The position numbers were made by a program, and so were the translations under genes. A DNA stretch of 64,000 nucleotides from Ecdyonurus torrentis (taxonomy: Eukaryota > Arthropoda > Insecta > Ephemeroptera > Heptageniidae), in contig OX439134.1 of NCBI GenBank assembly GCA_949318235.1, positions 24,748,662 through 24,812,661 of the forward strand, written 5' to 3'. Shown piece by piece: positions 1 to 64,000 of the stretch (position 1 is its first letter; every line of letters starts with the position of its first letter). The notes under the pieces were generated by a model that saw only the letters and a list, made by a program, of their open reading frames with translations, was not told the DNA's origin and ran no database searches.

Positions 1-2
1 GC

Positions 3-308
3 ATCACCTTCCATGTTGGCTTTGAAAACACGGTACTAAATATTGAGACATTACAAATGTTGCGTCATGAATTTATTATACAAGAAAGAGAACAAGATAG
101 AAGAGATCACCTTCGCGCAGAGACAAATGCATGCTGGAGATATCTTGCATACAGATGTTTTATACGTTGGGTAAATGCATGGGTTACACTAGGCCGTAAT
201 GTAAGAGTGCCGATTCCTTCATGTGCTGTAAATGCTATTCGCAATAACTGGCCCGAAGATGATGGCGAATACGTAGGTTATATTGCAGCTGAAGAAGTTC
301 CAGCCTAA
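3..308 (+). CDS. P2X7-type C-terminal domain protein, 3' end (partial)
   Basis: An open frame enters from the left edge (codons from base 3) and stops at 306-308, giving about 101 residues; an internal Met lies at 57 but the frame is open before it, so this is probably the end of a longer protein or its last exon. The block WRYLAYRCFIRWVN, then LGRNVRVPIPSCAV, then IRNNWPEDDGEYVGY, matches by eye the conserved core of the intracellular zinc-binding domain at the C terminus of P2X7 receptors (aromatic/Arg AYRxFxxW, a PSC motif, an IRxxFPxxxGxYxGF-like end). In invertebrates this domain often occurs without the ion-channel part, in proteins annotated 'P2X purinoceptor 7-like', some in multicopy families. 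No channel segment is visible here. GC is clearly above the flanks. An AATAAA-like site lies near 399. Function beyond the domain is unknown. Confidence 0.65.
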   Translation: MTFHVGFENTVLNIETLQMLRHEFIIQEREQDRRDHLRAETNACWRYLAYRCFIRWVNAWVTLGRNVRVPIPSCAVNAIRNNWPEDDGEYVGYIAAEEVPA

Positions 309-1363
309 TGAATTGTTTGCCACCAATTACATTACGAATATTTATTCGTGGGTAATGTGTACCATCAGGCAAAAAAAAATTATAATAATAATAATAACAA
401 TAAAAAGGAAATAAATAAATATAAGTAAATGTGACACTTTTCAATCAATGATGTTTCATTTTCCTTCTCAACAACAGCAAGGCATTTTATCATTACAAGT
501 TTATAATCCAATATCAGAAGAAAAATTTTGGGTCGTAGGTTGCAATAACAAAACAAACAAATAAATAAATAAACTCATAAATATAAATAATAATAAATAA
601 TAAACAATAATAAATAAATAATTAATTAATTAATTAAATAAATAAACGAATAAACTCATAAATAAGAATCATAAATAAATAAAGTAATGCAAAGTGCGCA
701 CGGTTTATGCTTATAATATTTACTTTGAAAGCACTGTGCGTAAGATTAGGTCATTCAAAAAAAACTTTTAAACTTTTTCCCCAACTCGCAACGGCGCAAC
801 AGCTCCACGCAATATTGGTTGCGCCCCACTCTGAATATTCTGGGTTATGAAATGAGGGGAATGTTTCCCCTGTCTTGCTGAAGTATGACTCACAACTGCT
901 AAGACATTTTTTTAACACCCTCAAAACACCACGAAAGAAAAATAATAAAAATTATTGTGATACATATTTTTACTGCTCTCATTATAGTCTACATGATGAA
1001 CGTATAAACAATAGGGTAAAAAGGTAGCATTTACTAGTCCTTTAAATAGAATTAATTAAGTATATTAAAAATAGAATCTCTTCCATCAAATATTAAATTG
1101 ATATTATGTAAGTGACAACGTACTAAAAAAATTCCCTTGTATATAAATGACTTATATTATAGTAAAAAAAAAAAAGAAAAAAACTTTTGCTGCAAAAATA
1201 ATAAAAACAATTGTAAAAATAATATCAAACGTTTTTATATAATAAAATGGAAAAGGAGAAAGAAGCTTGAAGTAACCTGTTTTTATCGTATATTTTCTTG
1301 TCTCCAACATGAATTTTGAATTTCATTTTATTATGTGTTGTCTCTTTTGGTCTCCTTTTCCAG
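309..1363. other. AT-rich intergenic, no gene seen
   Basis: Mostly runs of A/T and TAAATAAA-type low complexity (360-690). A short GC-richer patch at 780-870 (CAACGGCGCAACAG...) has no open frame of note. No recognisable element ends were found. Confidence 0.6.
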
Positions 1364-1497
1364 GTAGAGGAGGAAAGATTGAGGGGACTCTAAGCAGGAA
1401 GCATCACGGCGAACACGAGCAACAATGCACGATGATTCAAGGATACGTGCATACTCGGGTAACTTTGACAGTCAAAGCGGTTCACCGTGCACGCTGA
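1364..1497 (+). CDS. candidate terminal exon, unknown protein
   Basis: A pyrimidine tract ending TCCTTTTCCAG (1353-1363) precedes a GC-rich stretch open in one frame from 1366 to TGA at 1495-1497 (about 43 residues, starting RGGKIEGTLSRKHHGEHEQQ). A possible donor, GGGTAACT, lies at 1457-1464, so it could also be an internal exon ending there. A (GA)n tract follows at once. The peptide is not recognised. Support is only the acceptor, base composition and open frame; a non-coding exon or chance is quite possible. Confidence 0.25.
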
Positions 1498-1503
1498 GAG
1501 CTG

Positions 1504-1505
<2 letters not shown>

Positions 1506-1541
<36 letters not shown>
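1506..1541. repeat. (GA)n microsatellite
   Basis: Uninterrupted GA dinucleotide tract directly read, about 18 units. Confidence 0.95.
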
Positions 1542-1545
<4 letters not shown>

Positions 1546-2667
1546 AATCACGCAGCGTCTCTGTCACTCAGTTCTTGGTTGACTAAAATGTTGAGTGCAT
1601 GCGTATGTGTGTGTGTTTTCGTGTACTGTGTGCTATGTAAATGCATTTTTTTTTAATACTTAAACCTTATTTGAAAAAAAATATGATTAACTTTAAAAAT
1701 GCATAATATGTGTCCTCTTTTACCATGTATGGTTATAGCATAAATTTATTTAACAAATCAATTAAAATTTAAATAATATAAATTACTAATTTTGTTTTAT
1801 GTTGATTTTGTATTATATTTTACTTACAATTGGAAGAGTAATTTATTTTTGTGAACTATCAAATGTAAATGCACAATTGTTTAAAAAACAAACACACGAA
1901 ACAATGTTCGGGATATTATATTTATAGTGTTAGTGTTTGTGAAAGAGAAAGTCTACATAGAACGACATAACCAGCAAAAGGTAGGCTATAGTAACTATAA
2001 AGGTAGTACAGTCGATTCAGCAAAAGCGGTTTTTTGCTTCACACCGTCCTATCTAAACCCATGTTAAAAGGGGTCACTTCAATAAATCATAGCGCAACTA
2101 ATACAAATTGTCAGGACATAAAAATCATATCAATACATGCCTAAACAAGTCAGCTATTGTTTTTAAATTTATAAATATCCTCCTGAGTTGATTAATATTA
2201 TTAATTAATGATTTTCTGAGACATTGTAATCCACCGCTAAGATTGGCTGTCGAAGTGACTTCGGGCATCTCCGCAAAAGCGGTTTTCTCTCTACGCCAAT
2301 CATATAGGCCTACAAAATGTGGTTTTCACCTCCCCTGCACCCCCTACATAAGAAGAATGCGGTGATCATACTAGCTCATTTAGTTACTATAAGGTAGGCG
2401 AGACATTGAATTCTTATTTAGAACAATATTATGTAAACACGATTTCTCCGTAAAATATCTGGGGAAGAAGTCACTTATAATGAAAGGTCAAACTCTGAAA
2501 GGTAATATCTGCAACTCTCTGTTAATATTACTTATAATATAATGGTAAGATTATAATACAATTTGCGGTTACTGGCCTGACTTTGAAAGTTCGTCCAAGA
2601 AGTTATGGTCGTGTATGTATTTTGTTTTAACATATTATATATTCCCATGATTCAGTTTATATTATTA
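1542..2667. other. AT-rich spacer with a possible old insertion
   Basis: No gene. The stretch 1989-2397 is bracketed by near-identical direct copies of an AGTAACTATAAAGGTAG-like 17-18-mer (1989-2006, 2381-2397), and contains GCAAAAGCGGTTTT twice (about 2020 and 2272). This could be an old insertion or short duplication. Confidence 0.4.
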
Positions 2668-2845
2668 CAGTCTTGGGATGTTCGGGTGAAATTTTGAACA
2701 TTTTTCGAACAGTACACGAACTCAAACAGTTCGTGATGTGTTCGAACTTTTAAAAAGTTTAAAATGTTCGGATCGTGTTCGAAAGAATTTTATGTATTCG
2801 TGTTCGGTTTGAGTTCGACTAAAATGGTGTTCGACCCCAACACTG
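2668..2845. mobile_element. hAT-type MITE, 178 bp
   Basis: Ends are CAGTCTTGGGATGTTCG and, inverted, CAGTGTTGGGGTCGAAC; CAGTGTTGGG is a typical hAT terminus. Flanking octamers TATTATTA (2660-2667) and TACTAATA (2846-2853) agree at 6 of 8 positions, fitting the 8-bp hAT duplication after decay. The interior is dense in GTTCG/CGAAC in both orientations. No coding capacity. Confidence 0.6.
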
Positions 2846-3776
2846 TACTAATAGAATACTAGAAGTAATCAACAGATGTTATATTTTAGAAAAATATTCA
2901 TTGTTAAAAATAGCAACATATCATAAATAAAATAATGTTTGTGCGTATGCTGCTTGTAAGATTATTAACAAGTATTTTTTTAACTTATTATTTTTCTTTT
3001 TGAATTTTAAATCTTCATTAAAATTCACTTTCATTCCCCTTCCTTTTTGACTTCACGTTTCGCATATATCTCTAAGAGAACGGTTTTTTATAGTTATTGA
3101 TATCAATATTATATATATATATATATAACACAGTATAAATATAATACTTTTTCTGGGTATTAAAATATAAAGGTTTCTCATTTTGATTATATATAGCAAA
3201 AGGAAAAACAGAAACTAATTTTTAATCCTTCTTTTCGACTTTTTCATATTTTAAGAAAAGAAGCAGCCAACAAAAGCTTTTTTTAGATAGCTTTTGAAGA
3301 AGAAGAAGAAGAAAAAAAGAGCCAAATTGATTTTTTTTTCTCGTTCTCCTAAAAAAGCAATGGAAATATTTGCCTTTATGATTATATATAGCCACGCTGC
3401 TCACTGCTTTTTTAATAAAGAGAGAAATCAGAAACAGACAAAAAATAAATAAACGATACTTTTTAAGCTCTTAAAAGAAGCACTTATTTATAAGACCTAA
3501 ATTTGCACTGAAAAAAAAAAATCATTTTATGTTTGACAACTAGTTGTAATTATAAATTAGATCATTAAATCATCATAGCTTTAGATCATCAAGGTTTTTT
3601 AACTTAGAAATACAAAGATTAAAAACAAGTAGAACGAAAACTAAATTATTAACAGTGTACATATTTTTTGTATCAAAAATCATTTAGCGACCAACTTTTC
3701 ATAGTTACGTAAATAAAGATAGTAAACAAACGTAAACGTTTGGGCTTCTAAGAAACATTAAATTATACTAGACTAA
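2846..3776. other. AT-rich spacer, no gene seen
   Basis: Low-complexity AT sequence with a short (AT)n run near 3112-3127. Two loosely similar ~170-bp halves (around 3185 and 3380) both read 'gattatatatagc'. No exon signals with supporting composition. Confidence 0.5.
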
Positions 3777-3895
3777 CCCCCGTAAGCTGCAACACTAACT
3801 AACTAGTTAAACCGTAGTTAAGTTGTTATTTTGATTGTTGCAACAATTAAAAAAAAGATAACTAAGGTTTAACTAGAGGTTGCAGCTTACGGCCC
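3777..3895. mobile_element. short foldback MITE with TAA duplication
   Basis: Inverted arms CCCCCGTAAGCTGCAAC (3777 on) and GTTGCAGCTTACGGCCC (to 3895), continuing as AGTTAAACC/GGTTTAACT. TAA flanks both sides (3774-3776, 3896-3898), as for PIF/Harbinger-type insertion. The two halves can form a nearly continuous hairpin of about 120 nt. Confidence 0.6.
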
Positions 3896-4025
3896 TAAGA
3901 ATTATATTACTTTTGTATCCTACATAAAGATGTCCAATTTTAATCTTCAACTTTTACTTAGACAAAGAAAAAATTTGATCATTTACGACGGAAATTCAAA
4001 AACCAAAAAGTGATTGTTGGTCATA

Positions 4026-4313
4026 GGGTGTATGCGGATGACGTCACATTTAATGCGCTTGGAGGCCATACTGGAATAGTAAATAGCATTGCTCAGCATA
4101 AGCCAAACTTTATTTCAGCCAATTTTCTTTGAGAAATCGCTTAATTTTTTTTTATTGATTATTTTTCTCACATACTTGAAATACTAATGCAACATATTTA
4201 CAGCATCAATGCTCTCAAAAATATTGCATAGTGTTTTTAAACTGGCAAAATGATTTTTTTTTCCTATGCCACCCATGTTATTGAGTTATCCAATAACAGA
4301 CCCTATACAAAAT
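4026..4313 (+). mobile_element. GGGTG-family MITE, copy 1
   Basis: About 290 bp flanked by TA on both sides, beginning GGGTGTATGCGGATGACGTC and ending AACAGACCC. Conserved blocks shared with the other copies (40854-41146, 41291-41572, part at about 31130-31225): TGACGTCA near the start, TTGCTCAGC, CAGCATCAATGCTCTC, and TTTTAAACTGGCAAAATG. Confidence 0.6.
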
Positions 4314-5191
4314 CAAAATTTATAACACTTTTTTTTTTTTTTTTTTTTTTTTTTGTTACAAGAATGAAGAAAAATACAAATCTAATGCACGTTAACTTAC
4401 GTTAGTAATAACACAAAATTTTGACAACAACTTACTTGTTTGTTTGAATGATTAAAAGTAGCAATAGATCAATCAACCTGAAAAATAAAGAAAGAGTTAG
4501 AAAAAAGTTACACCATTGCAGATACTTGCTATGCGTTATAGAAACCATTGAAATTTTCGTAGCTTTCTTACTAATTTCATTATCTTATATTTTTGAATGG
4601 TAACTCACCCTTATGAAAGAGATGTTTTTTTGGGTCATTCGGACTACTATAGAACTTTATTGAGAGAGTAAGGGAGAGAAAGAGAGGAAGAAATAATAAA
4701 ATAAAATAAAATTTAACGAGTGTATATAATAAAAATATTTATGTATATAAAATCAAAAAAAATTCTGCTACATTAAATTTAAACTTACAATAAAAATTAA
4801 CATAAAATTGACATTTATATTTCAACATAAAAATATTTATTTGTATATTATATTATATTTTTTTCTGATACACAATATTAAATATTATGTTTCCTAGTTG
4901 AGACTACTTGGGGTATAAAATATTATACAGAACGATATAGGCAATAATATCTAATATCACGATCAAATAAAATTTATATTTGCATCGATTTTTTTATTGT
5001 ATAATTTATATTTAGTGCTTTTTTGCAATCTTTATTGAAATATTTGGAACTCTTTCTTTCTTTTTCTTTTACTTTTCTTATGATATACATAAATAGTAAA
5101 AAAAAAAAAAAAGAAGAAGAAGAAGGCATTTTGGTTTCTTCCGTTCAAAATATATACATATTTTTTAATTGAAATTGCATTTTTTAATATA
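4314..5191. other. AT-rich spacer, no gene seen
   Basis: Contains a T-run at 4329-4354 and A-runs at 5098-5112; otherwise AT-rich sequence with no exon-like composition. Confidence 0.5.
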
Positions 5192-5476
5192 CACTCTAAA
5201 AATTGGTGCATTACTTTAGTTACAAACACTAATTACTTATTTAAGATAATAACTTTTAAGTTATTATGATTAGCTAAAATAATGCATTTTAGCAGGTTAT
5301 TAAAAATAGCTATTTTAAGTTGTTTTAAGTTTCTTTTAGCTATTTTTAGTTAAAAATTGCTATTGTTAATAATTTGCTAAAATGCATTATTTTAGCTATA
5401 CTCGTAATAACTTAAAAGTGATTATCTTAAATGAGTTAGTATTCGTAACTAAAGTAATGCACCAATTTTTAAAGTG
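5192..5476. mobile_element. CACTCTAAAAA palindromic MITE, copy A
   Basis: The whole ~285 bp folds on itself: CACTCTAAAAATTGGTGCAT at the left, its inverse at the right, and internal arms around GCATTATTTTAGCTA. TA flanks both ends (5190-5191, 5477-5478), suggesting a Tc1/mariner-like target. Copies also at 14412-14689 and 42877-43150. Confidence 0.7.
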
Positions 5477-6330
5477 TATTGTACTGTAGAAACCCATATC
5501 ATCTTTTATGCACGGACAAAAATAAATACGTAATAATTATGTTTAACTCATTTTTACTACCATTTGTTCAATACAGCATAATTTCTGCTACAATTCATTA
5601 TAGCTATATGTTAAAAAAGGATAAAATACGGAATAAATTACGTAATTCGTTCTTTTCGCGTGACAATATTAATCGTAATGTTTTTTGCATAATATAATAA
5701 TTGCTTGTGTATATTGAATATACGTAAATTACTAAAAAGGTGTCTAGACTGTATTTAAATTATAAAAAGTGGATGACGTCATAACAAAAAAATACTCATC
5801 TTATTCTGTCGCTGGTTCATTCACAATACACTCTACACCAGGAAAATGATGACGTCATGATGCCTATAAAAATCTCGCAAACTTTTATTCAGGCATTACG
5901 ATTTATATATTATATTAAAATAAATAAAAATAATAAAATAAATAATCATTATCTATAGCATATTCCTTTGGTCATATTTTTATTACCTTAAAATAATTTA
6001 AATTTAATATGTATTAAGTATAATAATATTACAGTGATATGCATCTTCTTTTGATAGAGTTGGTCTCAAAAATTATGATCTGAAACAATGACCCCATTAT
6101 GCTGACGGATGAAAGATAAAATAATAAGCAAAATTAAAAGAAATCTACGTTAAAAGAATTTACGTTAAACTCTTTGCAATAAACTTATTTAAATAATTAT
6201 TTAATTTATATATATTATATTATTAATCATACTTCCATTCTGTGTATCTTCTTAATTCTAGTTAACTGTAGACATCGCATCATGGAGCGAATGAATTTAC
6301 AATCACATAAAACGACCACGCTAAAATTAA
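5477..6330. other. AT-rich spacer with an AT-repeat end and TGACGTCA pair
   Basis: Around 5510-5550 is an end of the AT-rich family typified by AAATACGTAATAATTATG. GATGACGTCAT occurs twice at about 5773 and 5849 in a patch that may be a decayed foldback. No gene recognised. Confidence 0.4.
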
Positions 6331-6864
6331 AGGGGTAGCCAACAATGGCTTTTTTAATAGTGGTCATCGTGTTATTAAACCTCCCGAAAACGCGATCTCA
6401 AAATTTTAATTATTAACGCGCTGAGAGCAAAAGCCGTTTAGGGACCTAGAACCTACGTCATAGCTAGAACTTGCTCTCACGCAAGCTTGGTGCGAGCTGG
6501 AGTTACTCTTATTTTTGTATACATTATTTTAGTACATATCTGTAGCCGTAAAAACATGTTATATACGTAAAATATTACGTCAAGTAGAGCAAAAATAAGA
6601 GGAACTCACGCTCGCGTCAAGTTGTAGCTGTGACGTAGGTTCTAAGTCGCTAAACATCAAGCTAGCGTGAGAGAAAGTTGTAGCTATGACGTAGGTTCTA
6701 ACTCGCTAAACATCAAGCTAGCGTGAGAAAAAGTTGTAGGTTCTAAGTCGCTAAAAGGCTTTTGTTTTCATCGCGCTAATAATTGAAATTTTGAGATCGC
6801 GTTTTCGGGAGGTTTAATAACACAATGATCACTACATTAAAAAAAGCCATTGTTGACTACCCCT
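6331..6864. mobile_element. TTAA-flanked foldback MITE with internal tandem repeat
   Basis: Arms start AGGGGTAGCCAACAATGG and end, inverted, AGGGGTAGTCAACAATGG. TTAA lies on both sides (6327-6330, 6865-6868), the piggyBac-type target. Long subterminal arms include GAGATCGCGTTTTCGGGAGG. In the right half a ~57-60-bp unit (GACGTAGGTTCTAA...CTAGCGTGAG) is repeated about three times (roughly 6620-6760). No coding capacity. Confidence 0.75.
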
Positions 6865-7214
6865 TTAACTTTAAATAAATAAAGAAAAGTTGAAGACCAT
6901 GAGACAAAGTTAAAGCATTTTATTAAATTAAAAATGTCTACACAAGCTAACAAAAATTTTCATATTATATGTCATTTTGAATTTAATTTATGCATATATT
7001 CAAGTGAAGTGCTCTTATAAATAATATAAATGAGCAAAATAAAAAATTATTTCAAAACTCTATTAAAAAATAACAAGATAAATAACAAATTGAATTTTAA
7101 TATAAAACCAATAAATATAATACAATAAGAAGATATGAAAAAAATATACAACGTGATATTATTGAAAGAAAATTGAATTGAAAAACATTCTTTTTTCAGA
7201 CAATACCTTCAAGC

Positions 7215-7218
<4 letters not shown>

Positions 7219-7264
<46 letters not shown>
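7219..7264. repeat. (CT)n microsatellite
   Basis: Uninterrupted CT tract followed by degenerate CTC-rich sequence to about 7290. Confidence 0.95.
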
Positions 7265-7268
<4 letters not shown>

Positions 7269-7541
7269 CCCTCACTCTCTCTCACTCTCAAAATCACGCC
7301 TTTTGTGTGAACACATACACTTCTTTATAGTGTAAAAAACACAGTAGTATTCTTATAAACAGATTTCATTCTTTTGCTTCCGCGCGCGACATGTTTTTTT
7401 TTATATATATAAGGAGACTTAAAAAAACTCCCTTAGGGTAGAAAAAAAAGTCGTCAAAAAGAAAAATATTCAGGTAAAAATTTAGGGGGGAGTTTTTTTT
7501 ATGGGCAAAAATCAAAGAGTATTGGTATATATAGCTATTGG

Positions 7542-7544
<3 letters not shown>

Positions 7545-7612
<68 letters not shown>
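7545..7612. repeat. (GA)n microsatellite
   Basis: Long GA tract, about 34 units. Confidence 0.95.
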
Positions 7613-7619
<7 letters not shown>

Positions 7620-8182
7620 TAGGGGAACAAAAAAGAAAGTGCAAGCAAAAATATACAAAAGTTTTTCACAAGTATAACAAGGAGAAAAAGTGGATATTAC
7701 TTCTTTAAAATGAAGTGTATTTCATATTTTACCCTCTTTTTTATTTTTACGTTTACGCGGAAGCGTTTGATTTTCACTCCCCTATTTTTTTTACTCTAAT
7801 ATTTTTCCATACCTTTATATTACCTCAGTGCATACAGCACAAATATCGTAAAAGATATCTATACCTCAATATAATATTGACTTGAATAAAGAGACTTTTA
7901 CATGATGTAGAATTTAAAATACCAATACGAACTAAAAAATCGTATTATATTTTATATAAAATAAGAAATGACAATCATATATGATATTTTGAAGTTACTT
8001 GCATTAAAATTCAAAGCTTGTTTCGCGTTCTTTTACGTAAAAATAATATATCATTTTAAATGTTATTTGTATGTTAATATAGATTTGGTTTTTTTCTTAA
8101 TGATATGAAAGTAAAAAATATGGAGTTGTTTAAATAAAGAAAGATTTAGTATGGTTTGTATAATGTCTACATTGAAGGGAAG

Positions 8183-8222
<40 letters not shown>
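8183..8222. repeat. (GA)n microsatellite, interrupted
   Basis: GA tract with one GAAG interruption. Confidence 0.9.
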
Positions 8223-8230
<8 letters not shown>

Positions 8231-8736
8231 TTTATTATGTACGTATATAAAAAATAATGGGGATAGTCTAAATCCATAGAGATTTTTTTTATGATGAAGG
8301 GAGACAAAATCAAAAGTTGTATGATAGAAGATTTTCTCTTCTTTTTTTCTTCACATTTTTTTGTCAACCACTCTCTTTCACTGCGACGTCACTTGAAATA
8401 GTATCGAAATCAATAAATTGCTAAGACAGTGCATGATTTAACTCAATCCTCTCTACATTTTCGTAATTTTGTACTTTGGTGTTTATGCTGTAAATAAAGG
8501 AAATTGTAGTCAGTGATTTTTTAAAAATTATCTTGAAGAAAAAAGAGTAAGAGATAATCATGATGGAGTGCGATGAAATTTGAAATTAATAACTGTCACT
8601 TTTGTTTACTTTAAAAAGTTATTGATTATTTAACTTACCATAAGTTAGTATGTGAGAATAAGTTAAGCTACTCATTTAACGTATGTGCATATTATTAAGT
8701 TATAATTATGTGAGTATGATCTCAATGATAGCTTAA

Positions 8737-9069
8737 AGCCATAGATCACATAAAACATCATGTGCTTTTTAATGAATAAACACAAAATGGGATCTTCAAA
8801 ACTGATGACAATTTTTACCAGAATGTTTAGGTAGCCCCACGAGAGAGCGTGAAATTACTGTAAAATATGCAATTGGCGTGACTATTCATGTTTCTGACGT
8901 CAGAAACATGAAAAAATCAATAAAAAAATGTTGTGCGGGTTGCATAAATCGAAATTTTCTGATCACTGCTGCGCTACATTTGGGTTTTGAGACAAACTAA
9001 AGTTATTTATGTAAGTCCCATCAAGTGTTTTGTGATATAAATGCTTATGTTTTCTTTTGGTCTATTCCT
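8737..9069 (+). mobile_element. TTAA-flanked 335-bp MITE family, copy 1
   Basis: Starts AGCCATAGATCACATAAAAC and ends TGGTCTATTCCT with TTAA on both sides (8733-8736, 9070-9073). Terminal inverted repeats are imperfect (AGCCATAGACCA versus AGGAATAGACCA in the family consensus). Conserved interior blocks: CCCCACGAGAGAGCGTGAAA, TTTCTGACGTCAGAAAC, TGTGCGGGTTGCATAAAT and GGGTTTTGAGACAAACTA. Non-coding. Confidence 0.85.
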
Positions 9070-9202
9070 TTAAGATCAAATGTTTCGATGTAATAAAGGT
9101 GTATATTAATATTATAAATTCATTATTTTAATTACAATCAACAATAAACATTTACATTTCCGGTGTCCTGTTTTTTATTATTATTATAATTTTGGCTTCA
9201 TA

Positions 9203-9241
9203 CAGTTTATGGTTTCCAAGTTCCAATAGGGCAATATTTAG
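9203..9241 (+). repeat. 39-bp segment homologous to the 11643 ORF
   Basis: Matches 11887-11925 at 36 of 39 bases. In the same frame it reads VYGFQVPIGQYL against VYGSQVPIVQYL in the ORF, inside a short open stretch ending at a stop near 9283. It suggests a decayed second copy of that coding unit, or a shared repeat. Confidence 0.55.
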
Positions 9242-11520
9242 TATTACAAAATCCAACGCCTTATTGGTCGGTTTAATTTTTATATATTCCATAATAATAC
9301 AATTCTATTATTCATATCTTTTCACATATAATAATGAAATGAAGACAAGAAAAATAGTAAAATAAGTATCATCTTCGTATTAATAAAAAATAACGAAAGA
9401 AAAATTGAAATTGATGAAAAAAGAAATAATAACTTTGAATCGAAAAGTTTTAAAACAACCATTTATGTATCGTTAAAATTCATAGTAAAATACTTTGTGT
9501 GTTTTTACAAATAAGTATACTTGAGTATACTCAAGTAAAAAAAAAAAAAAAAAAAAACTGAATGTTAACTGTAGGTAAAGTTTGCACTTCCATCATTATT
9601 TACTTAGCAAAATAACATAACAAAAAATATTATACTATAATATTACTTTAATATATATTTTTATAACATTACTTGCAGGGTGCGTAATGTTATTTTATCT
9701 TAAAAATAATTTACATTTTAATTAAACTTTAGATTTCTTTTTACCTGTTAATATAATACAGTACGTGAAATTAATTGAAGAAAAACAAAAAGTAACTTTA
9801 AATCTGTAACAAAGATAAACTTTACTTTTTAATTGTATAATAATAATATGTTACATATGTTAATTTTAATTAAAAGTAGAATTAAATTTATATAAAAAAA
9901 CAAAAACTTTTTTAAAACATGAAATTATTATCAGTATATTTTTGTTTTTAATTTTGCTGTTATATAATTAATAATATTGTGTTTAATATTTTTATCAACT
10001 AATTTGTTAATTAGTTTTTCTGCAACTTTAATTATATTGCTTTTTTTGTATTAAATAGTCGGGGATAAAGTTTTTTTTTTTTTTTTTTTTTTTAAGAATA
10101 CATAAACTTACGTGCGACTTTCATACACATATATTTATGTAAAAAAAAAAAAAAACGTAATTTATGCTGCAGAGAATAATGATTATAACATGACATAATA
10201 TTGCATGCATGTCAATATTTTGGAATAGCATGAATAATTATTATAAACAAAACATACAAGCAAATGCGATATAACATAGTGGTTATATACATATAATAGC
10301 ATAAATTATGTGGTGTATGAATAAATATTTCTAAAATAAAAGTAACATAATTATGAAGTATATTGTATTTAATCTAGTTCGTGGATTGAAAAAAAAAGGT
10401 TGAAATTAAATTAAAATAGCAATTTTTGACAACTGATTACATACCTTAATAAAAAATTGAATCTTATAAAATATTCCAATATGAAATGAACAATATTTTC
10501 TACATTATTTCATTTTGAGGCAATAACTTAAGCTCAGTGCATTTTAATTGCGTAATGAATGTAAGACAAAAAAAAAATTAAATTTATATTCATAAAGGAT
10601 AAACATTACAGTATTATACAATAATATACATACGGAAACAATACTGAAAGTTCTTGACCTAACTTTTAAACTGTGTTTTGACCGTGAATGAATCGAAGGT
10701 CATTTTTTCTTATCACAATATAGTACAATCCTACATTTTTATCAACATTGAAATCTTTAAAGAAAAAGAATGTTAGTCTGTTGGCTTTTAGTTCGTGAAG
10801 TGAGTTGTTCAGTGTGGGTTCTGTGTAATATAGTAAGAAATTTCGTTTAAAAAGTTAATATGGAGCAGCGCAATTATTATAATGTTTGATTTTTGTAAAA
10901 CTGTGCCAATAATATTGTGTTTTGTGAAGTGAAAATGTAATCATAATGTGCAATCATACTGTACAGGAATTTCAATCGATGTAGGATTAAATTGTAAGTA
11001 ACCATGTATAATTATATTTTTTTCAATATTTGAATATTTTAGATGATTCGAACGATATACCATAATGATACATAATTAATTCCAGAAAAAAAAATTAGCA
11101 AGATATGGGAGATAGGAATAGATATACTTAATAGGAAACGTACGGTTAGTTTTTCGAGGTGGCATATTATTATTATTTTAAGTAGAAAATGACTGCGTAT
11201 AGACATACTAATTAGGATTTACAGTTAACATTTTATTATTATATTTCACGACATTAAATTATTAATATGTATTTGATTTATGATAATATTTTGGCTTTAT
11301 TATGAATGAAACTTATGATTAGTGACAATGTATTAGTAGTTACATAATAAGGAAAAATTATGTTTTAGCTTATAATATATTTGATGATCGTAAATAAATT
11401 TGAAATATTTAATAACTGCAATACATTTACACTATATTCTTAAATATAAAGTAATGATTTATTCATTAATATTTATCAAGTATCTATTTTGACTATCATA
11501 TTGCATAAAAAATACACAAT
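9242..11520. other. AT-rich desert, no gene seen
   Basis: Homopolymer A/T runs (9538-9557, 10070-10094) and pieces of the GCATAATTATGC-type AT-rich repeat (10155-10330). A patch at about 10690-10990 is slightly GC-richer and ends in a donor-like TTGTAAGTAACC (about 10991), which could be a non-coding leader exon; evidence is too thin to call. Confidence 0.4.
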
Positions 11521-11525
11521 GCTTC

Positions 11526-11600
11526 ACGATTGGCCGGACCTCGGAGCCTCCGATTTTGATTGGCCCTTCATCCCTCGATCAGGGTATATAAAGCGCTGCT
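11526..11600 (+). promoter_or_regulatory. Pol II core promoter with two inverted CCAAT boxes and TATA
   Basis: Two GATTGGC motifs (inverted CCAAT), about 11528 and 11559, are followed by TATATAAAG at about 11585-11593. The expected start region lies about 30 bp on (TGTGCACTGAGC, about 11618-11629), just before the ATG at 11643. Spacing and composition fit a strong animal promoter and are distinct from the AT-rich flanks. Confidence 0.55.
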
Positions 11601-11642
11601 CTGGACGCTTAAGCTCTGTGCACTGAGCATATCAGAGCAATC

Positions 11643-12011
11643 ATGATGGCTACTATCACTCAATTTTTGGCTGCAATTCTTGTAAGTTTCTTTGAACTCC
11701 CATTACCTGATGATCCTTGCTTAAATATCCCTGATCCTTTCTCTTCCTTTACCTTATCCCCTTGTTTTGCTAAAAACTGGAGGCCTCTTGTAACCTCTAC
11801 CCCGATATCTCAAGGCTTGGGTAGACCTAAATTTAAATTGGTCTCTCGAGATCCTGAGGTAGAACGGAAGAGGAAATCAATGTCTCCAGTTTATGGTTCC
11901 CAAGTTCCAATCGTGCAATATTTAGAGCGTTGGAAGGTAAATGAAGTAAAATATTCTCCTTATGTTCCTTATAAATGTAAAAAAACGCGGGCAGCACGCC
12001 TTAGATTGTAA
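11643..12011 (+). CDS. unknown 122-residue ORF behind a TATA promoter
   Basis: The ATGATGG start lies a short leader (~20-25 nt) after the inferred start site. The N terminus MMATITQFLAAILVSFF is hydrophobic and signal-peptide-like, followed by proline-rich sequence and a basic C terminus (KCKKTRAARLRL). Codons 13-15 span a consensus donor (CTTGTAAGT at about 11679), so an alternative reading is a first exon ending there inside a signal peptide, as in many arthropod secreted-protein genes. Against that, the frame stays open for over 100 further codons in GC-richer DNA. No family is recognised. The segment PVYGSQVPIVQYL has a homologue at 9203-9241. No clear polyadenylation signal follows. It could be a young host gene or an element-derived ORF. 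Confidence 0.4.
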   Translation: MMATITQFLAAILVSFFELPLPDDPCLNIPDPFSSFTLSPCFAKNWRPLVTSTPISQGLGRPKFKLVSRDPEVERKRKSMSPVYGSQVPIVQYLERWKVNEVKYSPYVPYKCKKTRAARLRL

Positions 12012-12218
12012 ATATTAGTTATAAATTGACGATTAATTAATAATTATTTATTAGGTTAATTTGACGAGTTTTATACTAATAATATTAGATTTACGGTTTA
12101 GTTTGTAAGGATGGGTTGCAACCTAAGGATAAACTCCCTTTAATTTTTTCTCGACTTAGGGAAGATTTTCCCAGTAACTTTAATTTAAATTTGACGCAGG
12201 GAACCTGGGTTGCAACCC

Positions 12219-12271
12219 GCAAAAAGGCCATGTGCTGGCATGCTCTAATGCCAGTGCATGGCCTGTTTTGC
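12219..12271. other. long imperfect hairpin downstream of the unknown ORF
   Basis: GCAAAAAGGCCATGTGCTGG (continuing CAT, to 12241) pairs with the inverted ATGCCAGTGCATGGCC...TGC (12248-12271) around a 6-nt loop, with two mismatched bases and one bulge. It is preceded by GGGTTGCAACCC. It could be a transcript-end structure, a small-RNA precursor or a MITE remnant. Confidence 0.5.
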
Positions 12272-12741
12272 GTTTGGTTAAATTTGATATTTATTGATTA
12301 TTTCATCTATTCACGCTATTTAATTACCGCTCTTCACTTACGCACAGAAAGAATTACTTAATTTATGCTGTTTTATGTCATTATAGCATCATTGTTATTA
12401 AACTAGAATAATTAACATAAGTAATTAAAAAATTGTGCTATGTAACCTAGTTACTTTGCAGTACGTATTGCATAAATTGTGTTGTAGTAATAATATTATA
12501 TAGCATAAAATTATTACGTATCTATTTTTTGTATGTGCACAAATTAAAAATCGTTTATAATCAAATCTCGTACAAATAAATAGCAACAAAATTCTGTACA
12601 TTGAGGTCAATTTTGAATTAAATCAACTTCAACTAGGTACACTTGAATACAAATTTCCATCTTGAACATTGTTGTGATAAAAAGTAATATAACACACTAG
12701 TAATTACCGGAGTATTGTTATTTTTTTTTTATAGTACTAAA

Positions 12742-12906
12742 GTATTATTCACGTGACGCGTAAATTTGACGTGTCGACATGCGTTATAAAGGTGTTACAA
12801 ATGGACCCGTTCATAAAATTACATACGAATGGCTCCATTTGTTTACATTGTTCCAACTTTGTAACGCACGTCGACGCGTCAAATTTACATTTCATGTGAA
12901 TAATAC
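12742..12906. mobile_element. foldback repeat, GTATTATTCAC arms
   Basis: Arms 12742-12788 and 12860-12906 share GTATTATTCAC, AAATTTGACG and GTCGAC with GCGTTA in inverted order; the loop is about 70 bp. CG-rich cores (GACGCGT, CGTCGACGCG) stand out from the AT background. Probably a MITE; no clear target duplication was found. Confidence 0.5.
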
Positions 12907-14411
12907 GACTTAAAGGTTGTATACCTGCCTAATTGTATCCTGCAGCATATGCAACCCGCCGGACCCATAAATTGTATGTCCACAAAGACATACCTATCAC
13001 TTGAGGCTAAATGTGAATTTGCAATATAATTTTTACCACAGGCATTATATTTACTCTACATAATATATATGTGTGTATTTCACGGCTAATTAGCATTAAG
13101 GTGTTACATTAATTGATCACAGGGAAATCATAATTACCGTTCATATGACTATATTAATTACATCACAACTGTCTTAAAATTATGATATTAATTAATTTTT
13201 ATGATATGTAATATCGTAATAATTCCTGTGCATTAATATTCTACGCTTTATTATTATTCTTGTGTGTAAGTATTACATAATACACACACAATTGAGACTG
13301 CGTGATTTATTATTATTTTTTTTTATTTGAAAATAATTATTTTATTGTACTCCAATCAGATGGTCGCAAATTAAAAAGCTTTGTAAACATTATACATTTT
13401 CAAAAAATACGTTGAAGAAGGGTTCTGTTAAAAAAAATTATAAAAGAAAGGTCAAGTTCAAGGTTATTGATTATATAAATATGTTACAAAGAAATGAAGG
13501 TCGTTTGATAATGGAAGAAAACTTTGCTTTACCAGCCCCGTAGAATGAATAAAACAAACAGTATACTTTTTTTTTCTACTAAATTTTCAAGAAGCTGTGG
13601 TATAGATTTTTCATTTATTTATTAATTAGACATAATAGTTTAAAGTAAAAGTAACATTAAACATGTGTCACTACATCGATCTTCTAAAGACTTATCATAA
13701 TAACAATCTATTTACATTTCATTCATTTAATTAGGATCATATATTTTTCAATCCTGTTAAAACTTTTAATTCACGGCACATTTTTTTATATTCCAATTTC
13801 GTACAATTCATCACTTTATTACATATAAATATTAAATTATTATATAAAATTATCATCCTTAGCTTACGTATTACTAAGTTTTTCTTTTCTATTTTTACTT
13901 AAAAACAAAATAATATTCACAAGGACTTACAAATGAATAACAGATAGAACTTCAACGTAACGAGAGAATATTTTTTTAAAAATGGAATGTATACATAGAA
14001 ATGTAATCATATAATGCACTCTTGACGTATAGTAAATAAAGAAATTGCAATCTTGGAAGCTTAAAAAATAAATTACATTAAAAATATTTTCTATCTGACA
14101 ACATAAGCTAAAAACCACTTGAATTTAAAAACGTATATTTATTACATTTTCCTTTTTTATAGCAAAGTATATTTCAGATTATTTGATTTAAATATGATGC
14201 AGAGTAAAACTTCTTTTTTCTGTAATATTATGGTGAATAAGATTGAATATATTTACATAAAAAACCTAAATTGTTTAATTATGTTCAATAGCATTGACAT
14301 ATGGTATATGATTAATAGACACAATGGCGTATATGATTAAATTAAATTTTAAGTTTACTATATGGAATTTTTGTCACGAAACTTTCAACACCATCACTTT
14401 CACCACATATA
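12907..14411. other. AT-rich spacer, no gene seen
   Basis: AT-rich throughout, with short open frames only. No element ends, exons or RNA genes recognised. Confidence 0.5.
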
Positions 14412-14689
14412 CACTCTAAAAACTGGTGCATTACTTTAGTTACGTATACTAACTTATTTGAGATAATCAATTCTAAGTTATTATGAGTAGCTAGGTTAAT
14501 GCATTTTAGCAAGTTATTAAAAATGACTAATTTAAGATGTTTTAAGTTTTTTAAAGCTATTTTAAGTTAAATTAGCTATTGTTAATAACTTGCTAAATTG
14601 ATTATTTTAGCTGCTCATAATAACTTAAAAGTGATTATCTTAAATAAGTTAGAATTCGTAACTAAAGTAATGCACCATTTTTTAGAGTG
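14412..14689. mobile_element. CACTCTAAAAA palindromic MITE, copy B
   Basis: CACTCTAAAAACTGGTGCAT at the left and its inverse (ATGCACCATTTTTTAGAGTG) at the right, TA on both sides (14410-14411, 14690-14691). The interior repeats the arm pattern of copy A, so the whole element can fold into one hairpin. Confidence 0.75.
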
Positions 14690-14691
14690 TA

Positions 14692-15885
14692 TAGTGCAAC
14701 AAAATAATAAATTATTGAAATATGGATTCATGGGATTATTTAATAACATTTTTTTCTGAGTGTGATCACACTGGGAGAGATTTTGTTGCATAAAAATCTT
14801 TGAATTTCTTCTGCATGGAGAATGTTGCTCAATGTAGCAACATTTATGCTTAACAATACAACTTTTGCTATATTGTATAGTGAGTGATACATAGCATGAT
14901 ATAGTAAGATGCTTATCATAATTACTTATTACAAAATATGCTCTACAATACAGTAATTATATAATTCAGGAATGCAGCATAAATTATTTTATTATTATTA
15001 TTATTTACATGCGCCTATTACTCCCGTTACTTATGCTTTTGGAACTTATGGATGATGATTTACAAACGCACCTTAGCGGATAAATTATTATTGTCACAAA
15101 TTTGTAAAAAAAAAATCTTGTCTAGAAAATTAAAAAAAAAAATCGCTATGTTGCGTATTAAAAACCAACAACAATTTTTTTTAAAGAACTTAATAAAAGG
15201 CATTATAAGTTATTAAATTTTGTATCCAAGCTTTGGGATTCCACAAAAATGCTTTAAGGTAAAAAGAAAAAAAAAAAAAAAGTTTTAAACATTGTGAGTT
15301 AATAATAATAAAATGAAGATTATATTTTATAATGCTTTTTTTATTAGGTTTTAAATAAAAATCTGTCAAATGAATTCGTTTGGTTGAATATCTAATAATC
15401 TCTCTCTCTCTCTCTCTTCCACCCTCCCACTCCCACTCGGCCCACTCCCACCCTAACTCCTACTGTTCTTGGAAAGCCTCAGTAATAAATAAACTAAAGA
15501 TTGCAAAATGAAATTTTATTCAATTTCATCGCTCTCAAATATTATGTTACTTTATTTCTTTGCTTAATTTTTTATAAGAATTTTAATATAATATTTTATT
15601 TGTTCAGTACTGTATGTATTATGTATACACAGACACACACATGTATAAATACGTTTAAAAATACTGAACATTTCTACTCAATATGCAAAATTAATGTAGT
15701 AGAAGAAATTTTATTACGTATTTCTCTGCTTAATTTTAGTATAAATTATTGTATTCATGCAGGAACAAAAATAAATACATAATAATTATACTAGATCAAT
15801 GCAGCAATATTTATGCATAACAACATAATTTAATAGTTAAAATGTGCAACATAATTATTCATGTTATTAAATCACGGAAAAAGTA
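14692..15885. other. AT-rich spacer with AT-palindrome repeat pieces
   Basis: Pieces of the GCATAA/TTATGC-type AT repeat occur at 14820-14990 and 15760-15880 (ending AAATACATAATAATTATAC). A short (CT)n lies at 15397-15416. No gene seen. Confidence 0.45.
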
Positions 15886-16589
15886 ACTATAGTGTTACTA
15901 TCAACTGGCAACTCCAATCACTCAAGTGAGCGAGCGTAAAGGTGCTTTCACAATGGACGTAAGAGCTGACGTAAAGTCACGTAGAATTTTGCGCAGAAAT
16001 TTTCTTGATTTCTGCGTCATTTACGTAGAATTGACGTAAAGTTACGTAGACTTGACATAAAGTCACGCAGAAATTTCTACGTCACTTTACGTAAAGTGCG
16101 CAGAAATCAAACTGAGTTTGATTTCTGCGTAAGTTTACGTCAATACGTAGAAAGAAAAAAACAAACTAAAAATGGATTTTTATTAAAATGAAGTTAAAAA
16201 AATGATATAGAATTAATGAATTAAACTAAAATAATTAAATGTGATTAATATCAACTATATTAATTTCAAATTTAATTAATATAATATAATAAATGCATTT
16301 ATTTTTTAAAATTTAATAAATTAACAAAAGAAAAAAAATAGTACGGGGTAAAAAGTGATTTCAAAACCTAATTGCAATTGTATTAGAAAGGTGGATAAAG
16401 ACTTTCTCTCTTTTATTTACTGTTTTTTTTTTTTTTTTTTTTTTCATCCCCCGATTTTTGCATTCTGACTTTTTCGGAGGGTTAAAGTTGCGTTGCGATG
16501 ATTCAATCGGCGGGGAGAAATCACTGAAATGAGTGTTGAGGTAACTTAAATGACAATATCGATGCTTATGCCAAACAAATAATAAAACT

Positions 16590-19500
16590 CACCCCCTGAT
16601 TAGTTAAGGGATAATTAGCCTCAAAAATTCAAGTTCTTCGATTTGAATGCAACCAACGTCCTTACTGGGTTATTTAACCTGATTAAGATAATGGTGACAA
16701 GAAATAGTAAAAAAAACCCACCCCTGATTAGTTAAGGGATGGTTTACCCCTAAAATTAAGGTACTCCAATTTGAATGCAATCAACATGTTTACTGGGAAA
16801 CCTTAACCTGATTAAGATAATGTTGACAAGCAATAGTGAAAAATTTATCCCCTGTTAGTTAAACTTTAATTTAAAACGTGCTGAAATTTTAATTTTCAAC
16901 CCTTAAAGAGTGTTTCGGGGTGGTTCAACCACCGCTATAGGGTTCTCCGATTCTGACATAACCAACGATGTTTCCAGGGTAACATGACTAACATGCACAG
17001 ATAAAACAATGGCGACCAACAAAAATTATTAAATTGACTCCTGGAGGATTTAGGGGTGCCACCCCTGCTAGTGAAAATTAATATATTTAAGTGCAATCAA
17101 CTTCAGTTCCCAAGTTATTCGACCAAACAAAGACAATGGTGATTACCAAAAATGTTAAAATTGACCCCTGGAGGATTGAGGGGTGCCACCCCTGCTAATG
17201 AAAGTTCTCAAATTTCCGTGTAATCAACGTTGGTACTGGGGTTATTTGACCCAACAAAGACAATGGTGACTACCAAAAATGTTAAAATTGACCCTTGGAG
17301 GATTTAGGGGTGCCACCCTTGCTAATGAAAGTTTTCAGATTTCCATGTAATCAACGTTGGTACTGGGGTTATTTGACCAAAAAAAGACAATGAAGACTAC
17401 CAAAAATGTTAAAACTGACCCTTGGAGAACTTAAGGGTGCCACCCCTGCAAATAAAAGTTCTTGAATTTGAGTGCAATAAACGTCAGTACTGGGATAACT
17501 TGGTCCTTTAAATACAACGGATACTCCTTATAAAAAAAATTAAACTCTGAAGAATTAAAGGGGGCTAACTCAGCAAAAAAGTCAACCTTTAGGGGTTAAT
17601 TCAAAAAAATTTAAGGTTAAGTTATCCCAGTACTAATGTTGACTGCATAAGTTTTTTATTTCTAGAGTAGGCACTTGTAAATCTTCTAACGTTTAATTTT
17701 TTTATTTTTGGTGGTCACAATTGTCTTTGTTGGTTCAGATAACTGCAATAATAATGTAAATTGCACTAAAATCAGATAACTTTTCTTTGCAAGGGTGGCC
17801 CCTTAAGGTCTACAAGGATCAATTTTATCGTTTTAAGTGATCACGTTCGTCTTTGGTAAGTCAAGTTACCCTTGTACCGACGTTGATTGCACTGAAATTG
17901 GATAATTTCTATTTGCAGGGTTACATAATCAACTTCTGAGAATTAAAGGGGCGGTTCAACCGTAAAATTCATGTATCATGATTTGGATGCAACAAACGTA
18001 GAAATCGGGGTAACTTGACGTCCGTATAACGATTGTAAGCAAAAAAGGGTTACATACTTACCCCTTGAGGATTGAAGGGGCGATTCAACCATAAAATTCA
18101 ATTATCTTGATTTGGATGACACAAGCTTTGAAGTAGGGGCAATTAGACTTCCATACAACGATAATGAGCACCAAATGGTTACCTACTCATCCTGTGAGGA
18201 TTAAAGGGGCAGTTCAACGAAAAAATTCAAGTATTCCGATTTGGATGACAAAAGCGTAAAACTCGATGTATCGTGAGCTTTTAAAAACTATTGCAGGCAC
18301 CAAAGGTCTATTAACTTACCCGCTAAGATTTGAAAGGGCGGTTCAACTTTGACGTTTGAGTTCTACGATTTAAATACGACGTTATATTTATATTACAAGA
18401 AGCATATACAACTTTTTGGTACTATTCATAAAATTATAAAAATCAAGGTTTTGCGAAATACGCCATTCTTTGCATGAAAAAAAAACTAAATATTAAAGTT
18501 GAATCGCTCTTTAAATCTCAACGGGTGAGTTAATAGACCTTTGGTGCATGCCATAGCTTTTGAGAGCTCAAGTTACCCCGACTTTTACGCGTGTGTCATT
18601 CAAATGGGGATACTTGCATTTTACGCTTCAACCGCCCCTTTATTCCTGAGAAAGTAAATATATAAACCTTTGGTGTTCATTGTTGTTCATTGTCAGGTTA
18701 CCACGATTTCAAGGCTTGTGTTATCCAAATAGGGATACTTGAATTTTATGGTTGAACCGCCCCTTTATTCTTGAGGGGATGAGTATGTAACAATTTAGGG
18801 CTTACTATCGTTATATGGAAGTCAAGGGACCCCGATTTCAAAGCTTGTGTCATCCAAATCGGGATACTTGAAATTTATGGTTAAACCGGACTTTTAATCC
18901 TCAAGGGGTGAGTATGTAACCCTTTAGTGCTCACCAACGTTATATGGAAGTCAAGTTACCCCGATTTCAACGTTTGTGTCATCCAATTTGAGCTAATTGA
19001 ATTTTTCGGTTAAACCGCCCCTTTAATTCTTCAGGGTTGATTATTTAACCCCTTGGTGCTGACCATCGTTATATGGAAGTCAAGTTACCCCGACTTTAAC
19101 GCTTGAGTCATCCAAATCGAGATAATTGAATTTTTTGGAAGAACCACCTCTTTAATTCTCAGGGGTTGAGTATTAACCCCTTGGTGCTGACCATCGTTAT
19201 ATGGAAGTCAAGTTACCCCGACTTTAACGCTTGAGTCATCCAAATCGAGATAATTGAATTTTTTGGAAGAACCACCTCTTTAATTCTCAGGGGTTGAGTA
19301 TTAACCCCTTGGTGCTGACCATCGTTATATTGAAGTCAAGTTACCCCGAATTCCACGCTTGTGTCATCCAAATTGAGCTAATTGAATTTTTCGGTTGAAC
19401 CGCCCCTTTAATTTTTCGGGTTTGAGTATTTAACCCCTTGGTGCTGACCATCATTATATGGAAGTCAAGTTACCCTGATTTCAACGTTTGTTGCATCCAA

Positions 19501-19690
19501 ATCGGGATACTTATATTTTACGGTTGAACCGCCTCTTTAATCCTCAGGGGGTGACTATGTAACCCTTTAGTGCCCACCATCGTATTCAGAAGGTCAATTA
19601 ACGCCAACTTCAACCTTCGCTGCGTCCAAATCGGAGAACTTTAATTTTAAATACGTAGGCCCCTTTTTGACCCCCAGGGGGTGGACCCAA
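16590..19690. repeat. 128-bp satellite array with orientation switches
   Basis: Units of about 126-129 bp recur, marked by TATATGGAAGTCAAGTTACC (about 18940, 19069, 19198, 19326, 19454) or by its diverged inverse (GGGGTTATTTGACC, CCCCTGGAGGATT; about 17037, 17163, 17289, 17416). Orientation is one way at about 16590-17570, reversed to about 17930, back until about 18410, then reversed to 19690. Two adjacent units near 19070-19327 are identical over about 128 bp, so unequal exchange has been recent; others differ widely. Short open frames are not coding. Confidence 0.8.
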
Positions 19691-20985
19691 AGGGTAGTTA
19701 AAAATCTTTTTGGTACCTTCATTTGGATTAATTATTTTTAAAATCTTCATGGTTGAATTTTTAATTTGTGTTATCGTGAATTATATTTTGATCATGAGTT
19801 TTTCTTTGCACCCTAGTAATCTAATCGTAGTGGTTCCTTAAAAAAAAGAAAAAAAGAGCGAAAGGGTTGATTCTAGAGCTACAAACTTTTAGGGTTCAAA
19901 GATAAAAGGATGGCCCCCCCTGTCAAGTGAGATGGGTTAATTATAATGGATACTAACGGTGAAGGGTTGGTTCAAAGGGGGGTCTCACTTGGTTATAGGG
20001 TGCTAGAGTTGGGCAGTTTCAACGTCACAACTGCCTGGCGCTCAATTGCTGCGGCGAGTACAGCGAGTGCGTTGATATGCCGTGCGCCGATATACCGCGA
20101 GCTGGAGCGATGGCGATTTTGACAGGTTATCAGAATTTTGGTTCCATTGAAGTATAAAAAACTTTTTTTTAAGGTATCGAGGGCCTGTCTAATTTAAAAG
20201 GAAAAAATCTCTGCCAGTCAAATGGGACCACGTGTCATCACCGCGACACAGTGGCATTTTGGGATCTCTGCGTGATATTACCCATGTAAATCTATAATTG
20301 AGTATAAAAAAAAGAAGTTATGTTAAATTAAGTAGTCTAAAAATTAGCTTAAAGAAATAACTCTAAACATCCTAATCATCCCGCTGTTGACTGTGAGTGT
20401 GAGCACCACACAGTACACTGTTCATGCAGTCATCACAACAACAACAACAACAAAGATGAAAATTGTCACATTTAAAGCAGTTTATTGATATCTTTTATAC
20501 ATTTTTCAATAATTTTAGTTAATCAAAGAGATTCGTGTTAATGTACAGGTGGCACTTTTCGAAGATCCTGAAATAGAGCAGTACTTCGCTGTCAGAGCCC
20601 CATTTGACTCCTCAGTGATGTTTTTTTTTTCTTTTTCCCTAATTGAGCTAGCGCGATGAAACCAACGCCAATCCTATTTTTTTTAGAAAATATTTAGAAC
20701 CAACACCAGATTTGCTTGTCTATCTCCATTATTTCTGTATCTTAAAAATGCAAAATATGGAGTGACCAAAATGTGACGAGGTGCCTCTGAACTTTTGCAG
20801 TTTTCTCTAAACTTATTTATTATTTTTCAATTTAACATACAAATTCGTATTCCTCATAAAATTTACTTTCCTTTGGTATATTATATCGTACTGCAACTTC
20901 AATTTTCAGGCTTAAAAAAAGGTAAAAAGAAACCTTCTTTCTCCCATATTTAAGAAATAAATTCAAGATGGCGGCTGATTGGCAT
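19691..20985. other. unrecognised interior of the 5.2-kb element
   Basis: A GC-richer section (about 19900-20300) with CGGCGAGTACAGCGAGTGCG-type sequence is followed by AT-rich DNA. No long open frame or recognised domain; possibly captured host DNA. Confidence 0.4.
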
Positions 20986-21663
20986 AACGTAACGTAGAAA
21001 TTTCTGCGTAAGTTTACGTTGACATAAAGTCACGTAAATTTTATGTCCATTGTGAAAGGACCTGCGTCTTGCGCAGAATTTGCGCAGAATCTTACGTCCA
21101 TTGTGAAAGCACCTAACACTAGATCAGATAATTTCTCTTTGCAAGCGCCATTTGTCGGTCGCGACGCTCCTGCATACTCATTTAAAGTTCAAAGTTACAG
21201 ATTTTGGAGTTCTTTATCTAAAAACATTCGTGCAAACCCCTCTGTAAATGTATTTAAATCAACTCTAGAAAGAGATTTATTTAAAAAATATTTAGTCGCA
21301 AAATATTAGTATTTTTGGTTTAAATGTATTTCAAGAATACTTAAAGTTTGTGTGTTTTTATATGCAATTAAAAGAGGTCCGTCCTCAAAAGACCTAAAAT
21401 ATGTATTATACTTTTATAGTACACATTTTTTTTTTCAAATTTTTCTTAACTCTTAAATCATCACTTAATTAAAGATTGTATAAATTTTTTGATCGTTAAA
21501 AAAGTATAATACTGTTCATTTGAGTTAATTGTTATTTTGTATAAGTAGTAAGCATTTATTTTGATTTATCTATCTATTTATTTATTTTTCTTTCTCAATA
21601 TATACTATAAACCTGAATATAAACTTATATTTGTGTGATATTATTGAGTGATTTTGTTGCTAA

Positions 21664-22256
21664 AGGTGGAGACAGCGGTCAAATTATCGCAATCGCATTC
21701 CCATTAAAATGTGATTGCGATAGCTGAGCAAACAGTGGTCACATTTTTACCCCCAAAAGTTTTGTGATAAACGGCCATCCAAAATGGAGGACCATATATG
21801 CCCAGCTGACAAAAATAGAAAATAATAATAAATTAATAATAGAGGTTTCTAAGCAAAATTAACGATTTGCATTTATTTGTAGTGTTGAAAAAATTAATTA
21901 CATACTAAAATTTTTATATCAGACCTTATTATTAATAAGATTTAACACAATGCACACAGAAGTTTAAAAAGTGGTTTGAATTTAGCGCCGGAACATAATA
22001 CGATTGTCATCTGCTGCTGCCTCTGTGGCCAGCTGTGGCCTTGGTGTGGCGCGTCTGATTGGCCCACGTCATACCGCATTTTTATTGTTTTCGCAAAAGT
22101 TAGGTGAAGTCTAACTTGTGCGAAGCGCATTACCGCTACCGCAAAAGTTAAAGAAATGCGCCAGCTCTTAGCGCGTAAAGCCGCTAGCCAATCAGAGAGC
22201 TAGTTTACTATCGCTGTCACAATAAAAACGCGAAACTTTGACCGCTGTCTCCACCT
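21664..22256. mobile_element. PIF/Harbinger-like MITE, 593 bp
   Basis: Perfect ends AGGTGGAGACAGCGGTCAAA and its inverse TTTGACCGCTGTCTCCACCT, with TAA on both sides (21661-21663, 22257-22259). The interior is GC-richer, with an internal GCAATCGCATT...AATGTGATTGCG inverted pair near the left end. It lies inside the 3'UTR of the LINE fragment. No coding capacity. Confidence 0.8.
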
Positions 22257-22367
22257 TAATTTATATTATGTTATTGTATTAAATGCTTATGTTAAATTGT
22301 TTATTATAATTATGGCCAAGGTTTTGTAAAATAGGGCTGTCAAGCCCTCACAACGCCTTAATAAAGT

Positions 22368-22612
<245 letters not shown>

Positions 22613-25327
22613 GACTTTTTTTTATAATAAGTTTGCTACATAATATAATTATACAGAGTTTTTTTAAATTTTTTTAGAGCTTTTACTATTTACCGCTGAA
22701 AAAAATAATGTTTATTATACTAACGAGTTACTGCAGTTTAAACTTTTTTCAACCAATAAGTTATTGGTTTGTATTGAAGAGCTATATCTATTAAAACTAA
22801 ATAATTTCTTAAATTTATGTTTTACTTGATAGCAATATTTTGTGCTCTACAATATAGCAATTGTTTAATGAAACATACATTACGTAATTTATTTTTTTCT
22901 GTGTATATAGTATATAATACAGAGACTCAGAAAAACGTATAAAGAGAGATTTTTTTCATGAGTTATTTATAAGCATTGGTTTTGTATACATTTATATTTT
23001 TTTTTCAATGATGCATACACAGAATTAAACAAATAATAAATTTTTTAACGTTTCATTTCATATTTGTTATGAATTTCTGTGTATAAATAGTATAAAATAA
23101 TTTCAAAGAAAGTCTTCTCATACCTCAGGAAATTAAAAAAAAAAAAAACCCCATCTTCTTCTTTATATATGATTTGAAATTTAATAAAGAAAAAATGCAT
23201 TTCTTTTTGTTCTTAATGCAATATTTTTTTTATAAAATGCAATTTTATAATGCACAGCTTGTTTCACTTGGAAAACATTCTTATTAAATGTAAAAGAATT
23301 TTTAATTTTACATTTGAAGAGTATAAAATGAAAAAAAAAGTGTAATTTTGTAAAATAATTTTATAATGCAACAGAATATTATAAAAAATGTAATTTAAAA
23401 GTTATTTTTAAAACCGCGTTGCATATGTTTATTTCATATTTTATTGTACTATTGCTTTTTATTGTGGGGAAAAAAAGATACTCGAGAAATTTAATGCAAA
23501 TCTCTTTCTAAGAGTTGCCGTATTTTCTTATCATTAATGTTTTTATGTTTCTAAAGCGAAGTGTTATTGATGGCATATTTTTGAATTTGAAGTATTTCTG
23601 TACAAATAAGCCCGATTGCAAGAATTTTATTTCTTGATAATATTGATATTGATAAAATACAATTTAAAAAAAGTGTACAATTTTAGCTGGTATGTATTTT
23701 TTCTCTTGATAATTTTGACATAAAAAAAAATAGTTCAATACTCTCTTTTGTTGATAGGGGAAAAATTGCAAGGATTTGAAAATTTACAGTTTCTTTTCTT
23801 TAGTTAACGTTTTGTACTTTGAATTTCATTAAATATTAATTAAAAAATTATTTAAAAAAAAAAAAAAACTAATGTAATTAAAATTAAATTTTTTTTTATA
23901 TTTTAATCAATCATTTAAGCAAAATATTATTTATTAACAATTATTATTAACGATGCTATTATTATTATTATTTTCTGATGTACAAAAAGGAACTTTTCAG
24001 ATATTCTTTATTAAATCTTCAATGCATAAACTAAAAATAAAGCTGACAGTCTAATGATTAACAACCAAGATAAAACATAAAAAATAATAAATTTCAACTC
24101 AACACAACAAATTTTAACGACATTAACCTGTAAATAATATTCATTGTAAAAAATATTACAACGCAATTAAGATTGAAAATTAAATAAAAAAAAGTTTAAA
24201 GTACATGTTCGTCATTAATCTTTTCCTCTTATATTTTTTCCGTTGAAGGTGCAATTTTTTCCAATTATTAAATTTTTTTTACGAAGTTTGTTAATTGTTC
24301 ATGACATCCCCTTGCCCTTGTCTTAAGTGTTTAACTTTTTTTAGAGATAAATTTTTAAGAAAATTATAGAACTTTTTTTCTTCTTCTTCTGATTGGCAAT
24401 GTCAATTAAATTTGAAGATAATTTTTTATTAAAGTTTTTTCATGGTAGAATTTAATAAAATTTGTTCAAAAGATTTTTAAGTAAAAAATTTATTTGTATG
24501 TAGAATATGGATGCATTAAATTTGTGCCAAAATTTATATTTCAAAATTTGTACGATTATAATATTTTAAATGCATAAATGTGAAGTATAATATGTAATAT
24601 GTAGATTAAATGTGATAGTATAATAAAGAGTTACGTTGAGTAAGAAAAAAAAAAAAAAAAGAGGGGTGGGGGGCTGCTGATTTGGTTTTTGTCGTGGTTG
24701 CTTGAAAAATATACCAGCTAATTATACGAACAAAATAAAAAAGTCAATGGTATTTTAAACAAAAATTAGAAATTTATGTTTCCGATTATTGCATAGCATA
24801 AAATTTTCACATTTTGATACTGGTGACCACATGTACCTTGCACATTTTCCATGAAACCATGATCTCTTCATTGAATTAAATAAGCATCTTTATTTCAAAA
24901 AAAAAAGTCTTAAAGGGGGGAGGTTTAGGCTTGATTATACTCAAACTCAATTCTTACACCTAATCCTACATATTAATACTTTTCTTAAGATGTTTGTGGC
25001 ATTAGTTAATTAAAATGAATATCAAACACCTATTTTAGTACTTAAATTTTATACCAACATAATTTTGTTTACTAAAGTGTGATATATTTATTTCATATTA
25101 CATAATACGCTATAAATATAATAGTTGCTATATAATTATTTCCATATTTTACTAAAAACATTAAAAAATATATACACTCTTCTTTTAAATCTGAATAATG
25201 TTTTTAAAAAAAGTTTATTCAAAGAAGAAAAAAAAAATCTCATTATATGAACAAGTGTAAATTTTCAAAGTATGTTGTATTTTGTTTTAGTAAAATTTTA
25301 TTATGAAAACTTTAATCTCTCTCTCTT

Positions 25328-25375
<48 letters not shown>

Positions 25376-28300
25376 AGCCTACTTACTACGTTACTTTTTT
25401 CATAAATAATGGAATAAAAATTTTCTAAACCCATGTAAATACATGAACATAATATAAAGTTTGCAAACTTTAAGCCTTATAATACAAGCTTCAAGGGTTA
25501 TCTTTTACGCTAACTTTAGGTTTTACTGACATGGGTTTCAATTCTCTTTACACATACATATTTCCTTCGTCATACATACGAGAGGCATATAACTGATTGT
25601 TTTAACATTGAGAAGAAAAAAATGAAACACTAAATTAAATTGTCAATATGCAGATTATGTAATAAAATGTGTTAAAAAAAAAAGAAAGGAAAAAAATATT
25701 GACTAACTTGTAAGACTTGAAAAAAGTGATACGAATTTTTTTTCCGTAAATTGTGTTGTGCAAAGTAATTGTTCTACTTCTACGAGAGAGATAGAGAGAG
25801 AGAGAGAGAGAGAAGCAAGGATAGTGAAACCTGTATCGCATTGTTATGAGTGCTGGTTTGAAGTGCGAGAGATCACGAGTTCGCTCTTCAGTGATAATAT
25901 GTTCAGATTTTTCAGAGGTACTGCATGTGTGCTCGTGTTTTCCGCACGTTGTTAATACTCTTGCATAATTATGTCAGTGTATCACAGGTCACAGTACAGG
26001 TAAAACTTTGGGAGAGATGTTTAGCCTTATCAGGTCTCCAGCCAGGCCTATAGCAATAGTGGTTTGATGTCCACGTAAAGTTTCGGGACGGTTCATCAAA
26101 TCAACCTCGCATCTCAATCATTTCTGTGATATTACACGTTGCTAGGTATATCCTGTGTGTGAGGTATAAAGTTAATTTTTATTTGTCAAAAAGCTAAGTT
26201 ATGCTGGGTTTTTTATGAGTTACTAACAGAGCATACTAAACCATTGCCAAAACAAGATAAGAGATTATTTCAACCGGAACCACCGGGATAATAATTAAGT
26301 TATAGGAATAATATTTAACTTGTATTTACTTCAATGCTGCATTGATTACCTGTCAAAATTTGGTTTTTATTTATGGGGAAAATTGTTTAAGAAAAAGGTG
26401 TACATCCAACTGTTAAAAACCTCTGATCTAGTTTTGACCATGGTGTATGTGTGTTACTTGTTACCATAACAGAGCATTATTTTGGCACTCGGTTGTGAAA
26501 AGTTACTTTTCTGTACAATGCAATATAGTTGAGCAAACAATGGAGCTTATCGGTTTAGCGCGCGGTGAAACGAGGGGAAAGCTAAGGGTCTCCTAAATTA
26601 ACATTACGCTTATGGGGAAAAACACTTTTTGTTGTTGTTGTTGTTGTTGAGAAAACTACTCCACCGATTCCAGAGATATTTAAATAAGAAATGAGAAATA
26701 CTAGACATACTTTTACGTGTTTTCAGCAATAGAAATTTTTAAAGAATTTTTTAAAACTGATAACCTCCAATCGTCAGTGATATATTTTCTATGAAAACTA
26801 CATTTTTTTAAATAAATAAATTGATCAGAGTTTATATTATACTAAAAAGAAATATAATATAATTTTCTCTTGAATTTTATAAAATTTTCCCAAGGGTTGT
26901 ACTTTAAAAAAGAAAACAACCCTCATGTTATAATATGCATGTATTTAACATTTAGTAGTTGCACTTTTAACTTTTACTCTAACATTACCATAATAAGCTA
27001 AATTTTTATTTACATAGTGAGGGAGGGAGAGAGAGGATACGCAAAATCCCTTTTATTACCCCGCATGTTTTTTTCCCTATTCTTCTTCTTTTTCAAGAAT
27101 TTTTATTGCATATTGCAACAAAAGAATACTAATTTTGGTAATTTTTTTATAATTTTCGAAAAGGGAATGCATTTTTTCCCCAACTTTATGTGGTTTTTGC
27201 GTTTTAGAATAATTTTATATGCATTTTGGGATTTCTGATTATCACGAATATTATAAAAATTGTGTGCAGTTGAATTTATAAAGTTTAAAATGAATTTAAA
27301 AGTATAATTTTTGTATTTTTTTTTTGTTCAGATGCATACGTAAAATTTGTGATGAATTTACAGTATATAAGATTTTACTCTTATGATTAAAGTTTGAAAT
27401 ATGATTACACATTTTTGAATGACTATCTCCCCCCCCCCCCCTAAAACCGTAAAAACTTATTTCATATATTTATATATTTTTTTACTTATCATGTAATTAA
27501 AATATAAGAAAATATTTTCTGTAAAAATAACTCTATTAATTAATAATAGAGATCACAGATAAAAAAAAAATACAATAATAACAAAAGTTTAAAAAACATT
27601 GTGATTTTTAAAAAAAAATTTTGTTGTATAACAATAATTTTAATGGAAATTTTTTTAATCCAAAATGTTTAATATAGATTGCAACGTATGAATAAATTTG
27701 CAAAAAATATTTCTGTACAATAAGATTTAAATGTTAGAAACATTCTAAGTAAAAAGTAATACAACATATAACATATTAAAAAAAACTAACTGAGTACACT
27801 TTAATACAAAAGATTGCTCAAGTTGCTTCTTCTATAATTCTCTCTGTATTTTGGAACAAGGTTTTATTTTAAGACAAATTTGCCATAACTAGCTTTTGTT
27901 AATACAATAGACAACTTCACTTGGGGGTCAATAGGTCAATCATTGGCAAGGGTCGTTTATTAGTTTTATGTTGATTTTGATCTGGTATAGGGCTTATAAT
28001 GTTAAATTGAGGTTTTTAAATTTTGGATTGCTCGCTTCTTAATTGTTTAAAGACGCCAAATCACACATCGCCATAAAGAAAAAAGATCAACGTAAAAGTT
28101 TTTACGCCGTGAATGAGCTTCAGTTAAAGTAACAAGGTGATAAATGTGCACAAAGTTGACTCCAAATGAGGATCTGGGTTCCTCCAGAAATTTTAGTTTC
28201 TCATTGTGGACCTTTCGAATACGACAAACTGCAATTTTCAAAGCTACTTCATCTCTTATTTGGAGTCAAACTTGTTTGCATTTTTTACCCTCTGTTTCTT

Positions 28301-28581
28301 TAAGTGGGGTTCGTTCATATCTTATATAATTTTCGAGTTGTGCATTTTACTTTCGATGATGTATTGTATACGATTTAAAGTGTTTTAATAATTCTGAGGC
28401 GAGAAATTCAAAATGTGAAAACTTCATATGAATATTGTAAGCCCTAAACCAGGCCAAAATTAACATAAAACTAATAATGATCCTTGCCTATGACGTATCC
28501 TGATTATGTAAAGTTGTTTAATTAGTTTAAAATATTTGTGGAATACTTGTTTTACAATAAGATTTTTTTCTTCAGTGTTAA
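22613..28581. other. AT desert with microsatellites
   Basis: Six kilobases of AT-rich DNA: (CT)n at 25316-25373, a short (GA)n at 25785-25813, a C-run at 27430-27441. A GC-richer patch at 25830-26140 contains donor/acceptor-like sites (TTTTTCAG about 25915, ACAG/GTAAAA about 26000), and one at 28040-28330 is open on both strands. Neither gives a recognisable protein. Confidence 0.5.
25316..25373. repeat. (CT)n microsatellite
   Basis: CT tract with one TTG interruption near the left end. Confidence 0.9.
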
Positions 28582-28916
28582 AGCTATAAACCAAATAAAA
28601 CAACATGTGTTTTTTAATGAATCGACACGACATGGGATCCTCAAAACAGATGACAATTTTTACCAGAATGTTAATGTAGCCCCACGAGAGAGCGTGAAAA
28701 TACTGTAAAGTATGCAATTTGCGTGACTATTCATGTTTCTGACGTCAGAAACGTGTAAAAATTAGTAAAAAAAATGTTGTACGGTTTGCATAAATTGAAA
28801 TTTTCTGATCACTGCTACGGAGCTACAGTTGAGTTTTGAGACAAACTAGGGTTATTTATGTAAGTCCCATCAAGTGTTTTGCCATATAAATACTTGTTTT
28901 CTCCTGGTCTATTCCT
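28582..28916 (+). mobile_element. TTAA-flanked 335-bp MITE family, copy 2
   Basis: TTAA precedes AGCTATAAACCAAATAAAAC (28578-28581); the right flank has decayed to TTGC. Interior blocks are as in the other copies (CCCCACGAGAGAGCGTGAAA, TCTGACGTCAGAAACGTG, GTTTTGAGACAAACTA). More diverged than the other copies at its ends. Confidence 0.8.
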
Positions 28917-29189
28917 TTGCATATAACACTACGTTGCTGTATTTTAAAATGAAATTTAAAATAAACGCAAATGCAGCCAAAGGGTAAAATTTGACAAAAT
29001 AACGATAAATTTCACAGTAACTTTATTTCACATGAGTGTAGTATAATACTTACTGTAACTGTTAGCGTTTATTTATTACAACAATTTTTCTGATCATAAA
29101 TATAAAAATTCATAAATCACACAATAAAATAAATAAAAATAGTTAATGATGTGTAAAATAAGATTATTAACATTAAAATAATTGTGTGC

Positions 29190-29223
<34 letters not shown>

Positions 29224-29510
29224 ATGTTATTGATGTTAAATTAATCATTATTGTGTTTACATGAAAAGTGTGTTAAATTGAATGAAATAATTACAATAAA
29301 TTTTAATTATTATTGAAAAAATATTATATATATTTTATTATTATATCAGAAACATTTAATTTCAATTACAATTAATTTGATATAGAAAAGTTAAAAAAAA
29401 AACTTTGTGAACAATTAATCTAAAGACTTTTCATAAGTATGTCATATTATATATATCAAAACCCGAAATTGACCCAAACTAGGTATTTTTGCTGGCTTTT
29501 GGTTTGTTGC

Positions 29511-29640
<130 letters not shown>

Positions 29641-30116
29641 TGAAATTTTTCATTCTATCTGTCATTGATTAATAATATTAAATATGGCATTTATTTTTGT
29701 ATAACCTAAATTAGACTTAACACAAATAACCATAGAAATTGTCACACTTTTTTCAATTTGGTGTTGTATCTAAAATAAAAAAACGTCAACAAACCACTTC
29801 GAGAGCAGTTCAAACAAAAGCGTTCGGAACATAACATTTGTAAATCAGTAGTTATACTAAAACCATCAACTAAACCATAAGTTTTATATTGCATACAGTA
29901 TTTTTAAAATATGAATTGTCTGAATTATTGATTATTGAAAGAAGAAAAAAAAAATATTCAATACCAGTAACGAGGAGGGAAAAAAACTATTCGAATACAA
30001 TTACTTGTGTCTAGCCACTGATAAAAATAAGCCTTATAATCAATCTAATGAATGACAAAAATATTTTATTGATGTATGGAAAGTATGTACCAATAAGTAA
30101 TGTTAATGAACTATTG

Positions 30117-30162
<46 letters not shown>

Positions 30163-31129
30163 AGCTAACAATGGTATACATCATTGTATTGTGTTTTCAA
30201 TATATGACATATTCACAAAATAATTCGTGCATAGTATTAATCTTAAAAATAAGTTTAACGCCTCGCTAATTCTCATTGTCTTTTTTTTTTTACATAATTT
30301 TTTTTATTTCATATACAAAGTCATTCATATGAAACAAATATTCTGCCATCCAGAAAGACAGATTGTCATGTCAATATTTTTGTTCACAAAAATAAACACA
30401 TTATGTTTTTATACACAACCCAACTTATTTTAAATTTTAGAGTTGTGAAAGGGAAACAAAGTTTTTAGTTTTCTCTCACTGCAACGTTTTTTTTTTTTTT
30501 TTTATGCCAGAAGAATGGGCAGTGGCAATACTTTAAACATTTACGAGGATAGTGCAATAATACGTTTTTTTATATTATCTAAAATTTGATTACTTTAATG
30601 TATAAAATAAAAACTATACATTGAGTTCCTCCCACGAAAACTGCTTTGTTCATTCATGCATTTACAAATAATTAAACAAATAAAATAAAATAAAAGTTTA
30701 AGAATATATTTCAATTAACTGCATTTTAATGGATTTTAGTATAAAACTCTTGATTTGTTAATTATTTTTAACAATTTAAAATAACATACTGTATAGTATA
30801 CTCATGTTGAATGTTTTTTTTTTCTGTTTCAATTACAAATATTTCTAGACATCATGAATTCATGCTAATATTACTGAAATGACACAGTAAAAAAAAAAAA
30901 TTCCTATAATGACCTGTTTCAATGCAATATTTTTAATATTCTGTACACATGATTGTGATAATCTTACTTTATTAAAAATTTGCAATAAATTTGCGATGTT
31001 ATGTGTACGAATGTGTAAAATTCATCAAGCGAAACCCATCCTGGTTCAAGAGTGTTCTCAGAGTCCACTCTCATGAGACTAGAAATGGGGGTAAGAATTT
31101 TTATATTGTAAAACAACTCCTGTCACTAA

Positions 31130-31225
31130 GTCAAAAAGGTCCTCTGTATGAGAGCTGAGCAAAGTTATTATTTTCTCCAGTACGGCATCAAAGTGCATTC
31201 AGTATGACGTCATGCGCATGCACCC
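31130..31225 (-). mobile_element. GGGTG-family MITE, fragment
   Basis: The right part matches the family end: GCTGAGCAAAG, GGCATCAAAGTGCATTC, ATGACGTCATGCGCATGCAC, then CCC/TA. The rest of the element is missing or decayed. Confidence 0.5.
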
Positions 31226-31489
31226 TATTTATTTCCATTGTTACTTTAATTAAAATTTCTATTGAATAAATTGTAAATGAGGTAATATAATAGTAAAATT
31301 TAACACTATAGTGTATGTGACGATAATTTTTATTGCAAACAATTACTATTAATTGTGCAATAAATTTGATTAAACGCAATCTTCATTAATGCAATAAAAC
31401 TCATTGCAGAGTGCAAATAAAATTGCTTTATTTGAATAAGCTAATTCTGTGACTGCATTTTTTTTTGTGTATCATTACTATACCTATAG

Positions 31490-31779
31490 GCCGGTTGGAC
31501 TCATATTTAAGAGCCGCCATTTTGCTGGTTATGAATACATAGGCCAGCATAGGAAAAAAGTCATTTTTATTTTTTTTAATAGCAAAAAAAGTTTCAAACC
31601 TCAATCAAAGACTTATTTCTAGCTTCTAATAAGCTCGAAAAATATGAGCAAAATTAGTTCAGTTGAAATAAACACTTTTTAAATGAAAAAGTAGAAGAAA
31701 TTATGTTTTCCCTATGCTGGACAATACATTAGGCACCACAAACATGGCGACAAATCGCAAGGATGTGAAAGGGGTCTAT
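31490..31779. other. decayed element with a GACCCCTTTCACAT end
   Basis: The right end reads GGATGTGAAAGGGGTC (31764-31779), the same terminus as the 3.5-kb foldback at 33674. The interior contains CCAGCATAGG and CCTATGCTGG as an inverted pair (31551-31560, 31711-31720), plus GCCGCCATTTTG and CATGGCGACAAAT. The left end is not resolved. Confidence 0.35.
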
Positions 31780-33382
31780 ACTATATACCTTAATTTACAT
31801 TTTCGATTATAATGAACTTTATTTCATATTTTACATGGTATTAAAAAAAGCACTCATATTAGAAAAAAAAATAAAGTATATGGTATAACAAAATATTATT
31901 ACGTGACACGGTAGTGAACATACATACTGTCGATATTTTTAGCATTATGTAGTAGGTTTGATGTTTTATCTGAAAAAAATGAAATCAGTGTTGCTGAGGT
32001 ATATTGATCAAAAGCCGTTTGATTTGTCATATTTTGTGTTGCTACAAAATCAAAAGGTACCCTATTACCTCTCTCTCTCCCTCCCTCCCTCTCTCTCTCT
32101 CTCTCAATCATACGCTTCAAATATTCACTTCAAATTCCATGCTTTTATTTTTCAATTTCCGTACCTGAACAAAGAGAAATGTTATTATTTAAAAAATATA
32201 TATATAAAAATTTCTACTGAAAACGAAAAAAAAATCTACATTATGTTTTATTATTGAAAAAAAGGCTTTTCTATCAAATCAGCTCATACTGGGTATATAT
32301 TTTATTTCATTTCATAACATGTTATGAAAAATATACGCAAACTTATCAATACTTATAATATTATTCTTTCGTAAAAAGTGATTAATATTTGAAAAATACC
32401 CCAAAATTGTTATTTATCACATTCTGTTTTATAATAACGCATGAAAAGCTAATCGTGTTTTAGTTTCAAAAAGGTTTTATTATCAAAAACATTAAACGTG
32501 GAATAATAAAAATTAGTTTATATTGAATTTATGTCATTATAGCACAAATGCTAGTAAATTAGAACAGCATAAATAATTATGATGAACAAAATAATATTTA
32601 TGTTATATAACTTAGTAATTGTGTTGTATTGAACAAACTGTGCTGAAAATTAGCTAACATAATTATTAAGTATTATTATAGTGTACAAAAACACACAATC
32701 TTCCACAAAGTTGGGAGAAAAATTGTAAAGTAGACAATCTGTTTTAAAGTTTCTATAGTATTCCAATATTAACGTCCCTTTAAAACATATCAAATAATCC
32801 AAAATTTTGACGAATATATAAGTTAAGAGTTGTGTTTAAATAACTTGCATCTAAAAAAAAAAAATAATAATAAAAAAATACTAATAAGAAGAAGAAGAAA
32901 GAAAAGAACATAATAAAAATAATAATAAAAAAAAACTACCAAACTTTTTGAAGCCATTTGAAAGGTTACCTTTTAAAAACTCGTGACCATCAGATAAGGT
33001 AGAAAATGTTAATTAAAATTAACATAAGATCTTATAGGATTAAAACTTAAAAAATCATAATTTAAAATCTAGCATAATAACATGATGACTGCCTTTTTTA
33101 TTTATTTTTATTTTTTTTTAACTATTTTGAAGATAATACTTTATTCAAATACCTATCCTATCTGTGTGCAAAATTTCAAATATTTCTTTCTTTACAACTT
33201 TTGAGTCAAATCCTACGGCAGCTGATTTCCTTCCTTAATTTATCTCTGAAGTTACATAATATATATTTCTTGAACAATGTATTAACATAATTTTAATATA
33301 ATATCATGCAAGATTAGTACAAATGTAATATATCAGCTTATTAATTAGTATTATTTTGCGTGTATCATGAAGTCTATACTCA

Positions 33383-33437
<55 letters not shown>

Positions 33438-33673
33438 ATATAATTTAATATAAATTTATTAAGATGCTTAAACTATAGTAAACCATGTTTTAATTAATTT
33501 CTATTTCAAATTAATATTGAATGTAATTAAATTAGAATGTTGATTAATAAAATTAATTTCAATTTAGATATTCATAATTATAGTATATAGAATACTGAGT
33601 GAGAGTTAATTATATTTTATCTGATAATAATAAAGTAATATTTTAACACTATTGGTTTAAATGAAAGGGTTTA

Positions 33674-36600
33674 GACCCCTTTCACATGTGACGGTTTCAA
33701 AAAATTTCGAATTCGCGGGCTCTAGCCGCCAGCCAGCCGCGCCCCCTGGCGCCATTTTTATGGTAACAGCTGATCACAGCCCATTGCTGCCCATACTATT
33801 TTCACGTCTCCTAGCAGCTTAATATTAATTAGTCTTTACCAAATTATCATAAAAACTCATTAATCATATCGATTAAATTAATACTGTGGCGGCAAAAAAG
33901 TGATTATGTCGTTGCAACACCGCGAGAATCTACATTAAAGTTGGACGAGTTGCCTAGTTCGACGTCGTTGGATGTGCAGTTTTCACGGGAAGTAATTTGT
34001 TATTTTGCGCTAAAATCTCTTTGAAGCATGCAAAATAATTAAATATAAGTCATTTACTTTGTGTGAAATATGTTTGCAGGTTTAGAAGTACCAGAAAATT
34101 GCTGCCCGACGTAATATAAAACGAGGAAATTTTTGGCGCGGGGTATGGTGATCGAGTACAGTGCGAAGTTCAATAAGGTAAGCTGGGTTATTTCTTTAAA
34201 AGAACCATTGTGATAAAGGAAATAATCATCAAATAAGATGTAAATAATCTAAATTATATCATATAACTACTAGTTTTACTCTGTTTAAAACTGCCACACA
34301 GAAGTGAATAAATGTGAGCTCCCCAACGGCATGCATCATGGTATGTATATTATGTATTACAATGGGCCAAATCATAGGTTTTCATGAGTGTTCCATAACA
34401 TCATGTATATGTATTTCTCACAGTTATGTCACTCAAGCTATTTATACTTTTACTGAAATACACTTGCCTGTAGTTTCCATACAGCTTGTCTGTACAGTAT
34501 ACTGCGGGGTTGGGGTGTCGTAACCTGTCGACGATGAAATTTTCTGACATACATACCAGCATCATGGAGTGTGTATCATGTACAGTATTATAATCACATG
34601 CAAACTTCATCAAAATGATTTAAAAGAGGCCAATTTCACTGATATATAGTAATACTCATTCTTTCAGATGAACTGCTCCGAGTTGTTGGGAAAAGTCACA
34701 AACGACAACAATCTTTAGAAGGTACGTACCGTACATAATAATAATATATTAATTTGTAATATAAATTGTATATATATATACATATACTTTTTATAGGGAC
34801 TTAAAGTACATATTATTCAACAAACCTCAGGAGCTCGCCGGCAACTCATAGGAACGCTGAGTGCACAAAACTTTGAAGTTACGTATACCTGTTGTCGTTT
34901 GTGACTTTTCCCAGCAACTCGGAGCAGTTCATCTGAAAGAATGAGTATTACTATATATCAGTGAAATTGGCCTCTTTTAAATCATTTTGATGAAGTTTGC
35001 ATGTGATTATAATACTGTACATGATACACACTCCATGATGCTGGTATGTATGTCAGAAAATTTCATCGTCGACAGGTTACGACACCCCAACCCCGCAGTA
35101 TACTGTACAGACAAGCTGTATGGAAACTACAGGCAAGTGTATTTCAGTAAAAGTATAAATAGCTTGAGTGACATAACTGTGAGAAATACATATACATGAT
35201 GTTATGGAACACTCATGAAAACCTATGATTTGGCCCATTGTAATACATAATATACATACCATGATGCATGCCGTTGGGGAGCTCACATTTATTCACTTCT
35301 GTGTGGCAGTTTTAAACAGAGTAAAACTAGTAGTTACCCACACAGCACGGTTTATCCAATAGATATTCATTGGATATCCCAATATCCAAAATATATCCCG
35401 TCCATTTTAAATGAACCTTGAATGTCTATGGGATATTTAGCTTGGATATAAAAAAACAAATCCAAAATTAATTATCTAATTATTTTCAACCCGTTTTTCT
35501 CATGAGCGCTCATCAGCGCTGACAATTATATTAAGTTTTATTTATAATTTTAATCAATAAATATATTTTGGGGCAATTTTTTTATATCCACTGGTATATC
35601 CATAGAATATGCAAGAGTGGATATATAAAATTTCACTCACAAAATTAGTTTATTGAGAGATTTTATGATATATGTTATGAATTTATTTACCTAAAAGTTA
35701 TATTTCATGCTAATTGATTTTTTTAGTTACTTTAATATTTTAAATTCTTTATATCCATTAGATATCCCAAAAATATCCAAATATCCATAGGTATATCCAC
35801 CAGGGGGCAGCGTTTATTTGTGAATTTTAAATGATGCTAATTTTTTTATATTGTGCTCAATAATTAATTTTAAAATAGTATAAAGTATGGGTTTTGTGCA
35901 TTTAATTATAAGCAAACAATTCAAATCATAAAACAACTACAATTTTAATAATTAATTAACTTAATTTAATTTTGAAAATCCATCTCTAACTTTTTAAGTC
36001 AGACTGAAAAGTTGTGGTAATAATATCCTCCGAATATCCATATTATATCCTTCAATTTCGTGTCTCAGTGGAAGACACACAACTTTAAGTCATGAATATT
36101 TTCTGACTTGGGCAAAAACCAATAGCCCTTCCCCCGACCTGGGGGGGGGGGGAGGGTTGGGGGGTTGCCCATGTTAAATGAAATCACACAACTTTGACAA
36201 GTCATTAATATTTTCGGACTTGGGCACGCACACCGCACACCAATAGCACTTCCCCGGACCTGGGGGGGGGGGGAGTTGGGGGTTATTATTTGCCCATGTA
36301 AAATTGGGAAAATACTGAAAACAAAGTTAAAAAATACATTGCCTATATACCCCCCACCCCCCGAAACCCCCAAATTTTTCTATCATATCGCATTTAATTT
36401 AACATTAAATGTACTTTTTTAAATATATCCCATAGATCTACATGGTATATTCCAGCGGGCGGGACATTTGGATTTTCTGTGGACCTTCAGCGGAGATAAA
36501 TGGGATATATTTTGGGATATACGTAAGATATCTATAGGTCATTCAGTGCTGTGTGGGTATATGATATAATTTAGATTATTTACATCTTATTTGATGATTA

Positions 36601-37149
36601 TTTCCTTTATCACAATGGTTCTTTTAAAGAAATAACCCAGCTTACCTTATTGAACTTCGCACTGTACTCGATCACCATACCCCGCGCCAAAAATTTCCTC
36701 GTTTTATATTACGTCGGGCAGCAATTTCCTGGTACTTCTAAACCTGCAAACATATTTCACACAAAGTAAATGACTTATATTTAATTATTTTGCATGCTTC
36801 AAAGAGATTTTAGCGCAAAATAACAAATTACTTCCCGTGAAAACTGCACATCCAACGACGTCGAACTAGGCAACTCGTCCAACTTTAATGTAGATTCTCG
36901 CGGTGTTGCAACGACATAATCACTTTTTTGCCGCCACAGTATTAATTTTATCGATATGATTAATGAGTTTTTATGATAATTTGGTAAAGACTAATTAATA
37001 TTAAGCTGCTAGGAGACGTGAAAATAGTATGGGCAGCAATGGGCTGTGATCAGCTGTTACCATAAAAATGGCGCCAGGGGGCGCGGCTGGCTGGCGGCTA
37101 GAGCCCGCGAATTCGAAATTTTTTGAAACCGTTACATGTGAAAGGGGTC
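33674..37149. mobile_element. 3.5-kb foldback element with two 1037-bp arms (middle nest)
   Basis: Left arm 33674-34710; right arm 34890-35336 plus 36560-37149 (447+590 = 1037 bp once the nested insertion is removed); 179-bp loop. Termini GACCCCTTTCACATGTGACG and inverse; TTTA at 33670-33673 and 37150-37153. Arms differ at only a handful of positions where compared. Because the empty site (AAAGGGTTTAGCTTTCG) survives in the other arm of the host palindrome, the duplication can be read directly. TTTA/TTA and a CCCCTTTCAC-type terminus are most like PIF/Harbinger. No transposase; short frames repeated on both strands are mirror images. Confidence 0.75.
35337..36557. mobile_element. 1221-bp TA-flanked element with ATATCC repeats (inner nest)
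   Basis: Termini CCCACACAGCAC and inverse GTGCTGTGTGGG; TA on each side (35335-35336, 36558-36559). The uninterrupted left arm gives the empty site, confirming a TA duplication. The interior has many ATATCC/GGATAT motifs in both orientations, concentrated in the outer parts (35350-35465, 35585-35625, 35750-35815, 36020-36055, 36420-36540). Two diverged ~115-bp units (about 36070 and 36185), each ending in a poly-G run, stand in tandem. TA targeting suggests a Tc1/mariner-type source; no transposase. Confidence 0.7.
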
Positions 37150-37207
37150 TTTAGCTTTCGTGTTTCACCGTGTTATATAAGCAGTAAACTGACATTGAAA
37201 AGGAATT

Positions 37208-37279
37208 CGGCTCGACCGGGACTCGAACCCGGATCTTTGGTTTCCCAGACCACTGCGTTAACCATTACGCTACGGAGAC
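37208..37279 (-). tRNA. tRNA-Pro(GGG)-like sequence, inverted copy
   Basis: The mirror of the 37489 copy. It carries a G-to-C change in the acceptor stem that breaks another pair, so it is probably not functional. Confidence 0.4.
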
Positions 37280-37488
37280 TCCTTCCAATTCAACATCATT
37301 CACTGCTCATATTCACTGCTTTCGCTGCTTGCCATGCGCGTGCCTTCGTTGGCGCGACAGTTTAAACTGCTAAGCAGTCATGGCGGGTGCTCTTGCGAGC
37401 TATATGCCTCCACGTAGAGGGCAGTTATGAGAGTTTGTAAGCGAAAGCTGACTATATATGAGCAGTGAATGATGTTGAATTGGAAGGA

Positions 37489-37560
37489 GTCTCGGTAGCG
37501 TAATGGTTAACGCAGTGGTCTGGGAAACCAAAGATCCGGGTTCGAGTCCCGGTCGAGCCG
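37489..37560 (+). tRNA. tRNA-Pro(GGG)-like sequence
   Basis: Folds as a 72-nt cloverleaf: acceptor GTCTCGG/TCGAGCC (one mismatch, one GT), D stem GCGT/ACGC with loop AATGGTTA, anticodon stem GTGGT/ACCAA (outer pair mismatched) with loop CTGGGAA and anticodon GGG at 37522-37524, T stem CCGGG/CCCGG with loop TTCGAGT. The B box GGTTCGAGTCC is intact. GGG is normally not used for proline in animals, and the stem mismatches plus the inverted twin suggest a tRNA-derived mobile sequence rather than a working gene. Confidence 0.5.
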
Positions 37561-37829
37561 AATTCCTTTTCAATGTCAGTTTACTACTTATATAACACGG
37601 TGTAACACGAAAGCTAAACCCTTTCATTAAAACTTCCCGTGTAAAATAGGCGTAAATTACAAACTCTCACTATTGGTTTTGTTCATTGCAAATAATTGAA
37701 AATTCTCTCTTTATCTTACAGGGGGAAATTGCACTGAACATGAGATGCGGTGTAGTTTGTATTTGCATTTATATGTAGCAACGTCACTCAAGTAGCATTT
37801 AAGAATGAAAAATATTTGTACACACTTGA

Positions 37830-38158
37830 AGCCATAGACCACATACAACAAAATGTGATTTTTACTAATTGAACACAAAAATGGGACTTCCAAAACTGAT
37901 AACAATTTTTTAAATGTGGCCCCACAAGAGAGCATGAAAATTATGTAAATTATGCTATTTTCGTAACAATTCTAGTTTCTGGGTTCAGAAACAGGCAAAA
38001 ATTAGTATAAAAATGTTGTGCGGGTTGCATAAATTGAAACTTTCTGATCACCTGCTACGGTGCTACAGTTGGGTTTTGAGACAAAATAATGTTGCTTATG
38101 TAAGTCCTATTACAAATTTTGAGATATTAATGTTTCTGTTGTCTTCTGTTCTATTCCT
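37830..38158 (+). mobile_element. TTAA-flanked 335-bp MITE family, copy 3
   Basis: Left flank TTGA (decayed TTAA), right flank TTAA (38159-38162). Starts AGCCATAGACCACATAC and ends TGTTCTATTCCT. The central TGACGTCA is mutated (TCTGGGTTCAGAAAC). One of the more diverged copies. Confidence 0.8.
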
Positions 38159-38167
38159 TTAAATTTC

Positions 38168-38469
38168 ACTGAAATCCTTGTACAGTACACAGTTTCACAA
38201 TGTTTTAAGTATTATGAAACTAACGGTTATGACACCACTAAACGTTAACAATGTAACGTTAAAAGCGGAAAAGACGTCACAACCATTAGAATCACGATGA
38301 AATAAACGTTAAAATACAGTGTTTACATTTGGATCTAATAACGTTTGTGACGTCACTTCTGTTTCTGTTGTTAGTATTTCAACGCTTAGTGACGTCATAA
38401 CCGTTAATTGTACAATACTGAAACATTATGAAACTTTGTATAACTTTTCAACACTGATTTTTTATAGTG
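38168..38469. mobile_element. foldback repeat rich in TAACGTT and GTGACGTCA
   Basis: Inverted arms: AACGGTTATGACACCACTAAACGTT (in part, about 38220) pairs with AACGCTTAGTGACGTCATAACCGTT (about 38380), and TTTCACAATGTTT with AAACATTATGAAA outside them. Three GACGTCAC-type motifs (38274, 38348, 38389). Ends are approximate. Confidence 0.5.
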
Positions 38470-39245
38470 TACATAATCATTACAACTATTAGAAAAAAAA
38501 TCTTTCGTAAAATACGATACAAAAATGTCTCCTAAAAGACGTAATAAATTATAATACAAGGACATTATATAAACGTGACAGTGATATTTCCATTATAATA
38601 CCTTCTTTTTTTTTCCCACCCACTTACACGAGCGAAAATTCTTGTTCTCTCTTCTGAGACTTTTTTTTTTAAACGAAGTTTCTGAAGTTAAAATTGTTAT
38701 TTAAATGATGACGTTAAAAACTTTGTTGCAAATAGTTTTCCAATAGTTGATTTTTTTTCTATACATCTTCTCTTGATCAACTTTTTTTATGTCGTATCTT
38801 AAGGGATTTGTTCGAATTTCGATAAAGAAAAAAAAATGTTGCCACTTTCCGTTAATTGGAAATTTGAAAGATTTTTTTTTTTTATTCATTTCACTTTTAA
38901 GTACAAAGGGGAAAACTTTAGAAAAATATTTTGGTCGTTATTATTATTATTTTTGAAAATGGCTTAAGATTTTTTTTTTTTTTTTAAGTGTGTGGGCTAA
39001 TTAATTTAAGTTTTCAGTACAATGAAGATAAAGTAGAATTGAGATAAAAATCTGTGATGAAATTTCATATATTTATATTTTGTTCATAAAAATATGTATG
39101 CAATATTAATTTCATCGTTGTATCATATTTTTCTGCTGCTAATTCAAGGTATATATGATTTAGTAAGTGACCGGCTGATATATCACAATCTGAACAGTCG
39201 AGAAATATAAAATTAACATAAAATATAAGATGATATGTTACTTAA
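38470..39245. other. AT-rich spacer, no gene seen
   Basis: T- and A-runs (38660-38670, 38870-38883, 38969-38985) and no recognisable coding sequence. Confidence 0.5.
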
Positions 39246-39292
39246 AGGAATAGACTAGAAGAAAACATAAGCATTTATATCACAAAGCACCC
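39246..39292 (-). mobile_element. TTAA-flanked 335-bp MITE family, terminal fragment
   Basis: TTAA followed by AGGAATAGACTAGAAGAAAA and CATAAGCATTTATATCACAAA, the family's right end in reverse, then unrelated sequence. A broken copy. Confidence 0.7.
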
Positions 39293-39624
39293 ACATTAAA
39301 GATAACACGTAAATATGAAAATTCAATTTTAGTGCCTACTTTTGATTAAAATTAGTATACTTTTTTTCATTAAAAATAATATTTAAACTAGTTTTGGAAC
39401 AAATATTAACATTTTTGGAAATTCATTTAATTTTATTTTAAAATTAGAGTATTCGTTTTGCTGGATATAAAGAACTTAGAAAGAATTATTGTGAAAATAA
39501 AGTTTATGGGTTAATAGGTACAGAATTTTGACTATTTTTGCACCAAGTCGGTCACCTTCATCGATAATGTATTGAAAAATATATATGATATATATATTTT
39601 TCACTACATTAACATTAATAAGTT

Positions 39625-39630
<6 letters not shown>

Positions 39631-39682
<52 letters not shown>
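39631..39682. repeat. (TA)n microsatellite within a GTTAACAATAT inverted pair
   Basis: A TA tract bounded by GTTAACAATATA on the left and ATATTGTTAAC on the right. Confidence 0.9.
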
Positions 39683-39686
<4 letters not shown>

Positions 39687-39697
39687 TGTTAACTTAA

Positions 39698-39994
39698 AGG
39701 CTTACAACAAAAAATATGTGTAACATATCCTAACATACCTGAATATCAACGTTGATTTGGCCTGAGTCATTGATTTCTAATTTATTTTCCATTCACAAAA
39801 TGGCAGCTGCGGGTGTGTGACGTCACAGTTCACTAGTCCACTCGAGGAAACAGGTGATCTGTGACGTCAAAAACCCGCAGCTTCCATTTTGTGTGGAAAA
39901 TAAATTAGAAAATAATGACTCCGGCCAAATTAACTTTGATATTTAGTAATGTTAGGATATTATACATGTTTTTTGTTCAAAGTGTTCTACGCCT
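39698..39994. mobile_element. TTAA-flanked foldback MITE (AGGCGTAGAAC family)
   Basis: TTAA at 39694-39697 and 39995-39998. Left end AGGCTTACAACAAAAAATATG; right end, inverted, AGGCGTAGAACACTTTGAAC. Inner arms AAAATGGCAGCTGCGGGTGT / AACCCGCAGCTTCCATTTT surround two GTGACGTCA motifs. A half copy lies at 45724-45875. Confidence 0.7.
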
Positions 39995-39999
39995 TTAAT

Positions 40000-40853
40000 T
40001 TTTTTTGTATAGTCTTCAAGTCTTCAAAAAAGTATGTCAACGGACAGACTGGATTCTATTTCTCCAATGTAGTAACAAGTATCAGCATTTCATCACTATT
40101 AAACAAGTTTTGCATGGAGAACATAGACAGTTATTAAAGTATGTATAAGTAAAAAAAACAAGAAAAAAAAACTCGTAGCTGGTTATCTGTCAATTTTTAT
40201 CACACACGTACAAAATCAATATAAACTACAATTCATGGGTATCTATAAATACGATGCACTTTTAATTCCCATGTGCATCAGCTTTTATTTTATTTATTAT
40301 ATTTTTTATTTGAGTAAAAAAATAAAAATAGCAAAAGAATATCTGACTTGTCAAATTTACACTACTTTGGTGATTTCCCAAAAGTACGATAAATTAATGC
40401 TATGTTTTGTCCAGTATGTGTTTCTGTGATGTGGAATAAACAATGCAATTTTTATATCTGTCGCTTATACAGCACGCAATACAAACCAAGTTAAAACTGA
40501 ATAATTGTTTGCACGTAGCGCACTTTGTGTTCGTTTTAAAAAAATCTTTGGATTAAATTTACAATAAAAGTATGGACAAATTCAGGCTTAAAATGTTATA
40601 TATTATATTGTATAAGTGAAATATTACTGGCTGCTCGGAATAATGTATTTTTTAGTAACGTAATAACGTAGAGATTTTCACTGTATCACTGTATTTTTCT
40701 AGTTAGGAAAAAAAAAAGTGCAACCTGAAAATTTCGGAAGTTTTTATTTAATTCGTAAATCTCATGGGTAGTTTTTAGACTTTTTAGCGTTCAAAATACA
40801 AAATTTATTTATTTTTTTCTTTCCTTCAATCGTATACAATATAGGGTGGTTTC
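40000..40853. other. AT-rich spacer, no gene seen
   Basis: Short open frames at 39949-40137 and 40235-40429 have the composition of AT background and no recognised domain. Confidence 0.5.
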
Positions 40854-41146
40854 ATTCATGTTAAAGTCGACGTTATAAGTGAGTACTAAACAACATTGGC
40901 TGGTATAGGAAAATGGCACATTTTGCCAGTTTAAAAATGCTTCGCAATTTTTTGGAGAGCATTGATGCTGTTAACAGGTTGAATTAGTTCTTCAAGTATG
41001 CAAGAAAAATAATAATGACAAAAAAATAGCTAATTTTGCAAAGAAAATATCCAAAAACTAGATTTGTTTTAAGCTGAGCAATGTTATTCATTGCTCAAGA
41101 AGAGCATCGAAAATCACTCAGAATGACGTCATGCGTATACACACCC
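40854..41146 (-). mobile_element. GGGTG-family MITE, copy 2
   Basis: TA on both sides (40852-40853, 41147-41148). Read in reverse it begins GGGTGTGTATACGCATGACG and ends AACATGAATGAAACCACCC. Shares CATTGCTCAGC, GCATCAATGCTCTCC and TTTTAAACTGGCAAAATG with copy 1. Confidence 0.7.
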
Positions 41147-41290
41147 TATACAATATACATCGTATTTGTCAAGGTTAATTAACAGACAGAAAAAGTCAAA
41201 ACACTTACATACTATGCACAATTGGTGCTACTTTTACATTAACATTTATTTTATTAGTTTATTTTATTAAACTATACTTTATGCTCATAT

Positions 41291-41572
41291 AAGGTTATTG
41301 CCATTATATAAAAGTCGACGCCATATGTGAGAACTAAATATGATTGGCTGGTATGGGAAAATAATACATTTTACCAGTTGAATAAATATTTTTAAGAGGA
41401 TTGATGGTATAATAACAGGTTAAATTATGTTTTCAAGTATGCAAGAATAATAATAAACTAATTTTCCAAAGAAAATAGCACAAGAACACGTTTATCCTAT
41501 GCTGAGCAATGTTATTCATTGTCCCAGTAAGGCATCCAAGCGCATTCGTTATGACGTCATGCGCATACGCTC
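41291..41572 (-). mobile_element. GGGTG-family MITE, copy 3
   Basis: Homologous to copy 2 along its length (AAAGTCGACGCCATATGTGAG, GATTGGCTGGTATGGGAAAA, TATGACGTCATGCGCATACG), with decayed ends (AGGTT..., ...CGCTC). It sits 145 bp from copy 2 in the same orientation. Confidence 0.65.
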
Positions 41573-41649
41573 TATAACACAATAAAACTTTGCTGGGTTT
41601 TTATGTTTACTGCTTTATTATGTGATGAAATAAAAGTAAATTGCATAGG

Positions 41650-41685
<36 letters not shown>

Positions 41686-41904
41686 TTAAAAGAAAAGTAA
41701 ACGGCATATTTGAACCGACGCAATTAAAGTTTTAGTCTTTTCTTTCAATGGTGTAACACGTATTATTGTGATAAGATATTTTAAACATTTTATCTATCAT
41801 ACAAACATTTGTTCTAAATTTTCAATAGAATTCTGACGAGAAAAACAACTTAAATTCAAATGAGAAATTTAAATTTTAAAACAATACATAAATACTTCTG
41901 ACTT

Positions 41905-41943
<39 letters not shown>

Positions 41944-42635
41944 GCTCGTATACATGATTCTAGCCAAGAATTACAACATTACATGACCTACCCACGTTTT
42001 TTCAGTGTATCAAAATAGCTATTTCAAACATAATATACGGCTAGAAGAAAACTTTATTTTTAACATAACTCTAACTATACTTTAAACCAGCATTGCAGAC
42101 ATTGTACATTTTTTGTGTGGGTGTGGGTAGAGCACATTAAAATTACGTAACCATTTAAGTTCTCTCTTGAAAAGTAATTTGGACAATGCGTATTATGTAT
42201 AACGTTCCTGAGATTTTTCTATTGCAATTTTAACTAGATTTTCACTTATATAAAACTTTCTATGCGCAAAATATTTGCGCAAAATATTTAAACAATTCAC
42301 AAATTAAGGTAATTGTTACAAAGTTATAGATAAGGTTATGTATAATTAATTTAATGTTTTTATTTTTTTTTTTTTTTTTTTTCAAAGGTTGAAACTCAAC
42401 ATATGTTAATAATATACTGGTTTTGATTTTATGTTATTTGCAGAATTTTTAGATATTTCGAGCAAAACGTTTAATTATAATTGTCTTTATTCAAAAACAA
42501 AAAGAATAATTTATTAATATACAAGATTTGATTACTTTTATTCTTATTGTAAATTCTAAAATGCTCTTTTCTCAAGTTTTTTTGTTTCTGACATTTATTT
42601 ACAATTACTTGAAAGGTCAATGTTTGTTTATTTTC

Positions 42636-42667
<32 letters not shown>

Positions 42668-42770
42668 CATTACCTTGAAAACGTTTTCTAATTGTTAATA
42701 CAGTAATACATAGATAAAAAAAGGCATTCCTGTAATTTATACTATAATTAAATGCTTTTAAAACGGAATT

Positions 42771-42848
<78 letters not shown>

Positions 42849-42876
42849 CGGAGAGAGAATTGAAAAGTACGATAAT
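41573..42876. other. AT-rich spacer with simple repeats
   Basis: T-runs at 41652-41684 and 42363-42382, (CT)n at 41907-41935, A-run at 42637-42664, (AT)n at 42775-42846. No gene seen. Confidence 0.6.
42775..42846. repeat. (TA)n microsatellite
   Basis: Pure TA tract of about 35 units directly before the palindromic MITE copy C. Confidence 0.95.
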
Positions 42877-43150
42877 CACTCTAAAAAATGATGCATTACT
42901 TTAGTTAAGAATCCTAACTTATTCAAGTTATCACGAGTAGCTAAAATAATGCATTTTAGCAAATTATCAACAATAACTATTTTAACTTAAAATACATTAT
43001 AAAAAACTTAAAGCAACTTAAATTAGCTATTTTTAATAATTTGCTAAAATACATTATTTTAGCTACTCATAATAACTTAAAAGTGATTACTGATTATCTT
43101 AAATAAGTTAGGATTCGCGTAACTAAAGTGATGCACCAATTTTTAGAGCG
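42877..43150. mobile_element. CACTCTAAAAA palindromic MITE, copy C
   Basis: CACTCTAAAAAATGATGCAT at the left; GATGCACCAATTTTTAGAGC at the right, inverted. The interior GCATTTTAGCAAATTATCAA pairs with TTGATAAT...-type sequence. The right end is mutated and the flanking TA is not clear. Confidence 0.65.
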
Positions 43151-43336
43151 GAAGTAAATTTTTACTAAAGTTTATCTATTGCTTTAAACATTATAAGAAA
43201 TTAAGAAGAAGAAGGGGGAAAAAAGCAGAGTATTTATATATAAAAATAGTCTAGTTTTCTCAATTTTACAAGTTTTTCTTTTTAATTTCTATATAAATAA
43301 TTTATAGAATACTAATTTTTTAACTTTGTGTTTCAG

Positions 43337-43447
43337 AAGCTACCTATGTGGACGGAGGACGGTGATACTTGGGACTTGGACAAATGTGGACTTGGGGTTG
43401 ACGGACAGACAGGAACTCTAACATCATTGAATGAGAAGATCAACTAA
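43337..43447 (+). CDS. terminal coding exon, unknown protein
   Basis: A strong acceptor (TTTGTGTTTCAG, ending 43336) opens directly into a frame of 36 residues and TAA at 43445-43447: it reads KLPMWTEDGDTWDLDKCGLG then VDGQTGTLTSLNEKIN. GC is near 47% against about 25% around it, and codon use is balanced, so this looks like a conserved host exon. The 3'UTR is AT-rich, with ATAAATTAAA-type signals (about 43726). Acidic, tryptophan-containing and soluble in character; family not recognised. No upstream exon of the same gene could be identified in the window, so its intron probably runs several kilobases to the left. Confidence 0.6.
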   Translation, partial: KLPMWTEDGDTWDLDKCGLGVDGQTGTLTSLNEKIN

Positions 43448-44055
43448 GGAGTGCAGTGAGAGTGACTTTCATACAATGACAACCGTTAACGTATTGATAT
43501 TATTTCTTTGACTGAATTAATTTTAAGAATTTGCATCAAGATATCTGAAACTTCAAATTTTGTTATAATAATATACTGTAATTTTTTTGTAATACATCAC
43601 CTTCAATTTTATATGATTCAAGTTTCATTTTTAACTTTTCATACTGTTTTCCTTTATTTCAATTGTAATTTTTTTTATTAATTTTATATAGTATTTTTAT
43701 CAACAATTTTTTAGAGAATATATCAAATAAATTAAAATTAAGTTATGTAAATTTTAACCATTACAAAATGTATACTTAAAAAAAGTTTGAATGTAACAAA
43801 TTTATATAAAATAATCACTGGCTTAAAATGTAGGTAAAAATATAGGTATATAGAATAAAATATAGGAAAATACATAGGAACCAGAGAAGTAAAAAAACAG
43901 GCAGCCGTAGAAATATCTTGCAGACCATAAATTTAAAAACCCTGGACAACCCTGGAAGGTCCGAGCACTACCTGCGTTCAACCAGAGATTTCAGAACCGT
44001 GGTCAACCGCAATAAACTCTTGCCGTACGGTTTTGAATTTTATGGCAGCCAAGAA

Positions 44056-44102
44056 AAACCCTGGTACCACAGGTAACTCAGTTACCTGTGGTATCAGGGT
44101 TT
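44056..44102. other. 23-bp-stem hairpin with one-base loop
   Basis: AAACCCTGGTACCACAGGTA...CT (44056-44078) is the inverse of 44080-44102 except one G/T position, with C79 between. This is almost the maximum symmetry possible and far beyond background. Neighbouring sequence repeats CCCTGG (43950, 43960). Confidence 0.85.
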
Positions 44103-44857
44103 ATAGGGCTGAAATTTTTTACAATGATATTATTATATTTTTTTTCTTAACTCTTTCATTATATTTTCCACTTTATGTGTGGTTTAGTTGTAGAAATCAG
44201 AAGGCAAAATTCTCTCTCTCTCTCTCTCTCTCTCTCCCTAACCAAATGAGAAGTAATTTAGAAGAACAAAAATTCGTTTATATAAAAGATAAACATCTTT
44301 CCACTGTGAAAGTTTAATAAAATTTTGATGCATAGATAACCATCTTAAACAAATGACCCTCTCTTACTTGATGCATACTATTCTTATTTTTTTATCTCAA
44401 ACATTTTGTTGTTTGTTTGTGGAAGATGTTTTAGGGTTACAAGAAATTATAAATGTCTTAGATCAAAATTTATACAACTACTGCATAGTATCTTGTGGTT
44501 GGGTATAAATTATTTTATGCTGCAGTGGAGAAAATGCAATGCTGATGCCAAAATTTTATCCAAATATTATAACCATGAAAAATAAACGTAAAAGTGTTTC
44601 TATGTTAACTCTTTAAAAAATAATAATAGTAATGGTGTATAATAAATTAAACTATCATTAATTTTAAAAGTAGATTAAAAAAATTAAAACAATGAAAGTA
44701 ATCAAGCCTGAATATTTAAGTTGACTTGCTGTGTTTATTTTTTATATCAAAAATAATAATAATAATAAATTATTAACAAATAAACAACCAAAAAATAAAG
44801 CTATAGGACAAATAAAACTATTACTCTGCGCTTAACAAAATGTCACACAATGGGAAG

Positions 44858-44888
<31 letters not shown>

Positions 44889-45269
44889 GAATTTTTATGA
44901 CATTAGTTTTGGAATGTACGCTCAAATACGAGTATGTTTCAAAAAGTCAGATAATTAGATAATATTTTAAAATTGGTATTGAAATTTAGGATAATATACT
45001 AAACATCAATCCCCCCTCCCCCCGCTAAGTATGTGAGTGCAATTGCAATAGATTAAAAAAAAAAAAAAAAAGTGTAATTCTATAGAGAACATAAAAAGTA
45101 TAGGCTATGCTATAAATATACATTTATTAAACAAGATATTTAAAAAAAAAAACGTGTATAATATTATGGTACTTGTTATTTCTCAATTGAGTGGTATACA
45201 TCAGTACATGCAGTCTTGGTACTAGATATTATTGTGTGCACTATATAACAATTATTCTTATTTTATTTC

Positions 45270-45380
45270 ATTAGAAATTAGAAATATTTTTATTGACCCA
45301 GGTAGTTCATAGCAACATTATACATGTTACAACAAGCATTGGTCTTGTCTAACTTTTATATAAAAAACACAATACAATAA
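45270..45380 (-). mobile_element. possible LINE 3' end
   Basis: In reverse it reads GACAAGACCAATGCTTGTTG...CTACCTGGGTCAATAAAAAT then an AT-rich tail, resembling a non-LTR 3'UTR end with a polyadenylation-like motif. Single copy here; weak call. Confidence 0.3.
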
Positions 45381-45593
45381 TAGATATACATACATAAACA
45401 TTCAATTCAGCAAAACAAATACAGAAAAAGCATAAATTAATTATTAATAATTAATTAGTTTATCTCTATAAGTTTGAGCTTGCGTTTAAACGTCAATAAT
45501 TAAGCCGAATAAAACATTAATTAGCAAAAAACTGTATTTTTGCTAGTTAAAGTAAAGTAACTAAAATTCGTTTGTTAAGTTTTAATACTGTTT

Positions 45594-45655
45594 ATAATAA
45601 TAATAATTTATTTTTATTAAGAGGCCAAAAAAGGTACATTACATACCCCCTTGCA
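45594..45655 (-). mobile_element. LINE 3' tail, family of the 57067 fragment
   Basis: In reverse it reads CCTTTTTTGGCCTCTTAATA, then AAAATAAATTATTATTATTA, matching CCTTTTGTGGCCTCTAATAA plus (TTA)n at 57110-57156. Same 3' end and TAT-type tail, opposite orientation. Confidence 0.55.
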
Positions 45656-45723
45656 TAGTCCTCTTTTTTTTTTTTTTTTTTTTTTTAACAAAAATCACTT
45701 GTCAGAGTGTTTCATAATTTCCT

Positions 45724-45875
45724 AATAAACCGGGCAAGCTGTGACGTCAGTGACCGCCAGTGTCATTTTGTGAATGGAAAATAAATTAGAAATCAATGAC
45801 TCCGGCCAAATCAACCTTGATTTTCAGGTTTGTTAGGATATTACGTAACTTTTTTGTTCAAGGTGTTCTACGCCT
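45724..45875. mobile_element. AGGCGTAGAAC-family MITE, half copy
   Basis: Matches the right half of the 39698-39994 element: AATGGAAAATAAATTAGAAA, CAATGACTCCGGCCAAATCA, and the end GGTGTTCTACGCCT followed by TTAA (45876-45879). The left half is lost. Confidence 0.65.
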
Positions 45876-46656
45876 TTAAGAACTGGTTCCCAGAACAGCT
45901 TCTCAAAAAGCGGTACTAAAGTACTGTTCAACGCTTTAAAAATAGAGGTTCTGAGCCGGTTCCGATCCTTATAATACAGACTATAAAAAAACTTACGTGA
46001 AAAGTTAAAAACAAATTATATTATTGTCTTATGCATTTATATAATTAAAGATGGCATTAACGCTAAATTTTATTCTCTCATCCAATACTAATGTATCCAA
46101 AGGAAGGACCAGATCTGATATAAGTATTCTCCTTAGGTTATCTCTTTCTTTATTATTTATATAAAATATTTCTTTGATAGCAAAACGTTGTTATATTTAT
46201 GCGTATAAACAGAAATAAATGAGACGTGTTTAAATAAGCTTATTAATTATGGTTTTTAATTAACGTAATAAATCTATACTCTTATTAGAGAGAGATATAA
46301 ATGAAAGATATTATACCTGTTGTATATATAACAAGAATATTATTTTATCTTTGTATTTTATAGTTTGAAGAGATAAATATAACAGAATGTATATTCAAGA
46401 TTTTATATTGTTTATTTATGTATATAAATTTAATGTAAAATGTTTATGACAATAGAAATAAAGTAAAATAATATACAATTTATGTGTACACAATAATTAA
46501 AATCTCTTATTAATTAAAAAAATGAAAAACAAGAATTAAGAAAAGAAATCATCAAAAGACTTTGGGAATTTTATTAGAATTTTCTTTGAACTTTTATTAG
46601 TAGGTCTTATTGGGAACCACAGATAAAAAATCTCTAAGCTGAAATGAGTTTATTGA

Positions 46657-47005
46657 TTTTTTTCCTGCTATATTGTGTTCTCGTGCTACATCTTCTTCTT
46701 AGTTCTTTCAAGACAGAAGTCTTAACGATAGGTTCAGTGGAAACCGCATACACGGGCCGTCCATGGTCTAAATAAACAGCTCGGCATTCACCATGACAGC
46801 CTAGAGAAACCGTGGAAACTCTATAGTCAGGCTGGACGGTGCAATCACATCAATCATGCACCTACTGAATGCTGTGCGTCGTCATGGAATGCATGTAAAC
46901 ATACATTGTGATCACACACTTAACGTAAGCATCCAGCAGTGGCTCGAACATGTACTCGGTCAGGAGTATATTATAGAGTTACAAGTTAGTTGCCTTCATA
47001 ACAGC
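46657..47005 (-). mobile_element. tRNA-derived SINE, copy 1
   Basis: Homologous to 58950-59335 over most of its length (ATTCACCATGACAGCCTAGA, GTGCAATCACATCAATCATG, GCGTCGTCATGGAATGCATG). Read in reverse, the head has the B-box-like GTTCGAGCC and the tail runs into an A-rich stretch. The A-box part is deleted. Confidence 0.6.
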
Positions 47006-48103
<1,098 letters not shown>

Positions 48104-48438
48104 AGCCATAGACCACATAAAACAACTTGTGCTTTTTAATGAATAAACAAGAAATGGGATATTCAAAACTGATGACAGTTTTTAACAGTAGCCCCACGAG
48201 AGAACGTGAAAATACTGCAAAGTATGCAATTTGCGTGACTATTCATGTTTCTGACGTCAGAAACATGCAAAACTTCGTAAAAAAAAAATGTTGTGCGGGC
48301 TGCATAAATCGAAATATCGTGATCACTGCTACGGAGCTAGAGTTGGGTTTTGAGACAAATTACAGTTATTTATGTAAGTGCTATCAAATGTTTTGTGATA
48401 TAAATGGTTATGTTTTCTTCTGGTCTATATATATTCCT
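48104..48438 (+). mobile_element. TTAA-flanked 335-bp MITE family, copy 4
   Basis: TTAA at 48100-48103 and 48439-48442. Starts AGCCATAGACCACATAAAAC and ends TCTATATATATTCCT (short AT insertion near the end). The open frame across it is incidental. Confidence 0.85.
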
Positions 48439-48442
48439 TTAA

Positions 48443-49408
48443 ATTATACACTTTTTGGAGTATTTATTATTTTATTGATTTGAAATAACTTAAGTAATCT
48501 TGTTTATTTATTATTTTTATCCACTTTCTTTAAATGTAATACAAGTGCTCAAAATTGAAAAATACGTCTTAAAAATCGAAGTACATAAAAAAAAGTAATC
48601 TTAACTATTCCTTTAATTTTTTTTTATCCCTATACTATTCCTTTATCAAAGAATTTAATTACAATTTTTTGTTATCTTATGAGTTGTATGTTAGTTTATC
48701 TCTTTATTATTGTGAATTCCATGGCTTTTAGCTGACATATAAGAGCATAAAGAAGATGAAAAAATAGTTTATTGATTTCGATCACGTTGTTTATGACAGT
48801 TCTGAAATAAATTGGATTAAAAACATGCCACACAAAATGTTTCATATTAAATATCTTTCATCGTAACAATTGAATATACTGACTTTCTTGCTTCTTTTCA
48901 ACTGAGTATTATCTTTTCAAAATGAACTAAAATATTAAAGAATAAATAATAATAATAATAATTTGTTTTAGGTCTAAAAGAAGAAACAGATCACGAAATG
49001 TAGTGACGTCATAATCAGATGTTCTCAACAAAGAAAAAGTATATCATCTGATGATTTTAAAGCTTTTTAATATTTGTGTGTGTAGTTTATAGAACTAACT
49101 TTAGTACATGAAAGCAATATGATATAGTGAATACATGGTAGTTCTGTAATTGGTCAATAGTATATTACATGTAAATTTTTCGTATAATATTATAACATGA
49201 TGCTTTAGAATCGTAAAATAACTGTATGAAGCAAATTATTTTGATACTATATACAAATAAAGCACAATTCATATTTACTTTTAGGTTATTATCTTGCGTA
49301 TAGTAATATAATAATGAAACAAAAGTAATGAAGCAAAAAAAAAAAAAAAAAAAAAAAAAAATATTTTTTATATATAATTAGTACCAACCTTACTATCAAT
49401 TTTTATAC

Positions 49409-49409
<1 letters not shown>
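48443..49409. other. AT-rich spacer, no gene seen
   Basis: AT background with an A-run at 49336-49360; one short TGACGTCA-containing patch at 49005. Nothing else recognised. Confidence 0.5.
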
Positions 49410-50197
<788 letters not shown>

Positions 50198-51990
50198 CGA
50201 TATATTCTTTCTCACAAACACAGGGAATAGAATATACTACATCTTTATTCATATTTTTCTTCATGTCTGGTTTTGTACGTGCTAAACTTGATTTTAATGT
50301 TTCTTTTGAAGAACAAACAATACGAAGATTGACTCCTTTACCTATACGTTGTATTTTTTCACTCAAACCTTGTATATAGGGGATGCAGATAGTTGCGTCT
50401 GGTTTCTTTTCTTCTGTTTTGTTTTTTTCTGTGCGGTTTTTATTTTTTATTTTAGCAACAACATGTAATGGATAGTCATTTTCTCTTAAAATCTCTTCTA
50501 TTTTATTAATTTCTTCATTTCTTACGTTGTTATCATTGCAGTGCGTTTTTGCCCTATGTAACAATGTAGCTGCTATACCTGTTTTTGTTGAGTGTGGATG
50601 ATTTGAGTTAAAATTCAGATATCTTCCACTGTCTGTCACTTTTCTATAGACTGAAGTTGTAATTTTGTTTTCTTTAGATCTTTTTACACGTACATCTAGG
50701 AACGGCAATTCACCTTCTTTTTCATACTCAATCGTGAATTTTATTGTCTCTGCCTGATTATTCATATGTTCTAAGAACGATTCAACTGGGGACTCATTTT
50801 GTGGCCATACTATGAAAGTATCGTCCACGTATCTTTTATATACCACTGGCTTTGGTGTATAACATTTTATCGCGTTATTTTCCAGTTTTTCAAGGTATAT
50901 ATCACTGAGAGCTGGTGATAATGGACAACCCATAGCTAAACCATTCTTCTGTTTATAAAAAGATCTATTGAATTCAAAGTATGTGTTTTTAATACATAAC
51001 GATATTAAATTCATAATAGTTGCAACACTATGTTGTGTTCTATTTTTTAATGTTTTGTCAACTTCAAGTTTTTCTCTGGTAGCTAACAAGGCTTCATCTA
51101 CTGGTACATTAGTAAATAGGCTTGTTACATCAAAACTAACCATAATATGCTTTTCTTCAATATTTCTTCCTTGAATTTCTTTAACAAAACAACTTGAATT
51201 TTTTATAAATGATGTACTACTTCCTAACAATGGATTAATAATTTTTACTAAATATTTCGCTAGCACGTGACTAGGCGAACCAATACTGCTAACAATAGGT
51301 CTAAGCGGTACTTCTTTTTTATGTATCTTTGGTAGACCATAAATATGTGGTGGTTTGCAATGACGTGGAGCTAATTGAAGACGTGTTACTTTTTTCATTT
51401 CTTTTAGCTTACATAATGCAGAATTTACATTTCTCTCTAAATTTCCAGTAGGGTTTGAATTTAAAATTTGATAATCAGAGCTGTCTACTAATTCTTTTAA
51501 CTTTTTATTATATTCTTCTTTGTTCATAACCACCGTCACATTACCTTTATCTGCTTTTCTTATTATTATGGATTTATTTGACTTAAGTTGTTGTAACGCC
51601 TCATTTTCTTCATCTGTAAGATTACTTTTTGTTTGTTTATGTTTTTCTATTGCTTGTTTTATTTTAACTCTAAATTCTTCTGCTTTCTCTGGTCCTAAAT
51701 ATACAGCGCCTACCTCAATATTTCTGATAATTTCTAACGTTGGAACTTGACTTGGAGTAACAGCATAGTTCAATCCTTTTTCAAGCACACTCTTTTGATG
51801 CAAGGTCATCACAACATCAGACAAGTTTACTACATGCTTACACACTTTTTCTACCTCCTCTGCATGAATTTTTGTCTTTTTGTTTGACAATGCACAAACA
51901 TGTTCTTTTAGATTGAGAATTTTCTTTTGGTGCGTTTTTATCTGTTTTGCTCTGCATTTTTCTGCTTTTACCAGGTACCTGCTTTTACCT

Positions 51991-52617
51991 GAGAAACAGG
52001 TCGACCATTAGAGATCAGGGTGAATGAACACAGGCAAAAAATAGAAAAAAGAGATACAGGATATTCAAAACTAGTAGATCATGCGCTGGAAAGTAATCAT
52101 CAAATTCTATGGGAAAAAACAAAAGTAATAGGAAGAGAGAGTCACTATAAAAAAAGAAAAATATTAGAATCAATAGAAATGGCAAGAAGAAAAAATGAAA
52201 CAATCAGTCAGCCCAGTTTTGAATTACCACCTATTTGGATTCCACTCATAGATTCTTTTAAGAAAAGTGTACCACGTGACCGTACAGGTGAAAATGTAAA
52301 TAATAATAAACCACCTGACGAGAACGAGCCACACCCCCCATTGCGGAGGTCGGCTCGCCTCGTGAGCAAGAGTCAGTAAGCTGATGAAGAGAGGCAGACA
52401 AGTATATAGTTTTATATACGCCCTCGAAAACGTTACAATTGTGTGTGAATATAACATAGCTATGTATATAGATTTTTAAAAACTGTGAATTGAGTATTTT
52501 ATTAATTTATATAGTGACAAGTTTTGGTGTTGTGTGTTATTTTTATCATCAAATTAAGCAGCGAGTGAAAGCCCAGTGGTTTTACAGAAGGTAAGACAAA
52601 AATGAAATTTTTATCAT
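51991..52617. repeat. Penelope-like terminal repeat, right arm
   Basis: 627 bp, inverse of 49571-50197. On the plus strand it encodes the last ~125 residues of the same protein (from GRPLEIRVNEHRQK to SARLVSKSQ, stop 52377-52379) with no change seen. Confidence 0.9.
52377..52437 (+). ncRNA. hammerhead-ribozyme-like motif, right arm
   Basis: CTGATGA at 52381-52387 and CGAAA at 52425-52429, the two invariant core blocks. Between them is a plausible helix II: GAGAGGC pairs with GCCCTC (one bulged A) and continues as GTATATA/TATATAC around a GTTT loop. Before the core, GTAA could pair with TTAC just after GAAAACG. Hammerheads are reported in the terminal repeats of Penelope-like elements. The cleavage triplet and helix III could not be assigned, so activity is unproven. 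Confidence 0.45.
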
Positions 52618-52648
52618 CATGTCACCTCGCTCGATATTCAAATTTTCA

Positions 52649-52651
<3 letters not shown>
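52618..52651. other. 34-base extension next to the right terminal repeat
   Basis: CATGTCACCTCGCTCGATAT followed by TCAAATTTTCAAAC, present on the right side only, between the inverted repeat and the TA tract. Confidence 0.5.
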
Positions 52652-54717
<2,066 letters not shown>

Positions 54718-55038
54718 CAGGGGTGTCAAACTCATGTCACATGCCGATCCAAATCCGGTCCTAGAAATCATTTGCGGGTCGTAGACTTTCACTAAAGGGG
54801 GTTTGGGGCCCCGCCGGAGTTTTTTTTTCTTTCAAAAAAGGGGCGTGGCTATTGATCTTTACGCAAATAATGTACGGTTTACTAAAAATATTAACACCAT
54901 GAATATATAACTATAAAAAGAGGGGACTAAAACTGTAATTATACAATAATATATTTTTATTTTATTTAATTTTTGTTTAATCGGAGGTTCCACGGTCCGC
55001 ACAAAATGATCTCGCGGGCCGCGTGTTTGACACCCCTG
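54718..55038. mobile_element. hAT MITE, 321 bp
   Basis: Ends CAGGGGTGTCAAACTCATGT and, inverted, CAGGGGTGTCAAACACGCGG, the widespread hAT terminus. TGTAGTC flanks both sides (54711-54717, 55039-55045), a 7-8-bp duplication. The interior has GC-rich patches (GGGGCCCCGCCGG). No transposase. Confidence 0.85.
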
Positions 55039-55045
55039 TGTAGTC

Positions 55046-55984
<939 letters not shown>

Positions 55985-56646
55985 GCATGCAATAAATTTA
56001 TTGCATATTAAAATATAACTCCATCGAAACATCCATGATCGAAACAAAACATAAAAAAAAAATCATTAACCCGATTATACATATAGTTTACTATTAAAAC
56101 ATTTTGCATAAATAAAATGAATAACTTGCTTTATACTCTATCTATCTCACTGTGTGGCATAAATGTTGCTAAATTGAAACAGCATAAATAATTATGATAA
56201 AACATAATATTTATTATATACAGTTAAATTATATTACAATGCATATAATGTTGCTAAAAATGGGCTAGAATAATTGTTACGTATACATTTTTACCCGTGT
56301 TTTCAATTTATATTTAACTGTGCATGCAATGAATTTATTGCATATTAAAATATAACTCCATCGAAAAAAAAAAAAAAAAAAAAAAAAGATCATTAACCCG
56401 ATTATAAATATATTTTACTATTAAAACATATTGCATGAATAAAATGAATAACTTGATGTACAGTATACCGCATAATTGTTGCTAAATTGGAGCAGCATAA
56501 ATAATTATGCTATGCAAAACATAATATTTATGGTATATTACATAATTGTAATTTTATTACTTGAATTACATTACAAATATTATTATATTATTTCAATTAA
56601 TTAATGTCTCAAAATTTTCTCAATACGTATAATGTTCTATCATTAA

Positions 56647-56982
56647 AGGAATAGACCACAGAAAAACATAAGCATTTATATCACAAAACACTTGATGGGA
56701 CTTACATAAATAATATTAGTTTGTCTCAAAACCCAACAGTAGCCCCGTAGCAACGATCAGAAAAATCGATTTATGCAACCCGCACAACATTTTCATGCTA
56801 ACTTTTGCATGTTTCGGACGTCATAAACATGAATTTTCACGCAAATTGCATACTTTACAGTTTTTTTTACGCTCTCTCGTGGGGCTACATTAACATACTG
56901 GCAAAAATTCTCATCAGTTTTGAAGATCCCATTTCGTGTTTATTCATTAAAAAGCACATGTTGTTTTATGTGGTCTATGGCT
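56647..56982 (-). mobile_element. TTAA-flanked 335-bp MITE family, copy 5
   Basis: TTAA at 56643-56646 and 56983-56986. In reverse it starts AGCCATAGACCACATAAAAC and ends GTGGTCTATTCCT. The conserved TGACGTCA reads GGACGTCATA here. Confidence 0.85.
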
Positions 56983-57066
56983 TTAAATGTTCATATTTGT
57001 CTGGATGTATTTGAGTATAATCTACTGAAATTATTCTATTATATTGCATTTATGATTACTGTACTC

Positions 57067-57156
57067 TGGCAAACTGCTCTGCAATGACCACGCTAGTGGG
57101 CTTGTTCCTTTTGTGGCCTCTAATAAAAACCATTTATTATTATTATTATTAATATT
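57067..57156 (+). mobile_element. LINE 3' end with (ATT)n tail
   Basis: GACCACGCTAGTGGGCTTGT, then CCTTTTGTGGCCTCTAATAA, AAACC and an ATT-repeat tail. The same terminal block occurs inverted at 45594-45655. Only the extreme 3'UTR is present. Confidence 0.55.
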
Positions 57157-57371
57157 TATTATATTACAGTAAAATTATATTATGATGCACATATATTGCT
57201 AAAAACAGACTAGAATAATTATTACGTATACATTTTTACCCGTGTATATTATAGATTTATATTCAACTGATGACTTCCCTACGATTTAAATTAATATTTT
57301 ATAAACTTATATATTTACTTGGACATAAGTAAAATTTTCAGAGTATATTCAGTATGAAATATGTCAAACCT

Positions 57372-57373
<2 letters not shown>

Positions 57374-57453
<80 letters not shown>
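57374..57453. repeat. (CT)n microsatellite
   Basis: About 40 CT units. Confidence 0.95.
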
Positions 57454-57456
<3 letters not shown>

Positions 57457-58591
57457 CATACAGAGTTTCTAATAGAATTAAATGCCACGCAACAAGAATT
57501 ATGATTGCGGTGTATTAACGGTTGTACAAGTGACTATTTCTCATCCCAAAGTGTCAAAATCATACGCACGTTTTCCCTCCCTCTCTCACTCAATTCACAC
57601 AGATCTGTATTTATAATAAATCGTGTTTCATTTATCATTCGTTGCTATCAACTATACAACCAAACTCTATTAATATTAAATAATTGACTACAATTTTTTA
57701 TTTCAATTAATTTTCTTTTCTAAATGTTAGGTATAACAATTTTTTTTTTCCAACGATTGAGAACCACTTTTTATAAGTATATTTGAAGAGGGTATTTTTT
57801 TGATTGATTTAATTAACAATTGCAATAATTTATACTTGAATTGAGTTATATATTATCAAGTGTATTTTATAACTACTATTGTAAGATTTTGCTCATATTT
57901 TTATAATTTTGTTGCTCCATGCAACATATTTTTATTATTTGAACTTTTTGTTCTGAAGTTAAAAAACACAAAAAAGTTAAATAAACACACTATTCATAAC
58001 AGTGTAATTGAATGATTCATTAAAAGCAAACTTTGTGATAGTCAGTTTGTAACATGATATTTTGCTACTTCACAATTTTTGCAAAGGACATTTTGTTAAC
58101 AGAGAATTGGCGTACATCGGACACTTTGTGAACTGTGACTTTATATGACAAGTCAAGCATGAATATAGTTGGCGTAACAAATTATGATACTTTGATGAGT
58201 TTCTTTAACTTTTGTGTAATTTGATTTTAATGTTATAAAACTGTATGTTTTATAACTTTAAAAAAATTGCTTTTCATCCAGTTGTAAACAAAACTTTACA
58301 AAAAATTTCAAACTTAATTTAAAAAATGTCTAAATTATTTTAATAATTAAGAATTTATTGATTTGAATTACACCGTAATGCCATAGCCAATCAGAAACGA
58401 CTTAAAAAAAGACGCGCTCTCACGAAGGTTTTTTTCTTTAGCACCGCGGAATCATCTTTTATTTTTATAACTTTATTTAATCATTAGCTAATAAAAGATT
58501 TCAACACACACTTTTCACAGGTAAGATTTGTTTTAAACAAAGTTATGTAATATGACTATATCAAATTAAATATTATGTATTATATCAATGC
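57454..58591. other. AT-rich spacer, no gene seen
   Basis: AT background. One GC-richer patch at 58378-58455 (CCAATCAG, GACGCGCTCTCACG, CACCGCGG) looks promoter- or MITE-like, but no further signal supports it. Confidence 0.45.
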
Positions 58592-58595
58592 TTAA

Positions 58596-58930
58596 AGCCA
58601 TAGACCACATAAAACAACATATGCTTTTTAATGAATAAACACGAAATGGGATCTTCAAAACTGATGACAATTTTTACCACAATGTTAATGTAGCCCCACG
58701 AGAGAGCGTGAAAAAACTGTAAAGTATGCAATTTGCGTGAAAATTCATGTTTATGACGTCAGAAACATGCAAAAATTAGTATGAAATTGGTGTGCGGGTT
58801 GCATAAATCGAACTTTCTGATCACTGCTACGGAGCTACTGTTGGGTTTTGAGACAAACTAAAGTTATTTATGTAAATCCCATCAAGTATTTTGTAGTTTA
58901 AATGCTTATGTTTTTCTCTAGTCTATTCCT
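58596..58930 (+). mobile_element. TTAA-flanked 335-bp MITE family, copy 6
   Basis: TTAA at 58592-58595 and 58931-58934. Starts AGCCATAGACCACATAAAAC, ends CTAGTCTATTCCT. All conserved blocks are present; the best-preserved copy along with copy 4. Confidence 0.88.
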
Positions 58931-58949
58931 TTAAACAAAACTTCTTTTT

Positions 58950-59335
58950 TTTCCTTGCTTTCCATAGTGTGTTATCATGCTACATCAATCCCAGTCCCAG
59001 TCAAGACATTGTCTTATGGACAAGTTAAGACTTTCCAATAAATGGAAAAGCACACACGGGCCGGCCACGGCCTAAGTACACAGCCCAGCATTCACCATAA
59101 CAGCCTAGAGAAACCGTGGAAACGTCTAGGCAGGCTGGTCGGTGCAATCACATCGATCATGCACCTCCCGCATACTGTGCGTCGTCATGAAATGCATGTA
59201 ATCATACATCGTGTAACGTGTTGTGCTCTCACACTTGACGTACGTACCCAGCAGAGGCTCGAACCTATACTCGGTGAGGAGTACACAGTTACGAGTTAGC
59301 TGCCTTCACCACTCGGCCATACCAGCTCGGTAATG
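58950..59335 (-). mobile_element. tRNA-derived SINE, copy 2
   Basis: On the minus strand: head GAGCTGGTATGGCCGAGTGG (A box TGGCCGAGTGG), then B box GGTTCGAGCC about 55 nt on, a Ser/Leu-type tRNA-like head; a body of about 280 bp; then an A-rich tail (GCAAGGAAAAAAAAG at about 58945-58960). Homologous to 46657-47005. It lies about 20 bp from a TTAA MITE. No target duplication was found by eye. Confidence 0.65.
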
Positions 59336-59497
59336 TTATGACTGACAGTGAGAAAAAGTCACCCTTTAATTCAAAACTTTTTTACATCACTATATCTATA
59401 CTTCACATTTTTAGATTTTTATAGTAATTTTGAGGATGCACATTTACTTATCTTATAAGCTAAAATTTGGATCTATAACATAATTTTGGACATAACA

Positions 59498-60724
59498 TTA
59501 CCCGAGCCATACGAAAATGCTGATAAAAGTTTGAGAAAGCCTTGATTAAGTGCTTATAAACATTTGATAGTAGTGTTTTTGTCTGATAATACATGGATAA
59601 AGGACTGATAGAGTTTGATAGAATTTTTTGAATCTAGGAGTAAAAACTGAAAAAAGTATGATAAATATATTATAAAGTATTGATAATTATAAATGACTGA
59701 TAAACGTTTGATTGTTTTTTTTTTTTTTAATTTCAAACATCTGATAAAAGTATGAATATATAAACTTAAAAATAAAATTTGAAATTTTTCAAAAGTCTGA
59801 TAAAAGTTTGATGACCTAACGGGAAATAAATTTGGAGGGGAACGCGAGGCGCCTCTTTTGGTAGACGAAACCGTTGAGGACTTAGAAAATTTTGGAGTGT
59901 ACAGCAGGAGCAGAGGTAGCAGGCAGTAGCACAAGTCAGCCAGAGCAGTATGCACGCACTTTGTTAGCGCTTACATATTTCAATTAAAACTAAGCAGCAA
60001 GAAGCTTCACCTACTTGTAAGAGGAGCTTCATGTGGTCATCATGTTAATATATAGGTAAGTGACATGTTCACATTAATAATTATATCAATATTTATTGTA
60101 ATTAATTGCATTTCATGTGTTACAGCTAGGAAACCAACTTGATCTCAAGCTGTTACGATTACCGATGTGTGCGACTCATCCGCTCCTATAATCCGATGCA
60201 TCCTTTGAAAAATAAAGTTTTTTTCTCTTATTAATTGAAGAATATCAATTAATAAGAATATTTTGTAATACAAGGCAAAATTGGCAACAATGTTATGACA
60301 AACATTGAAGTGGGTAGTGCTGGGTGGAATGTGGGATGAAGGGTACAGGAGGGAGGGAGGGGGAAGGGGGAGGGAAGGGAAGGGAAGAGAAAAATGCATA
60401 ATTATTTATCAGCTTTTTATCAGACATTTATCAGCTTTTTATCAGACATTTATCAGCTTTTTATCAGACATTTATCAGATTTTATTCAGTGTTTTATCAG
60501 CTTACAAGTCAAATTTCAATGTAAAATTTTACATGTATAAGCATAGGAGAAACGAAAAATTTTGTCCTATGCTTATACATGGTAATTTGACTGATAAAAG
60601 TTTGAAAAGTGTCGCATATAAGACTTTTATCAGACCTTTATACATATTTTATAATATCTTTATCAGTCAAAATTTATCAATGCTTTATAAATCATTTATC
60701 AGACTTTTTGTGTATCACGGGTAA
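59498..60724. mobile_element. 1.2-kb element with CTGATAAA motif clusters
   Basis: Ends TTACCCGAGCCATACGAAAA and, inverted, TTACCCGTGATACACAAAAA, each followed by CTGATAAA. The left third repeats CTGATAAA on the plus strand (59521, 59696, 59742, 59798), the right third repeats it mostly on the minus strand, including a 22-bp tandem unit TTATCAGCTTTTTATCAGAC (about 60407-60475). The middle (59820-60175) is GC-richer with a consensus small intron at 60056-60125. A strong hairpin lies at 60532-60581. Non-autonomous DNA element of unassigned class. Confidence 0.55.
60056..60125 (+). other. candidate 70-bp intron inside the 1.2-kb element
   Basis: ATAG/GTAAGTGACATG at the left and TTTCATGTGTTACAG/CTAGG at the right; AT-rich between, GC-richer on both sides. 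It suggests a spliced transcript from the element or from a captured host gene. No long frame joins across it. Confidence 0.35.
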
Positions 60725-61435
60725 TTTAACTTAAAATACCGAATTTGATATCTCAAATCATGAATAATAATTACTTCTAATTTAACCTAATTACAAATCT
60801 TTTAAGATTATATTTTAGTTGCCATAGAGAATTATTAAATTTTCTTTTATTGATAAAAATTTATTTCTTTTTTTCAAGTTTAATTGTTCTTAAAATTGAC
60901 CTTTGGGATTTGGAGATAAAGTTAAAAAAAAAAATTTAAATCCAAATTTTTTCATTTGCAATCTCTATTATCATTATTATTTTATTAGTAGACTAATTGC
61001 TATACAAATTAAAGAATAATTTTAATTGTAGTATTTAAAAAAATTAGCATTTCGGCCAAAGTTCATTATTAAATAATAGTTTAATCTTGCGACAAACTCT
61101 TAACTATTTAAAAAGTTTCTTATAATTAAGATGCAACACAGCCCAATTTTGTTAAAAAAATTTTTTGTAGACTTTAACAATTTAATATAATATTAATGTG
61201 AATATGAAAAATATTAATATGAAAAATTAAAAAAAAAATCTGCATGTAATAAAAATTCTGCGGTATTTTTTTTTCAATAAATTACTAAAATGAGTTTTGA
61301 ATTTTAAATTTTTCCATTTCTCAGCTTTTACTTTTGTTTAAAAAAAAAGTTACCACCTTGAAAAACTGTGTCAGCATTTATTGAATTCCAGCAATAATTG
61401 TTATGTATTAGTTCTTTGCATGCGTTTATTATTAT
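60725..61435. other. AT-rich spacer, no gene seen
   Basis: AT background only. Confidence 0.5.
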
Positions 61436-61774
61436 AGGCATAGACAAGAAGAAAACATAAGCATTTATATCACAAAATACTTGATGGAACTTACATTATG
61501 TAACATTAGTTTGTCTCAAATCCAACTAGTGCCGTGGCAGTGTTCAGTGATTTATGCAACCTGCACAACATTTTCCTACTAATTTTTGCCTTACGTCATA
61601 AACAGAAATATTCATGCAAATTGCATACTTTACAACATTTGTACGCTCTCTTGTGGTGCCTTGATAAATTGATAAAAAATTGATAAAAATTGATAAAAAT
61701 TGTCATTAGTTTGGAAGATTCCATTCTGTGTTTAATCATTAAAAAGAACATGTTGCTTCATGTGGTCTATGCCT
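61436..61774 (-). mobile_element. TTAA-flanked 335-bp MITE family, copy 7
   Basis: Right flank TTAA (61775-61778); left flank decayed. In reverse it starts AGGCATAGACCACATGAAGC and ends CTTGTCTATGCCT. A short GATAAAAATT tandem lies at 61671-61700. Diverged copy. Confidence 0.8.
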
Positions 61775-61778
61775 TTAA

Positions 61779-63475
61779 TATATCCATACATGGAAAACCG
61801 AGACTTGAGAATAACTTTCAACTTTACTGTACAACAAAGTTAGCAGTAAAGAAGTCCAACCTTTACTACAAAATTACTCTATTTTATAACATTATTTAAG
61901 CAAATTAATTTTTAATTACATAAATATACGATTAAATTTTTTGTTCAACTTTTATAGTCAATGTGCTCAAGTGACCAAAATTTCATGTAAAAATATTAAG
62001 TAATGTCATAATGACAATAGTATATCACCGACTTGGAAAGAATAAATTACGTAATTTATGCTGTACATATTCATGTTATTATAGCATAAATGTTGCTTGA
62101 TTAGAACAACATAATTATGCTATACAACTGTTACGAAATATTATAATGTTATGAAATAATATTGCTAAAATTAGCAATAAGCTAATTGCATAATTATTGT
62201 GAATTTATTTTTTGCCTGTGAAGTTAAAGAGCTAAATTATGTAAGTTAGCTTCTTGAAACTTTTTCTTTCTTTTTTACTGATGATAAGATATATATTATA
62301 ATATTATAAGAGTTCAAATCGTAAATTTTGCCGATAGCATAAAAAGTACTTTGTTTTTTCCAATCAGTTTTCGTTCCCTGTGATCTTAAAATATCTGATC
62401 AATCAATTCCATCTCCCTCCTCTATTCCTTTGAATATCAAATTAGCTCCCCTCGACTGCAAATGGTCCGTATAATATTTTTTCATAATATAGAGATTTAT
62501 CAAAAAAAGAGAGTTTCAACTTTCAAATTTAAGTTTTTTTTCCCTTCATATAATTTATGAAAAAAAACACTGTGAAGGGTGCAAATAATGATAACATAAG
62601 AAAGTAATGAATATTTTTTCCATAAAATTTTGGATTTTTTTTTTATTAAAATTTTTATGAAAATATTTACTTTTATAAATATTAAAATGATGGGGAGATA
62701 TCTCAAATGGGATGAAATTATACTAAATATACATATTTATATGATAGAATGAGTAACACAAATTCTTGCAAAGTAGATTTTGTTAAAGTGTTATATTATG
62801 CTTAAAATTGATTTTTTTTACATTAAAATAAAAAAATGTGCAATTTAAGTTTTTTTTTTTAATTATTATTAAACTTAGATTTCTTATTCTGGATGGTAAA
62901 AATTTCACCATTTTTGTTGTTGAAAAACTTCCTATATATTTGATTTTTTCTACTACATATTGTTTCCGTAAGGATGAAAAATATGCATTTCAAGATACTG
63001 ATAAAAAAATATATCACAGTTCGTTCTATAAACTACACACAAAATTGAGTCAGTGCTCAGAACTTTTTTCTTTGTTATTAACATATGATCACAATGTTAC
63101 TGCCTTTTCACAACGTATATTTGATTGTTACTTACGATTTATTTAACAAAGGAAAATTTTCGAAGATGGCTCAAGAGTTGTATGTAGTTTATAGAACGAA
63201 CTTTTGTATTGGATTTTCATTACAATTCCTGGAATATTATCAAATAGGTTTAAATACATACTATTAAAAAAAAAGTTAACTGGACAATTCTAACTGCCAA
63301 ACACAACATAGAAAAAATATCTGGAAGGGAAATTAATTATTGAAATGAAAATATCTAAATATTAAACTAAAAACATCACGCTCAAAAAAAAAAAAATAAT
63401 AAAAAATCAAAAAAAATAAAAAAACATTTTTTGTGTATCACACCCATATATATTTTCTGCATTTACTTGAAGCAA
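61779..63475. other. AT-rich spacer with an AT-palindrome repeat
   Basis: 62040-62215 is a copy of the GCATAA/TTATGC AT-rich repeat. The rest is AT background with short frames lacking recognised domains. Confidence 0.5.
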
Positions 63476-63663
63476 TGACTGCTTATGTTTACTCAAAATG
63501 CGGAAAAGGAAGTGGTCGAAAAAGGAAACCACGTGACGGTAAATGTGGGAGGAAAGTTGGTGCCAGCAGCAAGCTAGGCCTGAGCTACCTCCCATTTTTA
63601 CCGTCACGTGGTTTCCTCTTCCGGCACTTCCTTTTCCGTATTTTGAGTAAACATAAGCAGTCA
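63476..63663. mobile_element. 188-bp foldback repeat
   Basis: Arms 63476-63553 and 63589-63663: TGACTGCTTATGTTTACTCA...AAGGAAGTG...GGAAACCACGTGACGGTAAA pairs with its inverse; loop about 35 bp. GC-richer than the surroundings. Probably a MITE; the target duplication is not clear. Confidence 0.7.
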
Positions 63664-63817
63664 ATGTAATGGAAAAAATATGCACGTGATAGATAAAAAA
63701 TTATTCAATGCATTATTATTTTTAGAGTGAAGTTTTAAACTTATACAATGTTACTTATCGTAGGTAAATTATAAAGGCGTGTCATATCTGAAAAACGTGA
63801 CATTACGTGACTGAGTA

Positions 63818-64000
63818 CGGAAAAAAATAAATACGTAATAATTATGCTAGCTCATTTTAGCAATACAACATAATTTATGCTATACTGCATAATAAATATG
63901 TACATAGAATAAATATTATGTTATACAGCATAATTATTTATGTTGTTCCAATTTAGCATTAATTATGCTAGAATGACGTAAATGAAACATAAATTATGTA
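63818..64000. repeat. AT-palindrome repeat copy, cut by window end
   Basis: Begins AAATAAATACGTAATAATTA followed by TGCTAGCTC, and continues with alternating GCATAAT/ATTATGC blocks (AACATAATTTATGCTATA, CAGCATAATTATTTATGTTG) to the edge. Related pieces at about 5519, 10155, 15772, 32520, 56150, 56463 and 62040. Confidence 0.6.

Follow-up and report, generated by a model that had tools for sequence, protein, structure and literature searches.

A palindromic region in the genome of Ecdyonurus torrentis (GCA_949318235.1, contig OX439134.1) raises the question of which elements are nested there and how the outermost of them was inserted. The region lies in a stretch of 64,000 nt, here called the window. 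The original prediction was that a 1221-bp element inserted at TA sits in a foldback with 1037-bp arms inserted at TTTA, which itself sits in a tRNA-bearing foldback with a 12-bp duplication.

Three nested layers and their order

We aligned each arm with the reverse complement of the opposite arm, and the triple nest was confirmed base by base: the 1221-bp element lies within the palindrome with 1037-bp arms, which lies within the tRNA-bearing element. The predicted insertion sites and order of events held in this alignment. The tRNA element came first in the window; a palindrome unrelated to it inserted later at TTTA in its minus arm; and the 1221-bp element, a common element with 2-bp duplications, then inserted into the right arm of the palindrome.

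The middle palindrome (33674–37149, no strand assigned) spans 3476 bp, or 2253 bp once the 1221-bp element and one TA are subtracted. Its left arm (33674–34710, plus strand) has 1037 bp, its centre (34711–34889, no strand assigned) consists of 179 unpaired nt, and its right arm (minus strand) is split into parts of 447 bp (34890–35336) and 590 bp (36560–37149). The two parts add up to 1037 bp and differ from the left arm by four substitutions and no gaps, so that the predicted agreement in arm length after removal of the insert is exact. The palindrome is flanked by TTTA at 33670–33673 and 37150–37153 (both plus strand), and when this insert and one TTTA are taken out, the outer element's opposite arm is restored except for 4 substitutions in 174 nt. 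Similarly, removal of the 1221-bp element (35337–36557, no strand assigned), which has imperfect terminal inverted repeats (CCCACACAGCAC...) and is flanked by TA at 35335–35336 and 36558–36559 (plus strand), restores the opposite palindrome arm exactly over the stretch compared. Thus, the middle and inner sites are proven internally, as claimed for all three; the outermost site rests on its 12-bp duplication instead, and is borne out by other copies in the genome.

At least 39 other copies of the 1221-bp element, with 96–98% identity, are present among the matches listed. The seven solo copies fetched have the 2-bp duplications TT, GT, AT, TT, TT, GC and TT; the element is not TA-specific as had been proposed, and assignment to the Tc1/mariner type was rejected on the same grounds. 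Solo copies were also found for the outer layer. For the middle palindrome, no second copy was found in the 503-Mb assembly, and this element is probably a low-copy DNA transposon. We considered that it might also stem from a two-ended insertion by a Penelope-like element (PLE; Penelope, Poseidon and related clades), with an RNA source absent from this assembly. Its arms are head-to-head around an unpaired centre, and foreign genes, introns included, can be copied by PLEs (PMC3846280, in excerpt). However, its two ends are identical and lack a tail, its duplication has only 4 bp (2 bp if the end is taken as AGACCCC), and the missing second copy also counts against this origin, which we regard as distinctly improbable; these features agree better with a DNA transposon that has long inverted repeats.

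A palindrome made by the assembly is unlikely because the arms differ by substitutions, because two of the three layers recur elsewhere in the genome, and because every inspected copy of the outer layer is flanked by a target duplication. When viral contigs were searched for exact patterns taken from the tRNA, from the middle element's ends and from the inner element's ends, each pattern gave 0 matches. In genome samples (220 kb from 22 places), only a neighbouring 340-bp repeat matched among nine query pieces from the nest and its surroundings. Dating by arm divergence (4/174 for the outer and 4/1037 for the middle element; Fisher p 0.018) was set aside, since the outer element's arms probably represent two separate cDNAs.

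The outer element and its family

The outer element is flanked by the 12-bp target duplication CACTATTGGTTT (33647–33658 and 37668–37679, both plus strand), which occurs at these two places only within the window. Among random pairs of 60-bp stretches drawn from the window, with pairs less than 500 bp apart skipped, a 12-mer with all four bases was common to 42 of 100000 pairs; without the four-base condition, some 12-mer was common to 45 of 20000. The minus arm starts with the e1 end AAATGAAAGGGTTTA (33659–33673, minus strand), which reaches up to the middle insertion, and resumes at 37154–37440 (minus strand), where it ends inside at unit position 321; its total length is 0.91 unit, with a unit boundary near 37428, and it carries a tRNA-Pro(GGG)-like sequence at 37208–37279 (minus strand). 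The plus arm (37440–37667, plus strand; 0.69 unit) runs from unit position 103 to the outer end e2 (...TTACAAACTCT) and carries a second tRNA-Pro(GGG)-like sequence at 37489–37560 (plus strand). Its last part (37628–37667, plus strand) is a tail found on this arm only: the right side extends about 40–45 nt beyond the left, as far as 37667, and this stretch is missing from the left side. This asymmetry was absent from the original prediction.

The outer layer is a member of a dispersed family whose copies form head-to-head arrays of a 331–333-bp tRNA-bearing unit, with unit periods of 331, 332 or 333. The genome contains 427 exact tRNA cores, and the assembly contains 488 e2 motifs, those inside arrays included. 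The family is large and young. The first 100 of the 427 tRNA cores fall in 45 clusters, and the minus-then-plus order was found in 17 of 17 multi-core clusters among them. We inspected the window copy together with 11 loci (L031–L041) chosen from the best-scoring family matches, not at random; each of these 12 loci has one e1 and one e2 end. Together with a 13th copy (L053), all have target duplications: 12 are perfect (12–14 bp), and that of L053, read by eye, has 12 bp with one mismatch. When the left end of one locus was paired with the right end of another, the match never exceeded 8 bp (4800 draws, 12 loci). The 13 duplications are 89% AT, compared with 72% in the genome samples.

The outer ends are fixed in 13/13 copies, the plus arm at unit position 331–332 and the minus arm at 288–290. 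The inner ends vary from 6 to 303 (plus) and from 51 to 321 (minus), and the arms join with anything from a 13-nt overlap to a 36-nt filler. In a comparison within and between arrays that rests on complete units only, both arms of an array had the same sequence type: 6/6 units of type B in L040, 5/5 of type C in L031 and L032 together, and 3/3 of 333 nt in L033. An array distance from 195-nt pieces (5.5 differences within, 6.9 between) was dropped, as the pieces cross junctions.

The original prediction took the outer layer for a foldback, i.e. a DNA transposon with inverted arms and a duplication, both of which are present. The ends, however, differ (GAAAGGGTTTAGC versus GAGAGTTTGTAA, read inward), and the tail is one-sided. 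Moreover, the tRNA counts of the two arms range among the 12 loci from 1+0 up to 6+1 and 5+5, and copies with a mere stub for one arm keep the identical two ends. Symmetric terminal inverted repeats are absent in 13/13 copies. A foldback transposon is therefore extremely improbable; the outer layer is an insertion of the PLE type, in which both ends are fixed but differ from each other.

Proposed two-ended priming and its alternatives

We consider the outer layer likely to be a non-autonomous retroelement that was moved by the reverse transcriptase and endonuclease of a PLE through two-ended priming. One purified PLE was shown to cut both strands and to extend them, with two adjacent RNA start sites that match the genomic tail (PMC11167929, 2024). 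In rotifer PLEs, one of two inverted pLTRs carries a 31-bp tail, and the duplications measure 8–10 bp (PMC3846280, in excerpt). In the tRNA family, a one-sided tail, corresponding to two adjacent fixed template starts, was present in 13/13 copies, and head-to-head and tandem copies with target duplications lie in AT-rich DNA. PLEs with intact frames, in tandem and head-to-head arrangement, are present in this genome, and 7/7 head-to-head copies inspected have a one-sided tail of about 35 nt.

The sequences themselves establish the family with its ends, duplications, arm pattern and junctions, as well as the nesting; from them we infer a PLE as the enzyme, the form of the RNA template and the order of cutting and joining. 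The template would be a tandem (multimeric or circular) RNA of the 332-nt tRNA-bearing unit. The PLE enzyme would make a staggered cut of 12–14 bp in AT-rich DNA, and reverse transcription would start at 331–332 (e2) on one side and at 288–290 (e1) on the other. Each cDNA would extend inward over 0.1 to 6 units before end joining connects the two, which would leave a head-to-head array that has a target duplication and a tail on one side only; in the window, the product would have been a copy with one tRNA per arm. The structure of the family thus seems to record an insertion in which a separate cDNA is primed at each side of the cut.

The family itself is not an autonomous PLE: a unit of 331–333 nt is too short for a reverse transcriptase or a GIY-YIG endonuclease. 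An autonomous PLE with the e1–e2 region of the unit was not found in the two PLE families looked at; their tail differs from that of the unit, and they sit in (TA)n, where a target duplication is unmeasurable. No hammerhead was found in the PLE of the window.

Head-to-head palindromes could also arise by self-priming, in which one cDNA is made from one side and then, folded back at its end, serves as the primer for copying itself. This mechanism was proposed, and in 2013 favoured, for rotifer PLEs (PMC3846280, in excerpt). The inner ends of the two arms are equal in L031 (51/51) and L053 (212/212) and nearly so in L035 (297/292) and L036 (303/306), as self-priming would predict. In 11/13 copies, however, they are unequal, by 3 to 218 nt of unit position, and the larger differences would require long snap-back loops. 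Moreover, a back-copy of the first cDNA would give no second fixed outer end 42–44 nt away from the first. We therefore regard self-priming as unlikely.

A further possibility is that a LINE moved a tRNA-derived SINE, with twin priming causing the 5' inversion and tandem amplification following later. Such SINEs have a tRNA sequence, are non-coding and have target duplications of a length similar to those found here (12–14 bp); the unit likewise contains a tRNA-related sequence with a predicted Pol III promoter, its tRNA scoring 58.8 bits in 17 units from 6 loci. LINEs are known to undergo twin priming, with the second start at variable places; here, the second start is at 288–290 in 13/13. 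No A-rich tail was seen at e2, and TTTT lies just 3' of the tRNA, which makes it doubtful that Pol III would transcribe the whole unit. Unlike tRNA-derived SINEs, the family forms multi-unit head-to-head arrays with two fixed ends, and its unit takes in sequence that lies upstream of the tRNA. Later amplification by itself would not give one sequence type in both arms of an array, although conversion between arms could. In total, we judge the SINE origin very improbable, and retain two-ended insertion by a PLE.

Relation to PLEs and retrozymes

PLEs share with the tRNA family tandem and head-to-head copies, a tail on one side that stems from two adjacent starts, short target duplications and AT-rich targets (PMC11167929; PMC3846280, in excerpt). 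Unlike PLEs, which often carry a hammerhead (PMC11167929), the family has a unit of only 331–333 nt with a tRNA and without reverse transcriptase or endonuclease, and a hammerhead was not found: none was among 40 Rfam matches at E up to 1 (6 loci), and the CTGANGA core is absent from both strands of the commonest unit. Pairing between the two flanks of a single tRNA was matched by 39/2000 shuffles and was not used.

As judged from its DNA, the family is similar to animal retrozymes, except that a tRNA takes the place of the ribozyme. According to excerpts of PMC7229834, metazoan non-LTR retrozymes are, like the tRNA family, non-autonomous tandem repeats (unit 150–450 bp) that range from dimers to long multimers, with target duplications, when present, of more than 4 bp, and PLEs in the same genomes are suspected as the mover; their RNA is highly self-paired, as the RNA of the tRNA family would also be. 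Retrozymes are defined there by a type I hammerhead ribozyme, instead of which the tRNA family has a tRNA. The words 'inverted' and 'head-to-head' are absent from the main text of that paper. Helenus TRIMs are likewise small tRNA-bearing non-autonomous retroelements; unlike the tRNA family, they are LTR elements with 4–6-bp duplications and are moved by LTR retrotransposons (PMC10886601, in excerpt).

We tentatively propose that the family may be a tRNA-based, PLE-dependent counterpart of retrozymes, in which the tRNA, as promoter or processing site, would help to make a circular or multimeric RNA that is copied repeatedly from both sides of the cut. If so, the arrays would be a genome-wide record of PLE insertion in which the laps around the template can be counted for each arm. 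The later steps of PLE insertion are "yet to be validated experimentally" (PMC11167929), and how insertion is completed is an open question on which the family bears: it offers many recent insertions in which the two cDNAs, their start sites, lengths and junctions can be read, and the 13 copies read so far fit two separate starts. Finally, the family suggests that a tRNA can occupy the place that the ribozyme has in retrozymes; PLEs would then move a wider range of RNAs.

A three-layered nest and its insertion sites

As originally predicted, three elements lie inside one another at 33647-37679 of the window: a palindrome interrupts the left arm of an inverted structure that bears tRNA sequences, and a 1221-bp element (35337-36557) in turn interrupts the palindrome's right arm. 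The arms of the middle palindrome (33674-34710 vs 34890-35336 plus 36560-37149) were confirmed to be 1037 bp each with the insert left out, and differ by four substitutions and no gaps. Because of the nesting, the order of the insertion events follows.

It had also been claimed that, for every insertion, the host's other arm reveals the site, and this held for the inner and middle layers. Removal of the inner element and one TA left a sequence identical to the opposite arm over the stretch compared; removal of the middle element, which is flanked on both sides by TTTA, together with one TTTA restored the opposite outer arm save for four substitutions in 174 nt. The ends of the middle palindrome fit equally well as TTTA with GACCCC or as TT with AGACCCC. 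By contrast, no palindrome surrounds the outer element to prove its duplication, CACTATTGGTTT. In random pairs of 60-bp stretches, a shared 12-mer with all four bases occurred in 42 of 100000 and any shared 12-mer in 45 of 20000, and a chance origin of this duplication is unlikely. What had been read as the loop of an outer foldback is mostly the remainder of the minus arm, as is a 13-nt inverted match within this layer; the minus arm (0.91 of a 331-333-nt tRNA-bearing unit) passes a unit boundary and gives way at 37440 to the plus arm (0.69 unit), and the right arm extends ~40-45 nt beyond the left.

The genome search covered the 503-Mb assembly (117 contigs; window at C15:24748662-24812661). 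Copies of the inner element were present in at least 39 further places at 96-98% identity, with 40 of the 1080 candidates scored. Its supposed TA specificity was not upheld: in seven solo copies, the 2-bp duplications read from the flanks are TT, GT, AT, TT, TT, GC and TT. No further copy of the middle palindrome was found among the four candidates, all of which were scored; besides itself, it gave only two ~60-bp matches, both to its AT-rich centre.

Within the 1221-bp element, two adjacent stretches (36076-36304), both containing 12 consecutive G, are 77% identical over 122 columns. The palindrome arms (33674-34710) have 37% GC vs 28% in genome samples, splice-site-like motifs by eye and a longest frame of 72 aa. 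The window also holds seven copies of a common ~340-bp repeat (8733-9073, 28578-28918, 37825-38163, 48100-48428, 56643-56986, 58592-58934 and 61432-61778); genome samples totalling 220 kb matched this repeat at 11 stretches. A GC-richer block of the window (17003-19650) consists of overlapping direct and inverted repeats at offsets of ~125 bp.

Fixed outer ends and variable arms of the tRNA family

Copies of the outer layer likewise occur elsewhere, with at least 485 matches (best 40 of 940 candidates scored) consisting of tandem units with a switch of orientation mid-array. The exact tRNA core was detected 427 times (216 + 211) and the motif of e2, the outer end of the plus arm, 488 times (240 + 248), against 0 + 0 for each reversed-pattern control. 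Among the first 100 cores listed, neighbours of the same orientation are spaced by 331, 332 or 333 bp, and the cores form 45 clusters, 28 with a single exact core and 17 with several, all 17 of which run minus then plus. The tRNA is predicted to have anticodon GGG (ARAGORN), with Rfam scores of 58.8 and 52.9 bits. Near the array at locus L031, a 5S rRNA match (L031:338-456) lies just under the gathering score (37.6 vs 38 bits).

We inspected 13 copies, mostly from high-scoring matches: the window copy, 11 such matches (L031-L041) and an isolated e2-motif place (L053); none was discarded. The outer end of the minus arm, e1, is GAAAGGGTTTAGC and e2 terminates in AAATTACAAACTCTC, within 1-2 bases depending on placement of the duplication. 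Perfect target duplications of 12-14 bp flank 12 of 12 copies (window and L031-L041), and the 12-bp duplication of L053, read by eye, contains a single mismatch. When left and right ends were instead drawn from different loci, with equal search freedom, the best match was at most 8 bp in 4800 draws.

Arms were placed by a local-alignment script in coordinates of a 332-nt unit terminating at e2, with the tRNA at 152 to ~222. The outer ends were fixed in 13/13 copies (plus arm at 331 or 332, minus arm at 288-290), and the inner ends were scattered (plus 6-303, minus 51-321). Arm length varied from 0.09 to 6.2 units, and junctions ranged from a 13-nt overlap to a 36-nt filler. The copies establish that this family has target duplications, a fixed outer end on either side, arms that are placed head-to-head and vary in length, and centres formed by end joining. 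Self-priming of a single cDNA, the older explanation of head-to-head copies, would fit L031 and L053, in which the inner ends are equal, and L035 and L036, in which they are nearly so; however, the inner ends of the remaining nine copies are 12 to 218 nt apart, and self-priming leaves two different fixed outer ends unexplained.

Template of the tRNA unit

In 12/13 copies (the exception being L053) the minus arm exceeds 0.87 unit and thus crosses the e2 boundary, and therefore the template was tandem units or a circle. One sequence (type A) is shared by 21 of the 38 complete units. Units within a locus are alike: 6/6 are type B across both arms of L040, 5/5 are type C in L031 and L032, 5/5 are type A in L041 (minus arm only), and L037, L038 and L039 each hold type A units plus one unit that differs by a single change. 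In L033, 3/3 units across both arms are 333 nt; both arms also contain units with one particular variant, which is present in units D and F and absent from E. A single monomer circle accounts for this distribution less well than a multimeric template or subsequent conversion between the arms. Strong self-pairing is predicted for the unit RNA (z -4.5; 0/100 shuffles equally good). Transcription of the whole unit by RNA polymerase III is doubtful because TTTT follows a few nucleotides 3' of the tRNA.

Comparison with Penelope-like elements

A one-sided tail of 30-40 nt and copies arranged in tandem or head-to-head are familiar traits of Penelope-like elements (PLEs). This genome is rich in near-identical PLEs; open frames of ~850 aa are present in many of them, and among the 62 matches listed some are tandem and some head-to-head. 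A tail of ~35 nt is present on exactly one side in 7/7 head-to-head copies inspected. These comprise five of six neighbouring pairs in inverted orientation among the listed matches, a copy elsewhere in the genome (L008) and the window's PLE. The latter (49434-52739; reverse transcriptase frame 49809-52007, minus strand) lies within (TA)n, with inverted flanks (734 bp aligned, 96.6% identity), a one-sided tail and near-identical open copies elsewhere in the genome.

The tRNA family is built in the same way, and its one-sided tail measures 42-44 nt. Several points count against the link to PLEs: no PLE with the e1-e2 region of the tRNA unit was found; the two PLE families examined have another tail and insert in (TA)n, where target duplications cannot be measured; and the window's PLE, like the tRNA unit, gave no hammerhead. 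In rotifer PLEs, one pLTR of an inverted pair carries a 31-bp tail (PMC3846280). A purified PLE from Anolis both cleaves and extends the two DNA strands; two adjacent internal start sites on the RNA bound the tail (PMC11167929).

A literature search, in which subscription papers were mostly outside reach, found no published account of a PLE-moved tRNA element. The nearest systems found are animal retrozymes, which their authors suspect to be PLE-moved (PMC7229834), and tRNA-bearing LTR elements (PMC10886601). Rfam matches and a core-motif search of the unit gave no hammerhead in the tRNA element; because no ribozyme was found, we file the outer element, by its signature, as putatively PLE-mobilised and not as a retrozyme. 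We infer two-sided insertion by a PLE enzyme on tandem RNA: the enzyme would cut both strands 12-14 bp apart, one cDNA per side of the cut would be primed at e1 and e2 of the tandem RNA, and the two cDNAs would then be joined by the cell.
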